The notes below the pieces were generated by a model, which did no database searches, was not told the origin of the DNA, and worked only from the letters and a program-made list of their open reading frames with translations. DNA of 64,000 nt, taken from Sandaracinaceae bacterium. Lineage in GTDB: Bacteria > Myxococcota_A > Polyangia > Polyangiales > Sandaracinaceae. This document shows positions 1 to 64,000 of the stretch, piece by piece. The translations under genes were made by a program, and so were the position numbers. The DNA lies in assembly GCA_040218145.1 (NCBI GenBank), contig JAVJQK010000148.1, positions 1 through 64,000 of the forward strand. Direction: 5' to 3'. The first letter of the stretch is position 1, and the number at the start of each line of letters is the position of its first letter.

Positions 1-178
1 CGAGCCCGAAGGATCTCGGAGCGCGACGGCCCGGTTCTCGGTTCGGGGCGACGAGGAAATGCTTCAGCATTTTCGAGGAGACACGGGCCGAGAGACGGGT
101 CGTCCCGCCCGAGAGACGAGGAGCGAGGTTCTTCAACGGACAGTTAACCCCTCGACTCGGGGACGTCGGGCGCGGATC

Positions 179-1444
179 ATGCGGGCCGTGAGCGAGGCGG
201 CCGACGACGACCAGAAGCTGACCAGCTACCACTGGAAGCTCTTCCTCTTCCTCGGCGTCGCGACGTTCTTCGAGGGCTACGACCACATCGCCCTGTCGCA
301 GATCCTCCCGGAGTTCCGGGCGGACATGGGCATCGACGAGGCGACGGGTGGGCTCGTCGTCGCGCTGATCAACGTCGGGACGGTCCTCGCCTACCTGCTC
401 GTCCGCCAGGCCGACAAGTGGGGGCGGCGCCGGGTCCTGACGATCACGATCGCGGGTTACACGGTCTTCACCTTCCTGACCGGCCTCGCGCCCGGCGTGT
501 GGTGGTTCGCGCTCGCGCAGTTCCTGGCGCGCATCTTCCTGATCGCGGAGTGGGCGATCAGCATGGTCTACGCGGCCGAGGACTTCCCCGCGAAGCACCG
601 CGGCTTGATGATCGGGCTCATCCAGGGCTTCTCGTCGCTCGGCAGCATCGCCTGCGCCGGCCTCGTCCCGATCCTCATCGAGACGCCCTTCGGCTGGCGC
701 ATGGTCTACTTCGTGGGCGCGATCCCGCTGGTCTTGCTCGCCGTCGCGCGCCGCAGCCTCAAGGAGAGCCGGCGCTTCACGGAGATGACGGCGGAGGAGC
801 GCGCGGCGCCCAAGCCCATGATGCGGATCTGGAAGACGCCCTACCGCAAGCGCATGCTGCAGCTCGCGCTCATCTGGGCGCTGACCTACGTCTGCACCGC
901 GACGGCGATCATGTACTGGAAGGAGTACGCCTCCGCGCCCGCGCCCGCGTACGGGCCGCACATGGACGCGGCGGACGTCGGCGGCGTGATCACGCTCGCG
1001 GCGGTGGCCGCGATGCCGCTCGTCTTCGCGGCCGGCAAGCTGCTCGACTGGATCGGGCGGCGCTGGGGCGCGGCGGTGATCTTCCTGGCCACCAGCGCGT
1101 CGTGCGTCGCGGCCTACACGATCGCGGAGCCGGGCGTGTGGCTCACCCTCGCGGTGGTCGGCGCGATCTTCGGCGTGAGCGCGGTGCTCCCGGTGCTCAA
1201 CGCCTACAACACCGAGCTGTTCCCGACGCACCTCCGCGGGGACGCGTTCGCGTGGTCCAACAACATCCTCGGCCGCATCGGCTACGTGCTCGCGCCGTGG
1301 GCGGTCGGGAGCGCGGCCAAGGCGTTCGGCTACGGGCCGGCGGTGGCGGTGACCGCCATCGGACCCATCCTCGCCCTGATCCTCATCGTGTGGCTCTTGC
1401 CCGAGACCAAGGGCAAGGAGCTCGAAGAGACCTCGCGCGCCTGA
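179..1444 (+). CDS. MFS transporter
   Basis: Probable 12-helix major facilitator superfamily permease of 421 residues. Hydrophobic segments run the length of the protein, and the conserved loop 2-3 motif ADKWGRRRV is at about residues 78-86. An FEGYDH segment lies in the first helix, as in the sugar-porter/aromatic-acid type symporters. The ATG at 179 is chosen because the reading frame before it (from 59) encodes an Arg-rich, non-membrane stretch unlike any MFS N-terminus. The aldehyde dehydrogenase gene follows 22 nt downstream in the same direction, so the pair is probably one transcript for uptake and oxidation of a small organic acid, alcohol or aldehyde. The substrate cannot be read from the sequence. 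Confidence 0.85.
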   Translation: MRAVSEAADDDQKLTSYHWKLFLFLGVATFFEGYDHIALSQILPEFRADMGIDEATGGLVVALINVGTVLAYLLVRQADKWGRRRVLTITIAGYTVFTFLTGLAPGVWWFALAQFLARIFLIAEWAISMVYAAEDFPAKHRGLMIGLIQGFSSLGSIACAGLVPILIETPFGWRMVYFVGAIPLVLLAVARRSLKESRRFTEMTAEERAAPKPMMRIWKTPYRKRMLQLALIWALTYVCTATAIMYWKEYASAPAPAYGPHMDAADVGGVITLAAVAAMPLVFAAGKLLDWIGRRWGAAVIFLATSASCVAAYTIAEPGVWLTLAVVGAIFGVSAVLPVLNAYNTELFPTHLRGDAFAWSNNILGRIGYVLAPWAVGSAAKAFGYGPAVAVTAIGPILALILIVWLLPETKGKELEETSRA

Positions 1445-1466
1445 GCGGCGCGATTAAGGACACGCC

Positions 1467-2858
1467 ATGACAGACAGCCTGCGCACCGTCTCGCCCGTCG
1501 ATGGTTCGATCTACGTCGAGCGCCCCCTCGCCTCCGCCGGAGAGCTGAGCGCGGCGCTGACCCGCGCCCAGGAGGGGCAGCGCGCCTGGCGCGACACGCC
1601 CCGGGAGAAGCGGGCCGAGATCCTGAACGCCTTCGTCGACAACGTCGTCGCGGACAAGGATCGCCTCGCGGAGGAGCTCACCTGGCAGATGGGGCGACCC
1701 ATCTCGCAGACGCCGGGCGAGATCGCCGGGTTCGAGGACCGCGCCCGCGCCATGATCCGCCTGGGGCTCGAGGAGCTGGCCGACGTGCAGGTGCCGGAGA
1801 AGGAGGGCTTCACGCGCTTCATCCGTCGTGAGCCGCTCGGCGTCGTGCTGGTCCTCGCGCCCTGGAACTACCCGTGGCTGACCGCGGTCAACGCCGTCGC
1901 GCCCGCGCTCATGGCCGGCAACTCGGTGCTGCTGAAGCACAGCGACCAGACCCCGCTCGTCGCCGAGCGAATGGTCGAGCACGCACGCAGCGCGGGGATC
2001 GCGCCCGGTGTCTTCGACTTCCTCCACATGAGCCACGAGCGCGTGGCCGAGGCGGTGTCGGACCCGCGCGTGGACTTCGTCGCCTTCACCGGGAGCGTGC
2101 CCGGCGGCCACGCGGTGCAGCGCGCGGCCAGCGACCGCTTCGTCGGCGTGGGGCTCGAGTTGGGCGGCAAGGACCCGGGCTATGTGCGGGCGGACGCGGA
2201 TCCGGCCTCGGCCGCGGAGGGCCTCATCGACGGCGCCTTCTTCAACAGCGGGCAGAGCTGCTGCGGCATCGAGCGCATCTACGTGCACGAGGCCGTGTAC
2301 GACGCGTTCGTGGAGAAGGCCGTCTCGCTGGTCGAGGGTTACCGCCTCGGCGATCCGACGCAGAAGGACACCAACCTCGGCCCGGTCGTGCGCCAGAACA
2401 GCGCGGAGGGGATCCGAGCGCAGATCGAGGCCGCGATCGCGGCCGGTGCGCGCCCCCTCATCGACGGCTCGAGGTTCCCCGTGGCGGGCGAGAAGGGCGA
2501 CCCCTACCTCGCGCCGCAGCTCCTCGTCGACGTCACGCACGAGATGGAGATCATGCGCGAGGAGACCTTCGGGCCCGTCGTGGGCGTGATGAAGGTGAAG
2601 GACGACGAGGAGGCGGTGCGGCTGATGAACGACAGCCGCTACGGCCTGACGGCCGCGATCTACACGAAGGACGAGGGCGCGGCGGCGGCGCTCGGAGACC
2701 GCCTCGAGACGGGGACCGTGTTCATGAACCGCTGCGACTACCTCGACCCGCAGCTGGCGTGGGTCGGCGTGAAGGACTCGGGCCGGGGCTGCACGCTCTC
2801 GCGCCTCGGCTACGCGTACCTGACCCGGCCGAAGTCGTTCCACCTCCGTCACGGGTGA
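1467..2858 (+). CDS. NAD(P)-dependent aldehyde dehydrogenase
   Basis: Aldehyde dehydrogenase superfamily enzyme of 463 residues, which oxidises an aldehyde to its acid. The general-base segment ELGGKDPGYV starts near residue 231. The catalytic cysteine segment FFNSGQSCCG places Cys at 265/266. The late motif EETFGPVVGV is present, as is the cofactor-fold segment APWNYPW near residue 132. The length is close to the shorter succinate-semialdehyde/phosphonoacetaldehyde dehydrogenase group rather than the roughly 500-residue betaine type. It lies 22 nt after the MFS gene and is probably co-transcribed. The exact substrate is unknown. Confidence 0.92.
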   Translation: MTDSLRTVSPVDGSIYVERPLASAGELSAALTRAQEGQRAWRDTPREKRAEILNAFVDNVVADKDRLAEELTWQMGRPISQTPGEIAGFEDRARAMIRLGLEELADVQVPEKEGFTRFIRREPLGVVLVLAPWNYPWLTAVNAVAPALMAGNSVLLKHSDQTPLVAERMVEHARSAGIAPGVFDFLHMSHERVAEAVSDPRVDFVAFTGSVPGGHAVQRAASDRFVGVGLELGGKDPGYVRADADPASAAEGLIDGAFFNSGQSCCGIERIYVHEAVYDAFVEKAVSLVEGYRLGDPTQKDTNLGPVVRQNSAEGIRAQIEAAIAAGARPLIDGSRFPVAGEKGDPYLAPQLLVDVTHEMEIMREETFGPVVGVMKVKDDEEAVRLMNDSRYGLTAAIYTKDEGAAAALGDRLETGTVFMNRCDYLDPQLAWVGVKDSGRGCTLSRLGYAYLTRPKSFHLRHG

Positions 2859-3009
2859 GCAGTCTCACTTGGATCGTGAAGCGCTGGCTCCTCCAGGGAC
2901 CACCAGATCGTGAACGCGTGGTCACGCCAGTCGCCAGACCGAGCCGTACTCCCCCCGGCCTCGGGCTGGTCCGAAACCTGCTGAGCGGCGGCCTCTGATG
3001 GGAGAGGGA

Positions 3010-3879
3010 ATGCGTACGCTTACGGTTCTGGGTCTGGTGGTCTTGGGGACGCTCGCGGTCGGCTGCGGGCGCGGGGTGCCGCTGCGCACGATGACGGCGG
3101 GCGCCATCTCCGGGAGCTACGCGCCGAACGACGTCCGCGCCGCGCTCTTCCGTGCGCTCGAGGCCGACAGGTTCGTCATCGAGAACGAGCAGCAGGGTCC
3201 GCAGCAGGGACAGATCGTCGCGCGCTACACACGCCGCCGCATCACGCTCCGCGTGGCCATCGCCTACGACACCACCGGCTACCGCATCCAGTACCTCGAC
3301 AGCGCGGGGCTCCGGCACTCCCAGGACCGGAACGGCACGGCGTGGATCCATCCCCGCTACGACCGCATGGTCACGCACCTGCAGCGTCAGATCGACGATG
3401 AGCTGCAGCGCCCGCTCCGCGAGGCCCGCGAGCACCAGCTCCGCCTGGCCGCCGCGCAGCCGGACACCGTGGTGGTGGCGCCGGTCGTGGCGCCGGGGGT
3501 GATCGTGCAGCAGCCGCAATACGCGCAGCCGCAGTACGCGCAGCCGCAGTACGTTCAGCCGCAGTACGTTCAGCCGCAGGCCGGCGTGCAGGCGCAGGCT
3601 GGTGTGCAGGCGCAGGTCTCCGTGGGTGTCGCCGCCGGGCCCGAGGCCGGCATGCCTCAGGCTGCCATGCCGAGCTGCGAGGCCGCGCTGGCGGATATCG
3701 GTCACCCCGCCTCGACGGAGATCTTCTGCCAGGGCGCCGAGCCCACCTGCGCGCAGGAGCTCCTCTACCAGGGGCACGAGCCGAGCCAGCTCATCTTCTG
3801 TCGCGGGGCGGAGCCGAGCTGCTCGGTGTCGCTCCTGCGCGGCGGCGGCCTCCCGGTCGAGCTCGGCCAGTGTCGCTGA
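3010..3879 (+). CDS. Lipoprotein with QPQYA tandem repeats and Cys-rich C-terminus
   Basis: Predicted lipoprotein of 289 residues: an n-region, hydrophobic segment and lipobox ending LAVGC. An N-terminal alpha/beta-looking region (to about residue 150) is followed by tandem QPQYA/QPQYV pentapeptides. The C-terminal 70 residues contain an imperfect repeat with the pattern FC(Q/R)GAEP(T/S)C and six Cys in all, likely disulfide-bonded outside the cytoplasm. The ATG at 3010 gives a compact signal peptide and follows GGGAGAGGG closely; an in-frame ATG at 2998 is the alternative. I do not recognise a family. It stands alone between the dehydrogenase and a small membrane protein. Confidence 0.75.
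   Translation: MRTLTVLGLVVLGTLAVGCGRGVPLRTMTAGAISGSYAPNDVRAALFRALEADRFVIENEQQGPQQGQIVARYTRRRITLRVAIAYDTTGYRIQYLDSAGLRHSQDRNGTAWIHPRYDRMVTHLQRQIDDELQRPLREAREHQLRLAAAQPDTVVVAPVVAPGVIVQQPQYAQPQYAQPQYVQPQYVQPQAGVQAQAGVQAQVSVGVAAGPEAGMPQAAMPSCEAALADIGHPASTEIFCQGAEPTCAQELLYQGHEPSQLIFCRGAEPSCSVSLLRGGGLPVELGQCR
3511..3579 (+). repeat. 15-nt tandem repeat inside the lipoprotein gene
   Basis: Four full units of about 15 nt (CAGCCGCAGTACGCG with GTT replacing the last codon in later units) plus a partial fifth encode consecutive QPQY(A/V) peptides. The unit is a multiple of three, so unit gain or loss would keep the frame. Confidence 0.9.
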
Positions 3880-3943
3880 GAGAGGCAGTGCCGCTGAGGC
3901 GCTCGCGGGAATCTCGCACGCCTCCCGCGCGTATCGCGGCGTG

Positions 3944-4195
3944 ATGAGCGATGTCTTCGTGGTGATCGCGTGCCTGGCCGTCGGCGCCGCCGTGGCGTGG
4001 TGGTGGTTCGGCCGCGGCTCCAAGAAGAAGAAGGCCAGCGTGCCCACCCTGCGGCGCAAGCTGCGGAAGCTGGTGCACGATCCACACGTCGCCCACCGCC
4101 TGGTGGAGGCCGAGCGTGAGCGCCACCCCGAGCTCGCCGAGGCGGCGCTGCTGCGCAAGGTGATCCGTCGTCTCGAGCGAGACCGACGCGGTTAG
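3944..4195 (+). CDS. Small single-pass membrane protein
   Basis: Predicted 83-residue protein. It has one N-terminal membrane helix (about residues 4-22, ending AWWWFG), then a basic stretch (GSKKKK) and a soluble, charged helical tail rich in Arg, Lys, Glu and His. The positive-inside rule puts the tail in the cytoplasm. The ATG at 3944 is the only sensible start: the frame upstream is an out-of-frame shadow of the preceding lipoprotein. No family recognised. It lies 64 nt after the lipoprotein stop on the same strand. Confidence 0.6.
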   Translation: MSDVFVVIACLAVGAAVAWWWFGRGSKKKKASVPTLRRKLRKLVHDPHVAHRLVEAERERHPELAEAALLRKVIRRLERDRRG

Positions 4196-4352
4196 TGCGA
4201 GATCCATCCCGGTAGAAGTGGACCTGGCTTGTCCCGACGCTCCAGGGCGGCGTTGCTCCTCCTCGCCGATGCGGTGCATCGACTCGTCGTCGCGCCTTGC
4301 CCTGAAACGCCGGTCCGGCGCCATCTCCCCTTCCACCGGTCGGACCTCTGCA

Positions 4353-5270
4353 TTAGAACCGCGCGACGACGCAGGTGACGTTGTCGGTGCCGCCGTCCTC
4401 GAGGGCGTCGTCCACCAGCGTCCGGGCCGCGGACTCGGCCGTCTCGCCTCCCGCGACCGCGCCCAGGATCTCGCGGATGCGGTCGTCGCTGACGTGCTTG
4501 TTGAGCCCATCGGAGCAGAGCAGGAAGACGTCGCCCGGGAAGAGCAGGGCGTGATGGAGCTCCACGCGCAGCTCCTCGCTGTCGCCGCCGAGGGCGTTGA
4601 CGAGGATGTTGGAGAACTCGCTGTCCTCGGCCTCCTCGGAGCTCATCACCTTCGACTCGACCAGCTGCTGCGCGAGCGTGTGGTCGTGCGTGATCTGGTA
4701 GAGGCGGCTCTCCCGCATGGCGTACATGCGGCTGTCGCCCACGTGCACCACGAAGAGGTTGGGCCACGTCACGTACGCCATGGTGAGCGTGGTGCCCATG
4801 CCCTTGCGTCCGCTGCTGCTCGCCGCCTCGCGCATGTCCTGCTGGACCTTCTTCACCGCGTCGCGGAAGCCGCTCGCGAGCACCCGGCTGTCGTCGCGGC
4901 TGCGCGGCAGCGACCAGGGCATGAGCGTGAACGCGTAGCGCGCGAGGGCGTCGGTGGTCATCGCGCTCGCGACCTCACCGCCGGCGTGCCCGCCCATGCC
5001 GTCGGCCACGATCAGGATCCAGCCCTGAGGCGGGCCCTTGACCTTGGTGCCGTCGTCGACGGGGCGGCTCGACTGGTACAGCCGCATGTAGCGCTCGAGC
5101 TGCGCGACCAGGAAGCTGTCCTCGTTGTGGTCGCGGACCTTGCCGACATCCGTCAGCCCGTACACGTCCGGGTGTATGGCGGGGGCGCCGAGGCCCTCCA
5201 CTGGCCGCGCTGGCGGTGATCCCAAGGTCTCGATCTGCTGCGTGGCGTCGTCCCGGAATCGGCTGCCCAT
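4353..5270 (-). CDS. PP2C-type protein serine/threonine phosphatase
   Basis: Metal-dependent PPM phosphatase of 305 residues, expected to remove phosphates placed by Hanks-type kinases such as those encoded nearby. All signature blocks are visible in order: RDHNEDSF, VADGMGGHAGGE, GMGTTLTMAY, VGDSRMYAM, CSDGLNKHV and the closing DNVTCVVARF. These supply the Asp residues for two metal ions. There is no membrane segment, so it should be cytoplasmic. The ATG at 5270 is chosen because GGGAGG precedes it at good spacing, while the upstream ATGs at 5297 and 5294 sit in or beside a good -10 hexamer (TATGAT). It is divergent from the sugar dehydrogenase gene. Confidence 0.93.
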   Translation of the reverse strand: MGSRFRDDATQQIETLGSPPARPVEGLGAPAIHPDVYGLTDVGKVRDHNEDSFLVAQLERYMRLYQSSRPVDDGTKVKGPPQGWILIVADGMGGHAGGEVASAMTTDALARYAFTLMPWSLPRSRDDSRVLASGFRDAVKKVQQDMREAASSSGRKGMGTTLTMAYVTWPNLFVVHVGDSRMYAMRESRLYQITHDHTLAQQLVESKVMSSEEAEDSEFSNILVNALGGDSEELRVELHHALLFPGDVFLLCSDGLNKHVSDDRIREILGAVAGGETAESAARTLVDDALEDGGTDNVTCVVARF

Positions 5271-5292
5271 CCCGACCTCCCGTGTCTCGTCC

Positions 5293-5298
5293 ATCATA
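5293..5298 (-). promoter_or_regulatory. -10-like hexamer TATGAT for the phosphatase gene
   Basis: Reads GGTATGAT on the minus strand, 22 nt before the chosen start codon. Transcription would begin near 5286, leaving a short leader that contains GGGAGG. It decides the start because it overlaps the upstream ATG at 5297. Confidence 0.5.
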
Positions 5299-5369
5299 CC
5301 AAGGCGAGCGCGTATTTTCCCAGCCGGGCCATGCCCGACATGGCCGCTGCCGCTTCCGGCGGATCCGGG

Positions 5370-5375
5370 TACAGT
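5370..5375 (+). promoter_or_regulatory. -10-like hexamer TACAGT, 7 nt before an ATG
   Basis: TACAGT matches TAnnnT and lies 7 nt before the ATG at 5383, so the transcript would start at or next to the start codon (leaderless). It is one of a set of similar sites in this window. Confidence 0.4.
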
Positions 5376-5382
5376 CCCCGGC

Positions 5383-6669
5383 ATGTCTCGAGCTTCGATC
5401 CTCTTCTCTTGCCTCATCGCCCTCTCGGCCTGTGACGGCGGCGGTGACGCCGACGCCGCGGTGCCCTCGGACTCCGGTCCGCGCCCCGACGTGGGACCCC
5501 TGCCCGACGGCGCCCCGCGGCCCGACTCCGGCCCGGGGACACCCGACTCCGGGCTCCCGCCCGACACCTGCGACGATCTGACGTTGCCCGCGCTGGGCAC
5601 GGAAGAGGTCGCGCCGGGCACGCGCTTCGAGCGGCCGGTCTTCCTGACCCAGCCGGCCGGCGTCGACGGCCTCTTCATCGTCGAGCAGCCCGGTCAGATC
5701 CGCGTCGTGCGCGGCGACGGGAGCGTCGAGACCTTCCTCGATCTGCGCAGCCGGGTCGACTTCGGCGGCGAGCGCGGCCTGCTCGGTCTCGCCTTCCACC
5801 CGTCCTACGCCGACAATGGGCGTTTCTTCATCTACTACACGCCCAGCGGCGCGATGCAGAACGTGGTGGCCGAGTACGCTGCCCCCGACGACCGCTTCCG
5901 CGCGAGCGACACCGAGGTCGCGCGGCTCATGGTCATCAACGACCCGGAGAGCAACCACAACGGCGGCATGGTGGCCTTCGGCCCGGACGGGCACCTCTAC
6001 GTGGGCACGGGCGACGGCGGCGGCGGCGGGGACCGGCACGGCCCGACGGGCAACGGCCTGAACCGCGACACGCTGATGGGTAAGATCCTCAGGCTCGACG
6101 TCGACGCGGCGCCCGAATACGTCCCGTCCGACAACCCCTTCGTCGGCGGTGGCGGGCTGCCCCAGATCTGGGCCTACGGCCTGCGAAACCCGTGGCGCTT
6201 CTCCTTCGACCGCGCGACCGGCGACCTCTACATCGGCGACGTGGGCCAGAACGTCTGGGAGGAGATCGACTTCCAGCCCGCCTCGAGCGCGGGCGGCGAG
6301 AACTACGGCTGGCGCGCCTACGAGGGCTTCGAGGTCTTCAACGCGGGCAACACCGATCTCGTCCCCGAGCACGCGGAGCCCGTCCTGGTCTACGCGCACG
6401 ACGGCGGCGACCCGATCGGCGGCTGCTCCGTGACCGGCGGCTACGTCTACCGCGGCAGCGCCATCCCGGCCCTGCAGGGCTGGTACTTCTTCGGCGACTA
6501 CTGCAACAACTCGCGCGTGGCGTTCAAGATGTGCGACGGCGCGCCCGCGGGCGTGCAGATCGCGAGCGACCTGAGCTCCGGCCTGAGCAACATCGCGAGC
6601 TTCGGCGAGGACGCGGACGGCGAGCTCTACATGATCGGCACGGCCGTCCAGCGCATCGTCGCGCGCTGA
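5383..6669 (+). CDS. PQQ-dependent sugar (glucose/sorbosone) dehydrogenase lipoprotein
   Basis: Extracytoplasmic quinoprotein dehydrogenase of 428 residues, of the soluble aldose/sorbosone dehydrogenase beta-propeller family. A lipoprotein signal ends near ALSAC, then an Asp/Pro/Gly-rich linker runs to about residue 65. The family signatures follow: GERGLLGLAFHPSY, NHNGGMVAFGPDGHLYVGTGDGG, the arginine segment GLRNPWRFSFD, and GDVGQNVWEEID. These carry the PQQ-binding and Ca-binding residues. The ATG at 5383 gives an intact signal peptide. It probably oxidises sugars at the cell surface and feeds electrons to the membrane chain; the acceptor is not visible here. Confidence 0.9.
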   Translation: MSRASILFSCLIALSACDGGGDADAAVPSDSGPRPDVGPLPDGAPRPDSGPGTPDSGLPPDTCDDLTLPALGTEEVAPGTRFERPVFLTQPAGVDGLFIVEQPGQIRVVRGDGSVETFLDLRSRVDFGGERGLLGLAFHPSYADNGRFFIYYTPSGAMQNVVAEYAAPDDRFRASDTEVARLMVINDPESNHNGGMVAFGPDGHLYVGTGDGGGGGDRHGPTGNGLNRDTLMGKILRLDVDAAPEYVPSDNPFVGGGGLPQIWAYGLRNPWRFSFDRATGDLYIGDVGQNVWEEIDFQPASSAGGENYGWRAYEGFEVFNAGNTDLVPEHAEPVLVYAHDGGDPIGGCSVTGGYVYRGSAIPALQGWYFFGDYCNNSRVAFKMCDGAPAGVQIASDLSSGLSNIASFGEDADGELYMIGTAVQRIVAR

Positions 6670-6675
6670 GGAGCG

Positions 6676-8184
6676 CTACTTCTTCTTGGGAGCGAGGATC
6701 TTCGCGGCCTCGGGGGGCGGGGGGACCAGCTCGCCCACGCGGGCCTGCTCCTCCTCGCTCCAGCCGCGCTTGATGTTCTTGCCCATCCACTCGACGACCT
6801 GGCGCTCGGCGTGCTCCATCGTGCTCGCGGTGCGGAGCGCGGTCTGGAGCGGCTCCTTGCGGCCCGGCGAGTAGTCGGTGAAGAACGTCACGTAGGGCGG
6901 GTACGAGCGCTCGTCGCCCTTGTGGGTGTCGATGACCATGTACTTGCGCACCGCCACCTTGGCCTTGGTGGTCTTGCTGAAGACGGCGCGGCGCACGACC
7001 TCGGCCGGCTTCTGCTCGATGGGCGCGGCCTTCTCGTCCGGGCTCGAGAGCGGCACGCGGCTCGTGATCTGGGTCATGCCGATGCTCTCGACGTCGACCT
7101 TCTTGTCGGTCCGCTCGCGGAGGAAGATCGGGTGGATCATCACCGCGGTCGGCGTCTCCCGGATCGGCTCCCAGCCCTTGTTCTCGGTGTAGCGCAGGCT
7201 CATGCGCCGGATGGGCGCGTCCCAGCTGTCCGACGCGAGCAGATCCGAGCAGCGGATCTCCACCACGATCTTGGGCGCGACGAACTTGCTCAGCGTGCCC
7301 TCGCGGTTGGCGAGCCGGAAGCGGCTCTCCACCTGCATCGGTGAGAGGCGCTGGAACCAGTCGGCGCGATCTTGCTCGCCGAAGCCGTTGCCGACCGCGC
7401 CGAGGAGCTGGAAGGTCCCGTCGTCCCGGAGGAGCGCCACGCTCATCTCGCGGACCTGGTGCACCTCGCCCGTGATGCGCTCGCCGAACGCGATGATCAC
7501 CGCGTCGAGGGTGAGCGTGCTCTTGATCTTGTAGGTCAGCCCGCGCTCGGAGCGGACGACGAGGCCCTCGAAGCGATCGGAGACGACCCACTCGCGGTAG
7601 AGCCGCACCACGTCGGCCGGCTCGCCGACGACCGTCTCCACCACGCTGACCCGCTGGCCGCCGTCGAGCAGCTCCTTCATCCGGGTGACGCGCGCGTCGT
7701 AGTCGACGAGGAGCGTGTCCTTGCCGTCGTCCTCGACGAGATCGAAGGCGTGGAACGAGAGCGTCTTCTCGAGCTCGTCCGAGCCGAGCGCGGTCGCCAC
7801 GTGGTGCACGCGCGCCCGGCCGCTGCCGCTCTCCGGCTCCGCCACCAGCTCGCCCGCGAGGATGACGTCGCCCGCGTCCGCGAGGAGCCTCTCCGCCTCC
7901 TTCGCCAGCGGCGTCTCGCGGAGCACGCGCCCGTTGTAGGCGCACAGCGCGACCTCGCCCTCGCGCTTGACCAGGAACCAGAGCTCGCCGTCGAGCTTGG
8001 TCGAGATGTGATAGGGGCCTTGCGTGAGCAGGCGCTCGATCTGCTCCGGGTCGATGACGCGGTAGCGCTTGGCGACCTGCCGCTTGTAGATGCGCAGGCG
8101 CTTCGCCAGCGACTCGTCCGCCAGCCCCCCGACCGGCGCGCGCTTACCGTCCGCGTAGCCCGACCAGCTCTCCGACCAGAGCAT
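6676..8184 (-). CDS. ATP-dependent DNA-ligase-like nucleotidyltransferase
   Basis: Covalent nucleotidyltransferase of 502 residues. Visible motifs: motif I KLDGE with the adenylated Lys at about residue 63; YNGRV near 83 (Ia-like); FHAFDLV near 144 (III); FEGLVVRS near 205 (IV); TYKIKS near 217 (V). An OB-fold-like region follows, and HPIFLRERTDKK near 351 followed by TQI resembles ligase motif VI. A further 120 residues of unrecognised C-terminal extension end Lys-rich (APKKK). No polymerase or phosphoesterase domain is attached, so it is not a LigD. Its ATG overlaps the stop of the upstream 241-residue gene by one base (TGATG), indicating coupled translation. Strand sealing is inferred; RNA substrates cannot be excluded. 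Confidence 0.78.
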   Translation of the reverse strand: MLWSESWSGYADGKRAPVGGLADESLAKRLRIYKRQVAKRYRVIDPEQIERLLTQGPYHISTKLDGELWFLVKREGEVALCAYNGRVLRETPLAKEAERLLADAGDVILAGELVAEPESGSGRARVHHVATALGSDELEKTLSFHAFDLVEDDGKDTLLVDYDARVTRMKELLDGGQRVSVVETVVGEPADVVRLYREWVVSDRFEGLVVRSERGLTYKIKSTLTLDAVIIAFGERITGEVHQVREMSVALLRDDGTFQLLGAVGNGFGEQDRADWFQRLSPMQVESRFRLANREGTLSKFVAPKIVVEIRCSDLLASDSWDAPIRRMSLRYTENKGWEPIRETPTAVMIHPIFLRERTDKKVDVESIGMTQITSRVPLSSPDEKAAPIEQKPAEVVRRAVFSKTTKAKVAVRKYMVIDTHKGDERSYPPYVTFFTDYSPGRKEPLQTALRTASTMEHAERQVVEWMGKNIKRGWSEEEQARVGELVPPPPEAAKILAPKKK

Positions 8185-8909
8185 CAGCTCTCCTCCGCTT
8201 CGTCTTCGGTGACGCGCTTGATCTCGAGGTTCGACAGGTGGAGGACCAGGCGGTAGCCGTCGCCGTCCACGCGCCCCTCGAGGAAGCCGCGGAAGGGGGT
8301 GCCGTTGGTCTGGAAGATGAGCGGCTGCTGGGCCTTCTTGCCGGCGCCGACGTACATCAGCTTGCCTTCCTTCTGGAGCGTCTCGGCGATCTCGTAGAGG
8401 AAGTCGAAGGTCAGCCCGTTCACGTGTCGGAGCTGGAGCTTGCGGACGAAGGCGAAGCGGCGGATCACGGTGTCGATCGGCATGAGCCGCCCCGTCCACG
8501 GGATCGGCGGCAGCTCCTCGCCCACCGTCGCCTCCACGTCGACGAAGTCGTCGCGGCTCTGCTCGTTGCCCTCGGCGTCGTAGACGACCTTGAGGATCCG
8601 CGCGACGTAGAGCACGTTGCCGGCCGGGCCGAGGTAGACGCGCGACGTGTGCGTGAGCCGCCGCCCGACCTGCTCGAGATCGAGCTCGGGGTCGCCTTCG
8701 ATCAGCGCTTGCGAGAGCGCGTCGGGATCTCCGGCCTCGGCCACCAGCGCCTCGTAGGTCGTCTTCTCGGTGCCCTTGACCAGGCGCTGGTGCTGCACCG
8801 GGTTGCCGCTCGGATCGACGTAGCGGTGTCGCTCCTTCTTGCTCGGCGACTCGACCTCGATCTGCGCGTCGCGCTTCTTCGCGTCCATGATGGAAATCAG
8901 GCGGGGCAT
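8184..8909 (-). CDS. Unrecognised protein, middle gene of ligase operon
   Basis: Predicted soluble protein of 241 residues with no signal peptide or membrane segment. The N-terminal 45 residues are highly charged, with many Lys, Arg and Glu. The remainder alternates strands and helices and ends acidic (TEDEAEES). I do not recognise a family. The ATG at 8909 is supported by GGAGAGGAA four bases upstream. The stop overlaps the ligase start by one base and the preceding gene ends 16 nt upstream, so it is firmly in an operon with the ligase. A role as partner or DNA-binding subunit of the ligase is inference from gene order only. Confidence 0.72.
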   Translation of the reverse strand: MPRLISIMDAKKRDAQIEVESPSKKERHRYVDPSGNPVQHQRLVKGTEKTTYEALVAEAGDPDALSQALIEGDPELDLEQVGRRLTHTSRVYLGPAGNVLYVARILKVVYDAEGNEQSRDDFVDVEATVGEELPPIPWTGRLMPIDTVIRRFAFVRKLQLRHVNGLTFDFLYEIAETLQKEGKLMYVGAGKKAQQPLIFQTNGTPFRGFLEGRVDGDGYRLVLHLSNLEIKRVTEDEAEES

Positions 8910-8925
8910 CGGCTTCCTCTCCGGC

Positions 8926-9537
8926 TCACATCATCGAGAAGTCGAGATCGTCGTCGAGCTCGTCGATCTCTTCGTCGTCGTCCTCGTCCGCCTCGGGCGC
9001 CTCGCGCGTCAGGAAAGCGAAGCCCGTCTCCTTGCCGATGAGGGCGAAGATCCCCTCCTCGTTCGACAGCAGGAAGAGCACGTCGGGGTCGTAGCCCTCG
9101 CGGTAGTTGTAGACGCTCTCGAAGAGGTCTCCGTCCGCGAGCGCCTTCTTCAGCGCCTGACCGAGCTCCTCGGCCGCGAGCTCGTAGACGCTCGTGATCA
9201 GGCAGTCGAGCAGGCGCGCTGGCGCGACCGGCGAGAGCGGCTGCGGCTCGCCGAGCGTCGACGCGTACGCCTCGAGCGGCTCTCCCGCCTCGTCGACCGC
9301 CAGCAGGTCCGAGCGCTCCACCGTGTCGAAGTGCTCGTCCACGTAGATGTGCGCGGTTCCGCCGGGCGGCACGAGCGCCGCTCCGTCGTGGGTGAGGTAG
9401 GCGGGGACGCAGCGCTCGCCGTCTTCGTCGAGGATCACCCGCTCTTTTCGACCGTAGAGCTTGCTCCGGTCGACGCGCGTGAACTTGAAGGCGGTCTGCT
9501 CTTCGCCATACGTGAGGACGATCTCGCGACGGGCCAT
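8926..9537 (-). CDS. Unrecognised acidic-tailed protein, first gene of ligase operon
   Basis: Predicted soluble protein of 203 residues. It begins MARREIVLTYGEEQ and ends with an extremely acidic tail in which Asp and Glu dominate the last 25 residues, before a Phe-Ser-Met-Met end. The body has a beta-rich N-terminal half and a helical segment (LLDCLITSVYELAAEELGQAL). Acidic tails of this kind often mimic nucleic acid or mediate protein contacts, but nothing proves that here. The ATG at 9537 is the first natural start after a TATACA-like box 6 nt upstream. No family recognised. It probably heads the three-gene transcript. Confidence 0.68.
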   Translation of the reverse strand: MARREIVLTYGEEQTAFKFTRVDRSKLYGRKERVILDEDGERCVPAYLTHDGAALVPPGGTAHIYVDEHFDTVERSDLLAVDEAGEPLEAYASTLGEPQPLSPVAPARLLDCLITSVYELAAEELGQALKKALADGDLFESVYNYREGYDPDVLFLLSNEEGIFALIGKETGFAFLTREAPEADEDDDEEIDELDDDLDFSMM

Positions 9538-9663
9538 GGCGGATGTATACGAGCTTCCCGCCCCGAACGCGACCGTCACCTCGACGCTCCGCGACCGGGT
9601 TGCTAGCGTGGCCTCTTCGATCGAGCCGTGGCCCCCGTGGCCCGAGCCGTGCGAGAGGTGAAC

Positions 9664-11052
9664 ATGCGAAATCTGACTTGGATGACTTTGGTTCTGGCCA
9701 GCCTGATGGCCTTTGGCTGTGACGACGGCGCCGTCGATCCCGACGGTGGGATGGATCTCCCGGACACCGGGATGGATCCCGACACCGGGACGATGATGGA
9801 CCCGGACACCGGGGTGATGATGGGCGACGGGAACGACACGTTCGCCGACGCCGACCCGCTCGAGGACCCGATGACGATGGGCGCGATCGCCCAGCCTGGC
9901 GACCTCGACTACTACTCGTTCACGGGCACCGCGGGCCAGTGGGTGATCATCGAGACGAACGCCAACCCGGACGACGACCCGGAGATGATCGACACGGTCA
10001 TCACGCTCTACGACGAGTCGATGACGCAGATCGCGGAGAACGACGACAGTCAGCCGCGGGTGAACACCGACAGCGAGATCATCACGCAGCTGCCGGCCGA
10101 CGGCACCTACTACATCCTCGTTCAGGAGTTCACGACCTGGGCCGGCGAGACAGCCGAGGGCCAGGCGGACTTCACCTACGAGCTGTCGTTCGGCGGCCTC
10201 AACTTCGACGCGGAGGTCGTCACGGGTGATGCGGAGAGCGGGGACGACGCGGCCAGCGCGAACGCGCTCGGCTTCGCCATGGACACGATGGGCATGGCGA
10301 GCGACTTCGGCATCGTCGCGGGCGACTTCCGCGACGGCTCCGATGTCGATGTGTTCTCGTTCAGCATCACGCCCGGTCGCTTCTCGCTTACCGCGCAGCT
10401 CATGCCCGTGGGCACCGATGGTAACGGCGCGACGGTGACGCCCGCCGCCATCTGGATCACCAACGCGGACGGGAGCCAGATCATCGCGCGCGTCGATCCG
10501 TCGATGCTCGAGTCGGTCAACCCCCCGCTGCCGGAGGGCGACTACCTCCTGTGGGTCGAGCACGGCGGAGCCGCCTCGAGCGCGGACTTCTACGTCATGA
10601 AGCTCTTCCGCGGCCGGATCGACAACCCGCCGGAGACCATGGAGGCGACGAACGGCGTGGCGGCCACTCCCGAGCCGCTGTCGTTCGAGGCGATCATGGA
10701 CGTGCCGGGCGCGGAGCGCGCCTTCATCGGCGCGACCGTCGGCGACGGTGACACGGACTTCTATTCGCTCGAGGTCACCGACGCGAGCGAAGTGGTGAGC
10801 ATCTTCTGCGGCTCGCGCACGGCCGGTTCGGGGGTGGTCGATCTCCAGGCGGCGCTCACCGATTCGACGGGCACGACGGTGATCGAGATGGCCACCGAGA
10901 CCGCCACGGATGGGATCGCGATCCAGGAGGCGTCGGTCAGCGCGGCTGGAACCTACCTGCTGCGGCTCACCAAGGGCTCGCAAGACGCCGAGGTGACGGG
11001 CAACTGGGCGCGCTGCGGCGTGGTGGTCGGCCCGCCCGCGCCGACTCCCTGA
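9664..11052 (+). CDS. Lipoprotein with two PPC-like beta-sandwich domains
   Basis: Predicted lipoprotein of 462 residues. The signal ends LMAFGC and is followed by an Asp/Gly/Met/Pro linker with repeated PDTG units. Two domains resemble bacterial pre-peptidase C-terminal (PPC) modules: each carries a D(L/F)-D-Y/F-Y/F-S-F type strand (DLDYYSFTG, then DVDVFSFSI) and a late YYILV/YLLWV strand; a third copy (DTDFYSLEV) is near residue 365. PPC modules are usually extracytoplasmic and calcium- or ligand-binding. The ATG at 9664 follows GAGAGGTG. A strong terminator follows. No catalytic domain is present. Confidence 0.8.
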   Translation: MRNLTWMTLVLASLMAFGCDDGAVDPDGGMDLPDTGMDPDTGTMMDPDTGVMMGDGNDTFADADPLEDPMTMGAIAQPGDLDYYSFTGTAGQWVIIETNANPDDDPEMIDTVITLYDESMTQIAENDDSQPRVNTDSEIITQLPADGTYYILVQEFTTWAGETAEGQADFTYELSFGGLNFDAEVVTGDAESGDDAASANALGFAMDTMGMASDFGIVAGDFRDGSDVDVFSFSITPGRFSLTAQLMPVGTDGNGATVTPAAIWITNADGSQIIARVDPSMLESVNPPLPEGDYLLWVEHGGAASSADFYVMKLFRGRIDNPPETMEATNGVAATPEPLSFEAIMDVPGAERAFIGATVGDGDTDFYSLEVTDASEVVSIFCGSRTAGSGVVDLQAALTDSTGTTVIEMATETATDGIAIQEASVSAAGTYLLRLTKGSQDAEVTGNWARCGVVVGPPAPTP

Positions 11053-11091
11053 GCTCACGCTCGTCCAGCTCGCGCACGACGCGAGCGACAG

Positions 11092-11121
11092 GCCCCGCTC
11101 CTCCCCGGAGCGGGGCTTTTT
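11092..11121 (+). terminator. Rho-independent terminator
   Basis: Perfect 10-bp GC-rich stem (GCCCCGCTCC / GGAGCGGGGC) with a 5-nt loop followed directly by five T, located 40 nt after the stop of the PPC lipoprotein. Confidence 0.9.
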
Positions 11122-11317
11122 CGTGGCGTGTGAGACCTCTCGCGAAAATGGCGTGACAGTCCCCAACCGGTCACATGACGAATTCCTCGAGCGGTGAGAC
11201 ACTCGCGCCCGCCGCGAGCACGCCCGTCGAGGCACGGGGGTTGCGAAGCGGGGGGAGATTCGTGGTCCGCCGACGTATCCAGGGGACCCGAGAGAACTTT
11301 CAGGGAGAGATATCGAT

Positions 11318-11695
11318 ATGCGACGCATTCTGATCGTGATGGGGGCCCTCTCGCTCGCCGCCTGTGGTGGCAGCTACGAAGCGGTCGACCAGAACCACAC
11401 CGGGAACCTGGCCGACGGAGCCGGCGAGATGGACGGCCACACCTGCGACACCTACGAGATCTCCGTGGGTGAGGGCTGGCAGGTGGCCGCGCAGATGAAC
11501 AGCGAGTGGGACAACTACATCATCCTCTCGAAGGGTGGCGCCGAGGTGACCCACGACGATGACGGCGGCGAGGAGATGAACGCGAGCCTCACCCACACCG
11601 TCACCGAGGCCGGCGACTACGTCGTGCACGCCTGCGCGTACAGCGACGGCCGCGGCGCGTACACGCTGCACATCGCCACCAACGAAGGCGGCTGA
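11318..11695 (+). CDS. Small lipoprotein with one PPC-like domain
   Basis: Predicted lipoprotein of 125 residues with lipobox SLAAC and a single beta-domain. The strands read as in PPC modules: CDTYEISVGEGW, YIILSKGG, then AGDYVVHACAY and AYTLHIA. Two Cys (in HTCDT and HACAY) could form a disulfide. It resembles one repeat of the larger lipoprotein just upstream, so the two may be related by domain duplication. It is transcribed alone between two terminators. Function unknown. Confidence 0.75.
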   Translation: MRRILIVMGALSLAACGGSYEAVDQNHTGNLADGAGEMDGHTCDTYEISVGEGWQVAAQMNSEWDNYIILSKGGAEVTHDDDGGEEMNASLTHTVTEAGDYVVHACAYSDGRGAYTLHIATNEGG

Positions 11696-11716
11696 GCGCG
11701 AGAGCGCGATCGAGAG

Positions 11717-11748
11717 CGGGGGCGGTCCTTTCGGGCCGCTCCCGTTTT
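11717..11748 (+). terminator. Rho-independent terminator
   Basis: Twelve-bp stem (two G-T pairs) with loop TTTC followed by TTTT, 21 nt after the small lipoprotein stop. It abuts the 3' end of the convergent MYXO-CTERM gene; the reverse strand lacks a T run, so it serves mainly the plus strand. Confidence 0.85.
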
Positions 11749-13118
11749 CATTTCCGTCGGCGCCAGAGCAGGGCCGCGAGCGCGAGCCCCCACCACGGCG
11801 TCGGCGCGCCGCCGCCCGCGCGGCAGCCACACCCGCCCTCTTCGCCGCCCGCGCCACCGGCTCCGCCGTCGAGGCCGACCACGCGGCCGTCGGGGAGCGT
11901 GGTCGTTCCGGCGTCGCCGCCGAGGCGCTCGCAGCCGGCCTCGTCGACGAAGCCGTCGCAGTCGTCGTCGTCGCCGTCGTCGCAGACCTCGGGGCGTCCG
12001 GGGTGGGCGAAGGGGTCGTCGTCGTCGCAGTCGGCCACGTCGGAGTAGCCGTCGCCGTCCTCGTCCGGCCCGCGCGCGTGACGGTTCTGGAGGCAGCGGC
12101 CTCGGACGCAGCCGTGGACGCAGGTGACGTCCGCGCAGGGGTTCGTGTCGAGGCACTCGCCGTCCATGCAGAAGGCGGGGCAGGTGACCGCCTCGCACGG
12201 ATCCGGCAGGCAGCCGTCGGGACCGCAGCCCCAGCTGCACGGCTGGAGGGTCGTCTCGTCTTCGCAGGCGATGGCCGTCGCGCCGATGCGGAAGTGGATG
12301 GAGTTGACCCCGTCGCAGTCCGCCTCCACGAAGCCGAAGTCGCGGCCGGCGTCGATCTCCATCTCCCACTCCGGGCACCAGTGGTTGATGCAGATGACGT
12401 TGTCCTCGCCTTCGACCAGGAGGAACGTGCCCATGAAGACGGGCTGGTCCGGTACGCAGCAGCGCCCGTGTCCGCCGCCCTCCCGGCAGACGCGTCCGAC
12501 GCCACACTCCGCGTCATCGGTGCAGTCGGGGCTGTTGTCGGAGTCGAACACGAGGAAGCGGTCGCCGGCGTTGCGCTCGACGGCCCAGCCTTCGGCGTTG
12601 CAGCGGTTGGCGACCGTGAGGTAGCCGGTCTCGTCGCGCTGGTCGTCGCAGCTCTCGCTCAGCTCGGTGTCGAAGATCGAGTAGTAGCCGGTCGTGTCCA
12701 CGCGGACCGTGCCGCACGACTGACGCGGGTCCCGGTTGCCGAGCGCGAAGATCTGGCCGTCGTCGCTCCCGTCGCGATCGTCGATGAAGGTGAACGGCAG
12801 CTCCCCCGTGGCCTCGCAGGGCGGCGGCGGGTCGCTGCAGAGGTCCTCGCGGTCGAACTCGTCCCAGCAGGGGTTGGCGCAGCTCGGGTCACAGATGTCA
12901 CCGGGGGCGCAGAAGGGATCGCACTCGGGGTAATCGGGCGCGCCGCAGTGACAGTCCGGGTTGCACTCCGGGTCGTCGGGCGCGCGGTAGCATGGCGGCG
13001 GAGGCAGGCAGAACTCGTCCCCGGGTGGGCAGTCCTCTTGCGCCTGCGCGGTCGAACCGAGGAGCGCTGCCTGCCACAGCGCGATCGCCACCCAACCCAC
13101 ACGCACCGCTGTGCTCAT
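11748..13118 (-). CDS. Secreted Cys-rich protein with MYXO-CTERM-type tail
   Basis: Secreted protein of 456 residues: cleavable signal ending AQAQ, very Cys-rich throughout. A DEDGDGYSDVADCDDDDP segment near the C-terminus resembles the MopE/putative metal-binding or thrombospondin type 3 calcium motif. The last 35 residues are the hallmark of MYXO-CTERM sorting: GCGCR, a Pro, a short hydrophobic helix (WWGLALAALLW) and RRRK. Such tails are cut by myxosortase and leave the protein on the outer surface. The ATG at 13118 follows GGGAGG at the same spacing as the phosphatase gene, with TATCGT upstream. Ligand unknown. Confidence 0.85.
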   Translation of the reverse strand: MSTAVRVGWVAIALWQAALLGSTAQAQEDCPPGDEFCLPPPPCYRAPDDPECNPDCHCGAPDYPECDPFCAPGDICDPSCANPCWDEFDREDLCSDPPPPCEATGELPFTFIDDRDGSDDGQIFALGNRDPRQSCGTVRVDTTGYYSIFDTELSESCDDQRDETGYLTVANRCNAEGWAVERNAGDRFLVFDSDNSPDCTDDAECGVGRVCREGGGHGRCCVPDQPVFMGTFLLVEGEDNVICINHWCPEWEMEIDAGRDFGFVEADCDGVNSIHFRIGATAIACEDETTLQPCSWGCGPDGCLPDPCEAVTCPAFCMDGECLDTNPCADVTCVHGCVRGRCLQNRHARGPDEDGDGYSDVADCDDDDPFAHPGRPEVCDDGDDDDCDGFVDEAGCERLGGDAGTTTLPDGRVVGLDGGAGGAGGEEGGCGCRAGGGAPTPWWGLALAALLWRRRK

Positions 13119-13167
13119 CCCGACCTCCCGCGGGGTCACGATACCGAAGGGCTGGCGCGGAGGGAAA

Positions 13168-14823
13168 TCAGCCGGGCGGCGCGCTCGTCAGCGGGAGCGC
13201 CGGGATGGCGGGCAAGGACAGGTCGGGGTTGCGCGGGTAGACCCAGAGGACCTGGTCCCAGGTGACCGCGCCGCGCCGGACGACGAGGCGCTGCGCCCGG
13301 TCTTGCTCGTCCGCCGGGTTGATGCGCGCGTGGTCGGCGACGAAGCCGTCGTAGAGATAGTCGGTCAGCTCGCCCGCGTGGAGCACGCCGTCGCGAGGGC
13401 GGTTGTCGGCCTCGCCGAGGAGCCCGCGCCGGAGGTGCCAGGAGAGGTAGCCGCCCGCCTGGTGGGGCTCGGCCGTGTCGCTCAGGACGTCCTCGTCGCT
13501 CGAGAAGAGGCCCACCCGGTTCGGGCGCTGGACCCAGTCGTCGGCGAAGCCGCCCGCGTGGCAGGCGTCGATCGCGAGCAGCACGGTGCCCTGCACGCCG
13601 TCGAGCGCCGCGACCACCTCGTCGTCGGTCAGCGAGCCGTCGTGGAGCACGATCGTCTCGTCGAGGTCGTCCAGCTCGTCGTCGTCGTCGCCGTCGGGCT
13701 GCTGCTGGCCGTGGCCGCTGAAGAAGACGACCACCACGTCCTCGGGCCGCGCCTGCTGGGCCATCTGCGCGATGCCGCTCAAGAATCCGTCGCGCGTGGC
13801 GAGCCCGTCGGGGAGCACGAGCTGGTCGCTCTCGTCCTGGAGGTGCGCGGCCCGCATCGACTCGGCCAGGAGGCGCGCGTCGTCGGCGCAGCCGTAGAGC
13901 CGGCCCTGGGTCTCGTACTCGGTGATGCCCGCGTAGACCCCGAGCACGCGGCCTCCGCCGTTCGCGCCCGCGAGCCCCTCGGGGCGCCGGCCGTCTTCGA
14001 GCACCACGGGGGGCCGCACGTCGCTGCGGACCGCGAAGGCGCCGCTGCCCTGGCCGTAGGGGGTGACCACGAGCTGGTAGACGCCCGACTGCGGCAGCGC
14101 GGCGACGATGGTGCTGTCGAGGGCGCGCTCGGTGCCGTCGGGGCCGAGATCGTTCGCGTCGTCGTTCACCCAGGTCTGGCCGCCGGGGCCGATGAGCGTG
14201 GCGATGGTGTCGAACGCCTGCGACGTGACGCGGAGCCGCACGATGCTGCCGGCCTGCCCCTCGAAGCGCACCCAGCTCCCGGGCAAGCCGCGCACGGTGT
14301 GCTCGCTCAGCTGCGCCTCGGCCGCCTCGCCGAGGGTGAGCGGCAGGCCCGTGCCCTCGGAGGCGACCGGCTCGATGTCGAGATCGTAGGCCCCGGTCTG
14401 TCCCGCGGCGTAGGTGGTCGTCCAGATCTCGTAGACGCCGGGCTCGCCGGGCTGGAAGTCGACCATGGCCTCGAGCGTGCCGGGGAAGGCGTCGTCGTTC
14501 CGGAGGCGCTGATCGCCCGGCCCGCGCACCTCGAGGAGCGGGTCGACCGCGCGGCTGTTCATGCGCACGCGGACGCGCTGGCTGCCATCGAGCTCGAGCT
14601 GCCACACGTGGTAGTGGGCCTGGCCGTCGTTGAGGGGATCGGCCGCCGTCAGCTGGGCCTGCTGGGCGCCGAAGCGCGCCGGGCGTCGGGCCACCTCGGC
14701 CGCGGGGGCGGGGCTGGCGTCGCCGACGCCCACGGGAGCGGTCCGGGGAGCCGGGGCGGGGCTGGCGCCGCAGCCGAGGCCGACTCCCATGACGGCGAGG
14801 GCGAGGAACGGTCGGGTCCGCAT
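13168..14823 (-). CDS. Caspase-like (peptidase C14) lipoprotein with two PPC-like domains
   Basis: Predicted lipoprotein of 551 residues: lipobox near GLGC, Ala/Pro linker, then two PPC-like beta-domains (about 45-160 and 165-275, with GVYEIWTTTY and GVYQLVVTPYG). The caspase/metacaspase-like domain begins with the nucleotide-independent fold strand VLGVYAGITEY. The catalytic dyad is intact: His about 371 in FFSGHGQ and Cys about 421 in AIDACHAGG. An acidic insert (DGDDDDELDDLDE) lies between them, and calcium activation as in metacaspases is conceivable. A caspase-fold protease anchored outside the cytoplasm is unusual. The target is unknown. The ATG at 14823 gives the signal peptide. Confidence 0.85.
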   Translation of the reverse strand: MRTRPFLALAVMGVGLGCGASPAPAPRTAPVGVGDASPAPAAEVARRPARFGAQQAQLTAADPLNDGQAHYHVWQLELDGSQRVRVRMNSRAVDPLLEVRGPGDQRLRNDDAFPGTLEAMVDFQPGEPGVYEIWTTTYAAGQTGAYDLDIEPVASEGTGLPLTLGEAAEAQLSEHTVRGLPGSWVRFEGQAGSIVRLRVTSQAFDTIATLIGPGGQTWVNDDANDLGPDGTERALDSTIVAALPQSGVYQLVVTPYGQGSGAFAVRSDVRPPVVLEDGRRPEGLAGANGGGRVLGVYAGITEYETQGRLYGCADDARLLAESMRAAHLQDESDQLVLPDGLATRDGFLSGIAQMAQQARPEDVVVVFFSGHGQQQPDGDDDDELDDLDETIVLHDGSLTDDEVVAALDGVQGTVLLAIDACHAGGFADDWVQRPNRVGLFSSDEDVLSDTAEPHQAGGYLSWHLRRGLLGEADNRPRDGVLHAGELTDYLYDGFVADHARINPADEQDRAQRLVVRRGAVTWDQVLWVYPRNPDLSLPAIPALPLTSAPPG

Positions 14824-14849
14824 GGCCGAAGGGTATACGGCCCGCGTGC

Positions 14850-16043
14850 TCAACGCCCGAGGACGACGCGCAGCGACCGGATCAGCACGTCTCGATCGTA
14901 GGGGAAGAGCTGCTCGCCGTAGTGCTCGGCGATCTCCCGCGGCGTCCAGAGGCTCGCGCGCGCGAGCCGGGTCTCGGCCTCGAGGTGATCGACCCAGCCG
15001 CCGATCCGGCCCGCGTGCCAGAGCGCGGCAGGGAGGGCGACGAGGAGAGCCAGCGTCAGGAGCGCGGCGGGGAGCGTGGCCCGCCGGGCGCGGCGCCGGG
15101 CGAGCAGGAGGAGCGCGAAGACGTAGGGGAGGGCGACGAGGACCTGGTAGCGGGCGGGGACCCAGGCGTCCTCGTCCGGAGCGAGGGTGCGCGTGGCCGC
15201 GATCGCGGCCCAGGTGGCGAGCGAGCCGACGAGGCCGGCGAAGAGCGGCAGCGCGGCGCGGCGGACGGAGCGCCGCCGCGCGAGGATCGCGATGGCGCCG
15301 AGCCAGAACACGAGCACGGGCGGGGCGCTCCAGGCCCAGCGCGACAGCACGCGGTCGAGCACGGCCAGCGCGAGCCCCGCCGCCGTGTAGAGCTGGTCGG
15401 AGAGCGGGTTGTCGGGGTAGTCGACGCCCTCGGCGCCCACGAGGAGCGCCGCGCCGAAGGCGAGCGTGCCGATTGCGAACAGCGCGCCGCGCCGCCAGTC
15501 CCCCCGGAGCGGCCAGCACGCGGCGAGGCTCACCGCGAGCGCGATCCCGTTCACGCCGCAGCCCAGGCAAGCCACGACGCAGAGGGCGGCCCACCCCTCC
15601 CGGCGATGCGTCAGGAGGCACGCCGCCATCAGCGCCAGGAGGGCGGGCAGGGTGAAGCAGAGGTCGTAGGCGTGCACGATCGACAACGCGTAGGCCGGCC
15701 CCGAGAGCAGCAGAGGGAAGGCCGCGTCGACCCCCGCGGCGCGCCCGCGCAGGCGGGTCGCCAGGTGGATGGCCACGGCGCCGCCGACCCAGGCGCACAG
15801 CCACGACGCGAGCCGCATCGCGCCGAGCCCGCCGAGGTGGAACAGGACCCCGAGCGCCGCCTTCGGCAAGGGGACGCGGTGGCCGTAGTGCGGCGCGAGC
15901 AGGTCCCCGATCCCGGTGAGCGGGACGTGAACCTCGTCGAGGAGCGGGAGGCTCAGGGAGTGGACCCAGCCGAACCAGGCCGACCAAGCCCCGCAGCTCG
16001 CCCACACGGCCCAGGGCAGCCAGCGTCGGACCTCGCCCTTCAC
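14850..16043 (-). CDS. Polytopic membrane protein, glycosyltransferase-like
   Basis: About ten predicted membrane helices over 397 residues. Between helices 1 and 2 lies an Asp/Glu-containing loop (LPLLDEVHVPL) and then HYGHRVPLPK, which recalls the first luminal loop of C-superfamily (GT-C, PMT/ArnT-like) glycosyltransferases. This is a resemblance only. The C-terminus is a short soluble tail. The start is GTG at 16043, preceded by TAGACT 7 nt upstream. It lies between transhydrogenase and caspase-like genes on the same strand, but gaps of 10 and 26 nt do not prove functional linkage. Confidence 0.65.
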   Translation of the reverse strand: MKGEVRRWLPWAVWASCGAWSAWFGWVHSLSLPLLDEVHVPLTGIGDLLAPHYGHRVPLPKAALGVLFHLGGLGAMRLASWLCAWVGGAVAIHLATRLRGRAAGVDAAFPLLLSGPAYALSIVHAYDLCFTLPALLALMAACLLTHRREGWAALCVVACLGCGVNGIALAVSLAACWPLRGDWRRGALFAIGTLAFGAALLVGAEGVDYPDNPLSDQLYTAAGLALAVLDRVLSRWAWSAPPVLVFWLGAIAILARRRSVRRAALPLFAGLVGSLATWAAIAATRTLAPDEDAWVPARYQVLVALPYVFALLLLARRRARRATLPAALLTLALLVALPAALWHAGRIGGWVDHLEAETRLARASLWTPREIAEHYGEQLFPYDRDVLIRSLRVVLGR

Positions 16044-16050
16044 GAGGCGC

Positions 16051-16056
16051 AGTCTA
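16051..16056 (-). promoter_or_regulatory. -10-like hexamer TAGACT, 7 nt before a GTG start
   Basis: TAGACT on the minus strand overlaps the last codons of pntB and lies 7 nt before the GTG of the polytopic membrane protein. It predicts a separate, leaderless transcript. Confidence 0.35.
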
Positions 16057-17487
16057 CAGCTCGCGCAGCTCTTTCAAGATGTCTTGCATCATCTTCTTGG
16101 CGTCGCCGAAGAGCATCGAGGCGTTCGGGCGCTCGAAGAGCGGGTTCTTGATGCCGGCGTAGCCCGGGCTCAGCGAGCGCTTGACCACGAACACCGTGCC
16201 CGCGTCGTGCACGTTGCAGATCGGCATGCCGTAGATGGGGCTCTTCTCGTCGTCGATCGCGGCCGGGTTCGCGACGTCGTTGGCGCCCAGCACGATGGCC
16301 ACGTCGGCGTTCGCGAAGTCGCTGTTGATCACGTCGAGCTCGAAGAGCTCCTCGTAGGGCACGTCGGCCTCGGCGAGGAGCACGTTCATGTGGCCGGGCA
16401 TGCGGCCCGCGACGGGGTGGATGCAGTAGCGGACCTGCGCGCCCCGCTTCTGCAGCTCCCCGGCGAGCTCCTTGACCGCGTGCTGTGCCTGCGCGACCGC
16501 GAGGCCGTAGCCCGGGACGATGATCACGTCGCGCGCGCCCTCGAGCACGAGCGCGGCCTCCTCCGGGCCCGAGCTCGTCACGCCGACGTACTCGGAGTCC
16601 TCCTGCGCCTGGCCGGCGTCTTGCCCGAAGCCGCCGAGGAGCACCGCCACGAGCGAGCGGTTCATCGCCTTGCACATGATGTTCGTGAGGATCAGCCCGG
16701 CCGCGCCGACCATCGCGCCCGCGATGATGAGGGCCGGGTTGCCGATCACGAAGCCGGCCGCGCTCGCGGCAAGGCCCGAGTAGCTGTTGAGGAGCGAGAC
16801 GACGACCGGCATGTCCGCGCCGCCGATGGGGATGACGAGCAGCACGCCGAGCAGGAGCGACACGGTGGTGAGGCCGAGCACGCTGTAGACCAGCTCTTGC
16901 CCGCTCAGGACGCCGCTGAACGCGACGGTGGCCGCGACCGCGCCGAGCACGAGCAGGGCGTTGAGCACGTGGCGGCCCGGGAGCATGAGCGGCTTGCCCT
17001 TGAAGAGCTTGCCCTGGAGCTTGAGGAAGGCGACGACGCTCCCGGTGAAGGTCACGCCGCCGATGAGCACGGAGAGCGCGGTGGTCACGCTCTCGGCCGG
17101 GCCGAGCACGGCCCACGCGGTGCCGGCCTCGCCCGCCTCGACGACCCGGCTGTAGAACACGCTCAGCGCGACGAGCGAGGACGCCGCGCCGCCGAAGCCG
17201 TTGAAGATGGCGACCATCTCCGGCATCGACGTCATCTCGACCCGGAGCGCGGCCACGCCGCCGATGACGCCGCCGAGCACGACGCCCGCCAGGATCCAGC
17301 GGTAGTCGATGAAGCCCAGCTCCAGCAGCGTGCCGAGCACGGCGAGGAGCATGGCGACCGCGGCGATCGCGTTGCCGCCGCGCGCCGTCTTGACGCGCCC
17401 GAGGCGCTTGAGCCCGTAGATGAAGAGCGACGAGCTGAAGAGATACGCGAGGGGCGGGAGCGTCGCGCGGATGACCTCGGGGTTCAT
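16054..17487 (-). CDS. pntB: NAD(P) transhydrogenase subunit beta
   Basis: Membrane and NADP-binding (domain III) subunit of the proton-translocating transhydrogenase, 477 residues. The first 270 residues form about nine helices. The NADP domain has the fingerprint VPGYGLAVAQAQH, the segment HPVAGRMPGHMNVLLAEADVPY, the GANDVANPAA motif and the closing GYAGIKNPLF...NASMLFGDAKK. The complex transfers hydride between NADH and NADP+ using the proton gradient. Its ATG overlaps the stop of the preceding small subunit by 4 nt (ATGA), so the three genes are translationally coupled. Confidence 0.97.
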   Translation of the reverse strand: MNPEVIRATLPPLAYLFSSSLFIYGLKRLGRVKTARGGNAIAAVAMLLAVLGTLLELGFIDYRWILAGVVLGGVIGGVAALRVEMTSMPEMVAIFNGFGGAASSLVALSVFYSRVVEAGEAGTAWAVLGPAESVTTALSVLIGGVTFTGSVVAFLKLQGKLFKGKPLMLPGRHVLNALLVLGAVAATVAFSGVLSGQELVYSVLGLTTVSLLLGVLLVIPIGGADMPVVVSLLNSYSGLAASAAGFVIGNPALIIAGAMVGAAGLILTNIMCKAMNRSLVAVLLGGFGQDAGQAQEDSEYVGVTSSGPEEAALVLEGARDVIIVPGYGLAVAQAQHAVKELAGELQKRGAQVRYCIHPVAGRMPGHMNVLLAEADVPYEELFELDVINSDFANADVAIVLGANDVANPAAIDDEKSPIYGMPICNVHDAGTVFVVKRSLSPGYAGIKNPLFERPNASMLFGDAKKMMQDILKELREL

Positions 17488-17771
17488 TTCTTCCTCCCGA
17501 ACATGCGGAGCATGCGGTCGGTGACGAGGAAGCCGCCGACGACGTTGATGGTCGCGAGCGTGATCGCGGCGAAGCCGAGCCAGTTGGACACCGACGGGTC
17601 CGCGTCCTGCGCCGCGTAGAGCGCGCCGACGATGGTGATGCCGCTGATGGCGTTGGCGCCGCTCATCAGGGGCGTGTGCAGGGTGGGGGGCACCTTCGAG
17701 ATGAGCTCGAAGCCCACGAAGATGGCCAGCACGAAGACGTACAGGCCGATGAGGACCGGTCCCATGGTCAT
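17484..17771 (-). CDS. pntAB: NAD(P) transhydrogenase subunit alpha, membrane part
   Basis: Small membrane subunit of 95 residues with three to four helices. It corresponds to the C-terminal membrane segment of fused PntA proteins: VPPTLHTPLMSGANAISGI is the typical family signature. Its ATG overlaps the stop of the NAD-binding subunit gene by 4 nt, and its stop overlaps the pntB start by 4 nt. The split alpha subunit is the arrangement known from Rhodospirillum rubrum. Confidence 0.95.
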   Translation of the reverse strand: MTMGPVLIGLYVFVLAIFVGFELISKVPPTLHTPLMSGANAISGITIVGALYAAQDADPSVSNWLGFAAITLATINVVGGFLVTDRMLRMFGRKK

Positions 17772-18907
17772 GAGGGATCTCCTTCGAGGAGCGCGCGGGT
17801 CGGGGCGTGTCTGACCTCGCCCGCGTGGGTGAGGAGCATCGCGCCGAGGATCTCGTCCTCGAGGTCGAGGCGAGGCGCGCCCTCGTGCTCGAGGTGCGTC
17901 AGGAGCGCGAGCACGTTGCGCGCGTACATCAGGCTCGCGTCGCGCGGGACGGAGGCAGGCACGTTGACGGGGCCGACGATGATGACGCCGTGGCGCTCGA
18001 CCGTCTCGCCCGCGACGCTGAGCGCGCAGTTGCCGCCCGTCTCGACCGCGAGATCGACGATGACCGCCCCGGGGCGCATGCGCGCGACGACGTCCTCTTC
18101 GATGAGGCGCGGCGCGGGGCGGCCGGGGATGTTCGCGGTGGTGATGACCGCGTCGGCCTGCGCGATGCGCTCGGCCACGAGGGCGCGCTGCTTCTTCAGG
18201 AAGTCCTCGCCCATCTCCTTCGCGTAGCCGCCCTCGCCCGCGCCGCTCTCCTCGAGCGGCAGATCGATGAAGCGCCCGCCGAGCGAGGCCACCTGCTCTT
18301 TCACCTCGGGCCGGATGTCGCTGACCTCGACCGTCGCGCCGAGCCGCCGGCACGTGGCGAGGGCCTGCAGCCCGGCGACGCCCGCGCCCATCACGACCAC
18401 CTTGGCGGGCTGGATGGTGCCGGCCGCGGTCATCATCAGCGGGAAGAGCTTGTCCAGGTGCACGCTCGCGACGAGCGCGGCGCGATAGCCGGCGATCGAG
18501 GCCTGGCTCGAGAGCGCGTCCATCGACTGGGCCCGCGTGATGCGCGGCAGCAGCTCCATCGCGAGCGCGGAGACCTGTCGGTCCCGCAGCGCGGCGACGC
18601 TCTCGACGGCGCGGTGGGGCGCGCAGAAGCCGACGAGGATGCCCTCGGCGCTCATCGCCGCGACCTCCTCCGCGCTCGGTGGCGCCACCTTCGCGACCAC
18701 CTCGGCGTTGGCCCAGGCCTCGCCCAGCTCCTCGACCAGCTCGGCGCCCGCGTCGGTGTACGAGTCGTCGGGGAAGCTGGCGCGGACGCCCGCCCCGGCC
18801 TCGACCCGGACGGAGTGGCCGGCGTCGGTCAGGCGGCCCACCGTCTCCGGGCTCGCCGCCACCCGGGTCTCGCCCGGCTCTCGTTCTCTCGGAATCAGGA
18901 TCTGCAC
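17768..18907 (-). CDS. pntAA: NAD(P) transhydrogenase subunit alpha, NAD-binding part
   Basis: Soluble NAD(H)-binding (domain I) subunit, 379 residues, related to alanine dehydrogenase. The N-terminus IPREREPGETRVAASPETV is typical. The segment RAQSMDALSSQA matches the conserved family motif, and the dinucleotide fingerprint VVVMGAGVAGLQA is followed by the Asp-containing strand EVSDIRPEV. The mobile-loop region GYAKEMGEDFLKKQR is present. The start is GTG at 18907, preceded by GGAG. First gene of the pntAA-pntAB-pntB operon. Confidence 0.96.
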   Translation of the reverse strand: MQILIPREREPGETRVAASPETVGRLTDAGHSVRVEAGAGVRASFPDDSYTDAGAELVEELGEAWANAEVVAKVAPPSAEEVAAMSAEGILVGFCAPHRAVESVAALRDRQVSALAMELLPRITRAQSMDALSSQASIAGYRAALVASVHLDKLFPLMMTAAGTIQPAKVVVMGAGVAGLQALATCRRLGATVEVSDIRPEVKEQVASLGGRFIDLPLEESGAGEGGYAKEMGEDFLKKQRALVAERIAQADAVITTANIPGRPAPRLIEEDVVARMRPGAVIVDLAVETGGNCALSVAGETVERHGVIIVGPVNVPASVPRDASLMYARNVLALLTHLEHEGAPRLDLEDEILGAMLLTHAGEVRHAPTRALLEGDPS

Positions 18908-19077
18908 GGAGGCTCCTCGGCTGCACGCTTCCTGCTGCGAGCAGGGCAGCCTGTCCAGTCGTTCATGACGCAGGCTGAGGCAGGATGACGCGGCGCGTCA
19001 CGGCTCCTCTTGAAGCCCGGCGGCGCTTTTCGCAAGGGCAGGCGGCTCCCGAGGGAGGCGAAGAGGCGCGGAGGGCG

Positions 19078-19083
19078 TATCTT
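19078..19083 (+). promoter_or_regulatory. -10-like hexamer TATCTT, 7 nt before an ATG
   Basis: TATCTT (TAnnnT) lies 7 nt before the ATG at 19091, with no purine-rich ribosome site between, which fits a leaderless transcript. Confidence 0.4.
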
Positions 19084-19090
19084 CGTTCTC

Positions 19091-19591
19091 ATGATTTCAC
19101 CGCGACGCGCCCTCCTCTGTCTCTCCGTCCCTTTCCTCCTCCTCCTCGGCGCCTGCGGCAGCGACGCGCCCTGCGACCCGTCGGACTGCGCGTTCGGCGG
19201 CGCGGACTTCCGCTGCCCGGACGACTCGGCCTGCGGCGGCTTCTCCCGCGTGGCGAGCTGCAGCGCGGGCGGCAACAGCTGCAACCTCGAGTGCGAGGCG
19301 AGCGCGAGCTGCGCCGGCACCTGCGCCGACAGCTGCAACCTCTCCTGCGACGCGACCGACTGCACGCTCCTCACCGGCGACAGCAGCTCCGTCGTGTGCA
19401 CGGAGGGCGCCGACTGCGACGTGACCTGCCAGGGCAACAGCTGCTCGCTGTCGTGTCAGAGCGGCTCGAGCTGCGACTTCACCTGTGAGGGGGAGAGCTG
19501 CTCGATGAGCTGCGCGGCGGACGCGAGCTGTCGCATGCGGTGCCCCGGCGACGACGGCCTGCAGCCGGTCACCGAGGGCCGCAGCTGCTGA
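19091..19591 (+). CDS. Cys-rich lipoprotein
   Basis: Predicted lipoprotein of 166 residues: a long hydrophobic signal ending LLLLGAC. The mature part has a Cys about every four to six residues in a rough C-x3-C-x5-6-C pattern (for example SCNLEC, SCAGTC, SCNLSC, SCDFTC). There are very few large hydrophobics, so the fold is probably held by disulfides or by a repetitive beta-coil. A second lipoprotein with the same style of Cys repeat lies at 47121-47789. No family recognised. The gene is divergent from the transhydrogenase operon. Confidence 0.75.
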   Translation: MISPRRALLCLSVPFLLLLGACGSDAPCDPSDCAFGGADFRCPDDSACGGFSRVASCSAGGNSCNLECEASASCAGTCADSCNLSCDATDCTLLTGDSSSVVCTEGADCDVTCQGNSCSLSCQSGSSCDFTCEGESCSMSCAADASCRMRCPGDDGLQPVTEGRSC

Positions 19592-19632
19592 CCGTGCGAG
19601 GGCCCTACCGCGGGGAAGGCAGCGCGCGGAGC

Positions 19633-20061
19633 GTGCACCGCCTGCGCTTTCGTCGGGTGTTCAGCGCCCTCGGCGCGGCGCTCTTCTGCGCCGCGGTGAC
19701 GGCCGCGTGCCTCGCCGTGATGATCGATCGCGGCGAGGTCGAGCTGGTCGGGGCGGGCGCGACGCTCGTGTTCGGCCTCGGCGCGGCCGTGCTCGTGTGG
19801 GATCTGGTCCAGCGCCTGCGCACCCGGATCACGCTGGACCGAGACGGAGTTCGCGCCGAGACGCGCGGCGCGCTGACGGAGCTGCGCTGGGAGGAGGTCC
19901 AGCGCGTCGAGACCTTCGTGGTGAACGAGCACGTCTCGCACGTGCTGCATGGGCCCAGAGGGGAGCGGATCGAGATCCACGACGACCTGGTGGCGTTCCC
20001 GGAGCTCTGGGCCACCATCGACGCGAAGCTCGCGTCGTCGTCCGTCAGTCCTTCGCGCTAG
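19633..20061 (+). CDS. Membrane protein with PH-like domain
   Basis: Predicted protein of about 142 residues: two N-terminal membrane helices, then a beta-rich segment (TRITLDRDGVRAETRG, LRWEEVQRVETF) that resembles bacterial PH-like domains of the YdbS/EbsA kind. The start is uncertain. GTG at 19633 is used because it begins just before the first helix; GTG at 19594, immediately after the preceding stop, is possible. The 3' end overlaps the convergent kinase gene by 17 nt. Function unknown. Confidence 0.55.
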   Translation: MHRLRFRRVFSALGAALFCAAVTAACLAVMIDRGEVELVGAGATLVFGLGAAVLVWDLVQRLRTRITLDRDGVRAETRGALTELRWEEVQRVETFVVNEHVSHVLHGPRGERIEIHDDLVAFPELWATIDAKLASSSVSPSR

Positions 20062-21136
20062 GGAAGGCGGGGATCTCGACGCTCTCGCGGAGGTCGTCGT
20101 CGCCTTCGCCCAGCAGGTCGCCCGGTCGGCTGCGGCGCAGCGGAACCAGCTGGGACGGCGGCAGGTCCCGGGGCGGGAGCTTCAGCCGCTCGCGCGCGAG
20201 GGCCACGCTCTCTCCGAGCGGCTCGGCGTCGGTGGGCTCGGCCACGCGCCGGAGCACCCGCGCGAGCGCGCGCGCCATCTGCTGGGCGGTCCTGAAGCGC
20301 TTCTGCGGATCGCGCTCGAGGGCGCGGTGCACCGTGCGCGTCAGCTCGGCCGGGAGATCCGGGCGGGTCGACTCCAGGGGCGGGACCTCGCAGGCCATCA
20401 CGCTCTTCAGCGTCTCGAGGTCGGTCTTCTGCTTGAACAGGCGCCGCCCGGCCAGGATCTCCCAGAGCACGATGCCGAGGGAGAAGAGATCCGACTGCGG
20501 CGTGGGCTCGGTCTTCGAGTCGTCGACCATCTCGGGCGGGAGATAGGCGACCTTGCCCTTCACCATCTCCGGACGCGTGATCTTGGCGCGGTCCATGGCC
20601 CGGGCGAGGCCGAAGTCGGCGAGCTTCACGATCCCGTTGAGGCCGATGAGCACGTTCCCCGGCGTGACGTCTCGGTGATAGGCGGGCGCTGGCTTGCCCC
20701 ACGGGTCGGTGCGGCCGTGCGCGGCGTGCAGCCCGCGCAGCGCCTCGATGCCGATGGCCGCCGTGAGGTGCCAGGGCGTGTGCCAGCCCGCGTCCTGGAA
20801 GGACTTCGACCAGCGCCCGAGGTCGACGCCCTCGACCCACTCCATCACCAGGTAGTGGCTGCCCCAGTCGTCGACCCCGAAGTCGTGCAGCTGCACCACG
20901 TTGGGGTGATCGAGGGTGGCGCCGACCCGGGCCTCCTCGACGAACATCTGGACGAACTCGGGGCTGTGGGACAGCGACGCCTTGATGCGCTTGACCCCGA
21001 CGGGGCGGATGAAACCGGCCGCGCCGCGGGTGACCGCGCGCCACACGTCGGCCATTCCCCCTTCCCCAGCCCGCTCGACCAGCTGGTAGCGGCCGGCCAG
21101 GACGTTGCCTTCGGCGTCCTCCACCGACGGGAGCAT
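20045..21136 (-). CDS. Hanks-type serine/threonine protein kinase
   Basis: Cytoplasmic kinase of about 363 residues with no membrane helix. Visible: glycine loop GEGGMADVW, Lys in GVKRIK, Glu helix VEEARVGATLDHPNV, catalytic loop HRDVTPGN, DFGLAR, and the activation-segment end GKVAYLPPEMV. HRDVxPxN in place of HRDLKPxN is common in myxobacterial kinases, but the usual catalytic-loop Lys is Thr here. The C-terminal 70 residues are basic and Pro/Arg-rich. A TATGCT hexamer overlaps the ATG at 21136, so the GTG at 21124, 7 nt downstream of it, may be the real start; the kinase domain is intact either way. Divergent from typA. Confidence 0.92.
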   Translation of the reverse strand: MLPSVEDAEGNVLAGRYQLVERAGEGGMADVWRAVTRGAAGFIRPVGVKRIKASLSHSPEFVQMFVEEARVGATLDHPNVVQLHDFGVDDWGSHYLVMEWVEGVDLGRWSKSFQDAGWHTPWHLTAAIGIEALRGLHAAHGRTDPWGKPAPAYHRDVTPGNVLIGLNGIVKLADFGLARAMDRAKITRPEMVKGKVAYLPPEMVDDSKTEPTPQSDLFSLGIVLWEILAGRRLFKQKTDLETLKSVMACEVPPLESTRPDLPAELTRTVHRALERDPQKRFRTAQQMARALARVLRRVAEPTDAEPLGESVALARERLKLPPRDLPPSQLVPLRRSRPGDLLGEGDDDLRESVEIPAFPSAKD

Positions 21137-21207
21137 ACCAGTGACGCGCGTTGCCCGGGGGGCGGGCACGTGTCACACACCGGCCCCCCTCCCGGAGCTG
21201 TACCCCC

Positions 21208-23025
<1,818 letters not shown>

Positions 23026-23065
23026 AACAGTTGAGCCCGGGCGCATTTGAGGTTAGACGGCAGCC

Positions 23066-23383
23066 ATGGGGCTGAAGCACGAGATCCACCACGGCTTGGA
23101 GCCGGACCTGGCCAAGAAGGCCATCGACAAGGCCATGGAGGCGTACTCCGCGCGCTTCGCGGACTACAACCCGCGCTTCGAGTGGAAGTCCGACAGCCGT
23201 GGCGAGCTCGGCTTCAAGGCCAAGGGCGTCACCGTCGACGGCTCGATCGAGATCGTCGGGTCGAAGATCCTCGTCGACCTCGACGTCCCGTTCCTGCTCC
23301 GCGTCTTCAAGGGCAAGGCGATGGACGTGATCGACCGTGAAGTGAAGAAGTGGGTCGAGAAGGCCCGCAACGGCGAGATCTGA
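23066..23383 (+). CDS. Polyhydroxyalkanoate-system (PHA granule) family protein
   Basis: Soluble protein of 105 residues resembling the putative polyhydroxyalkanoic acid system protein family, found near PHA genes and thought to be granule-associated. The family-like features are a short helix, the strands GELGFKAKGVTVDGSIEIVGSKILVDLDVPFLLRVF split by turns, and a Lys-rich C-terminal helix. TAGACG lies 6 nt before the ATG. The next gene starts one base after the stop codon's following G, so the two are co-transcribed. No PHA synthase is seen in the window. Confidence 0.65.
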   Translation: MGLKHEIHHGLEPDLAKKAIDKAMEAYSARFADYNPRFEWKSDSRGELGFKAKGVTVDGSIEIVGSKILVDLDVPFLLRVFKGKAMDVIDREVKKWVEKARNGEI

Positions 23384-23384
23384 G

Positions 23385-24305
23385 ATGCGCCCCCTCGCGG
23401 TCCTGGAGGAGCTGCTCGGCTCGCCGGACCGCGCCGCGCCCGAGCCGCTCCGGACCGACGACGTGGCCACCTGGTGGGCCGCGCACCGCGATCTCGCGAA
23501 GGACTGCGCGGCGCCCTGGGAGGCCGCCGTCCGCGGAGGCGCGCGGGCCGACCGGCTCGGCTTCGCGTTCGCGGCGGGCTACGAGGCCGCGCTCTGGCGG
23601 CTCCTCCCGGATCACGATCGCACCAAGTCCGCGGCGCTCTGCGCGACCGAGGCGGGCGGCGTGCATCCCCGCGCGATGAACACGCGCTTCGAGGGCGGCG
23701 GGCTTCACGGCGAGAAGACCTTCGTGACGCTGGGGACCCACGCCGAGGAGCTGCTCGTGCTCGCGCGGGAGGGAGGGGACGACGAGCGGCCCGCGCTGGC
23801 GCTCGTGCGCGTGTCGGCCGCCGCGGATGGCGTCGTCCTCACGCCGCTGCCCGCGACGCCTTTCGTTCCCGAGATCCCGCACGCGTCGGTGCGCTTCGAC
23901 GGCGCGCGGGGCGAGCGCCTCGACGGCGACGGCTGGGCCGACCACGTGCGCCCCTTCCGGACGATCGAGGACATCCACGTGCACGCCGCCTTCCTGGCGT
24001 GGCTCGTCGCCGCGGGGCGGCGCTGGGGCTTCGCGCCCGAGCCGCTCGAGCGCGCGCTGTCGATCCTGCTCGGCCTCGAGGTCCTCTCGCGGGCCGACGC
24101 GTCGGCGCCCGCCACGCACCTCGCGCTCGCGGGGGCCATCGACGCGACGCGCGGGGTGGTCGACGCGTGCGACTGGGATCGCGCGCCCGAGATGGATCGG
24201 ACCCGGTGGGAGCGCGACCGCCGGCTGCTCGACGTGGCCGGCAAGGCGCGCGCGGCGCGACGCGAGAAGGCGCGCGCGAGCGGACTCAGCGGGAGACGGG
24301 CGTGA
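23385..24305 (+). CDS. Short acyl-CoA-dehydrogenase-like protein
   Basis: Protein of 306 residues resembling the acyl-CoA dehydrogenase fold but shorter than the usual 380. The middle-domain segment CATEAGGVHPRAMNTRFEGG matches the flavin/substrate loop of the family, and GLHGEKTFVTLG follows as in authentic members. The C-terminal helical bundle is short and no clear catalytic Glu or FAD-binding Arg-Gln segment is visible, so activity is uncertain. The start is one base after the PHA-family gene, implying a shared transcript and perhaps a role in hydroxyacyl-CoA supply. The 3' end overlaps the convergent VWA-FHA gene by 20 nt. Confidence 0.65.
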   Translation: MRPLAVLEELLGSPDRAAPEPLRTDDVATWWAAHRDLAKDCAAPWEAAVRGGARADRLGFAFAAGYEAALWRLLPDHDRTKSAALCATEAGGVHPRAMNTRFEGGGLHGEKTFVTLGTHAEELLVLAREGGDDERPALALVRVSAAADGVVLTPLPATPFVPEIPHASVRFDGARGERLDGDGWADHVRPFRTIEDIHVHAAFLAWLVAAGRRWGFAPEPLERALSILLGLEVLSRADASAPATHLALAGAIDATRGVVDACDWDRAPEMDRTRWERDRRLLDVAGKARAARREKARASGLSGRRA

Positions 24306-25611
24306 CCGAGGCCTCGAAGTTGAAGCGGGTCGCCTCGTCGTCTTCGCCGTAGCGGGTCACGTCCTCGGACTCCCACTGCTCGACGTCGAAGACGAGCTCG
24401 TGCTTGTCGATGCGCACGATGTCTCCCGGCTCGAGCGGGCGCTCCTCCGTCACGCGCTCTCCATTGACGAACGTGCCGTTGCGGGTGCGATGGTCGGTGA
24501 TCCAGAAGGTGCCGCCGCGGAAGCGCACCGACGCGTGGCGGCGGCTCACCGTGTCCCGGTCGATGACCACGCTGACCACGTCCCGGTCGGAGGCCTTGCG
24601 GCCGATGACCGTCATCTCGCCGAGGTCGTGTCGCACGCGCCCTGTCGCTCCGGTGGTGTCCATCAGGTACGCCTTCGGCACGTCGACCGCCCGCCTCGGC
24701 GCGCTGGACGCGGGCGCCGCTCGGCGGCGGCGCATGAAGAAGAAGACGCCGAACGAGAGCGCGAGGAACGCGAGCGCCGCGGCGATGACCCAGGCGGGCG
24801 CCGCCGAAGAAGCGGGCTCCGCGCGCCCCCCCTCGACCGTCACGGGACCGTCGGCGCTCGCCGGCGCGTCGGGCGTCTCGGGCGCGGGCTGTGGCACCTC
24901 TGTCTGCGATTCGGCCGGCGCCTCCACGGGGGCGTCGGGGACGCTCGCCGCCTCGATGCGGTCGAAGGCCTGGTTGAGGGCGGCCGCCTCGAACACGCGC
25001 ACGTACTCCCCGTCGGTGCGGCGCGTGACGCTCTCGATGACCCGGTAGTCGGCGTCTTCGGTGAACGCGATCCCGAACAGGCGCACGCCCGCGTCGGCGG
25101 CCGAGTCGGCCAGCCCCTCGGAGAGCCAGTCCTCGAGCTCCTCGTCGCGCTCCGCGTCTCCCGTGTCGACGCGGCCGTCGGTCAAGAAGACGATCGAGCG
25201 TCGAGTGCCCTCGCGGCCATCGGTCCGGAGATGGTAGAGGGCGCGCTCGATCGCGGCGGGCAAGTTCGTCCAGCGGCCGCGATAGGTGACCTCCTCGTCG
25301 AGCGCGCCCGCGAAGCGCTCCCGCGCGGCGTCGTCGGACGGCGCGAGCGGCACCACGAGGCGCGCGGTCTCGTCGAACACCAGCAGCGCGACCCGGGTGT
25401 CGGCCGCGCGTCGCTCGACGAAGCGCTGCACCGCGAGCAGCGCGAGGCTGTCCGGATCGTTGCGCCGCATGCTGCCCGAGTTGTCGACCACCACGACGAC
25501 GTCCTCGGCCTCCTGCGCGGCCGGTCCGGCTTGGGCCTCGGCCGGGAGCGCGACGGCCCACAGGGTGGCCGTCCACACGCAGAAGCCGAGGAGGGCGGGG
25601 CGAGGCAGCAT
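24286..25611 (-). CDS. VWA domain - membrane helix - FHA domain protein
   Basis: Membrane protein of 441 residues: signal peptide ending AEAQA; von Willebrand A domain with MIDAS motif DNSGSMRR (near residue 44) outside the cytoplasm; Ala/Pro linker; one helix (about 268-290) followed by RRRR. The cytoplasmic FHA domain has the phosphothreonine-binding signature IGRK, SRRHA and NGTFVNG (about 330-405). The VWA part would bind a ligand through a metal, and the FHA part a phosphorylated partner. The gene lies 36 nt after a membrane-anchored Ser/Thr kinase on the same strand, which is the obvious candidate partner. Confidence 0.9.
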   Translation of the reverse strand: MLPRPALLGFCVWTATLWAVALPAEAQAGPAAQEAEDVVVVVDNSGSMRRNDPDSLALLAVQRFVERRAADTRVALLVFDETARLVVPLAPSDDAARERFAGALDEEVTYRGRWTNLPAAIERALYHLRTDGREGTRRSIVFLTDGRVDTGDAERDEELEDWLSEGLADSAADAGVRLFGIAFTEDADYRVIESVTRRTDGEYVRVFEAAALNQAFDRIEAASVPDAPVEAPAESQTEVPQPAPETPDAPASADGPVTVEGGRAEPASSAAPAWVIAAALAFLALSFGVFFFMRRRRAAPASSAPRRAVDVPKAYLMDTTGATGRVRHDLGEMTVIGRKASDRDVVSVVIDRDTVSRRHASVRFRGGTFWITDHRTRNGTFVNGERVTEERPLEPGDIVRIDKHELVFDVEQWESEDVTRYGEDDEATRFNFEASVTPVSR

Positions 25612-25647
25612 GGCGTGAGGAGAGAGTAATCCCCCCACGGCCGCGCG

Positions 25648-26802
25648 TCAGGTCAGGCCGAGACGGAGGAGCAGGCTGGCCGCGAAGGCGAGCATGCCGG
25701 CGCCCGCCGTGAGGTAGGCGAGGTGGCGCGGGCTGACGACCGGCTCGGCCATCACCGCCGGCGCGTCGGTCGCGTACATCGGCCGGCCGCGCCAGACCTC
25801 GGTGGCCGCCCCGTCGTCGAGCAGGTCGTCGTCCTCGAGCAGGCCGAGCTCGTCGGGCACCCGCGCGGCGGAGAGGCGCGGGAGATCGATCTCCGTCTTG
25901 GTGACCTCGAGGCTGCGCCGCAGGTCGGCCGCGATCGTCTCGAGGCGTCCAGCGACCGCGCCGGCGTCGCGGGGGCGCTCCTTCGGGTCCTTCTCGAGGA
26001 GGGCCGAGACCAGGAGATCCAGCTCCGCGGGCACCGGCGCCCACGGCGCGGCCTGCCGGAGCCTCGGGGCGGGGCGGGTGACCTGCGCGCGGAGCGTCTC
26101 CATCGGGTCGCCCGTCTTGAAGGGCGGCTCCCCCACGATCATCTCGAAGATCAGCAGGCCCAGGGCGTAGAGGTCGGTGGTCGGGCCGAGCGGCTTCCGG
26201 GTGGCGGCCTCCGGGCTCATGTAGACCGGCGTCCCGAGCACGCGGTTGACCCCCGTCAGCGGCTCCCACTCGTCCTCGTCGTCGACCAGCTTGGCGATCC
26301 CGAAGTCGAGCACCTTGACCGTTCCGTCCTCGCACAGGAAGACGTTGGCGGGCTTCAGATCCCGATGCAGCACGCCGGCCTCGTGCGCGGCGCGCAGCCC
26401 CTTGGCGATGTCGGCCGCGATGCGCAGCGCCTCGGTCAGCGGCAGCTGCGGGCCCCGCGAGAGCCGCTCGAGCAGGCTCTCTCCCTCGAGCTTCTCCATG
26501 GCGATGTAGTGCTCGCCGCGGTCGGACCCGAAGTCGAAGAGCGTGACCACGTGCGGGCTGTGGATCCGCCCGGCCGCGCGCGCCTCGCGGGCGAAGCGCT
26601 GGGCGGTCACCGCGTCGGTCCGCCGGTCGGGGCGGATCACCTTCAGCGCCACCCTCCGGTCCAGCCCGATCTGCTCCGCCACGTAGACCTTGCCGATCCC
26701 CCCCTGTCCGAGCAGGCCCAGCACCTGGTAGCGACCCGCCACCGTGCGTCCGCTGAGGGTCTGCTGCGCCGGGAGCCGCCAGTCGGAGGGTTCGTGCGTC
26801 AT
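25648..26802 (-). CDS. Membrane-anchored serine/threonine protein kinase
   Basis: Kinase of 384 residues. N-terminal 25 residues are followed by the complete kinase domain: GQGGIGKVY, VALKVI, HRDLKPAN, DFGIAK, GTPVYMSPEA, and the Asp/Arg of subdomains IX-XI. After a juxtamembrane region rich in acidic residues (LLEDDDLLDDG), the protein ends in a single helix (AYLTAGAGMLAFAASLLL) with almost no extracytoplasmic part. It therefore lacks its own sensor domain, and the downstream VWA-FHA protein may provide one. The ATG at 26802 is the natural start. Confidence 0.95.
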   Translation of the reverse strand: MTHEPSDWRLPAQQTLSGRTVAGRYQVLGLLGQGGIGKVYVAEQIGLDRRVALKVIRPDRRTDAVTAQRFAREARAAGRIHSPHVVTLFDFGSDRGEHYIAMEKLEGESLLERLSRGPQLPLTEALRIAADIAKGLRAAHEAGVLHRDLKPANVFLCEDGTVKVLDFGIAKLVDDEDEWEPLTGVNRVLGTPVYMSPEAATRKPLGPTTDLYALGLLIFEMIVGEPPFKTGDPMETLRAQVTRPAPRLRQAAPWAPVPAELDLLVSALLEKDPKERPRDAGAVAGRLETIAADLRRSLEVTKTEIDLPRLSAARVPDELGLLEDDDLLDDGAATEVWRGRPMYATDAPAVMAEPVVSPRHLAYLTAGAGMLAFAASLLLRLGLT

Positions 26803-26951
26803 GGTGTGAGCTTCCGCAACAGCCGTGCCACGATCCGGACGGGCGAAACGGCCGCGTTCGGGCCCCGGGAGGGGTCGATCCACCCCGGAGATCGGAACAC
26901 CGGATGCGGTCGGTGGCCAGCCAGGCGGCCGGTGCTCGCGCCCTCGGCGCG

Positions 26952-27728
26952 TCAGGCGACGGGCACGCTGAGCACCGGACAGCGGCTGCTCCGCAGGACG
27001 CGCTCGGTGTGGCTGCCCGCGATGACGTCGCCCACCGAGTCGTGTCCGCGCGTGGCCATGACGACGAGGCTCACGCCCTCCGCCTCCTTCGCCAGCGCCG
27101 CCTCGAGCGGCGCGTCCACGGTCCGCCGGATCCAGGTCCAGCCCGGGCGCTCCGGGGTCTCGGGCCACTCCGTGGGCGCGCCGACCCGCAGGAGGTGGAT
27201 CTCGGCCTGCTCCACGCCGGCCATGTCCAGGATCCACGCCGCGCGCTCCACCGCCTGAGCCGCCTCCTCCGCGTCGCCGATGGGGACGAGGACGCGCCGC
27301 AGATCGATCGACCCCGAGGCCTCGTCCACGAAGCCCTTCACGTCGGTGCGGAGCAGGAGCGAGGGGACCCGCAGGTTGTTCGCGATCCCCTCCGCGTAGC
27401 TCTCGTGCAGGATTCGCGCGATCGGACTGCGGTCGTGCGTGGCGGCCACGATCAGGTCGGGGGCGAGCCCACGGAGCGCGTCGAGCACCGCGTCCGAGGT
27501 GTCCTCGAGGCAGCAGTCGGCCACGAGCCGCTCGTAGGTGAGCCCGCCGTCGTCGCCCCAGCGCGACAGGAGCGCGCCAGCGTCGGGCATGCGGGCCGCG
27601 AAGCTGGGATCGTCGCCCGCGTGGACGGACACGAGCCTCGCGCCGGCCCGACGAGCGAGCGCGGTAGCGTGCGCGAAGGCGAGGTGTTCGTCGCTCGACG
27701 CGTTGGTGGGGTGGGCGATCGTGGTCAT
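26952..27728 (-). CDS. Tandem universal stress protein (UspA) domains
   Basis: Cytoplasmic protein of 258 residues made of two UspA-like domains. The second has the nucleotide-binding type end VMATRGHDSVGDVIAGSHTERVLRSSRCPVLSVPV (matching G-x2-G-x9-G-S), and the first has the shorter VAATHDRSPIARILHES. ATP binding by the second domain is likely from this motif. The ATG at 27728 is preceded by GAGGAGAGAG. A stress or energy-limitation role follows from the family only. Confidence 0.88.
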   Translation of the reverse strand: MTTIAHPTNASSDEHLAFAHATALARRAGARLVSVHAGDDPSFAARMPDAGALLSRWGDDGGLTYERLVADCCLEDTSDAVLDALRGLAPDLIVAATHDRSPIARILHESYAEGIANNLRVPSLLLRTDVKGFVDEASGSIDLRRVLVPIGDAEEAAQAVERAAWILDMAGVEQAEIHLLRVGAPTEWPETPERPGWTWIRRTVDAPLEAALAKEAEGVSLVVMATRGHDSVGDVIAGSHTERVLRSSRCPVLSVPVA

Positions 27729-28026
27729 GGGCTCTCTCCTCGGGGCTACGGGTGCACGCCGCCGCGTGCCGAGGCGTCGGAGCGCGAGGTGCGCACGCCG
27801 ACGAACACCGCAAGTCGCGGACCAGCCGAGCAACCCGCGTGGGGAGGGGCAGATAGGCTCTCGGCGGAGGCTCCACGGCGTCCCGGTGGTGCAGCCCCCG
27901 TTGCGTGTCGTTTCAGAGATCTCGCGCCGACCCGGCCACCACACGACGAGCTCGCCGAGGGCCGTCCGCGGAGGACGACGTTTTCGCTTGCGCGAGATCG
28001 CCGCTCGCGCCTCACGATGCGGGCAG

Positions 28027-28602
28027 ATGTTCTTCCTCCGACCTCCGACCGACGAGCGGATCTTCGAGCTCCTGCGGGGGCTCGAGGGGGCCGAGCTCAC
28101 CTACCTGGATCAGGGGATCACGCGCGAAGACCTCGAGGCGGCGCCGCCGGGTTTTCGCCTCGATCGCTACGGGACCGAGCTCGGGCGGGGGCGGGCCCTG
28201 TTCGAGCGGGCGTGCGCCGCGCTCTCGCGCATCGAGAACTACCCGCGCTCGTTCACGCGCATCGTGCGCGGACCTGGCGAGCTCGCGCCGGGATCGATGT
28301 TCGCGACGCTCGCGTTTCACTTCGGGTTCGTCTCGGCGCACCCATGTCGGGTCCTCTACTTGCAGCGAGAGCGCGACCGGTTCGCGTTCGGCTTCGGGAC
28401 GCTGCCGGGACACGCCGAGAGCGGCGAGGAGCGCTTCCGGGTGTCGATCGTCGACGACGTCGTCCGCTACGACGTGCAGGCCTTCTCGCGCCCGCACGGC
28501 TTCTGGTCACGCCTGGGGGCGCCCGTCGCTCGCTTCTATCAGGTCCGCTTCCAGCGCGAGACGGTGGAGACGATGCGCGCGCTCTGCGCCGAGCCCGCGT
28601 GA
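28027..28602 (+). CDS. DUF1990 family protein
   Basis: Protein of 191 residues resembling DUF1990. The diagnostic parts are the central FERACAALSRIENYPRSFTRI region, then GSMFATLAFHFGFVSAHPCRVLYL, the strand FAFGFGTLPGHAESGEERF and the end RFYQVRFQRE. The molecular function of the family is not known. The gene is divergent from the UspA gene, with 298 nt between them in which I see no further gene, and its stop nearly touches the convergent kinase-nSTAND gene. Confidence 0.7.
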   Translation: MFFLRPPTDERIFELLRGLEGAELTYLDQGITREDLEAAPPGFRLDRYGTELGRGRALFERACAALSRIENYPRSFTRIVRGPGELAPGSMFATLAFHFGFVSAHPCRVLYLQRERDRFAFGFGTLPGHAESGEERFRVSIVDDVVRYDVQAFSRPHGFWSRLGAPVARFYQVRFQRETVETMRALCAEPA

Positions 28603-28604
28603 GG

Positions 28605-31600
28605 CTACCGGCACGGATGGTGGGCGGGCGGAGCACGGAGCTGCAGGCGGCCCGCGGCCCACACCAGCGCGCTCTCCCCCCAGAGGAGCTGCAGCGCGCG
28701 GCATCGGCCTCCCGAGAGGGCGGGTGTGTGGAGGGCGAGTCGATCGCCGAGCTCGCTGAAGACGTGCAAGTCGTCTCCGTCGCGGGTCGCTGCGACCACC
28801 GCGCCGTGGAGGCGCGCGCCGCGTAGACGCTCCAGCCGCTCGACGTCCCACAAGCCCACGACGCCGTTGGCGAAGCCCACGACGAGCGTCCCGCCGGGGC
28901 CTTCGGCGACGAGCGTGACGGGGACGGTCTCCGTGTTCGGCAGCCGCAGCGCGCCGTCGTCACGCGTGACCGCGCCGTCCTCGGCCCCCGACCATCGGCG
29001 GCCCTCGAGCACGGCCGAGAGCGTCTGCGCGCTCGAGTCGGCCGCCTCGGCCTCGTCGCGTCGCCACAGGGGCGCGCCCGACGCCACGTCCCAGAGGCGC
29101 AGCGTCGCGTCGTCGCTGGCGGTCAGGGCGCGTCTCCCGCCATCGACGAAGGTGATCGCGTTGACCTCTCCCCGGTGGCCGTCGAGCAGGGTGGGGGGAC
29201 CCGCGCCGTCCCAGATCCTGGCCCGGTCGTCCGCGCTCGCGACCCCCACCGCGGCGCCGTGCACCGCGACCGAGTAGGCGCGCGCGCCCGCCTGGTGGCG
29301 CGCCGTGGCCTCTCCCGACCCCGGATCGACCGCCCAGACGCCGCCCATCAGATCGGTGGCCAGGAGCACCTCGTCCCGGGCGTGCCACGTCAGGTCCAGG
29401 AGATCCGCCGGGAGCGTGGCCAGAGGGCGCGCGGCTCCGTCGAGGACGATCGAGATCTGCGGTCCCGCGGCGACGGCCCAGCCCGGCCCCGGCGTGGGGG
29501 CGATGCCTCGCAGCGCGGCGCCGGCCACCGGCACCACGCCCTCGATCAGCCCGCTCGAGAGGCCGCAGGTGTAGAGGGAGCCCCCGCTGCTGCCCGCGTA
29601 GACGCGGTCCCCGTCCAGCGCGAGGCTGAAGAGGAGCCCCCGGTTCGTGGCGAAGGACTGGGTGCGCGCGAGGCTCGGGAGAGCGAAGCGCGTGACGGAG
29701 TGCCCGTGGCTGACGAGCAGGGCGTCGTCGGTCGCGATGAGCCTCCGCGCGTCCACCCCGAAGTCCACGCGGCGCAGGTGCCGACCGGTCGAGAGCTCGA
29801 AGACGTGCAACGAAGACTGCGTGCCCATGAACGCGAGGTCGTGCCGGGGCGCCGCGGCGACCGAGAGGCCGAGCCGGTCGGGCGGCGCCTCGCGGTGTGG
29901 GGCCAGCAGCCGATCGCGGTGGAAGACGAAGACCCCGGACGCCGCGGTGGTGACGGCCACGAGGCGCGCGCCCACGTCCGCCGCCACGAGGAGGCTCCCG
30001 TCGACGTCACGCGGCGAGCCGGCGGTGTCTCCCTCGCGCAGCACGTACAAGCCCGGGCCGCAGCCCGCGAGGACCGTCCCGGGGGCGAGCCACCGCGCGA
30101 AGCGACAGTCTCCCTCGAGCGGCCAGCGCGCGACGACGCGTCGGGCGCCGGGGTCGTACACCGCGATCACGCTCTGTGACGTGGCGAGCGCGAGCCGGCC
30201 GTCCGTGCCCACGTCGATGGCGCGCACGTCGAGGCCCACCGGCTCCGCGTGGAGGACCTCCCCGTCAGCGGCGAGCGCGACGAGGCGGCCCTCCGTGTCG
30301 CTCAGCCACAACTCGCCGTCGGCCCCGCGGGCCAGGCTCGCGCTCCCGCCGAGCGTCGGACCGAACGCCTCTGCCTCGCCCCGACCGTCGAGCCTCACCC
30401 GGAGCGCGGGCTCGCGCACGCGCCCGATCAGCGCGCGATCCCCGACCACCACGAGCGAGCGCGGGCTCCGCTGACGGACGCCCTGCGCGATCACCCGCGT
30501 GCGCTCGCCCTGCGTGACCCGGAGCGCGCCGCCCCAGTCGACGCTCACGATCGCCCCGTCGTCGGTCAGGGCGAGCGCGGTCACCTGGTCCTCGTGCTCG
30601 ACCACGCCCTCCACCTCGCCCGTCCGGGTGTCGACGCGCAGCACCCGGCCCGTCTGGCTCGCCAGGTAGACGGCGCTCTCCCCGGCGTCGAGGGCGGCTT
30701 CGTAAGCCACGCCTCCGAGCTCACGGTGGAACGAGAGTGGGTCGTCGCGCATCTCGTCCACGAGCGCACGAGCGGTGAGGTCGTCGTCGGACTCGAGCGC
30801 TGCGCGCGCCATCGCGAGGGCCCGGAGCGGGTCGCCGCGCAGGTACTGGCCCCGCGCGCCCGCCGACAGGAGGCGGACCCGATCGCGCTCGGTGCGCGCC
30901 CGCGCCTCGGCCTGCGTCCGCGCGCGCTCGTCCAGCGCCCACACGCTGACGAGGCCGGCGAGGACGACCAGCACGGCGGCGAGCGCGAGCACGGCGCGTC
31001 GGATCCGCCGCTGCCGTACGGCTCGCGCGCGAGCCGCGACCGAGCGCGTCACCAGGCGCCGCGCCTCCTCGGAGAGCCGGTCCGGGAGCGAGGCGAGCGC
31101 GCGCTCGCCGTCTCGCAGGGCATCCCCGCTCAGCAGGCCGTCGTCGGTCGCGCCGCTCGCGATCCACTGCTGGGCCGCCAGCTCGAGCTCCCGCAGCCGG
31201 ACGAACGCGACGTCCGACTCCTCGAGCCAGCGGCGCAGGCGGGGCCACGAGTCGAGCAAGGCCTCGTGCGCGAGCGCGACGAGGTCGGACTCGTCCCGCT
31301 GCAAGAGCCCCTCCTCGAGCAGCCGATCGAGCAGCGGCAACGCCTGCAGCCCGAGCTCCTCCGCGAGCTCTTCGGCCGCCACCTGCGCGAGGCGCCGCTC
31401 CTGGGTGACGAGCCGGAGCAGCAGGCGTCGCGTCAGCTCGAGGCGCGGCTTGTCGAACGCGTCGATCACGCGGTCGGCGTGCGTCGCGAGCGCTCGGCTC
31501 GGGTCGGAGAGCGCGTCGGTGACCGCGCGGGGGATGGTGCGCGTCTCCGGGTCGCGCTCGCGCCAGGCCTCTCGCATGGCGAACTGGAGCAGCGGGAGCG

Positions 31601-33242
31601 CGTTGGGGCGCCCACCGAGGGATCGACCGAGGCGCGCGGCGGCCTCCTCGTCCTCGAGCCGATAGCCGACCCGCGCGAGCGGCTCGCGCACCATCTCGGC
31701 CAGATCCTCCGCGTCGGGTTGCCGAAGGAAGAGCGCGCTCGCGAGCACGCGGGACTGGGTCTCGCCCCACGGGATGCGCCCGAGCGCGTCGTCGCGGAGC
31801 GCCCAGACCAAGCTCACCTCGCCGTCCGCCTCCGCCGCCTCGAGGCAGGCCGCGACGAAGGGCTCCGCGTCCTCGTTGGCCGCGCCGCGCCCGACCAGCG
31901 CCTCGAGGTCGTCCATGACCACGACCACGCGCCGCTCCGTCTCCTTCGCGAGGCCGCGCAGCAGATCGGGGACCCGCGTGGGCTCGCGCTCCAGCGTCCA
32001 GGCGAGAGCGCCGACGTCCATGGCCGACTCGCGGAGCATGTCGAGGGGGCGCGCGGTGTCGGGCAGCGTGGCGTCGGCGCCGCGGATCTCCGAGGGCTCG
32101 AGCGCCGAGGACCAACCCTCGAGGGCGGTCGCGAGGGCGTGGAACGGGCGCGGCCCCGCGCGCAGGCTGAGCACCTCGATCGCGTGCCGCTCGCGCAAGC
32201 GGGAGATGGTGGCGGCGACGAACGAGGTCTTGCCGACGGATGGCGGGCCCACGACGACGAGCAGGCCATCGAGGGCCAGCAGCTCGAGCCCCGTGCGGAG
32301 CGCCTCGTCGCGGCCGGCGAAGCTCGACGCCGTCGCGCGATCGTAGGGGGAGAGGCCGGGGAACGGACACGCCTCCGCGCGCTCGACCGCGCTCGGTCCC
32401 TCCGGGTCGAGCAGCGCGACCAGCTCCGTCGCGGTCGGTCGGGCGGCCGGATCCTTCTGCACGCACGCCTCGAGGATCTCCACCACCTCCCGGGGGAGCT
32501 GCTTCGCCTCCGCGCTCAAGCTCACCGTGTCCGCCGACTTCGCGGCGAGGCGCGCGTGCTCCGACAGGCGGGGGAGGAGGTGCCGCTGGGTCAGCAGCGC
32601 GTGGGCGACCACGCCGAAGGCCCAGACGTCGGTCGGCGGGCCATCGGCGGAGTCCCACTGCTCGGGCGCCATGTAGCGGGGCGTTCCGATCACGGAGAGC
32701 CCGTCGCCCTCTCCCCCGCGGAGCGCGAGCGCCTCGTCGTCGACCTGGAGTCGGCGCGTGATGCGGGCGATGCCGAAGTCGAGCACCCGGGTGCGGCCGT
32801 CTTCGCCGAGCAGGATGTTGCCCGGCTTGAGATCCCGGTGGGTGACCCCGACCGCGTGGGCCGCCGCGATGGCGGCCGCGATCTCGCGCATCACGCGCAG
32901 CCCCTCGTGCAGCGGGAGCGGCCCCTCTCGCAGCGCCTCGGCGAGGGTTCGCCCGCGCACGTACTCGAGCGCGATGTAGACGCGGCCCTCGTGCTCGCCG
33001 ACGTCGTAGAGCGTGACGATGTTCGGATGCGTCAGGTTGGCGGTGGCGCGGGCCTCGTGAGCGAGCTGACGCTGGGCGCCGGCCCGCTCCCCGAGGTCCT
33101 GGCCCACGACCTTGAGCGCGACCACCCGGCCCAGGCGGACGTCGCGGGCGAGGTAGATCTCACCCATCCCTCCGCGCGCCAGCGGTCTGATGACGCGGTA
33201 CGGACCCAGCTGGGTCTCCGGACTCGAGCGCTCGTCTACCAC
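28605..33242 (-). CDS. Ser/Thr kinase - nSTAND NTPase - WD40 beta-propeller protein
   Basis: Giant 1545-residue signalling protein. Residues about 12-280 are a complete kinase (ARGGMGEIYLARD, VALKVV, HRDLKPGN, DFGIARI, GTPRYMAPEQ). From about 290 comes the nSTAND entry motif (PFPGLSPYD...SFAGRDE), then Walker A GPPSVGKTS near 333 and the Walker B strand RRVVVVMDDLE. A helix (about 745-767) crosses the membrane. Residues 780-1545 are beta-propeller blades; a clear WD40 pair is ILDGHRGEVNAITFVDGG / TASDDATLRLWDV. The start is GTG 33242 or TTG 33245, downstream of TATCCT. The propeller lies outside the cytoplasm if the kinase is inside, suggesting sensing by the propeller, signalling through the NTPase and output by phosphorylation. 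Confidence 0.93.
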   Translation of the reverse strand: MVDERSSPETQLGPYRVIRPLARGGMGEIYLARDVRLGRVVALKVVGQDLGERAGAQRQLAHEARATANLTHPNIVTLYDVGEHEGRVYIALEYVRGRTLAEALREGPLPLHEGLRVMREIAAAIAAAHAVGVTHRDLKPGNILLGEDGRTRVLDFGIARITRRLQVDDEALALRGGEGDGLSVIGTPRYMAPEQWDSADGPPTDVWAFGVVAHALLTQRHLLPRLSEHARLAAKSADTVSLSAEAKQLPREVVEILEACVQKDPAARPTATELVALLDPEGPSAVERAEACPFPGLSPYDRATASSFAGRDEALRTGLELLALDGLLVVVGPPSVGKTSFVAATISRLRERHAIEVLSLRAGPRPFHALATALEGWSSALEPSEIRGADATLPDTARPLDMLRESAMDVGALAWTLEREPTRVPDLLRGLAKETERRVVVVMDDLEALVGRGAANEDAEPFVAACLEAAEADGEVSLVWALRDDALGRIPWGETQSRVLASALFLRQPDAEDLAEMVREPLARVGYRLEDEEAAARLGRSLGGRPNALPLLQFAMREAWRERDPETRTIPRAVTDALSDPSRALATHADRVIDAFDKPRLELTRRLLLRLVTQERRLAQVAAEELAEELGLQALPLLDRLLEEGLLQRDESDLVALAHEALLDSWPRLRRWLEESDVAFVRLRELELAAQQWIASGATDDGLLSGDALRDGERALASLPDRLSEEARRLVTRSVAARARAVRQRRIRRAVLALAAVLVVLAGLVSVWALDERARTQAEARARTERDRVRLLSAGARGQYLRGDPLRALAMARAALESDDDLTARALVDEMRDDPLSFHRELGGVAYEAALDAGESAVYLASQTGRVLRVDTRTGEVEGVVEHEDQVTALALTDDGAIVSVDWGGALRVTQGERTRVIAQGVRQRSPRSLVVVGDRALIGRVREPALRVRLDGRGEAEAFGPTLGGSASLARGADGELWLSDTEGRLVALAADGEVLHAEPVGLDVRAIDVGTDGRLALATSQSVIAVYDPGARRVVARWPLEGDCRFARWLAPGTVLAGCGPGLYVLREGDTAGSPRDVDGSLLVAADVGARLVAVTTAASGVFVFHRDRLLAPHREAPPDRLGLSVAAAPRHDLAFMGTQSSLHVFELSTGRHLRRVDFGVDARRLIATDDALLVSHGHSVTRFALPSLARTQSFATNRGLLFSLALDGDRVYAGSSGGSLYTCGLSSGLIEGVVPVAGAALRGIAPTPGPGWAVAAGPQISIVLDGAARPLATLPADLLDLTWHARDEVLLATDLMGGVWAVDPGSGEATARHQAGARAYSVAVHGAAVGVASADDRARIWDGAGPPTLLDGHRGEVNAITFVDGGRRALTASDDATLRLWDVASGAPLWRRDEAEAADSSAQTLSAVLEGRRWSGAEDGAVTRDDGALRLPNTETVPVTLVAEGPGGTLVVGFANGVVGLWDVERLERLRGARLHGAVVAATRDGDDLHVFSELGDRLALHTPALSGGRCRALQLLWGESALVWAAGRLQLRAPPAHHPCR

Positions 33243-33318
33243 CAACCGGGATCGAGGATAGACCGCGAGGCCGCGAGGGCGCCATGACGCAGGATGCCCC
33301 GCTCGCCGCAGGCGCCGC

Positions 33319-34023
33319 TCAGCGGACGATCTCGATCTGGTAGCTGCCGCACTCGGTGTTCGAGGTGGCGTAGACGCGCACGTAGACCTGCGCCGGCCAG
33401 ACGGTGTCGCGGGTGGACAGCTGCCCCGCGCCCTCTTCGCCGGTCGCGGTGGTGTCGGTGAACGACCACTCCGTGATGTTGGTCGCCATGTCGGAGGAAG
33501 CGGCGCCGCAGCCCGCCACCGATCCGCACGCGGTCCGGATCTCGAGGCGGTAGGCGTCGTTCGTGTTGCGGAGGAACCGCACCGCGGGCGCGCCGACGCC
33601 CTCCATCGAGGTGGGGACGGCGCCGTCCAGCGGAGCGCCGCCATCTCCTGCGCCGCCGTCTCCTGCGCCGCCATCGGAGGGAGCCACACCCGCGTCGCGG
33701 GGAGGCGCGCTCTCGGGCGGGAACGCGACGCGCAGCCACTGCGCCCCGCCCACCCGCTCGATGTGGCCCTCCTCGGAGGTGAACGAGTCTCCCGTCGCGA
33801 GCGCGCCCACGTCGGTCGCGGTCTGACAGGTGCCCGCGTAGCCTCGCTCGGCGCAAGGCTCGATCGGGCCGCCGCCGGAGTCGCGCGGCGGGGGCGGGGT
33901 GACGCTTCCGTCGAGCCTCGACGTCCCGCCGTCACCGCCGCGCGCGCAGGCCGCCAGGAGCGCGACGGCCGCAACGGTGATTGCGACGTGAGCGCCGACC
34001 CTCGATCGCCTGCCGTACATCAT
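33319..34023 (-). CDS. Lipoprotein of unknown function
   Basis: Predicted lipoprotein of 234 residues. Lipobox LLAAC, then Gly/Asp and Pro linkers, including a GDGGAG-type tandem segment (residues about 120-140). The C-terminal half looks like a beta-domain with conserved-looking strands (RFLRNTNDAYRLEIRTACG, VYVRVYATSNTECGSYQIEIV) and two Cys pairs. This resembles the PPC-like beta-modules of other lipoproteins here. The start is ATG at 34023 or 34020. No family recognised. Confidence 0.7.
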   Translation of the reverse strand: MMYGRRSRVGAHVAITVAAVALLAACARGGDGGTSRLDGSVTPPPPRDSGGGPIEPCAERGYAGTCQTATDVGALATGDSFTSEEGHIERVGGAQWLRVAFPPESAPPRDAGVAPSDGGAGDGGAGDGGAPLDGAVPTSMEGVGAPAVRFLRNTNDAYRLEIRTACGSVAGCGAASSDMATNITEWSFTDTTATGEEGAGQLSTRDTVWPAQVYVRVYATSNTECGSYQIEIVR

Positions 34024-34067
34024 GACCTCGGCACACAAGCTATCACGGGCCCCCTCGGGGCTGAAGT

Positions 34068-34934
34068 CTACCGGAGGTAGGCGCCGCAGCGCGCGTCGCC
34101 GTCCTCCACGTCCGGGCCGCTAGCCGGGCCGAGCGGGAAACGCGAGCGATCACAGAGCGCGGCGAAGAGATCGAGGATCTCCTGGGTCATCTCCGGGCCC
34201 GTCGGCCCGCGGACCTGACGGCTCATCGGCGAGCCGGGCTGGCCGTTGAGGATCTTCAGCCAGTCCTCGTAGGCCTTCTGCCGGGCGTGCGAGCCCAGCG
34301 AGTAGGCGCCGCCGCCGAAGAGCATGCCGGTCCCGTCCGCGCCGTGGCAGCTCGCGCAGCGCTCGGCGTAGAGCGCCGCCCCTCGCTCCGCGTCCCCGCC
34401 GGGGAGGAGCGCGTAGTGTCCGGCCTCGGGGGTGGTGAGGGTGAACAGGTCGTCGGGGTGCGGGAGCGCCCGGTCGCGCACGCCGACCACGAAGCGCGCG
34501 ACCGACTCGAGGGCCTCGCGGTCCAGGACCGAGCCGAAGGCGGGGAGCGCGGCGTCCCCCCGCTCGAGCCGGTCCGCCAGCTCGCTCGCGCTGCCCGTGG
34601 TGGCGAGCAGGTTCGCGTCGAGCACGAACTCGCGGTTCATGTGGTCGGGCCCGTAGATGCCCGCGCGGCCGCGCAGGTCCCAGCCGAAGAGGTTCTTGAG
34701 CCGGTTGTCGTGGCCCTCGGCGGGGAGCGGGCGTCCGTCGCCGAAGGTCAGCGTTCGCCCGGCCGCGTCTTCGTCCGCGCCGTGCCGCCAGTCGTCGAAG
34801 AGCCGACCGCCCCGTCCGTCGTCGACGGCCGTCGAGGGGCGCTCCGCGACGGCGGGAGCGGGCGCCTCCCCACCGCAGGCGAGGAGCAGACAGACCGACG
34901 AGACGAGCCCGAGAGCGCGGTTTGTGAGAATCAT
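34068..34934 (-). CDS. Cytochrome c lipoprotein
   Basis: Secreted single-heme cytochrome of 288 residues. Lipobox CLLLAC, an N-terminal region of about 170 residues containing several His, then a class I cytochrome c domain: heme motif CASCH with Cys193, Cys196 and His197, and Met237 (in GSPMSRQ) as a plausible distal ligand. The N-terminal region may be a second, heme-less domain of the di-heme type. It should act as an electron carrier on the outer or inner membrane surface. The start codon lies inside a Fur-box-like palindrome, hinting at iron control. Divergent from the ABC-F gene. Confidence 0.88.
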   Translation of the reverse strand: MILTNRALGLVSSVCLLLACGGEAPAPAVAERPSTAVDDGRGGRLFDDWRHGADEDAAGRTLTFGDGRPLPAEGHDNRLKNLFGWDLRGRAGIYGPDHMNREFVLDANLLATTGSASELADRLERGDAALPAFGSVLDREALESVARFVVGVRDRALPHPDDLFTLTTPEAGHYALLPGGDAERGAALYAERCASCHGADGTGMLFGGGAYSLGSHARQKAYEDWLKILNGQPGSPMSRQVRGPTGPEMTQEILDLFAALCDRSRFPLGPASGPDVEDGDARCGAYLR

Positions 34935-34939
34935 TCTCG
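34925..34939. promoter_or_regulatory. Fur-box-like 7-1-7 inverted repeat
   Basis: TGAGAATCATTCTCG, with perfect 6-bp arms GAGAAT/ATTCTC around one base, matches the Fur 7-1-7 pattern TGATAATnATTATCA at 11 of 14 arm positions by my count. It covers the cytochrome ATG (34932-34934 on the plus strand) and lies 41 nt before the ABC-F start. Fur or a relative could repress translation initiation region transcription. Confidence 0.4.
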
Positions 34940-34980
34940 GCTTCTTCCACAGCCGTCACCGCCTGGCAACTCGGCGCGCG

Positions 34981-36924
34981 ATGGCGGACGCGATCGGCGC
35001 GCGGCATGCTCCGCGCGTGTCGGTCCTGGATGCACAGCAGCTCACGCGCACGTATGGCGTGCGAACGGTCCTCGGCGGGGTGTCGCTCACCATCACGGCG
35101 GCCGATCGGGTCGGGCTGGTGGGGGCGAACGGGTCGGGCAAGTCGACGCTCGGGCGGATCCTCGCCGGGGTGGAGGAGCCGGACACCGGGCAGGTGGTGC
35201 GGCGGCGCGACGTGCGGGTGGGGTATCTCCCGCAGGAGCCGATCTTCGAGGGCGACCCCACCGCGCGCGAGGCGGCGCTGAGCGGGCTGACGCGCTGGCT
35301 CGAGGCGAAGGAGACGCACGACGCGGCGAGCGCGCGCCTCGCGGCCGGCGACGGCGACGCGGACGCGCTCCTCGAGCAGCAGGCGGAGGCGGCCGCGCAG
35401 ATCGAGCGGCTCGGGGGCTGGGACCGCACGCACGCGGCGGAGGCGATGCTCGAGAAGCTCGGCGTGCGCGAGCACGGCCAGCGGGTCTCGTCGATGAGCG
35501 GCGGGGAGCGGCGGCGGGTCGACCTGGCGCGCTTGCTCGTCTCGCGCCCGGACGTGGCCATCCTCGACGAGCCGACCAACCACCTCGACGTCGACACCAT
35601 CGAGTGGCTCGAGGGGCACCTGCAGAACGAGCAGCCCGGCGCGCTGCTCCTGATCACCCACGACCGCTTCTTCCTCGACCGCGTGGTCAAGCGCACGGCG
35701 GAGCTCTCGGGGGGCGAGCTGCGGATCTACGAGGGCGGCTACGAGGCCTACCTCGAGGCGAAGGCGGAGCGCGAGGCGTTCGAGCACCGGGTGGAGAAGA
35801 ACCGGCAGAACTTCCTCCGTCGCGAGCTGGACTGGCTGCGGCGGCAGGCCCCGGCCCGCACGACCAAGCAGAAGGCGCGCACCGATCGCGCGCACGACGC
35901 GCTGTCGAAGGACGGGCCCCGGCTCTCGAAGGACGTCGCGCTCCACGTCGAGAGCGTGCGCACGGGCAAGACGGTCTTGGAGATCGAGGCCCTGCGGCTC
36001 GACGTGCCCGGTCGCACGCTGGTCGACGACCTGACGCTCACGCTCTCCCCTGGGGAGCGCGTCGGGATCGTCGGCCCGAACGGCGCGGGCAAGACGACGC
36101 TCCTCCGCGCGGTGCTCGGGGAGCACCCGCCCGCGAGCGGCAAGATCACGCTGGGCCAGAACACGCGCATCACCTACTTCGGCCAGGCGCGCGAGGGGCT
36201 CGACGAGGACGCGACCGTGCTCGAGAACGTGGCCGGCGGCCGGCAGCGCGTGACGGTGGGCGACCGCGACATGGACGCGCGCGGGTACCTGGAGCGCTTC
36301 CTCTTCGACTACGAGCAGCAGAAGCAGCCGGTCCGCGTGCTCTCGGGCGGGGAGAAGGCGCGCTGCCTGCTCGCGAAGCTCCTCCTGACGCCGGCCAACC
36401 TGCTCATCCTCGACGAGCCCACGAACGATCTCGACGTGCCCACCCTGGCCGCGCTCGAGGAGATGCTGATCGAGCTGAACGGCACCGCGCTGGTGGTCAC
36501 GCACGATCGCTGGTTCCTCGACCGGGTGGCCACCGCGACGCTCGCCTTCGAGGGCGACGCGAAGGTCGTGCGCTACCCCGGCGGCTACACGACGTACAAG
36601 GCGTTGCGCGGCGAGCGGGCCGAGGCCGAGAGCGCGGCGCTGAGCGCCGACAAGGCCGAGAAGAAGAAGCGCGCGCCGAAGGCGAAGAAGAGCGGCCTGA
36701 CGTACGGCGAGCGCATCGAGCTCGAGGGGCTGATGGACGTCATCGCCGAGGCCGAGGAGAAGGTCGGCGCGCTCGAGACCCGGCTGGCCGACCCCAAGCT
36801 CTACGAGGGCGGCGGAGACGAGGCGGCGCAGCTCGCCCGCGACCTCGACGCGGCCAGGGCCGAGGTCGAGGCGAAGATGGCGCGCTGGGAGCTGCTCGAG
36901 ACCAAGAAGGCCGAGAGCGCCTGA
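34981..36924 (+). CDS. uup: ABC-F family ATPase, Uup type
   Basis: Cytoplasmic duplicated ABC ATPase of 647 residues with no membrane domain, as in ABC-F ribosome or DNA-intermediate proteins. First cassette: [27 protein letters not shown]; second: [27 protein letters not shown]. Between them is the typical P-site-interacting-motif linker ([18 protein letters not shown]). The C-terminus carries the Uup-type coiled coil ([23 protein letters not shown] with LADPKLYEG). ATG at 34981 is used; GTG at 35017 would give a shorter form. The stop touches the stop of the next, convergent gene with no gap. Confidence 0.93.
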
Positions 36925-37329
36925 CTACAGGTTGCCCTCGAAGACGACCTGGATCGTCACCTCGGCGCCCGTGTCGTCCTCGACGATCACCGCGCTCGAG
37001 GTGGTGTCGAGGACGTAGACGACCTTGTCGTCGGGCATGACGAGCTCGTCTTCGACGTCGATGTCGACCGGCACGATGATGACGTCCCGACCCTGACGCC
37101 GCTGGCGTCGAACCCGGCGCCGTACCCGGGCCCTCGCTCTGCGCCTCGCCCGTCGCGCGCGCCTGCGCCACCGACGCCGCTCGCGCCGATCCCGACGTCG
37201 CTCGCGTCGTCTCTCGCGCCGCTCCCGGCGTGGCTGCGCGTCGGCGCTCGAGGGGAGGAAGAGCGCCCCGAAGGCCGCGGCGAAGAGCCCCAGCGCCTCA
37301 CGGCGCCCGAAGTCGTCGTGGTCGTCCAT
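36925..37329 (-). CDS. Arg-rich secreted protein, probable Tat substrate
   Basis: Predicted 134-residue protein. The N-terminus has Arg-Arg-Glu-Ala just before a hydrophobic segment (GLFAAAFGALFLPSSADAQ), compatible with a twin-arginine or Sec signal. Then comes about 50 residues in which roughly two thirds are Arg (units like RRERR, RRDRR, RRWRR). The last 50 residues are acidic beta strands (PVDIDVEDELVMPDD, VVYVLDTTSSAVIVEDD). The opposite charges could let copies or partners associate, or bind polyanions on the surface. The ATG at 37329 is 6 nt after TATCCT. No family recognised. Confidence 0.65.
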   Translation of the reverse strand: MDDHDDFGRREALGLFAAAFGALFLPSSADAQPRRERRERRRERRRDRRERRRWRRRARRARRRARARVRRRVRRQRRQGRDVIIVPVDIDVEDELVMPDDKVVYVLDTTSSAVIVEDDTGAEVTIQVVFEGNL

Positions 37330-37335
37330 GGACCG

Positions 37336-37341
37336 AGGATA
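37336..37341 (-). promoter_or_regulatory. -10-like hexamer TATCCT, 6 nt before an ATG
   Basis: TATCCT on the minus strand ends 6 nt before the ATG at 37329, so the predicted transcript has essentially no leader. A TATCCT hexamer also precedes the kinase-nSTAND gene. Confidence 0.45.
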
Positions 37342-37430
37342 GCGCCAACGCGCCTGTTTTTTGAGGCCTCGGGGGCAGGCGATCAGAATCGGGAATCTCT
37401 CCCCGTCCCTCGAATGTCGGAGCCGTCGCC

Positions 37431-38729
<1,299 letters not shown>

Positions 38730-38865
38730 GCCGTCCGGATTCGCCACAGCCGGTCAGAACGTCACGCCGGGACGCCGGCTCGCCCTGCCCGGCGCGCTGG
38801 CGCGGGCCTCGCACTCTCTCGACTCCGGGTGGAACCAACCTCGAACGGAAGAGAAAGAGAGACCC

Positions 38866-39366
38866 ATGACCGACGAACGCATCAGTGAAAACCGAGCGCG
38901 ATTCACCGACATCCTCGACAGCTTCGACGACGCGATGCTCGTCACCCGCGATCGAGGCGGCGCCCCGCGTGCGCGACCGATGCACATCGCCAAGCGGACC
39001 GTGGACGGCGATCTCTGGTTCGCGACGAGCGACGAGAGCGGGAAGATGAGCGAGCTGGAGCAGGACCCCCGCGCCGCGGTGACCCTGCAGTCGAAGGACG
39101 CCTTCGTCTCGATCACCGGCCGCGGCCAGGTGGTGCGCGACCGAAGCGCCATCGAGGAGATCTGGAGCCCGGCGATGAAGGCGTGGTTCCCCGAAGGCAA
39201 GGACGACCCGAACCTGACCGTGCTCCGCTTCCGCGCCGAGCGCGGCGAGTACTGGGACATGCGCGGGATGAACAAGATCAGCTACGTGTACGAGGCCGCG
39301 AAGGCCATCGCGAAGGGTGAGCGGATCGAGTCGGAGCGAGAGCACCACGGCGAGCTCTCCCTCTGA
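38866..39366 (+). CDS. Pyridoxamine-phosphate-oxidase-like general stress protein
   Basis: Cytoplasmic protein of 166 residues resembling the general stress protein 26 / pyridox_oxase-like flavin-binding split barrel family. Matching segments are FDDAMLVTRDRGGAPRARPM, LWFATSDESGKMSELEQDPRAAVTLQSKDAFVSITGRGQVV and the end ERGEYWDM. FMN binding is expected from the family; the substrate is unknown. The ATG at 38866 is preceded by an AGAGAAAGAGAG purine stretch. Confidence 0.85.
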   Translation: MTDERISENRARFTDILDSFDDAMLVTRDRGGAPRARPMHIAKRTVDGDLWFATSDESGKMSELEQDPRAAVTLQSKDAFVSITGRGQVVRDRSAIEEIWSPAMKAWFPEGKDDPNLTVLRFRAERGEYWDMRGMNKISYVYEAAKAIAKGERIESEREHHGELSL

Positions 39367-39569
39367 CCTCCACCCGAGGCCCGTATGCCCGAGCCGCGGG
39401 GGCCCCAGCGCCCCGTCGCTGGGGCGGCTCCCCGCCCAGCCCCTCCTCCTGGCTCCGCCGGCGGCTCCTCGTCAGAGAGCGAAGGAGCACCGCACGGGCT
39501 CGGCATCGTAGCCCTCGGTGTGCACCGTCACCTCGGAGACCGCCGCGTCGAGCAGTGGGCCCAAGCCGC

Positions 39570-41141
39570 TCAGCGGCCGAGGCGGTTGGTGCGGCGGGCG
39601 AGGGAGGCGAGGTCGTCGAGCGCGCCGGCGACGTGGTCCTCGCGGTCCATGGTGTGGAGCGACCACGGGAGGCGCCACGACCAGTTCTGCGGGCCGACGG
39701 TGTTGGGCGTGTTGATGCGCTCTCGCAAGCCGAAGACGTCTTGCACGGGCAGGAGGGCCAGGTGGCTCGGGCTCGCGAGGAGGGTCTCCAGCAGGGCGCG
39801 GTGCACATGGTGGTTGTAGGAGACGGCGAGATCCTCCGGCACGTCGCCGAGTCCCGGGATCTCGCGGATGGCCGCGCGCTGATGGTCGGGCAGCGCCTCC
39901 CACCAGACCGCGGTCGTCTCCGTGTCGTGCGTACCGTTGGTCGCGACGCTGAGGGCCGGCCACTCCTCCGGCGGTCGGAACCGACCGTCGCGCTCCTCCC
40001 AGCGGAGGACGCGGAAGCCGGGGATGCCCAGCTGCGCGAGCGAGTGGCGGACGAAGTCGGGGATCACCCCGAGGTCCTCGGCGATGAGCGCCGCGCCGGC
40101 CTCCGCGAACGCCGCGAGCACCGCCTCGCCCTGCGCGCGCTGCGCGGGCTCGACGCCCGGGACGAAGTACGGCTCGGCCCCGTCGATCGGGCGGTGGTAC
40201 GTGCGGTAGAGCCCGACGACGTGGTCGATGCGGACCAGGTCGAAGAGGCGCGCCGCGTGCTCGCCGCGGCGACGGAAGAGCGCGAAGTCGTCAGCCGCGA
40301 TGCGATCCCAGCGATAGGGCGGCAGGCCCCAGTCCTGACCGGTCGCGCTGAAGGCGTCGGGGGGCGCGCCGACGGTCGCGTCGAAGCGGTAGAGGTCCTG
40401 GTTGCCCCACACGTCCGCGCTGTCCTCGGCGACGAGGAAGGGCTCGTCTCCGCCGAGCGAGATGCCGAGCGATCGCAGCGACGCGCGCGCCTCTTCGAGC
40501 TGTCGGAACGCGATCCACTGCACGAACTCGTAGAAGGCGATCTCCTCGGCGTGCGCGCGCCGGGCCTCCTCGACGGCCTCCGGGGCCTTGCTGCGCAGGG
40601 CCTCCGGCCAGGCGCGCCAGCTCTGCGGGTAGTGCTCTTTCAGGCAGCGGAAGAGCGCGTAGTCCGACAGCCAGTGCGCGTGCGCCTCCTTGAAGCGCGC
40701 GAGGTCCGCGCGGCGCTCGCTCGAGGCGTCCTCGCCGAAGCGGGCGAAGCAGCGCTCGAGCCACCGCTTCTTCAGCGGCCGCACGATGTCGTGTCGCACC
40801 GCGCTCGCGCCCCGGGCCGCGCGGAGCCAGCCGCGGTCCTCGGTGGAGAGGGCCGTGCGACCGCCGAGCGCCTCCATCTCCGGGATCTCATCGATGGAGA
40901 TGTAGAGCGGGTCGAGCGCGAATGCGCTGATGGGCGAGTAGGGGCTCTCCTGGCCGGGCGACGGCTCGAGGAGCGGAAGCGTCATCAGCACGCGCATGCC
41001 CGCGCGCTCGAGGAGCGGGGCGAAGCGAGTGAAGTCGGGTAGCTCGCCGACGCCCCAGTCCGAGGCGGATCGGATGGAGAACAGGGGGCAGAGCATTCCC
41101 GCCAGACGGCGGTGCGTGACGGGCTTCTCGGTCGCGGACAT
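39570..41141 (-). CDS. malQ: 4-alpha-glucanotransferase (amylomaltase, GH77)
   Basis: GH77 amylomaltase of 523 residues, which transfers alpha-1,4-glucan chains between maltodextrins. Visible: N-terminal LFSIRSASDWGVGELPDF, the loop SPYSPISAFALDPLYI, the nucleophile region LVRIDHVVGLYR, the acid/base segment ALIAEDLGVIP and the third acid in NGTHDTETT. The length matches bacterial MalQ and the closing RTNRLGR is typical. The ATG at 41141 gives the usual N-terminus; TATCGT lies 28 nt upstream with a small palindrome beside it. No other glycogen gene is nearby. Confidence 0.95.
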   Translation of the reverse strand: MSATEKPVTHRRLAGMLCPLFSIRSASDWGVGELPDFTRFAPLLERAGMRVLMTLPLLEPSPGQESPYSPISAFALDPLYISIDEIPEMEALGGRTALSTEDRGWLRAARGASAVRHDIVRPLKKRWLERCFARFGEDASSERRADLARFKEAHAHWLSDYALFRCLKEHYPQSWRAWPEALRSKAPEAVEEARRAHAEEIAFYEFVQWIAFRQLEEARASLRSLGISLGGDEPFLVAEDSADVWGNQDLYRFDATVGAPPDAFSATGQDWGLPPYRWDRIAADDFALFRRRGEHAARLFDLVRIDHVVGLYRTYHRPIDGAEPYFVPGVEPAQRAQGEAVLAAFAEAGAALIAEDLGVIPDFVRHSLAQLGIPGFRVLRWEERDGRFRPPEEWPALSVATNGTHDTETTAVWWEALPDHQRAAIREIPGLGDVPEDLAVSYNHHVHRALLETLLASPSHLALLPVQDVFGLRERINTPNTVGPQNWSWRLPWSLHTMDREDHVAGALDDLASLARRTNRLGR

Positions 41142-41147
41142 CTCGGA

Positions 41148-41169
41148 CGCGCCTCTCGGGTGAGGCGCG
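41148..41169. promoter_or_regulatory. 8-bp palindrome at the predicted malQ transcription start
   Basis: CGCGCCTC, six bases, GAGGCGCG: perfect 8-bp arms directly downstream of TATCGT (minus strand 41175-41170) and 6 nt before the malQ ATG. Position fits an operator or a leader hairpin. Confidence 0.3.
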
Positions 41170-41209
41170 ACGATACGACGTTTGGCGCGGGAGGCAACGG
41201 GGTGGCTTT

Positions 41210-41233
41210 CTTGTTGGAGGGTCTGAACGCAGA
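41210..41233 (+). repeat. 24-bp inverted repeat, left copy (flanks HNH region)
   Basis: CTTGTT followed by the 18-mer GGAGGGTCTGAACGCAGA. The reverse complement of the same 24 bp, with two T-to-C differences in the first six bases, lies at 43637-43660. The pair brackets the HNH gene and the repeat-rich gene-poor DNA. The 18 bases are identical in both copies. Confidence 0.8.
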
Positions 41234-41241
41234 CCCTCCAA
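41214..41241. repeat. 12-bp perfect stem-loop
   Basis: TTGGAGGGTCTG, loop AACG, CAGACCCTCCAA. It overlaps the left copy of the flanking inverted repeat. No T run follows on either strand, so I do not call it a terminator. It lies downstream of the HNH gene on its strand. Confidence 0.75.
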
Positions 41242-41343
41242 CGGGCGAAGCGCCCATGGGGCCCCCCTCCGACCTACGGCGGGTCGCGCGCTCCGCACGC
41301 TTGGCCGCCGACTCAGCGAGAGGTCGTGTGCCTCGAATGCGCA

Positions 41344-42681
41344 CTACATGAGCGGGTACGCGAGGGAGACGCGCGAGCCCCCGATCTCATCGCGCCAGCC
41401 CAGCTGATGGCGCTCCGGGGGAGGCACCCACGTGGGGGTCGGCCCACGGCTGCTCGAGTCGCCGTACTCCGCCAGCTCCTCCCGCACACAGCCCCCGACC
41501 GACACCCCTCGCAGCGCCACCCGCAGCGCCTGCTCGGCCGTCATCTCGGCCCCCACGTGGGGGCGCGCCTGGTCAACCAGCCGGCGCGCCTCCTTCTCCT
41601 TGAAGCTCAGCGCCTCGAGCATCTGGAACACCTCGGCCAGCACGCGCGCCTTCCTCGGCTCCACTCTCGGCGAGCCATACGCGGACCCATCCGTGTTCTC
41701 GAAAACGACGTGCTCGAACACGAAGCCCGTGGACCAGGTGCCGCGGATGACGATCTTCCCTTCGTGCGCGACCCCGTGATGGGTCGAGCACAAGAGAACG
41801 AGCCGCTCCGGATCGTGACTGCCGCCCTCGGACTTCGGGTCGCAGTGGTGCACGTCGCAGCTCGTGTTCTTGCAGCCGGGCACCGCGCAGACGCCGCCGT
41901 GGCGGCGCACCACGGCGCGGCGCACCGCGGGCGGGATCACCTGGCTCGCCCGCTCGTAGCCGGCCGAGATGTCGACGCGGCCGATGATCTGCGCGTCGCA
42001 CTCGGCCACCTCCACCACCTCGGGCCCGACCGGAACCTGCTCGCCGTTCGCGTCCTGGGTGGCCGCCTTGCAGCACTCGCACACCGTCAGCGCGATCTGG
42101 TGCCGACTCCGCGTCTCGTCCGCGCCGCCGCCGCCCGCGAGAAAGCTCGACGCGAGCAGCTCGATGAACGCGTCGTCGTCCAGATGCGTGCCGCCGCTCT
42201 CCTTGCGCAGCACGTCGCGCGCTTGCCGCAGCAACGCATACGCGGAGGGCGAGAGGTTCAAGGTGACCCGCTTGCGCTCGAGCTCTGGCCGCGTCGGATC
42301 GCTCGGCCGGTCGCCCGGCTTCTTGCCCGAGGTCATGCGCTCGATCTGCGACGCGGTCTTTCCGTCGGCGACCTCGAGCCACTCGGCCTCCGTCTCCGCG
42401 TCGGCCACGCGGGTCAGCTCGCGCACCGCCGAGTAGACGAGGTCGCCCGCCGCGAACGCGGCGCTGAGCTTCGGCAGCTCATCGAGCCGCTCCGCGACGC
42501 GCACTCGCTCCTCGGTCGCGCGGCCTGAGCAGCCGAACCACCGCTCGGCGTGCTCGCGAAAGCTGGCGAAGCCGTAGAGGTCGCGGACCTTCAGGCGGAA
42601 GCCGCAGAGGAACCACTGACAGAGCTCGAAGTCGCTCGCCGCGCGCAGGCGCCCGAGCAACCTCCGCGTCTCATCGGCCAC
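41344..42681 (-). CDS. HNH endonuclease (DUF222/13E12-like layout)
   Basis: Protein of 445 residues: long helical N-terminal region of the kind found in DUF222-HNH proteins, then an HNH nuclease domain near residues 263-305. Visible there: AVPGCKNTSCDVHHCDP with the metal-site His pair, GGSHDPERLVLLCSTHHGVAHEG with the Asn/His helix. Two CxxC-like pairs probably hold a zinc. The tail (RRLVDQARPHVGAEMTAEQALRVAL) resembles a small RuvA-C-type helical domain. These proteins occur as scattered multi-copy genes in many genomes and their role is unclear. An inverted repeat flanks its neighbourhood. Confidence 0.85.
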   Translation of the reverse strand: MADETRRLLGRLRAASDFELCQWFLCGFRLKVRDLYGFASFREHAERWFGCSGRATEERVRVAERLDELPKLSAAFAAGDLVYSAVRELTRVADAETEAEWLEVADGKTASQIERMTSGKKPGDRPSDPTRPELERKRVTLNLSPSAYALLRQARDVLRKESGGTHLDDDAFIELLASSFLAGGGGADETRSRHQIALTVCECCKAATQDANGEQVPVGPEVVEVAECDAQIIGRVDISAGYERASQVIPPAVRRAVVRRHGGVCAVPGCKNTSCDVHHCDPKSEGGSHDPERLVLLCSTHHGVAHEGKIVIRGTWSTGFVFEHVVFENTDGSAYGSPRVEPRKARVLAEVFQMLEALSFKEKEARRLVDQARPHVGAEMTAEQALRVALRGVSVGGCVREELAEYGDSSSRGPTPTWVPPPERHQLGWRDEIGGSRVSLAYPLM

Positions 42682-43276
42682 CTGGCGAGACGTGTCTGCC
42701 GACGGACACTCTTTCGATGAATGCCCCCATGCAAATCATCTAGCACGTGCGACGTGTTGCGCGCAGGTTGTTTGTGCGTCTGTATGTGTGTTTCGTTTGA
42801 TTGATCGAGTCGCGTGTGTCCTGGTCCGCGCCGTGTCTCGCCAAACGCCCTCGCCCACGTGAGGGAGCGCTTCGTGAGAGGCCGATGAGGCACAGGCCCC
42901 ATCGGCGATCGCCCTCCTCGCGCAGAGGATCGGATGTCGCCCAGCGCGTCGCACCCGCCGTCGTCGGCCGCCGCGCCGTCGCGGAGGCGCCGCTCCCACA
43001 GCTCCCTCCTCTCCGGCCGCCGCATCGACATCGGCGTACCCCTCGTGGACGAGGCGATCTCCTGTGAAGCAGATCTGCGCGCGCGGCTCGACTCGCGCTT
43101 CCTCACGCCAGCGTGCGCGGCTCCGTCAACGGTCCACGCGCCGTCTCCGCCGTCGCGCTCCGCGGCGAGCGCTTGGTAGCTCTCGAGAGCGAGCGTCTAC
43201 GAGAAGACGTCATGGACATCGTTCGAGACGGCAATTCGAGCCCGGATGGGCGCGGAGACGGCTCGACGCGTCAATA
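42682..43276. other. Gene-poor stretch upstream of HNH gene
   Basis: About 600 nt with no convincing intact gene. The first 170 nt are noticeably AT/T-G-rich for this chromosome (around 42731-42810, with runs such as GTTTGTGCGTCTGTATGTG). Two short plus-strand peptides in different frames look protein-like (around 43013-43095, RRIDIGVPLVDEAIS; and around 43164-43255, RGERLVALESERLREDV), so a decayed gene is possible but unproven. Confidence 0.4.
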
Positions 43277-43442
43277 TCGACGAGAAATGACTGTCAGCAT
43301 CGATTTCTCGTCGAAATCGACGACTTTTCAATAGTCCTTCTCGAGTTCTCGTCGATTTCGACGGAAATCAGCTCCCTGTGACGATTTCTCGTCGATTCCG
43401 ACGGAAAATGACTCTCCCTGGATTTCCTGGTCGAATCTGACG
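43277..43442. repeat. Tandem ~40-bp repeats with palindromic core
   Basis: Four degenerate head-to-tail units start near 43302, 43343, 43383 and 43421 (spacing 41, 40 and 38). Each contains TTTCTCGTCGA then TCGACG-like bases, for example CGTCGATTTCGACGG and CGTCGATTCCGACGG. An inverted half unit TCGACGAGAAAT at 43277 pairs perfectly over 12 bp with ATTTCTCGTCGA at 43303. No unique spacers separate the units, so this is not a CRISPR array. Confidence 0.8.
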
Positions 43443-43636
43443 ACGTCAGCGCCATGAGGCCACCAGCGCGTCTCCCGGTGTGGTGGGCCGGTAGATGGTC
43501 GAGACGCTCGACGAGCTGCGCGCCTTGCTGTGCCGGACACGGACCAGTGCGCTCTTCTCGCGGAGATCGCCGGGGACGTGCCGCGCCCACGGCCCAGGGC
43601 GTGGCGGCCGCGACCACGGAGCGCGGCGGCCCGCGC

Positions 43637-43660
43637 TCTGCGTTCAGACCCTCCGACGAG
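43637..43660 (-). repeat. 24-bp inverted repeat, right copy
   Basis: TCTGCGTTCAGACCCTCC followed by GACGAG: reverse complement of the left copy, 18 of 18 and then 4 of 6 bases matching. It lies 47 nt before the histidine kinase start. Confidence 0.8.
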
Positions 43661-43707
43661 AACAGCTCTCCCTGGCGCCCCGCCTCCGAACCTGATGAGA
43701 TGACGCG

Positions 43708-45093
43708 GTGAGCGAGCTTCGCAGCCACGGGCTCGGGCTGCGCGTGCAGATCATGGTCGCGCTCGGGGTGGGGTTCGCCCTCTCGGTGCTCCTGATCGGG
43801 CTCGCGACGGCTCGCCTCGGGAGCCGCGCCATCGACAACGACCGTCGACAGGCGGCCGAGGCCACCGCGTCGCTCCTCGTGGCGGCGGCCGGGCTCGATG
43901 AGGACGGCCGGCGCGCGGCGCTCGCGGCCGCGCTCGAGGGCGGCGGCCTCGAGGGGGCAGAGCTGACCGTGGGCGGCGCGACCCAGCGCGTGGGCACGCT
44001 CTCGGGGGTCTCGATCGAGCGCGCCGAGGGGGAGGTCGTCGTGCGGCTCTCGCTGGCGTCGGCCGAGTCCCGACGCTCGCTGCCGGGGCTCCTGTTCCTC
44101 TACGTGGGCATCACCGCGGCCGCGATCCTGATCCTCAGCTACGTGCTCCTGACGCGGCTCATCGTGCGGCCGGTCGAGCAGCTCACGCGGGCGAGCGAGC
44201 GCCTGGCGCGCGGCAGCGGCGCGGAGCGGGTAGAGATCCACGGGGCGGCCGAGGTGGCGCGCCTCGCGCTCGCCTTCAACGACATGCAGACGCAGCTGGC
44301 CGAGGAGCGCGCGTCGCTGCAGGCGCGCCTGCGCGAGCTGGAGGCGCTGACCCAGGAGCTCCAGACGGCCCAGCGCTCGCTGGTGCGGAGCGAGAAGATG
44401 GCCTCCGTCGGGCGTCTCGCGGCTGGCATCGCGCACGAGATCGGCAACCCCCTCACCTCGATCGTCGGCCTGGTCGAGCTGGTCGAGGACGGAGGTCTGG
44501 AGCCGGAGGAGCAGCGCGAGTTCCTGCGGCGCGTCCGCAAGGAGACCGAGCGCATCCACCACATCATCCGGGACCTGCTCGACTTCGCCCGGGACGACGC
44601 GCGCCCCGACGAGCTGGCCGAGACCTGCGATCTCGTCGAGGTGGTGGAGGACGCGGTGCGCCTCGTCGGGCCCCAGAAGGATCTCCGGCAGGTGACGCTC
44701 GAGCGCCGCTTCCCCGAGGACTGCCCGCCCGCGCGCGGCTCGTCGGCGCGCCTGGCGCAGGTGGTGCTCAACCTCCTGCTCAACGCCGCGGACGCCATCG
44801 ACGGGGAGGGCACGATCCGGCTCGAGGTCACCTCCGAGCCTGCAGGCGCCGAGGGCGCCGACGCGTGGATCGAGCTCGTCGTGCACGACAGCGGCCCCGG
44901 GATCGACGCGGAGGTGCGCGAGCAGATCTTCGAGCCCTTCGTCACGACGAAGCCCACCGGGGAGGGGACCGGGCTCGGGCTCGCGGTGTGTCACGCGATC
45001 GTGGAGCAGTACGGCGGCACGCTCGACGCGGACAACGCGCCCGAGGGCGGCGCGCGCTTCGTGGTCCGCCTCCCGGCCGTCCCCGTCGGCTGA
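43708..45093 (+). CDS. Membrane sensor histidine kinase
   Basis: Two-component sensor kinase of 461 residues with a GTG start. Helix 1 (about 12-33), an extracytoplasmic loop of about 95 residues, helix 2 (about 131-153), HAMP-like region (RPVEQLTRASERL), a coiled coil (about 190-230), then the kinase core. Phospho-acceptor His243 lies in AGIAHEIGNPLTS; the N box NLLLNAADA, G1 HDSGPGID and G2 GEGTGLGLAV are complete. The layout is NtrB-like. No response regulator is adjacent, so it is an orphan. Upstream lies the repeat-rich region. Confidence 0.93.
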   Translation: MSELRSHGLGLRVQIMVALGVGFALSVLLIGLATARLGSRAIDNDRRQAAEATASLLVAAAGLDEDGRRAALAAALEGGGLEGAELTVGGATQRVGTLSGVSIERAEGEVVVRLSLASAESRRSLPGLLFLYVGITAAAILILSYVLLTRLIVRPVEQLTRASERLARGSGAERVEIHGAAEVARLALAFNDMQTQLAEERASLQARLRELEALTQELQTAQRSLVRSEKMASVGRLAAGIAHEIGNPLTSIVGLVELVEDGGLEPEEQREFLRRVRKETERIHHIIRDLLDFARDDARPDELAETCDLVEVVEDAVRLVGPQKDLRQVTLERRFPEDCPPARGSSARLAQVVLNLLLNAADAIDGEGTIRLEVTSEPAGAEGADAWIELVVHDSGPGIDAEVREQIFEPFVTTKPTGEGTGLGLAVCHAIVEQYGGTLDADNAPEGGARFVVRLPAVPVG

Positions 45094-45146
45094 AATGGTG
45101 AACCAAGATTCACGCAACGCCGGATGAATCGGGTCTCCGCCTCCGA

Positions 45147-45152
45147 TAGGAT
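45147..45152 (+). promoter_or_regulatory. -10-like hexamer TAGGAT for the Cys-rich surface protein
   Basis: TAGGAT (TAnnnT) lies 31 nt before the GTG at 45184 and overlaps the in-frame ATG at 45151; transcription from here would exclude ATG 45124 and 45151 as starts. A GGAG lies 6-7 nt before the GTG. Confidence 0.4.
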
Positions 45153-45183
45153 GGAGGGGTTCTCCTTCCCCCCGGAGTCGCCC

Positions 45184-47124
45184 GTGCGCCACACCCTCGT
45201 CGCCGTCTCGGCCTCTTCCCTCGCGGTCGGCCTCCTCGCCGCGCTCGCGCCGGCCACCGTCTCCGCCCAGGCGACCTGCGTCGACAGCACGGGCGACATG
45301 TGCCTGGGACGCATCGAAGCGGCGCGCCCGATGGGCGTGGTGCGCGACATCTTCCAGACCAGCGACGGGCGGTACGCGCCGGAGCTCACGTTCGCGTCGC
45401 TGGTGCGCGGGGTGAACGGTTGCATCGGGCAGACGCACACGCCGACCATCCTCAGCGGGTACAGCTGCGGCGCCATCGGCTCGTCGCCCCCGGGCGGCAA
45501 CGACCCCTCGTTCCAGGCGAACAGCCTCGACTGGTACTGGACGCAGGTCCTGCGGACAGACGACTCGGGGGCGACCGTCGCGGACGGAGCGGGCGGGTTC
45601 TACTACCCGTGGCGCGGGCGCATCTACGATCTCGGGGGCGAAGCCAACCGCGTCGCGCTCTTCCCGATCACCGATCACGTGCCTCTCCCGTGCGAGGCCT
45701 TCGAGTACTCGGTCTGGCTCTCCAACGACCCGGACGCGACCGAGATCGCGCCGGAGAGCGCGCCCGATCCCAGGCGCTGGAACCCCGCGCGCCTGATCCG
45801 CGCCTTCACCGAGGGGTGGACGCGCAACCCCGGCGCGACCGGGGCGGCCGAAGCGGGCCGCCCGGATCTCGGCACACACCTGCGCGACACGGCGAGCGGC
45901 GACGCGGTCGCCGACGCGCTGACCACCGTGTGGGCGCTGCCCTGCGGGCTGACCTTCCGCTACGTCTCGATCCAGGCCGGCAACTACGGCAACCCGCACC
46001 CGGACTGCGTCTTCCACAGCGCCGACGACGAGCTCGACGCCATCGCCGGGCTCAACGAGGACGACACCGGCATCTGCGTCGACGCGGACGGCGACGGACA
46101 CCGCGACGCGGCCTGCGGCGGGAGCGACTGCGACGACACGGATCCCGCCGTGCACCCCGGCGCGTTCGAGCGGTGCGACGCCACCGTGGACCTCGACTGC
46201 GAGCCGATGGCGGACTGCCCCGAGGGCACGATCTGCGACGGCGACAGCGGGCTCTGCGTTACGCGGTGCTTCGAGGGCGGCTGTGGCGCGGGCTTCAGCT
46301 GCGTGGACGACAAGTGCGTGGACGCGGACTGCGCGGCGCTCACCGAGCCCTGCCCCGACGGGACGCTCTGCCGCGCGGGGGCCTGCGTGGCGCCCTGCGA
46401 CGGCGTCGTCTGCCCGCGCGGGGAGCGCTGCATCGGCGGCGCGTGCCTCGACCCGTGCGAGGGCGTGGTCTGTCCCAGCAACCAGGTCTGCGTGGCGCGC
46501 GATCCGGCGGCGCTGACCCTCTGCGGCCCGAGCTGCAACTGCGACGAGCTGGTCGAGCCGCTCTGCCCGGAGGGGACGTCGTGCGACACGCGCATGGCGG
46601 CCGACTCGCCCACGAGCGGGGAGTGCGTGGACCCCGGCTGTGAGACTGCGGTCTGCGGCGCGGGCGAGATCTGCGTGGCGGGCGCGTGCGCGGACGCGTG
46701 CGAAGGCGTGGTGTGCCCCCGCGACGAGATCTGCCTGCTCGGCTCATGCGAGCCGGATCTCTGCGCGCGCGTGGTCTGCCCCGGCTCCCAGGTCTGCCGC
46801 GACGGAGAGTGCTTCGACGCCTGTGACGGCGTCTCCTGCGCCGATGGCCAGATCTGCCGCGACGGCGCGTGCGTGCCCGACCCCTGCTTCGGCGTGAGCT
46901 GCGGCGCGGCCGAGCGCTGCGTCGAGGGGACCTGCATCCCCGACGGAAGCGGCGTCGACGCGGGCGGCGGGTCGATGGACGCGGGGCGTCGCGACGCGGG
47001 CGGCGGGGGCAGCGTGGACGACGGCGGCTGCGGCTGTCGGGTCGGCGGGAGCCGCGAGCCGTCACGCGTGCCGTGGGCGCTCGCGCTGCTCGGGTTCGCG
47101 CTGCTCCGGCGGTGGCGTCCGTGA
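45184..47124 (+). CDS. Cys-rich secreted protein with MYXO-CTERM-type tail
   Basis: Secreted protein of about 646 residues from the GTG at 45184: Arg-containing n-region, hydrophobic core and cleavage near SAQA. The first 290 residues look globular. A calcium-type segment DADGDGHRDAACGGSDCDDTD follows, resembling MopE metal-binding repeats. Then about eight EGF-like Cys repeats of the form C-x2-V-x-C-x4-x-C (for example CDGVVCPRGERC, CEGVVCPSNQVC). The end GGCGCRVGG, a short helix (ALALLGFALL) and RRWRP is a MYXO-CTERM signal for myxosortase. The domain plan parallels 11748-13118. The start choice rests on the TAGGAT box. Confidence 0.85.
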   Translation: MRHTLVAVSASSLAVGLLAALAPATVSAQATCVDSTGDMCLGRIEAARPMGVVRDIFQTSDGRYAPELTFASLVRGVNGCIGQTHTPTILSGYSCGAIGSSPPGGNDPSFQANSLDWYWTQVLRTDDSGATVADGAGGFYYPWRGRIYDLGGEANRVALFPITDHVPLPCEAFEYSVWLSNDPDATEIAPESAPDPRRWNPARLIRAFTEGWTRNPGATGAAEAGRPDLGTHLRDTASGDAVADALTTVWALPCGLTFRYVSIQAGNYGNPHPDCVFHSADDELDAIAGLNEDDTGICVDADGDGHRDAACGGSDCDDTDPAVHPGAFERCDATVDLDCEPMADCPEGTICDGDSGLCVTRCFEGGCGAGFSCVDDKCVDADCAALTEPCPDGTLCRAGACVAPCDGVVCPRGERCIGGACLDPCEGVVCPSNQVCVARDPAALTLCGPSCNCDELVEPLCPEGTSCDTRMAADSPTSGECVDPGCETAVCGAGEICVAGACADACEGVVCPRDEICLLGSCEPDLCARVVCPGSQVCRDGECFDACDGVSCADGQICRDGACVPDPCFGVSCGAAERCVEGTCIPDGSGVDAGGGSMDAGRRDAGGGGSVDDGGCGCRVGGSREPSRVPWALALLGFALLRRWRP

Positions 47125-47789
47125 GGTACGCCGCGGTCGTCGTCGGATCGCTGGCGCTCACGTGCCTCGGCGCCTGCGCGCTCGACCGCGCCGGCCTGCG
47201 AGAGCGCGACGGCAGCGTGAGGCTCCGCGACGCGCGGGTGAGCATGGACGCCCGCCTGCCCGGCGACACGGGTCCGATGCCGGCGGACACGGGGGTCGTC
47301 GCGCGGGATGGCGACGTGACCCCGCTCGACGCTGGCCGCGACGCAGGCGGGCCGGCGGACTCCGGGCTGTGCGGGACCACCTGCGACTGCGCCGAGGCCG
47401 CGTGCGGCAACGACTGCACGTGTCCCCCGGCCTGCCCCTGCGCCCGCACGTGCTCGGGGGACTGCACGCTCACCTGCATCGGCGGGGCGTCCTGCGCCCT
47501 CGAAGCGCAGGACGAGAGCAACGTCGAGGCGAGCTGCTCCGGGGGCGCGTCGTGCGTCGTCGACGGCCGGGGCTCCGACAACGTGACCGTCACGTGCGGC
47601 GCGACGGCCCGCTGCAGCGTCGACTGTACCGACACGTCTAATTGCACGATGCGTTGCGCTGGGGGCGATTGCCTGCTCGATTGCACGGGCGCGGACCTCA
47701 GCAACTGTCGGATCGAAGACTGCCCGGGCGCGGTGACCCGGTGCGGTTCGAGCGCCACCTTCGTCTGCGGGCGCAGCTGCCCGCCTTGA
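47121..47789 (+). CDS. Cys-rich lipoprotein
   Basis: Predicted lipoprotein of 222 residues. The GTG start overlaps the preceding stop (GTGA), so it is coupled to the MYXO-CTERM gene. Lipobox TCLGAC; an Asp/Pro/Gly-rich linker; then repeats with Cys every four to ten residues, alternating with short Ser/Thr/Val strands (CTLTCIGGASC, ASCSGGASCVV, VTVTCGATARC, NCTMRCAGGDC). The spacing suggests a disulfide-laced right-handed beta-coil. It resembles the Cys-rich lipoprotein at 19091-19591. Function unknown. Confidence 0.75.
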   Translation: MRYAAVVVGSLALTCLGACALDRAGLRERDGSVRLRDARVSMDARLPGDTGPMPADTGVVARDGDVTPLDAGRDAGGPADSGLCGTTCDCAEAACGNDCTCPPACPCARTCSGDCTLTCIGGASCALEAQDESNVEASCSGGASCVVDGRGSDNVTVTCGATARCSVDCTDTSNCTMRCAGGDCLLDCTGADLSNCRIEDCPGAVTRCGSSATFVCGRSCPP

Positions 47790-47800
47790 GAGGATTCTCG

Positions 47801-50227
47801 ATGTATCGAATCTTGCTTTGTGGGTCACTCCTCTGGCTCGCCGGCTGCGACTGCTCCGGCCCGACGACGGGGAGTCCCTGTGAGACCGCGAGCGACTGCG
47901 ACACGAGCCAGGTCTGTGTCGACAACCTCTGCCGAGACCGCGCGGACGGCGGCATGGAGACCGGCGACGGGGGCTCGTGCGAGGCCGACGAGACGGTCTG
48001 CGGGTTCACCTGCTGCGCGGCGGGACGGGTCTGCAGCGCCGGCGTGTGCATGACCGACTGCGGCGGCGCCCCGATCTGCGGCGGCGCCTGCTGCGAGGCG
48101 GGTCAGGAGTGCGTGGACGACGCGTGCGTCGTGGAGTGCGCGGACGAGGCGAACCGCTGCGGCCTCGACGGCGAGGCGTGCTGCACCGCGGACCAGGCGT
48201 GTCTCTCGGAGGCCTGCGTGGATCTCGGCGAGCCGTGCACGCTGACCGAGGAGTGCGAGGTCGACGAGATCTGCCTCCCGAGCCTCATGCGCTGCGTGCC
48301 GCGCGACTCGGTCGAGGTCTGCGAGTTCCGCCCGCCGGTCGGCTCCTTCTCGCCGCGCACCGCCTGCCAGTGGCGGCCCCCCGCGGGCAGCTCCAGCACG
48401 TGGGACGACGTGGTGATGACGCCCTCGGTCATGAACCTCACCGACGACAACGGCGACGGCGAGACCAACACCCTCGACATCCCGGACATCGTCTTCATCG
48501 CGTTCGACTATCAGGCGAACGGCTGCTGCACGAACCGGGGGCGCCTCGTGGTGATCAGCGGCGCGTGCAACCCGGACGGCACGATGAACACGCACGCGAT
48601 CATCGAGTCGCCCTTCGTCGACAACTCCTCGGGCGTCGCGCTCGGCAACCTGCACCCCGACTCGATGCCGTCGGAGTCGAACCCGGAGATCGTGACCGTC
48701 ATCCGCGGCGGCGGCACCATCGCCTGGCGACGCACGGCGGACGACGGGAGCGCGTGGGAGGAGATGTGGCGCAACACCACCTACCCGACGAGCGCGCAGA
48801 ACTCGTCGGGCGCGCAGCCCTCGCTCGCTGACATGGAGGGCGACGGGCAGCCCGAGGTCATCGTCGGCAACGTGGTGCTCGACGGGCTGACCGGCGCGCT
48901 GATCTGGGACGGCGACATGACCGTCGGGCCCAACGCCGGCGTGGGCAACAACGCCTTCCTCGGGCCGGCCTCCACCGTGGCCGACATCGATCTGGACGGG
49001 GTGATGGAGGTCATCGCGGGCAACACCGTCTACGACGGCCGCACCGGCGCCGAGGAGTGGACCTTCACCTACGGCCCGACGGCGCCCTCGGGCTGCCAGG
49101 GCTCGGTGCCGTGCGACGGCTTCAACGCGGTGGGGAACTTCGACGACGACCGCGAAGGAGAGGTCGTCGCGGTGCGCCAGGGCGAGGTCTTCGTCTGGAA
49201 CCACGACGGCTCGCTCCTGCATCAGGTGGCCATCCCGGTCGACGACTGCGCACGGAACGAGAGCGGCCCGCCCACCATCGCGGACTTCGACGGAGACGGC
49301 CGCCCCGAGATCGGCACCGCGGGCGCCGACTTCTACGTGGTGGTCGACTTCGACTGCGTGGGTGATCCCCTCCCGGCCGAGTGCGCGTCGGAGAACATCC
49401 TCTGGACGGTGCCGAACAACGACTGCTCGAGCCGCGCGACGGGGTCGAGCGTGTTCGACTTCGAGGGCGACGGCGCGGCGGAGGTCGTCTACGCGGACGA
49501 GGTGAACTTCCGCATCTTCGACGGGCGCACGGGCGCCATCCTCTACGACGACCCGAGCCACCAGAGCAACACGCGCATGGAGATGCCGATCGTCGTCGAC
49601 GTCGACAACGACGGGAAGAGCGAGGTCGTGATCCCCGAGCCGAACCGCTCGAGCGGGATGCTCGGCGGCATCGAGATCTGGGAGGACATGGACAACAACT
49701 GGGTCCGAACGCGGCGCGTCTGGAACCAGCACACCTACCACGTCACCAACATCACCGAGGACGGCCAGGTGCCGCGGCGCGAGGAGCCGAACTGGCTCAA
49801 CGGGCGGCTCAACAACTTCCGCCAGAACGTGCAGCCGGGCGGGCTCTTCGACGCGCCGGATCTGCAGGTCCTCGACATCCAGGTGGGCGAGTGCCTGCCC
49901 TCGGGCACGCTCCGCATCGAGGTGACGGTGAGCAACCGCGGCGCGCTCGGGGTCCCGCCCGGGATCGCGGTCGTCGCGCGCGGCACGCGGCTCCCGGACA
50001 TGACGGTCCAGGAGCTGGGCGTGCAGTTCACCGCCACGACCCTGCTCCCCGGTCAGAGCGAGGTGTTGATCTTCGAGTGGACGGAGCCCAGCAGCTTCAC
50101 CTTCCGCGACTTCACCGTCGAGGCGATCGTCGACGACGACGGAACCGGCGCGGGCGCGTACAACGAGTGCGACGAGGACAACAACACGTTCGTCAGCGAG
50201 ACGCTGATGACCTGCTCCCTGGGTTGA
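47801..50227 (+). CDS. Lipoprotein with Cys-rich repeats, FG-GAP beta-propeller and CARDB-like domain
   Basis: Predicted lipoprotein of 808 residues: lipobox WLAGC; about 170 residues of EGF-like Cys repeats; then from about 200 to 680 repeated FG-GAP/VCBS units that match the integrin-like calcium beta-propeller pattern (DNGDGETNTLDIPDIVFI, DMEGDGQPEVIVGN, DIDLDGVMEVIAGN, DFDGDGRPEIGTAG, DVDNDGKSEVVIPE). The C-terminal 130 residues resemble a CARDB adhesion domain. It is probably a surface adhesin or ligand-binding protein. The ATG at 47801 follows GAGAGGATT. It is 11 nt downstream of the Cys-rich lipoprotein, on the same strand. Confidence 0.88.
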   Translation: MYRILLCGSLLWLAGCDCSGPTTGSPCETASDCDTSQVCVDNLCRDRADGGMETGDGGSCEADETVCGFTCCAAGRVCSAGVCMTDCGGAPICGGACCEAGQECVDDACVVECADEANRCGLDGEACCTADQACLSEACVDLGEPCTLTEECEVDEICLPSLMRCVPRDSVEVCEFRPPVGSFSPRTACQWRPPAGSSSTWDDVVMTPSVMNLTDDNGDGETNTLDIPDIVFIAFDYQANGCCTNRGRLVVISGACNPDGTMNTHAIIESPFVDNSSGVALGNLHPDSMPSESNPEIVTVIRGGGTIAWRRTADDGSAWEEMWRNTTYPTSAQNSSGAQPSLADMEGDGQPEVIVGNVVLDGLTGALIWDGDMTVGPNAGVGNNAFLGPASTVADIDLDGVMEVIAGNTVYDGRTGAEEWTFTYGPTAPSGCQGSVPCDGFNAVGNFDDDREGEVVAVRQGEVFVWNHDGSLLHQVAIPVDDCARNESGPPTIADFDGDGRPEIGTAGADFYVVVDFDCVGDPLPAECASENILWTVPNNDCSSRATGSSVFDFEGDGAAEVVYADEVNFRIFDGRTGAILYDDPSHQSNTRMEMPIVVDVDNDGKSEVVIPEPNRSSGMLGGIEIWEDMDNNWVRTRRVWNQHTYHVTNITEDGQVPRREEPNWLNGRLNNFRQNVQPGGLFDAPDLQVLDIQVGECLPSGTLRIEVTVSNRGALGVPPGIAVVARGTRLPDMTVQELGVQFTATTLLPGQSEVLIFEWTEPSSFTFRDFTVEAIVDDDGTGAGAYNECDEDNNTFVSETLMTCSLG

Positions 50228-50993
50228 GCGCGTGCGCCGCGACGCTGGCCGCCCCCGCGAGGAGGAGCGGCCAGCTCGCGAGCCCGTGCATCGTCACGAG
50301 CGCCGCGCACCCGAGCGTGACGAAGGCGGGCGGCAGCACCACCGCGGGCCTGGCCGAGGGGCCGGTCCAGGGGAGGGTGCGGGCGGCGGCCGCGATCACG
50401 ACCAGGCTGATCGCGGCGAGGGTCCAGCGCGGATCGACCGGCAGCTGGCTCACCATCGACAGCGCGGCCACGAGCCCGAGCGCGAGGGGAGCGGCGACGA
50501 CGGGAACCCACGCGCTCGCTCGCCACCGCCACCCCGCGTCCACGAGCCCGGTGAAGGCCAGCGCCACGAAGATCCACGCGAGGTAGTTCCCCGCGGGCGC
50601 GCCGAGCACGAGCGCCTGGCCGGGCGCGCTCCATCCCCACCAGCCGAGGGCCACCGCGACCGGGTCGAGCACCCAGCCCGTCAGGGCGACGAGCAGCGCG
50701 GCGAGGGCGGGGCGCCAGCGGGAGCCCGAGAGGCGCTCGGCCGTGCGGGCCGCCGCGGTGATCAGCGCCATCCATCCCACGGGCACCCAGAGCGGCGCGC
50801 CGCCCGGGAGCGCGATGAGGAAGGCGCCGTAGTGGAAGCCGCCGCTCGCCTCGTTGGACACGAGGAGCTCGAACGTCAGCGCGTACGCGAGGGCGGCGAG
50901 CGCGAAGGCCAGCCACCGTCGGCCCGCGCGCGCGGCGTCGAGGAGCGTCACCGCCCCGACTCCGAGCGCGCCCAGCTCGAACGCCGTCTCCAT
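50193..50993 (-). CDS. CruF-like carotenoid biosynthesis membrane protein
   Basis: Polytopic membrane protein of 266 residues, six to seven helices, resembling the DUF422 carotenoid biosynthesis proteins (CruF-type 1,2-hydratases of gamma-carotene and related). The loop ASGGFHYGAFLIALPGGAPLWVPVGW is close to the conserved family motif; EVxN-like TFELLVSNEA precedes it. The reaction would hydrate a carotenoid end group. No other carotenoid gene is nearby, so the assignment rests on this motif. Its 3' end overlaps the convergent lipoprotein gene by 35 nt. Confidence 0.65.
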   Translation of the reverse strand: METAFELGALGVGAVTLLDAARAGRRWLAFALAALAYALTFELLVSNEASGGFHYGAFLIALPGGAPLWVPVGWMALITAAARTAERLSGSRWRPALAALLVALTGWVLDPVAVALGWWGWSAPGQALVLGAPAGNYLAWIFVALAFTGLVDAGWRWRASAWVPVVAAPLALGLVAALSMVSQLPVDPRWTLAAISLVVIAAAARTLPWTGPSARPAVVLPPAFVTLGCAALVTMHGLASWPLLLAGAASVAAHALNPGSRSSASR

Positions 50994-51066
50994 CGGCCGG
51001 ATCTTCGCATCGACCTGAATCGATCGCTTGCGCGCGGGGTCGAAACCTCTACAAACCCTGGAATCC

Positions 51067-52968
51067 GTGCGCCTCCTCCTCCCGCTGATGGTCCTCCTCG
51101 CGCCTGCGTGGGCGCACGCGCAGGCCTGCGTGGGCGACACGGCGGACTGCGTCACGCGCGCGAACGGCCTGGTCGACGAGGCGCGGATCGACGAGGCGGT
51201 GCCGCTCTACCGCGGGGCCTGCAACCGGCGAGACGCCGAGGCGTGCCGCCAGCTCGGCGCGCTCTACGCCCTCGGACGAGGCGTGCCGCAGGAGCTGCCG
51301 CGCGCCGGTACGCTCTTCGGCCTGGCCTGCGACGGCGGCAACCTTCATGGCTGTCTGCACCTCGGTCTGATGCACCTGAGCGGCCGCGGCGTCGTGCAGG
51401 ACGCGCCCCGCGGCGCCTCGCTCATCGAGCGCGCGTGCGAGGGCGACGTGCCGGGCGCCTGCGATCACCTCGCGCGCTGCTATCACGAGGGCCTCGGCGT
51501 CGAGGCCGATCCGGCCCGCGCGGCGCTCCTTCGAAACCGCGCCTGCCAGTCCGGGGACACCACCGCGTGCGTCGGTCAGGCCCGCGCGCTCGAGACGACC
51601 CGGCCCGAGGAGTCGCAGCGGCTCTATCGGCGCGCCTGCGAGCGGCGTGAGCCCGCGGCCTGCCTGCGGCTCGGTGAGATGTCGCGCGAGGGCCTCGGGT
51701 CCGCTCGTGATCCTTCGGCGGCGAGCGTGTGGTTCGCCCGGGCCTGCGCGGGCGGCCTCATGGAGGGCTGCAACGCGCTCGGCATGTTCTACGAGGACGG
51801 CCGCGGCGTGTCGCGGGACGTCGCCCGCGCGGCGCAGCTCTACGGCCAGGCCTGCGACGCGGGGCACCTCCGCGGGTGCAGCAACCTCGGGCGCATGCAC
51901 GAGCGCGGCGATGGGGTCGAGCGGGACGTGGCGCGGGCGCGGGCGCTCTACGAGCGGGCGTGCGAAGGCGACGCCCTGGTCGGCTGCACCAACCTCGGCT
52001 TGCTCTACGAAGAGGGCACGGGCGTCCCGCAGGACATGGAGCGCGCGGCCGGCCTCTATCGCCGCGCCTGTGACGGCGACGCGCCGCTCGGCTGCACGTA
52101 CCTCGGCGGCATGCTCGACGACGGCCGGGGCATGGCGCGGGATCGCGGGGCGGCGGCGCGGCTCCATCGGCGCGCGTGCGACGCGGGCGTCTCCGTCGGC
52201 TGCACGGCCCTGGGGCTGATGCACGAGCGCGGCCGCGGCGTCTCGCAGGACCTCCCGCTGGCCTCGCGCCTCTACGCGCAGGCCTGCGATCGAGACGACC
52301 CCTACGCGTGCGTGCGGCTGGGGCAGCTCTACGCGGACGGACGCGGCGTGACGCGCGATCCGACGGGGGCCTCGCGCCTCTTCCTGCACGCGTGCGACGC
52401 GGGCGAGGCGCTCGGCTGCACGCACCTCGGGCTCCTCTACCAGTCGGGGGAGGGCGTGCCGCACGACGACTCGGAGGCGACCGCGCTCTTCCGCCGCGCC
52501 TGCGACGCGGGGGATCTGCGCGGCTGCAACAGCCTCGGCTACATGCTCGAGCGCGGCCGCGGCGTGGTGCAGAACCTCGACCGCGCGGTGGAGCTTTACA
52601 CGCGCGCGTGCGAGGAGGGCCTGCTCCGGGGCTGCAACAACCTGGGCTATCTCCACCTCCGCGGCGACGGGGTCGCCCAGGACGCGGCGCGCGCGGTCGC
52701 GCTCTTCCAGCGCGCCTGTGACGGGCGCAACGCGCTCGGCTGCAACAACCTCGGCACCATGCACCTGCAGGGCACCGGGGTGGCCGCCGACCCCGCCCGC
52801 GCGGCGAGCCTCTTCGAGCAGGCCTGCGACACCGGTGAGGCGCGCGGCTGCTACAACCTCGCCCTGCTGCACGGCTCCGGGCGGGGCGTCACCCGAGACG
52901 CGTCCCGCGCGAGCGCGCTCTTCGTGCGGGCGTGCCAGGCGGGCTACGAGCCGGCCTGCGGTCGCTGA
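51067..52968 (+). CDS. Secreted Sel1-like repeat protein with paired cysteines
   Basis: Secreted protein of about 633 residues from a GTG start at 51067 (signal ending AHAQA; a TTG at 51028 gives a longer, poorer N-terminus). About sixteen 36-residue Sel1-like repeats follow, each with GRGV/GTGV and an alpha-helix pair, and each with two Cys (AC...GC) that would link the helices. The pattern resembles the Helicobacter Hcp cysteine-rich repeat proteins, which are also secreted. A protein-binding superhelix outside the cytoplasm is expected. Unit 5 (TTRPEESQR) is degenerate. Partner unknown. Confidence 0.92.
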   Translation: MRLLLPLMVLLAPAWAHAQACVGDTADCVTRANGLVDEARIDEAVPLYRGACNRRDAEACRQLGALYALGRGVPQELPRAGTLFGLACDGGNLHGCLHLGLMHLSGRGVVQDAPRGASLIERACEGDVPGACDHLARCYHEGLGVEADPARAALLRNRACQSGDTTACVGQARALETTRPEESQRLYRRACERREPAACLRLGEMSREGLGSARDPSAASVWFARACAGGLMEGCNALGMFYEDGRGVSRDVARAAQLYGQACDAGHLRGCSNLGRMHERGDGVERDVARARALYERACEGDALVGCTNLGLLYEEGTGVPQDMERAAGLYRRACDGDAPLGCTYLGGMLDDGRGMARDRGAAARLHRRACDAGVSVGCTALGLMHERGRGVSQDLPLASRLYAQACDRDDPYACVRLGQLYADGRGVTRDPTGASRLFLHACDAGEALGCTHLGLLYQSGEGVPHDDSEATALFRRACDAGDLRGCNSLGYMLERGRGVVQNLDRAVELYTRACEEGLLRGCNNLGYLHLRGDGVAQDAARAVALFQRACDGRNALGCNNLGTMHLQGTGVAADPARAASLFEQACDTGEARGCYNLALLHGSGRGVTRDASRASALFVRACQAGYEPACGR

Positions 52969-52980
52969 GCCGCCCCTTCG

Positions 52981-54009
52981 TCAGAACGGCAAGATGCCCT
53001 GCGTCCACTGGGCGTCGATGCGGCCATCTCGCACGATCACCCGTCCGTCGACCGACACGGTGTGCTTGCGGCCGTGGAAGGTCGACCAGACGCTCGCGCT
53101 CCGTGGCGCTTTGGTCTTGTTCGGGTCGGAGTAGCCGAGCATGAGCCGGAGGCCGGGCAAGAGCGCGTCGTTGGCGAAGACCTTCAGCTCGTTCCGGGTG
53201 AGGTAGTTCGTCGACATCGAGACAAAGCCCACGTAGTCGGCGTCGGCGTCGCTCGCGAGGTGGTCGCGCAGCTCTCGCACCAGCTCTTCGTCGGCGCTCT
53301 GATGGTCCCGCAGGCGCCCGCCCGAGATGGTGAGCGTCAGCGGCCGCCGGAAGAGCGACGCGTTCGGCCGCTCGACGTGCGTGCCGCTGACGATGCGGTC
53401 GGCGACGAACGTGCCGCTGACCGCGGGCGAGTGGAAGCTCACCGCGCCGGTCGGCACGCTGTCCCAGCTGCCGGGCTCGGGGACGCCGCAGTAGCGCACG
53501 ATGGGGTAGCTGTGCCGCAGCTCGACCTCGAGGTCCGTGCCCTTCGGGCTCTTGACGTGCAAGACCTTGCCGGTCTCCAGGTGCTCCGCGAGGCGCTCGT
53601 TGATCCGCTCGATGAGCGTCGGGTCCGCGCGGAGCGAGCCGCCGAGCATGCGGAGCGACGCGCCGGGGACGTGGAGATGTCGCACGCGCGTGCCCTCCAG
53701 CGTCTGGATCAGGCGCTGCGCGCGCGCGAACACGGGGCCGGTCACGCTGCTGACGTAGAGGCTCGCGTCGGCGTCCGCCGCGTGCGACTTCACGAAGCGC
53801 TCGAAGGCGTCGTCGGTGCCGCTGTCGCGCCAGGCCTCGAGGGGCGCGTCGATCAGCTCGCCGCCCGCGTCCCGGAGCGCCTCGCGCAGCACGGAGAGCA
53901 CCTCGGCGGCCTCGAGATGAAAGAGCACGAGCCGCTCGCCCGGCTGAAGTCGCAGGTGGCTCTGGACGAGGTTGTCCGCGCCTCGGCGCGCCAGCTCGGT
54001 GTCTCTCAC
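52981..54009 (-). CDS. M29-type aminopeptidase-like protein
   Basis: Cytoplasmic protein of 342 residues resembling the M29 (aminopeptidase T / PepS) family in its layout: an N-terminal domain then GTDLEVELRH, the region SWDSVPTGAVSFHSPAVSGTFVADRIVSG (as in the GEVFTAP/GxV family core), and the C-terminal HTVSVDGRVIVRDGRI. The His/Asp/Glu metal ligands of authentic M29 enzymes are not clearly identifiable, so activity is uncertain. The start is GTG at 54009, 6 nt after TAGCCT. The gene stands alone. Confidence 0.55.
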   Translation of the reverse strand: MRDTELARRGADNLVQSHLRLQPGERLVLFHLEAAEVLSVLREALRDAGGELIDAPLEAWRDSGTDDAFERFVKSHAADADASLYVSSVTGPVFARAQRLIQTLEGTRVRHLHVPGASLRMLGGSLRADPTLIERINERLAEHLETGKVLHVKSPKGTDLEVELRHSYPIVRYCGVPEPGSWDSVPTGAVSFHSPAVSGTFVADRIVSGTHVERPNASLFRRPLTLTISGGRLRDHQSADEELVRELRDHLASDADADYVGFVSMSTNYLTRNELKVFANDALLPGLRLMLGYSDPNKTKAPRSASVWSTFHGRKHTVSVDGRVIVRDGRIDAQWTQGILPF

Positions 54010-54015
54010 CCGTAG

Positions 54016-54021
54016 AGGCTA
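54016..54021 (-). promoter_or_regulatory. -10-like hexamer TAGCCT, 6 nt before a GTG start
   Basis: TAGCCT on the minus strand lies 6 nt before the GTG of the M29-like gene. No ribosome-binding site separates them, consistent with leaderless initiation. Confidence 0.4.
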
Positions 54022-54152
54022 CCAAGCCTTCGCGGGCTTCGGGCCCTCGGGATCGCGCGTCGACGCGAACCGGCGTTCGAAGCGCGGGCGGCGGCGTGGT
54101 CGCTCTCGCGCGGACGTTGACCCGTGCGGCTCGATGAGGCTATCCGAGGGGC

Positions 54153-54758
54153 ATGTCGAACCGCGCCGCCGCCCACCTCGCCTTCTTCCCGCTCCTCGGC
54201 CTTCTGCTCCTCGGCTGCGGAGGTGGCGACGGATCCATCGCCGAGGCCACGTGCGAGCGCCGCGACGCGTGCGGGAACCTCATGGACCTCACCGTCGACG
54301 AGTGCGCGATGATCGAGGAGGACTACCTCGCGACCCTCGGCGGCCAGCGCGGCACGTGCGAGGCGGCCTGGGACGAGTGCCTCGCGGGCGAGGTGTGCGA
54401 CGACTTTCGCGAGTGCCACGGCAACATCACCCGCGAGACCTGCGGATGCCCGGACCTGCGCGTCGCGATCCTCGACCCCGTGGACGGGCAGACGATCACG
54501 ATGGAGGACGACGCGGACCCGTCCACCGGCGAGATCCAGTACGACTTCGTCGTGGAGGCGAGCTGCCTCGAAGATCTCGAGCAGGTGGAGCTGTTCATCC
54601 TCTCCCCGGTGGAGTCGTCCTACGGCTTCGGCGCGCCGGACGCGCGCGGCCGGGCCACCATCCGCGTCCCGCTGATCCCGGGGGAGAATCGCTTCGTGGC
54701 GCGCGGCATGACGAGCGACGTCAGCTCGGCCGAGATCACGGTGACGGTCTCGCCGTGA
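54153..54758 (+). CDS. Lipoprotein of unknown function
   Basis: Predicted lipoprotein of 201 residues with lipobox LLLLGC. The first half has about ten Cys in helical segments (ATCERRDACGNLMD, EAAWDECLAGEVCDDFRECHG), a pattern seen in several myxobacterial lipoproteins. The second half is a beta-sandwich-like domain (LRVAILDPVDGQTITM to ENRFVARGMTSD). TATCCG lies 6 nt before the ATG. The 3' end overlaps the convergent RND gene by 23 nt. No family recognised. Confidence 0.75.
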   Translation: MSNRAAAHLAFFPLLGLLLLGCGGGDGSIAEATCERRDACGNLMDLTVDECAMIEEDYLATLGGQRGTCEAAWDECLAGEVCDDFRECHGNITRETCGCPDLRVAILDPVDGQTITMEDDADPSTGEIQYDFVVEASCLEDLEQVELFILSPVESSYGFGAPDARGRATIRVPLIPGENRFVARGMTSDVSSAEITVTVSP

Positions 54759-57700
54759 GCGCGGCCTCCCCGCCCCAGCGGGCGAGGAGGGTCGGGACGA
54801 CCACCATGTTGAGGGCGGTCGAGGTGGCCAGGCCCGTCAAGATGACGAGCGCCATCGGGGCCTGGATCTCGGTGCCGGGCTCGCCGAGCGCCAGCCCGAG
54901 GGGCAGCAGCCCGAGCGCCGCCGTCAGCGCGGTCATCGTGATCGGCGCGAGCCGCTCGAGGGCCGCTCGGCGCGCCGCCTCGACCCGCTCGACCCCCTCG
55001 TGCTCGAGGTCCTGCATGCGGGTCGCGAGCAGGATGCCGTTGCGCGTCGCGATGCCGAAGAGGGTGATGAAGCCGATCGTGGTCGCGACGCTCAGCGTGC
55101 CGCCGGAGAGCCACACGCCGACCACGCCGCCCGTCAGCGCGAGCGGCAGGTTGGTCAGCACGATCGCGGTCCGCCGGCCGCTCTTCAGCGTCGCGCCGAC
55201 CACGAGCATGATCCCGAGCATCGCGACGAGGCCGAGCAGGATGAGCTTCGTCTGCGCGCGCGCCTGCTCCTCGGCGCGCCCGGTCAGCTCCCAGCCCACG
55301 TCGCCCAGGTCCAGACCCTCCAGCCGCGCCCGGACCGCCTCCGCGGCCGTGCCGACGTCTGCGCCCTCCACGTTCGCCGTCACGAACAGCCTGCGGCGGA
55401 CGCCCTCGCGCATCACGTAGTTGGGCGCGGGCTCCACACGCACGTCCGCGATCGCCTCGATCGGGACCGTGGCCCCCGACGGCGTCGGCACGAGCGTGGC
55501 GCGCAGCGCCGCCGGGTCCTCGCGCAGCCGATCGCCGAAGCGGACCATGACGTCCGTCGCCACGCCCTCCTCGAAGATGGGCTCGGCGCGCTGACCCCAG
55601 AGCGCGAGGCCGATGACGCGCGCCGCCTCCCCGCGCGACATGCCGTAGCGAGCCGCCGCGTCCGCGTCGACGTCCACGCTCAGCTGCGGCACGTCGACCA
55701 TCGGCTCCATCTCGACGTCGACCAGCCCCGGCAGCGCGCGCAGCGCCGTCTCGATCTGCCGACCGGCCGCCCGCAGCGCGCCGAGGTCGTCGTCCACGAG
55801 CTTCACCGCGAGCGCGGTGCGATGGCCGGCCACCAGGTGATCGATGCGGTGCGAGATCGGCTGCCCGAACGTGAAGGTCGCGCCGGGCACGACCGAGACG
55901 CGGTGCCGCAGGTCGTCGAGGAGCGCCTCGCGCGAGCGCGGATCCTCCGGGTCCAGCTGCACCTCCAGCTCGTTCCGCTCCGGGCCCTGCACGTGCTCGT
56001 CGCGCTCGGCGCGCCCCACCCGCCGCGCCACCGAGGTGACCGCGGGATCGGCCATCAGCGCCTCCTCTGCGAGCCGGCCGAGCTGGTCGCTCTCGGCGAG
56101 CGACGTGCCGGGGAGGGTGACCATGCCCACGTTCAGCGCGCCCTCTCGCAGCTCCGGCAGGAACGAGCGCCCGGCCAGGGTCAGCCCGTACAGACCCAGG
56201 ACCGCGAACAGCGTCGCGCCGAGCACCACCTCTACCGGGCGCTTCATCGACGCGTCGAGCGCGGGCGCGAACACGCGGATGAGCCCACGCACGACCGGGG
56301 GCTCGCGGTCGTCGCCCTTCTTCAGCGGCAGCAGGTACGAGGCGAGCACGGGCGTGATCGTGACGGCGACGAGGAGCGAGGCGCCGATCGCCACGAGGTA
56401 CGCCACCGCGAGGGGCGCGAGCAGCCGACCTTCGAAGCCGCCCAGGAAGAGGATGGGCGTGAAGACCAGCGCGAGCACCAGCGTCGCGCTGACGATCGAG
56501 GTGCGGATCTCGCTCGAGGCGCGGTAGACGGTCTCGAGGATGGGTGGCCGCTCGTGCTCGGGCATGGTGCGGCGCTCTCGCAGGCGACGCGCGACGTTCT
56601 CGACGTCGACGATCGCGTCGTCCACCAGCTCCCCCACCGCGATGGCGAGTCCTCCGATCGTCATGACGTTCAGGCCGTAGCCGAGCGCGTCGAGCGCGAG
56701 CGTCGCGCCCAGGACCGACAGCGGGATCGCCAGCACGCTGATCACCGTCGCGCCGGGATGCCAGAGGAAGAAGATCAGGACGAGCGCGACCAGGATCGCG
56801 CCGTCCCGGAGCACGGTCACGACGTTGTCGATGGCGGTGTCGATGAAGTCGACCTGGCGGAAGAGATCCCGATGCAGGGTCACGCCTCGATGCCGCAGCG
56901 TGGGCTCGAGCCCGTCGAGCGCCTCGTCCACCCGCGCGGTGGTGGCGACCGTGTCCGCGGCCGGCTGCTTGACGATGCTGAGGATGATGGCGGGGCGGGC
57001 CTCGTAGCTCGCGTCGCCGCGCCGCACCGCCGCGCCCACCCGGACCTCGGCGACGTCGGCCACGGTGATCGGCACGCCCGCGCGCTCTCCGACCCGGATC
57101 GCGGCGAGATCGGCCGTGCCGGTCGCCCGCCCGAGCACGCGCACGATCGACTCCTGTGGGCCTTCGACGAGGTAGCCGCCCGGGGCGTTCGTGCTCCCGG
57201 CGCGCACCGCGTCCGCGACCTCGGTGGGCGTCAGATCGAACCGGTTCAGCGCGGCGGGATCGAGGATCACCTGGTACTGGCGCTCCGCGCCGCCGATCAC
57301 CACCGCGCGGGAGATCCCGTCGACCGAGAGGAGCCGGCGCCGCACGTCGCGCTCGGCGATCCGCCGCAGCTCCATCTCGTCGACGGTGTCGCTGGTCAGC
57401 GCGATGAACGCGATCTCGCCCATGACGCTCGAGGGCGGGGCGAGCAGCGGGGCCGACGCCTCCTCGGGCAAGGTGCCCGCGACCGACTGGAGCCGCTCGG
57501 TCACGCGCTGGCGCGCGATGACGTCGTCGGTGTCCCAGTCGAAGTCGACGAAGACGATCGAGATCCCCGGCGCGGACGCGGAGCGGATGGTGCGCGTCCC
57601 CGCGGCGCCGTTGACCGCCGTCTCGATGGGGAACGTGATGAGCTGCTCGATCTCGACCGGCGCGAGGCCCGTCGCCTCGGTGACGATGACCACGCGCGGC

Positions 57701-57831
57701 GCGCTCACGTCGGGCAAGACGTCGACCGGCATCTCGCCGAGCTCGAACAGGCCCAAGCCGGTCGCCATGGCGGCCACCGCGAGCACGATCACGCGGTGAC
57801 GCAGGGAGGCGCGCAGGAGGAAGTCGACCAT
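54736..57831 (-). CDS. RND efflux permease, CusA/CzcA-like
   Basis: Inner-membrane proton-driven pump subunit of 1031 residues: typical RND plan of twelve helices with two large periplasmic loops. N-terminus MVDFLLRASLRHRV, PVDVLPDVSAP, the helix 4 relay region GELVDDAIVDVENVARR and the second-half helix segment TTIGFITLFGIATRNGILL are visible. The overall segment order is that of the heavy-metal efflux (HME) branch; I cannot place the metal-site Met residues by eye. The ATG overlaps the adaptor gene stop by one base. Last gene of the BlaI-M56-TolC-adaptor-RND operon. Confidence 0.93.
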   Translation of the reverse strand: MVDFLLRASLRHRVIVLAVAAMATGLGLFELGEMPVDVLPDVSAPRVVIVTEATGLAPVEIEQLITFPIETAVNGAAGTRTIRSASAPGISIVFVDFDWDTDDVIARQRVTERLQSVAGTLPEEASAPLLAPPSSVMGEIAFIALTSDTVDEMELRRIAERDVRRRLLSVDGISRAVVIGGAERQYQVILDPAALNRFDLTPTEVADAVRAGSTNAPGGYLVEGPQESIVRVLGRATGTADLAAIRVGERAGVPITVADVAEVRVGAAVRRGDASYEARPAIILSIVKQPAADTVATTARVDEALDGLEPTLRHRGVTLHRDLFRQVDFIDTAIDNVVTVLRDGAILVALVLIFFLWHPGATVISVLAIPLSVLGATLALDALGYGLNVMTIGGLAIAVGELVDDAIVDVENVARRLRERRTMPEHERPPILETVYRASSEIRTSIVSATLVLALVFTPILFLGGFEGRLLAPLAVAYLVAIGASLLVAVTITPVLASYLLPLKKGDDREPPVVRGLIRVFAPALDASMKRPVEVVLGATLFAVLGLYGLTLAGRSFLPELREGALNVGMVTLPGTSLAESDQLGRLAEEALMADPAVTSVARRVGRAERDEHVQGPERNELEVQLDPEDPRSREALLDDLRHRVSVVPGATFTFGQPISHRIDHLVAGHRTALAVKLVDDDLGALRAAGRQIETALRALPGLVDVEMEPMVDVPQLSVDVDADAAARYGMSRGEAARVIGLALWGQRAEPIFEEGVATDVMVRFGDRLREDPAALRATLVPTPSGATVPIEAIADVRVEPAPNYVMREGVRRRLFVTANVEGADVGTAAEAVRARLEGLDLGDVGWELTGRAEEQARAQTKLILLGLVAMLGIMLVVGATLKSGRRTAIVLTNLPLALTGGVVGVWLSGGTLSVATTIGFITLFGIATRNGILLATRMQDLEHEGVERVEAARRAALERLAPITMTALTAALGLLPLGLALGEPGTEIQAPMALVILTGLATSTALNMVVVPTLLARWGGEAALTARPSP

Positions 57832-59387
57832 CAGTGCACGTGTCCGTGTGGGGCGCCGCCCTCGGCCGCGCGCGACGCCAGGTGCACGAGGTAGCCGCCG
57901 ACGGTCACGACGCGCTCGCCCGGCTCGAGCCCCTCGACCACGGCGCTCCCGCCTCCGCGCGCGACGACGCGGACGGGGCGCTCCTCGAAGCGCTCGCCCT
58001 CGCGCTGCACGAAGATGACGGGCCGGCCGTCGACGTCGATGAGTGCGCGCTCGGGCACGGTGACCCCCTCGGCCTCCTCGCCGATCGGGATGGCCACGCG
58101 GACCGAGGCGCCGACCCGCAGCGACTCCTCGGGCTCGCGGAGCGACCAGATCACGCGCACGGTGCGGGATCGAGGGTCGACGGCGCTCGAGACGTTGACC
58201 ACCTCTCCCTCGAGCTCACGCCAGGTCTCCTCGCCGAGGAGCTGGAAGCGGATGTGTCCGCGGGGCCGGATCTGCGACGCCCATCGCTCGGGGACGTCCG
58301 CGCGCAGCCAGCGCTCCCCGGGGGCGAGCACGTGGAAGAGCAGTTCGTTGGCCTCCACCGCCTCGCCCGGCGTGACGCGCACGTCGTCGATCACCCCCGC
58401 GATCGGGGTGGTGATGCGCCAGCTGCCCCGGCCGCGACCTCGCTCGGCCGCGCCGTAGAGCGAGCGCGCGCGGCGCGAGGCGGCGAGCGAGGCCTCGGCC
58501 ACCCGGACCGCGCGCCGGGCCTCTTCGAGCCGCCTCTCGGGGATGGCCTGATCGGCGCGCATGCGCTCGACTCGCGTCAGCTCGGCCCGCGCGTTCTCGA
58601 GGGCGGCCTCCGCGTCGACGACCTGGAGCTGGGCCCGCGTCGCGTCCTCGGGCGCGCCAGGGGTCGGCGCGAAGGTGGCGAGCTCCTCGTTCGCCGAGAC
58701 CTCTCGGCCGGGGCTCGGGAAGCCCCCGCGGCCGGCCGCGACGCGCCCCGCCACCGGCGCGTGGATGTGCGCGGAGCCCTCGGGCGGGGTGGTGATCTCG
58801 CCGGGCGCCTCGACGGTGGGCGCGACCCGGCCGCCGCTCACCGCCTCGGTGCGGAACGGGACGCGCCACTGCTGCTCCTTGAGCAGCGTGATGCCGTCGC
58901 CTCCTTCCTCCTCCTCGTCGTGGTGGTCGGGCGCGCTCGCGTGCACCTCGACCTCGAAGCCGCCGACCGAGAGCGCGGCGCCGATCACCTCCACGCGACC
59001 ACGGTAGGTGCCGGGGCGCGGGGCGGTGATGGAGGGCTGGAAGATGCCGGGGCGCACGTCGTCCGACTCCGCGCTCACCGTCTCGGGGCCCTCGAGCACG
59101 AGGCGCACCCGGGCGTCGGTGACGGCGCGGAAGTCGCTCAGGTCGGTCAGGTGCAGGAGGAACGAGGACTCTTCGCCTGCGACGGGGACGTCCCACTCGG
59201 CGAAGAGCTCCAGGGTGTCGCTCCAGGCGGTGACGCTCTCCACCGCGCCGTGATGGTGGTCGTGATGACCCAGCTCGTCTTCATGATCGTGGACATCGTG
59301 ATCGTGAACGCTGTGGTCCTCGTCGTCGTGATCGTGGCCACACGAGACGGCGAGCACGGTGAGCGACAAGAGCATCAGCTGTCTCAT
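57831..59387 (-). CDS. RND efflux periplasmic adaptor with His-rich leader
   Basis: Membrane-fusion (adaptor) lipoprotein of 518 residues. Signal ends LAVSC; the next 30 residues hold at least fourteen His among Asp/Glu (HDHDDEDHS, HHDHHHG), a likely metal-binding region. An immunoglobulin-like domain (about 50-160) precedes the CusB/HlyD core: barrel-sandwich strands THI-type (AHIHAPVAGRV), a coiled-coil hairpin (AQLQVVDAEAALENARAEL...RRLEEARRAV), lipoyl-like ITTPIAGVIDDVRVTPG and beta-barrel. It ends GHVH. The N-terminal metal site could hand metal to the pump. Confidence 0.92.
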   Translation of the reverse strand: MRQLMLLSLTVLAVSCGHDHDDEDHSVHDHDVHDHEDELGHHDHHHGAVESVTAWSDTLELFAEWDVPVAGEESSFLLHLTDLSDFRAVTDARVRLVLEGPETVSAESDDVRPGIFQPSITAPRPGTYRGRVEVIGAALSVGGFEVEVHASAPDHHDEEEEGGDGITLLKEQQWRVPFRTEAVSGGRVAPTVEAPGEITTPPEGSAHIHAPVAGRVAAGRGGFPSPGREVSANEELATFAPTPGAPEDATRAQLQVVDAEAALENARAELTRVERMRADQAIPERRLEEARRAVRVAEASLAASRRARSLYGAAERGRGRGSWRITTPIAGVIDDVRVTPGEAVEANELLFHVLAPGERWLRADVPERWASQIRPRGHIRFQLLGEETWRELEGEVVNVSSAVDPRSRTVRVIWSLREPEESLRVGASVRVAIPIGEEAEGVTVPERALIDVDGRPVIFVQREGERFEERPVRVVARGGGSAVVEGLEPGERVVTVGGYLVHLASRAAEGGAPHGHVH

Positions 59388-60604
59388 CGAAGACCTCCGA
59401 CCTCGCGCGCGAGCGCGATCTGCGCCAGGCGCGCGGCGAGGGAGAGCGCGACGCGTCGCTCCGCGACCTCGGTGGCCGCGCGGCGCGCGTCGAGCAGCTC
59501 CACCACCGACCGCTCGCCGCCCTGATAGCCGCTGGTCGCGGCGCGCACGAGCAGCTCGACCGGCTCGGCGCTCTCGGACTCGAAGCGGGCGTGCTCCTCG
59601 AGCAGGCGCGTGAGCCTCGCGTGGCTCACGCGGATCCGGGTCTCCACCCGGGCCTCGTAGCGGGCGCGCAGATCCCCCACCGCGGCGCTCGCCTCCGCCG
59701 CGCGCCGCTCGCCTTGCCCGTGATCGAACAGGGGGATCTCCGCGCTGAGCCCGACCGCGTAGCCGTGCCCGACGAGCGGGCCGTCCTGGCGGTTGTAGCC
59801 GCCCTCGACCGAGAACCTCGGGACCCAGCTGAAGTCCGCCGCGGCGCGCGCGCGTCGCGCGGCCTCGTCCGCGCGGGCCAGCGCGCTCAGATCGGGTCGG
59901 CGCGCCTCGGCCGACGTGACCAGCGCCGCGATCGGCGGCGGCGAGGGCGGCGTCAGCTCGCCCTCGAGCGCGTCCGGAGGCTCGGCCCCGAAGAGCGCCG
60001 CGAGCTGCTGCCGGGCCGCGTCCGCGTCGATGCGGGCCTGGGCCGCGCGGCTGCCCGCGAGCTGCGCCCCGATCGCGAGCCGCGCCGTCTCGTAGCCCGA
60101 GACCTCGCCCGCCGCGCGGCGGCTCTCCATCACGCGGAGCGCCTCGCGCAGGGCGTCTCGCTGCGCCTCGAGGACCGCCACGCGCCGCTCCGCCGCGAGC
60201 GCCCGGTGAAACGCAGCCCGCGCCGCCGCGACCGCGTCGAGGCGGACGCGCTCGGCCTCGGCCTCGGACAGTCGGGCCTCCACCTCGGCCAGGGCGCGGC
60301 GCGTGGCCGGCCGCCCGGACAGGTCGAGGGGAACGACGAGGCGGATGATGTCCTGGGCCTGTGCGTTCGGCGCGAAGGCCTCCTGGCGCTCCCACTCGAC
60401 CGACGGATTCGGCAGCAGCCCGGCCCCCTGCGCTTCGCCCTCGGCGAGCCGCGCGCGGGCGTCCGCGGCGAGCACCTCGACCGCCTGCGCGCGGGCGCGC
60501 GCGGTCACGTCGTCTTCCGTCCATCGCTCCTGCGCCGCGGCGGGCGCGACGCTGAGCAGCGTCAGGCAGAAGATGGTCCGATTCGCTATCGGAGTTTTTC
60601 GCAT
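59384..60604 (-). CDS. TolC-family outer-membrane efflux channel
   Basis: Outer-membrane factor of 406 residues with a signal peptide ending AAAQ. It has the two-fold repeated coiled-coil TolC plan: long Ala/Arg/Glu-rich helices, the strand NPSVEWERQE near residue 66 and the repeat SVEGGYNRQDGPLVGHGYAVGLSAEIPLFDHGQGER near 262. Its stop overlaps the adaptor ATG by 4 nt. It completes the tripartite pump. 33 nt separate it from the M56 gene upstream. Confidence 0.93.
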   Translation of the reverse strand: MRKTPIANRTIFCLTLLSVAPAAAQERWTEDDVTARARAQAVEVLAADARARLAEGEAQGAGLLPNPSVEWERQEAFAPNAQAQDIIRLVVPLDLSGRPATRRALAEVEARLSEAEAERVRLDAVAAARAAFHRALAAERRVAVLEAQRDALREALRVMESRRAAGEVSGYETARLAIGAQLAGSRAAQARIDADAARQQLAALFGAEPPDALEGELTPPSPPPIAALVTSAEARRPDLSALARADEAARRARAAADFSWVPRFSVEGGYNRQDGPLVGHGYAVGLSAEIPLFDHGQGERRAAEASAAVGDLRARYEARVETRIRVSHARLTRLLEEHARFESESAEPVELLVRAATSGYQGGERSVVELLDARRAATEVAERRVALSLAARLAQIALAREVGGLR

Positions 60605-60637
60605 GATGATGTCGGCGCGTTCCAGCTGGGAGCGGGG

Positions 60638-61585
60638 TCAGGCCCCGAGGAGGTGAACCGAGACCTCCACCGCGTGGTGGATGGAGGTGGTGAGCGCGCC
60701 CATCGCGGCGGTGGTGACGAGGGTCAGGCCGGTGACCTGGCCGCGGGTGGGGCCGGCGACGTAGCGCGGCGCGTCGAGCAGCACGCGCACGCGGTGATCG
60801 AGGTCGCCCTCGTCGAAGCCCACCCCCATCATTGGCGGCCTCGCGGGCGAGCGCTGAGACGCGCGCGCCCAGGCGACGATCTGTCGCGCGACCTCCACCC
60901 GGTCTCCCAGCGCGAGGGCGGCCGCGTCGTCCGCGGCCAGCTCCTGCGACGCGACCAGCCGGCGGTCGAGACGCGCGCCGATCCAGGGCGCGTGCAGCGC
61001 GTCTCCGAGGCGGGTCAGCAGGCGCATGAGCGGGTCGCGGTGCGCGGCGTGGTCGCGCTCGTGCGCCATGACGGCGCCCCACTCGGGGAGCGCGGCGGTG
61101 GCCTCCGAGACGAACACCTGCGGGCGGAAGAACCCGGCCGTGAACGCGAGCGGCGCGTCGACGGGCAGGATGACCGCGTCGCCGACGCGTCGACCGCCGC
61201 CGAGCCGGCGCACGAGGCGCCCCGCGCGCACGCCGCGGAGCAGCTCGGGGGTGACCCGCCAGAGCGCGCGCAGACAGAAGAGCCCGGCGAAGACGCTGAG
61301 CGCGAGCGGCGGCGCGGGGACGCCGCAGAGCAAGCAAAGGTGCAGGTGCCCGGCGTCGATCAGGCAGTGGTCGGGCAGCCCGAGCCAGGGATGCGGCACG
61401 AAGACGGCGAGGGCGACCAGCAGTCCTCCGAGCGCGGGGAGCAGGGCGGCGATGGTCAGCACCCGGGCCCGCGGCCGGGGGTGCAGCCGGCCGAGCGGCG
61501 CGAGCGCGACGGGCACGCCGACCGCCAGCGAGAGCAGCACGCAGCTGACGCCGAAGACGCCGACCACCCAGACGAGCTCCGCCAT
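60638..61585 (-). CDS. Short M56 (BlaR1-like) membrane metalloprotease
   Basis: Membrane zinc protease of 315 residues. Helices near 3-28, 43-63 and 92-108, then a cytoplasmic protease domain with RPQVFVSEA, HERDH (175-179) and the second-site Glu in ASQELAADDA, and a last helix near 285-300. Unlike BlaR1 it has no C-terminal penicillin-binding sensor. Its two extracytoplasmic parts are rich in metal-type ligands: between helices 2 and 3, His65, His73, Cys74, His80, His82, Cys84 and Cys87; after the last helix, HH and H in SIHHAVEVSVHLLG. The start overlaps the BlaI gene stop (TGATG). Confidence 0.88.
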   Translation of the reverse strand: MAELVWVVGVFGVSCVLLSLAVGVPVALAPLGRLHPRPRARVLTIAALLPALGGLLVALAVFVPHPWLGLPDHCLIDAGHLHLCLLCGVPAPPLALSVFAGLFCLRALWRVTPELLRGVRAGRLVRRLGGGRRVGDAVILPVDAPLAFTAGFFRPQVFVSEATAALPEWGAVMAHERDHAAHRDPLMRLLTRLGDALHAPWIGARLDRRLVASQELAADDAAALALGDRVEVARQIVAWARASQRSPARPPMMGVGFDEGDLDHRVRVLLDAPRYVAGPTRGQVTGLTLVTTAAMGALTTSIHHAVEVSVHLLGA

Positions 61586-61971
61586 CAGTCGCCCTTCCGC
61601 TGCTTCAGGGCCTCTTCGAGCCGGTCGAGGGTGGACGCGTCCGCTTCGGCCACCGCGTCGAGGAACGCCGCGAGCAGCCCCGTGTTCGCGAGCGCCGACG
61701 CGCCGCCCGCCGCCTCGACCATGCGCCGCGCGTGAAAGCTCTCGCGGTCGATGGACGCGCGGTAGCGGAACGCGTGGCTGACCTTCCACCGCTCGACGAG
61801 CCCCTTGCGGTGCAGCCGCTCGAGGGCCGAGCCGACGGTGTTGAGGGTGATGTCGCGCGGCTTGCCGACCCGGGCGTGGGTCGACGCCACGTCGGACTCT
61901 TGCTCGGTCCAGAGATGCTCCAGCACCGCCAGCTCGAGCTCCCCCAGCACCGGAAGGGCCTCGTCCGTCAT
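61585..61971 (-). CDS. BlaI/MecI/CopY-family repressor
   Basis: Winged-helix repressor of 128 residues, BlaI/MecI family. Recognition-helix region DITLNTVGSALERLHRKGLVERWKVSHAFRYRA matches the family core; the C-terminal dimerisation helices include DRLEEALKQ. These repressors are normally inactivated by an M56 protease, which is encoded next. The ATG at 61971 is chosen because it follows a promoter-like CAGGAT by 7 nt; the frame continues upstream to 61992 but into the operator. It heads the five-gene efflux operon. Confidence 0.93.
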   Translation of the reverse strand: MTDEALPVLGELELAVLEHLWTEQESDVASTHARVGKPRDITLNTVGSALERLHRKGLVERWKVSHAFRYRASIDRESFHARRMVEAAGGASALANTGLLAAFLDAVAEADASTLDRLEEALKQRKGD

Positions 61972-61978
61972 GCCCGGG

Positions 61979-61984
61979 ATCCTG
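61979..61984 (-). promoter_or_regulatory. -10-like hexamer CAGGAT for the BlaI operon
   Basis: CAGGAT lies 7 nt before the BlaI ATG and 16 nt after a perfect TTGACA (minus strand 62006-62001), so the expected transcript starts at the start codon or within two bases of it. Confidence 0.5.
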
Positions 61985-61987
61985 CGC

Positions 61988-62018
61988 CCCAATCTCCGAT
62001 TGTCAATCGGAGATTGGG
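61988..62018. promoter_or_regulatory. Operator-like 14-bp perfect palindrome at the BlaI promoter
   Basis: CCCAATCTCCGATT, spacer GTC, AATCGGAGATTGGG: 14-bp perfect arms. The -35-like TTGACA sits exactly across the dyad centre on the minus strand. It lies between the uvrC stop (62020) and the BlaI start. Binding of the repressor here would block the operon, and the palindrome lacks a T run on either strand, which argues against a uvrC terminator. Confidence 0.75.
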
Positions 62019-62019
62019 C

Positions 62020-63930
62020 TCAGGGCTCCTCGAAGGCGTTCTCGAGCGCCGCTCGCTCCGCGTCTGCCGCATCCGCGGGCACGTCGGGGGCGGCGGCCGC
62101 GCCGTGGAACGTGCGATGGATGGCCTCGGCCTGGCGCTTGTTCGCGCCCGCCTCCTGGAGCGCCTCGAGGTCGGCCTGCGTGACCGCCTTCAGCGAGCCG
62201 AGCCTCTTGAGCAGCGCGGCGCGCGTCTTCGGGCCTACGCCCGGGATGTCGTCCAGGCCGCTCTTGAGGCGTCGTCGTTTGCCCAGCTTCAGCCGCAGCT
62301 GGTTGCTCCGCCGGTGGGCCTCGTCGCGCGCGAGGGTCAGCAGGTGGCGCGGCGCGCTCCGCTCGGGGAGCACGATGGCGTTCTTCTGGCCGGGCAAGAA
62401 CACCCGCTCGACCACCTTCGTCTCGCCGCCCGCGCTCCGCTCCTTGGCGAGGCCCGCCAGGTTCAGGCCCTCGATGCCCAGGTCGCGCGCGGCCGCGATC
62501 GCCACGTTGAGCTGGCCCTTGCCGCCGTCGACGACGAAGAGATCCGGCAGCTCCCAGCCTTCTTCTTCGTCCCGGCCACGCCGGAAGCGTCGCGACAAGA
62601 CCTCGTACATCGCGCCGTAGTCGTCGCCCCCGCTCGCCTTCTTCACGCGGAAGGAGCGGTAGCGGCTCTTGTCGAGCTCTCCGTCCGTGATCGCCGTGAT
62701 CGCGGCCACGGTGTCTGCGCCGCCGAGGTGTGAGACGTCCACGCACTCGATGTGGCGCGGCAGGATCGGCAGGCGGAGCTTCTTCTGGAGCTGCTGGAGC
62801 CGCTCCTCCAGGTTCTCCTTCGCGCGCGCCTTCTCGCGGTAGGCGTGCTCGGCGTTCTCCTTGGCCATCTCGAGGAGGCGCACGCGCGGCCCGCGCTGCG
62901 GCACGAGCACCTTCATCTTCTTGCCGCGCTCCTCGCCGAGCCAGGCCTCCATGCCCTCGGCCGCCTCGACCTCGAGCGGCAGCAGCAGCTCGTCCGGGAT
63001 GGTCCCGCCCAGCCGGTAGTACTCGCTGACGAAGCTCGCCACGAGCTCGTCGTCGGGCAGGGTCACGCCCTTCAGATCGAAGGTGCGCACCTGCTTGAGG
63101 TGGCCGTCTCGGACCTCGAGCAGCGCCACCTCCACCTGGTCGCCCGCGCGCACGAAGCCGATCACGTCCTGGTCGACGGCCTTCACGGTCGCGATGCGCT
63201 GGGTCGTCCGCACCCGCTCGACCGCGCGCAGCTGGTCCCGATAGACCGCCGCCTGCTCGTAGTCCTGCGCGTCCGCCGCGTCGCGCATGCGCCGCTCGAG
63301 GTCGTCGACGAGCTGGTCGTGCTTGCCCTCGAGGAAGAGCCCGGCGAGGTCCACCTGCGCGCCGTACGCGTCGCGGTCCACCTCCAGCACGCAGGGCGCG
63401 GGGCAGCGCTTGATCTGGTACTGCAGACACGGCCGCACCCGCGCCCGAAAGTCGGTGTCGCGGCAGGTGCGCAGCTTGAAGAAGCGGTTGATCTGCCGGA
63501 GCGTCTGCCGCGCGCTGGTCGCGGAGTCGTAGGGGCCGTAGTAGCGGGCGCCGTCGGGCTTCGGCCGCCGCACGACGCTCAGCCGCGGCCAGGTGTCCTC
63601 GGGCTGGATGCGGATGGAGAGGAAGTCCTTGTCGTCGCGGAGCTTGACGTTGTAGCGGGGCTGGTGCTGCTTGATGAGCTCGTTCTCGAGCAGCGCCGCC
63701 TCCTTCTCGTTGCCGACCACGAACGTCTCGAGATCGCCGAGCTCGCGCTCGAGGTAGCTGATGAAGAAGCGGTCGTCGCTGTTGCCGGCCTGGAAGTAGC
63801 TGCGCACCCGGCTGCGGAGGCTCCCGGCCTTGCCGACGTAGAGCACCCCGCCCGCGCGGTCCTTGAACAGGTAGACGCCTGGGCTCGCGGGGAGCGCGTC
63901 GAGCTTCTGCTGTACGTGCTCGGGCAGCAT
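62020..63930 (-). CDS. uvrC: Excinuclease ABC subunit C
   Basis: Nucleotide excision repair nuclease of 636 residues, normal length. GIY-YIG nuclease domain SPGVYLFKDRAGGVLYVGKA (about 15-35); UvrB-binding UVR motif ERRMRDAADAQDYEQAAVYRDQL (about 205-230); C-terminal RNase H-like nuclease with CVDVSHLGG and VVDGGKGQL; tandem helix-hairpin-helix at the end (DDIPGVGPKTRAALLKRLG). It makes both incisions around a lesion. TACCCT lies 9 nt before the ATG at 63930. Not related functionally to the BlaI operon downstream. Confidence 0.98.
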   Translation of the reverse strand: MLPEHVQQKLDALPASPGVYLFKDRAGGVLYVGKAGSLRSRVRSYFQAGNSDDRFFISYLERELGDLETFVVGNEKEAALLENELIKQHQPRYNVKLRDDKDFLSIRIQPEDTWPRLSVVRRPKPDGARYYGPYDSATSARQTLRQINRFFKLRTCRDTDFRARVRPCLQYQIKRCPAPCVLEVDRDAYGAQVDLAGLFLEGKHDQLVDDLERRMRDAADAQDYEQAAVYRDQLRAVERVRTTQRIATVKAVDQDVIGFVRAGDQVEVALLEVRDGHLKQVRTFDLKGVTLPDDELVASFVSEYYRLGGTIPDELLLPLEVEAAEGMEAWLGEERGKKMKVLVPQRGPRVRLLEMAKENAEHAYREKARAKENLEERLQQLQKKLRLPILPRHIECVDVSHLGGADTVAAITAITDGELDKSRYRSFRVKKASGGDDYGAMYEVLSRRFRRGRDEEEGWELPDLFVVDGGKGQLNVAIAAARDLGIEGLNLAGLAKERSAGGETKVVERVFLPGQKNAIVLPERSAPRHLLTLARDEAHRRSNQLRLKLGKRRRLKSGLDDIPGVGPKTRAALLKRLGSLKAVTQADLEALQEAGANKRQAEAIHRTFHGAAAAPDVPADAADAERAALENAFEEP

Positions 63931-63962
63931 GGTCGGCGAAGGGTAGCTCGACGGAACGCGAA

Positions 63963-63989
63963 CGCCCCCGACCGGGAGGGTCGAGGGCG
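63963..63989. other. Imperfect stem-loop near the window end
   Basis: Eleven-bp stem with one mismatch and loop GGGAG. It could end a gene beyond the window, but the flanks show no T run. Confidence 0.3.
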
Positions 63990-64000
63990 CGGAAGGGATT

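Follow-up and report, generated by a model that had tools for sequence, protein, structure and literature searches.

A conserved three-gene operon of Myxococcota as a candidate LigD-independent end-joining system with two predicted Ku-fold proteins

Why is a stand-alone ATP-dependent ligase encoded together with two small proteins that no sequence library recognises? The question is raised by three genes in a 64,000-nucleotide stretch of DNA from a Sandaracinaceae bacterium; we refer to this whole stretch as "the window" and to the genes, in order of transcription, as A, B and C. The features used below are as follows.

8926–9537, minus strand: gene A, an ORF of 203 aa, predicted Ku-fold protein, first subunit
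8184–8909, minus strand: gene B, an ORF of 241 aa, predicted Ku-fold protein, second subunit
6676–8184, minus strand: gene C, 502-aa ATP-dependent DNA ligase (by sequence), translationally coupled to B (1-nt overlap)
8929–8949, minus strand: DLDFSMM, the conserved tip that closes the 28-residue acidic tail of A
7987–8004, minus strand: ligase motif I, STKLDG, with the nucleotidyl-acceptor Lys63, from the alignment of relatives
7099–7119, minus strand: ligase motif VI, RERTDKK, in the OB domain, from the alignment and inside the PF04679 match
6745–7011, minus strand: WGR-like core of the C-terminal ligase extension, residues 392–480, from conservation and hhalign

A first-pass annotation, made from the sequence alone, had described three genes with 16-nt and −1-nt junctions. 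These are indeed co-directional minus-strand ORFs, with a gap of 16 nt between A and B and a 1-nt overlap (TGATG) between B and C. Upstream of the trio lies a divergent gene (9628–11052, plus strand) and downstream a convergent one (5125–6669, plus strand). There are no Rfam matches in the window. Elsewhere in the window, and recognised by eye only, a minus-strand reading frame at 13168–16005 contains a caspase-like (metacaspase) stretch (GCADDARLLAE..., DACHAGG), and another at 4353–5678, also on the minus strand, resembles a PP2C-type protein phosphatase (VADGMGGHAGG).

Here, we describe how far the trio is conserved, what its three proteins resemble, and what they might do together. We consider it likely that the operon is a compact, LigD-independent end-joining system, in which A and B would be divergent Ku-fold proteins and C their dedicated ligase.

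Conservation and distribution of the trio

The distribution of the trio was assessed in a sample of 377 Myxococcota genomes from 234 genera. Protein B is present in 51 of the 377 genomes (45 of the 234 genera) and protein A also in 51; the two occur together in 49. Four genomes are therefore discordant, and three of these exceptions are only apparent: the contig of G300 ends directly after A, that of G093 begins inside B, and in G255 the match is a chance one in a non-coding shadow frame. The fourth, G067, is a real exception, in which B and C are kept and A was not detected.

Gene order was compared across 48 regions from 47 of the Myxococcota genomes. In 45 of the 47, the genes are arranged A-B-C on a single strand. 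The junctions within the trio are short among relatives, with B and C commonly overlapping as ATGA. Flanking genes vary, and no recurrent gene beyond A, B and C was found beside the trio. Since order and strand are kept across many families of the phylum, the association is far above chance. The first-pass annotation had left room for the partners to be unrelated genes, missing beside the ligase in related genomes; instead, A and B adjoin C across relatives, and we conclude that they belong with the ligase. Pairwise distances also correlate among the three proteins (r 0.84–0.88, uncorrected for the species tree). Two sister genomes of a single genus, G053 and G067 (loci L061, L062 and L063), have A outside the operon: in G053 it is on another contig, and in G067 it was not found.

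A scan of contigs with a single query sequence returned only six trio loci, all from Myxococcota-like MAGs or from MAGs loosely labelled as deltaproteobacterial or proteobacterial; in one Sandaracinaceae MAG, the trio is 99.6–100% identical to the copy in the window. No description of the trio was found in the open-access literature.

The ligase and its C-terminal extension

Protein C matches PF01068 (E 3e-10) and PF04679 (E 7e-9), and its profile matches DNA ligases of solved structure. The nearest curated models are those of ligases for non-homologous end joining (NHEJ), led by NCBIfam TIGR02779 (E 1e-19), with a score of 70.8 that lies below the cut-off of 227.75. The first-pass annotation had listed motifs I, III, IV and V and a probable motif VI. 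All five are present (I, K63-LDG; III, FHAFDL; IV, FEGLVV; V, K219-IK; VI, R356-ERTDK) and are kept in 44 of 45 aligned relatives, and the PF04679 OB domain is matched by 45/45. By these sequence criteria, i.e., motifs I, III, IV and V together with an OB domain carrying motif VI, C is an ATP-dependent DNA ligase. It is not LigD: it lacks the LigD polymerase (PF21686) and phosphoesterase (PF13298) domains and falls below the TIGR02779 cut-off.

One relative departs from this pattern. In genome G207 (L095:6331-8968), the KxDG lysine of motif I is gone from the ligase, as are several other motifs; the ligase extension, A and B remain. The C-terminal acidic tip of A is decayed in the same genome.

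Beyond the catalytic core, C carries the extension of about 120 residues that had been noticed at first reading. It is real and conserved: its conserved part, residues ~385–480, is present in 45/45 relatives, L095 included. When the extension was compared by hhalign with a myxococcotal WGR profile, built from WGR domains of the same genomes as the trio, the match had a probability of 79% and a P value of 1.6e-5. The score of 30.9 is well above that of shuffles (10.1 ± 2.6, maximum 18.2) and of the reversed profile (11.4). Single extension sequences have no Pfam WGR match. The extension is thus WGR-like by profile, without the WGR signature. As in the WGR domains of PARP1–3, its profile includes a conserved C-terminal helix ending in KKGW or KKGY; unlike in those domains, the position of the W-G-R signature is occupied in the alignment by TDYSPGR. 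The WGR domain of PARP2 bridges broken DNA ends and recognises their 5' phosphate (PMC7608914).

Structure prediction and sequence comparison of A and B

Sequence searches with A and B against Pfam, NCBIfam, PHROGs, PADLOC and the PDB returned no recognised family, and no Ku model (PF02735 or NCBIfam) is among the matches of 92 A and B proteins at E values up to 10. For this reason, we call A and B Ku-fold or Ku-like, and not members of PF02735. A match of A to PF11440 (DNA glucosyltransferase) was rejected, being weak (E 0.08) and found for one member only.

The resemblance to Ku comes from predicted structure. A and B were each modelled with AlphaFold2 as template-free single chains, using 46 family members for each and alignments that contain no Ku; pLDDT values are 86.4 for A and 85.8 for B. 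The training data of AlphaFold2 included eukaryotic Ku structures. The first-pass annotation had proposed a Foldseek comparison of both partners. At E ≤ 0.001, Foldseek returned 38 PDB matches for A and 44 for B, all of them Ku chains or Ku-containing complexes. The best match of A is B. subtilis Ku (9vnq, E 3.8e-5), and that of B is M. tuberculosis Ku (9i91, E 1.9e-5). In the viral structure library BFVD, A has exactly two significant matches, both annotated as phage Ku proteins, after which its matches drop by more than three orders of magnitude to E 0.2.

Comparison by VIA gave a similar picture. A aligns with B. subtilis Ku at Z 9.5 over 148 residues, covering Ku residues 19–188, and B aligns with Ku80 at Z 12.5 over 122 residues and with M. 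tuberculosis Ku at Z 12.0 over 174. Between 148 and 175 residues of A and B align with bacterial Ku, compared with ~110 of B with SPOC domains; since the alignment to bacterial Ku is the longer one, the match reaches past the barrel that the two folds share. A and B are therefore predicted to have the Ku core fold, a SPOC-like beta-barrel with a DNA-encircling insertion. Sequence searches bear out the earlier remark that there is "no Ku nearby", yet A and B themselves are the predicted Ku-fold proteins.

Comparison of sequence profiles shows where this assignment stands. Compared with Ku by profile, A and B stay at the level of column shuffles (15.8 and 15.9 against 14.6); this was so for a set of 23 Ku proteins and also for a larger one of 56, and so the Ku assignment rests on predicted structure. 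Between A and B themselves, there is likeness at the level of profiles: P 3.4e-4, co-linear over A 41–188 and B 86–241, with a score of 33.3 that exceeds 60/60 column shuffles (14.8 ± 2.6, maximum 21.6).

The best profile alignment of A with Ku is co-linear over nearly the whole length, with a score that is not significant. The numbering of B. subtilis Ku placed on it is provisional and agrees with the residues reported to contact DNA in that protein, K36, Y128 and R161 (PMC12784961). Opposite these three in the non-significant alignment stand K26, Y118 and R146 of A, which are conserved in 89%, 100% and 91% of the A family, respectively. K79, a lysine of the B. subtilis Ku ring, faces no basic residue of A in this alignment. 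The core of A has a mean net charge of −9, compared with −2.8 for canonical Ku cores; such acidity is odd for a DNA-binding ring.

Both proteins end with the Ku-like core, and the C-terminal arm of bacterial Ku is absent. At its C-terminus, bacterial Ku has a minimal region that is conserved and an extension that is basic; these handle LigD and DNA (PMC9638933). The minimal region, which contacts LigD, is absent from A and B. Where bacterial Ku has these two regions, A has an acidic tail, as the first-pass annotation had noticed, with a net charge of −14 over the last 28 residues in the window copy and a mean of −10 among relatives. In 43 of 46 relatives, the very last residues of the tail fit the motif [LM]DFx[MF]x. 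The accompanying description of B as beginning very basic was overstated: its first 40 residues have a net charge of +2 here, and +5 to +6 in several relatives.

A candidate end-joining system and its rivals

How might the three proteins work together? A and B, with their predicted Ku folds, are probably a highly divergent form of Ku. Most likely they would act as a heterodimer, A:B, whose Ku-type ring would thread onto broken DNA ends and hold or protect them. Contacts with the ring would recruit C to the end, plausibly by way of the conserved acidic tip of A (LDFxMF/M) and of the WGR-like extension that C carries. C would then seal the break with ATP, giving the trio a role in double-strand-break repair. 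Since the trio includes no polymerase or phosphoesterase, such a system would suit ends that need little processing, or would borrow other enzymes. The first-pass annotation had offered, as one possibility, a dedicated complex for end joining or nick sealing that includes accessory subunits; the end-joining form of this idea gains support from partners that stay with the ligase and are both predicted to have the Ku fold.

The strongest rival accepts the fold and disputes the ring. A and B could share the Ku fold yet leave DNA ends unencircled, like INTS13–INTS14 of Integrator or SPOC domains; such a scaffold could be a platform that regulates or recruits the ligase, be it for nick sealing, for replication or for some other process. 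INTS13–INTS14 and SPOC are among the VIA matches, with Z scores within about 1–2 of those of Ku. The fold lists are compatible with INTS and SPOC families, and both the acidic core of A and the missing C-terminal arm would be at ease with such a role. However, Foldseek at E ≤ 0.001 returned only Ku for both proteins, the significant BFVD matches of A are likewise Ku, the match to bacterial Ku spans about 150–175 residues and so extends past the barrel, and the partner is an NHEJ-type ligase. We regard the scaffold as unlikely.

Two further explanations we consider very improbable, and about equally so. In one, C would join RNA and the trio would serve RNA repair, an alternative that the first-pass annotation had also raised. 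There are weak matches to the RNA ligase family PF09414 in 15/45 members (best E 1.4e-5), and motif I reads KxDGEL, compared with the KxDGxR usual in DNA ligases. This reading loses most of its ground to the OB domain of DNA ligases (PF04679), which carries motif VI and is present in 45/45 members, to best curated matches that are NHEJ ligases, to solved-structure matches that are DNA ligases, to partners whose predicted fold is that of a DNA-end-binding protein, and to a neighborhood with no recurrent RNA end-healing enzyme. In the other, the trio would act against phages or as part of a mobile element, with Ku and ligase engaged in host-virus conflict and not in general repair. Its patchy spread (51/377 genomes) and varied neighbors are compatible with exchange, but PADLOC gave no match, relatives are absent from the phage (A and B), plasmid (B) and viral contig collections searched, and no recurrent defense gene adjoins the trio.

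If the trio is an end-joining system, how does it relate to the canonical one? PF02735 Ku is absent from 45 of the 51 trio genomes. The trio and Ku show no significant association, with Ku in 6/51 trio genomes and 63/326 others (p 0.24). Because most carriers are without Ku and there is no association either way, the trio is neither part of the canonical system nor dependent on it. The genome of the window does have canonical NHEJ genes: on another contig (C105:219000-223300; L105, L127), a tandem Ku-Ku pair is followed by a complete LigD with phosphoesterase, ligase and polymerase domains. The trio would therefore be a second system there. The same genome encodes two further ATP-dependent ligases, of the PRK03180 and PRK08224 types.

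Like bacterial NHEJ with a Ku homodimer and LigD, as in Mycobacterium and Bacillus, the trio is a minimal system of two or three genes that combines Ku-fold end-binding subunits (as predicted) with an NHEJ-type ATP-dependent ligase. It differs in having two distinct, paired Ku-fold proteins that Ku sequence models miss, and a stand-alone ligase that has a WGR-like extension in place of the LigD polymerase and phosphoesterase domains. In having two different Ku-fold subunits and a separate ligase, it recalls eukaryotic Ku70/Ku80 with DNA ligase IV, and the top score of B is to Ku80 (see above). A and B are much smaller than Ku70/Ku80, however, and lack vWA and SAP domains; C lacks BRCT domains, and no XRCC4 or DNA-PKcs homologue was seen in the operon. 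Some bacteria, such as Sinorhizobium meliloti and Streptomyces ambofaciens, have more than one Ku gene, possibly with heteromeric products, as does the genome of the window in its tandem Ku genes. Unlike A and B, those are recognizable PF02735 proteins that go with LigD; both kinds coexist in the genome of the window.

End joining by Ku and a ligase is already known. The novelty would lie in two Ku-like subunits, cryptic in sequence, that come with a LigD-free ligase of their own bearing a WGR-like domain. We lean towards a broader proposal, held a little less firmly than the end-joining role itself: A and B may be an obligate two-subunit branch of bacterial Ku, cryptic in sequence and coupled to its own ligase by the tip of A and the WGR-like domain, that gives end joining to many Myxococcota counted as lacking NHEJ, and that would be a heterodimeric Ku outside eukaryotes. 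Surveys of bacterial NHEJ use sequence profiles of Ku and LigD, e.g., in hmmsearch at 1e-4 (PMC7719229). A Ku-fold pair missed by such profiles would be present in about one in seven of the Myxococcota genomes sampled, most of them apparently Ku-free. If so, bacterial end joining is commoner and more varied than has been counted, and Ku heterodimers are not a eukaryotic speciality. The trio would also offer a minimal three-protein system in which to study how Ku hands a break over to a ligase without LigD, and it might serve genome editing in hosts that lack NHEJ.

One variant of the ligase stands apart from the rest. In genome G259 (L096:3290-6469), a single reading frame of 1060 aa joins the trio ligase to an AAA+ ATPase (PF00004, AAA_lid_3) at its C-terminal end; the ATPase is a possible remodelling partner, e.g., for unloading of the ring.
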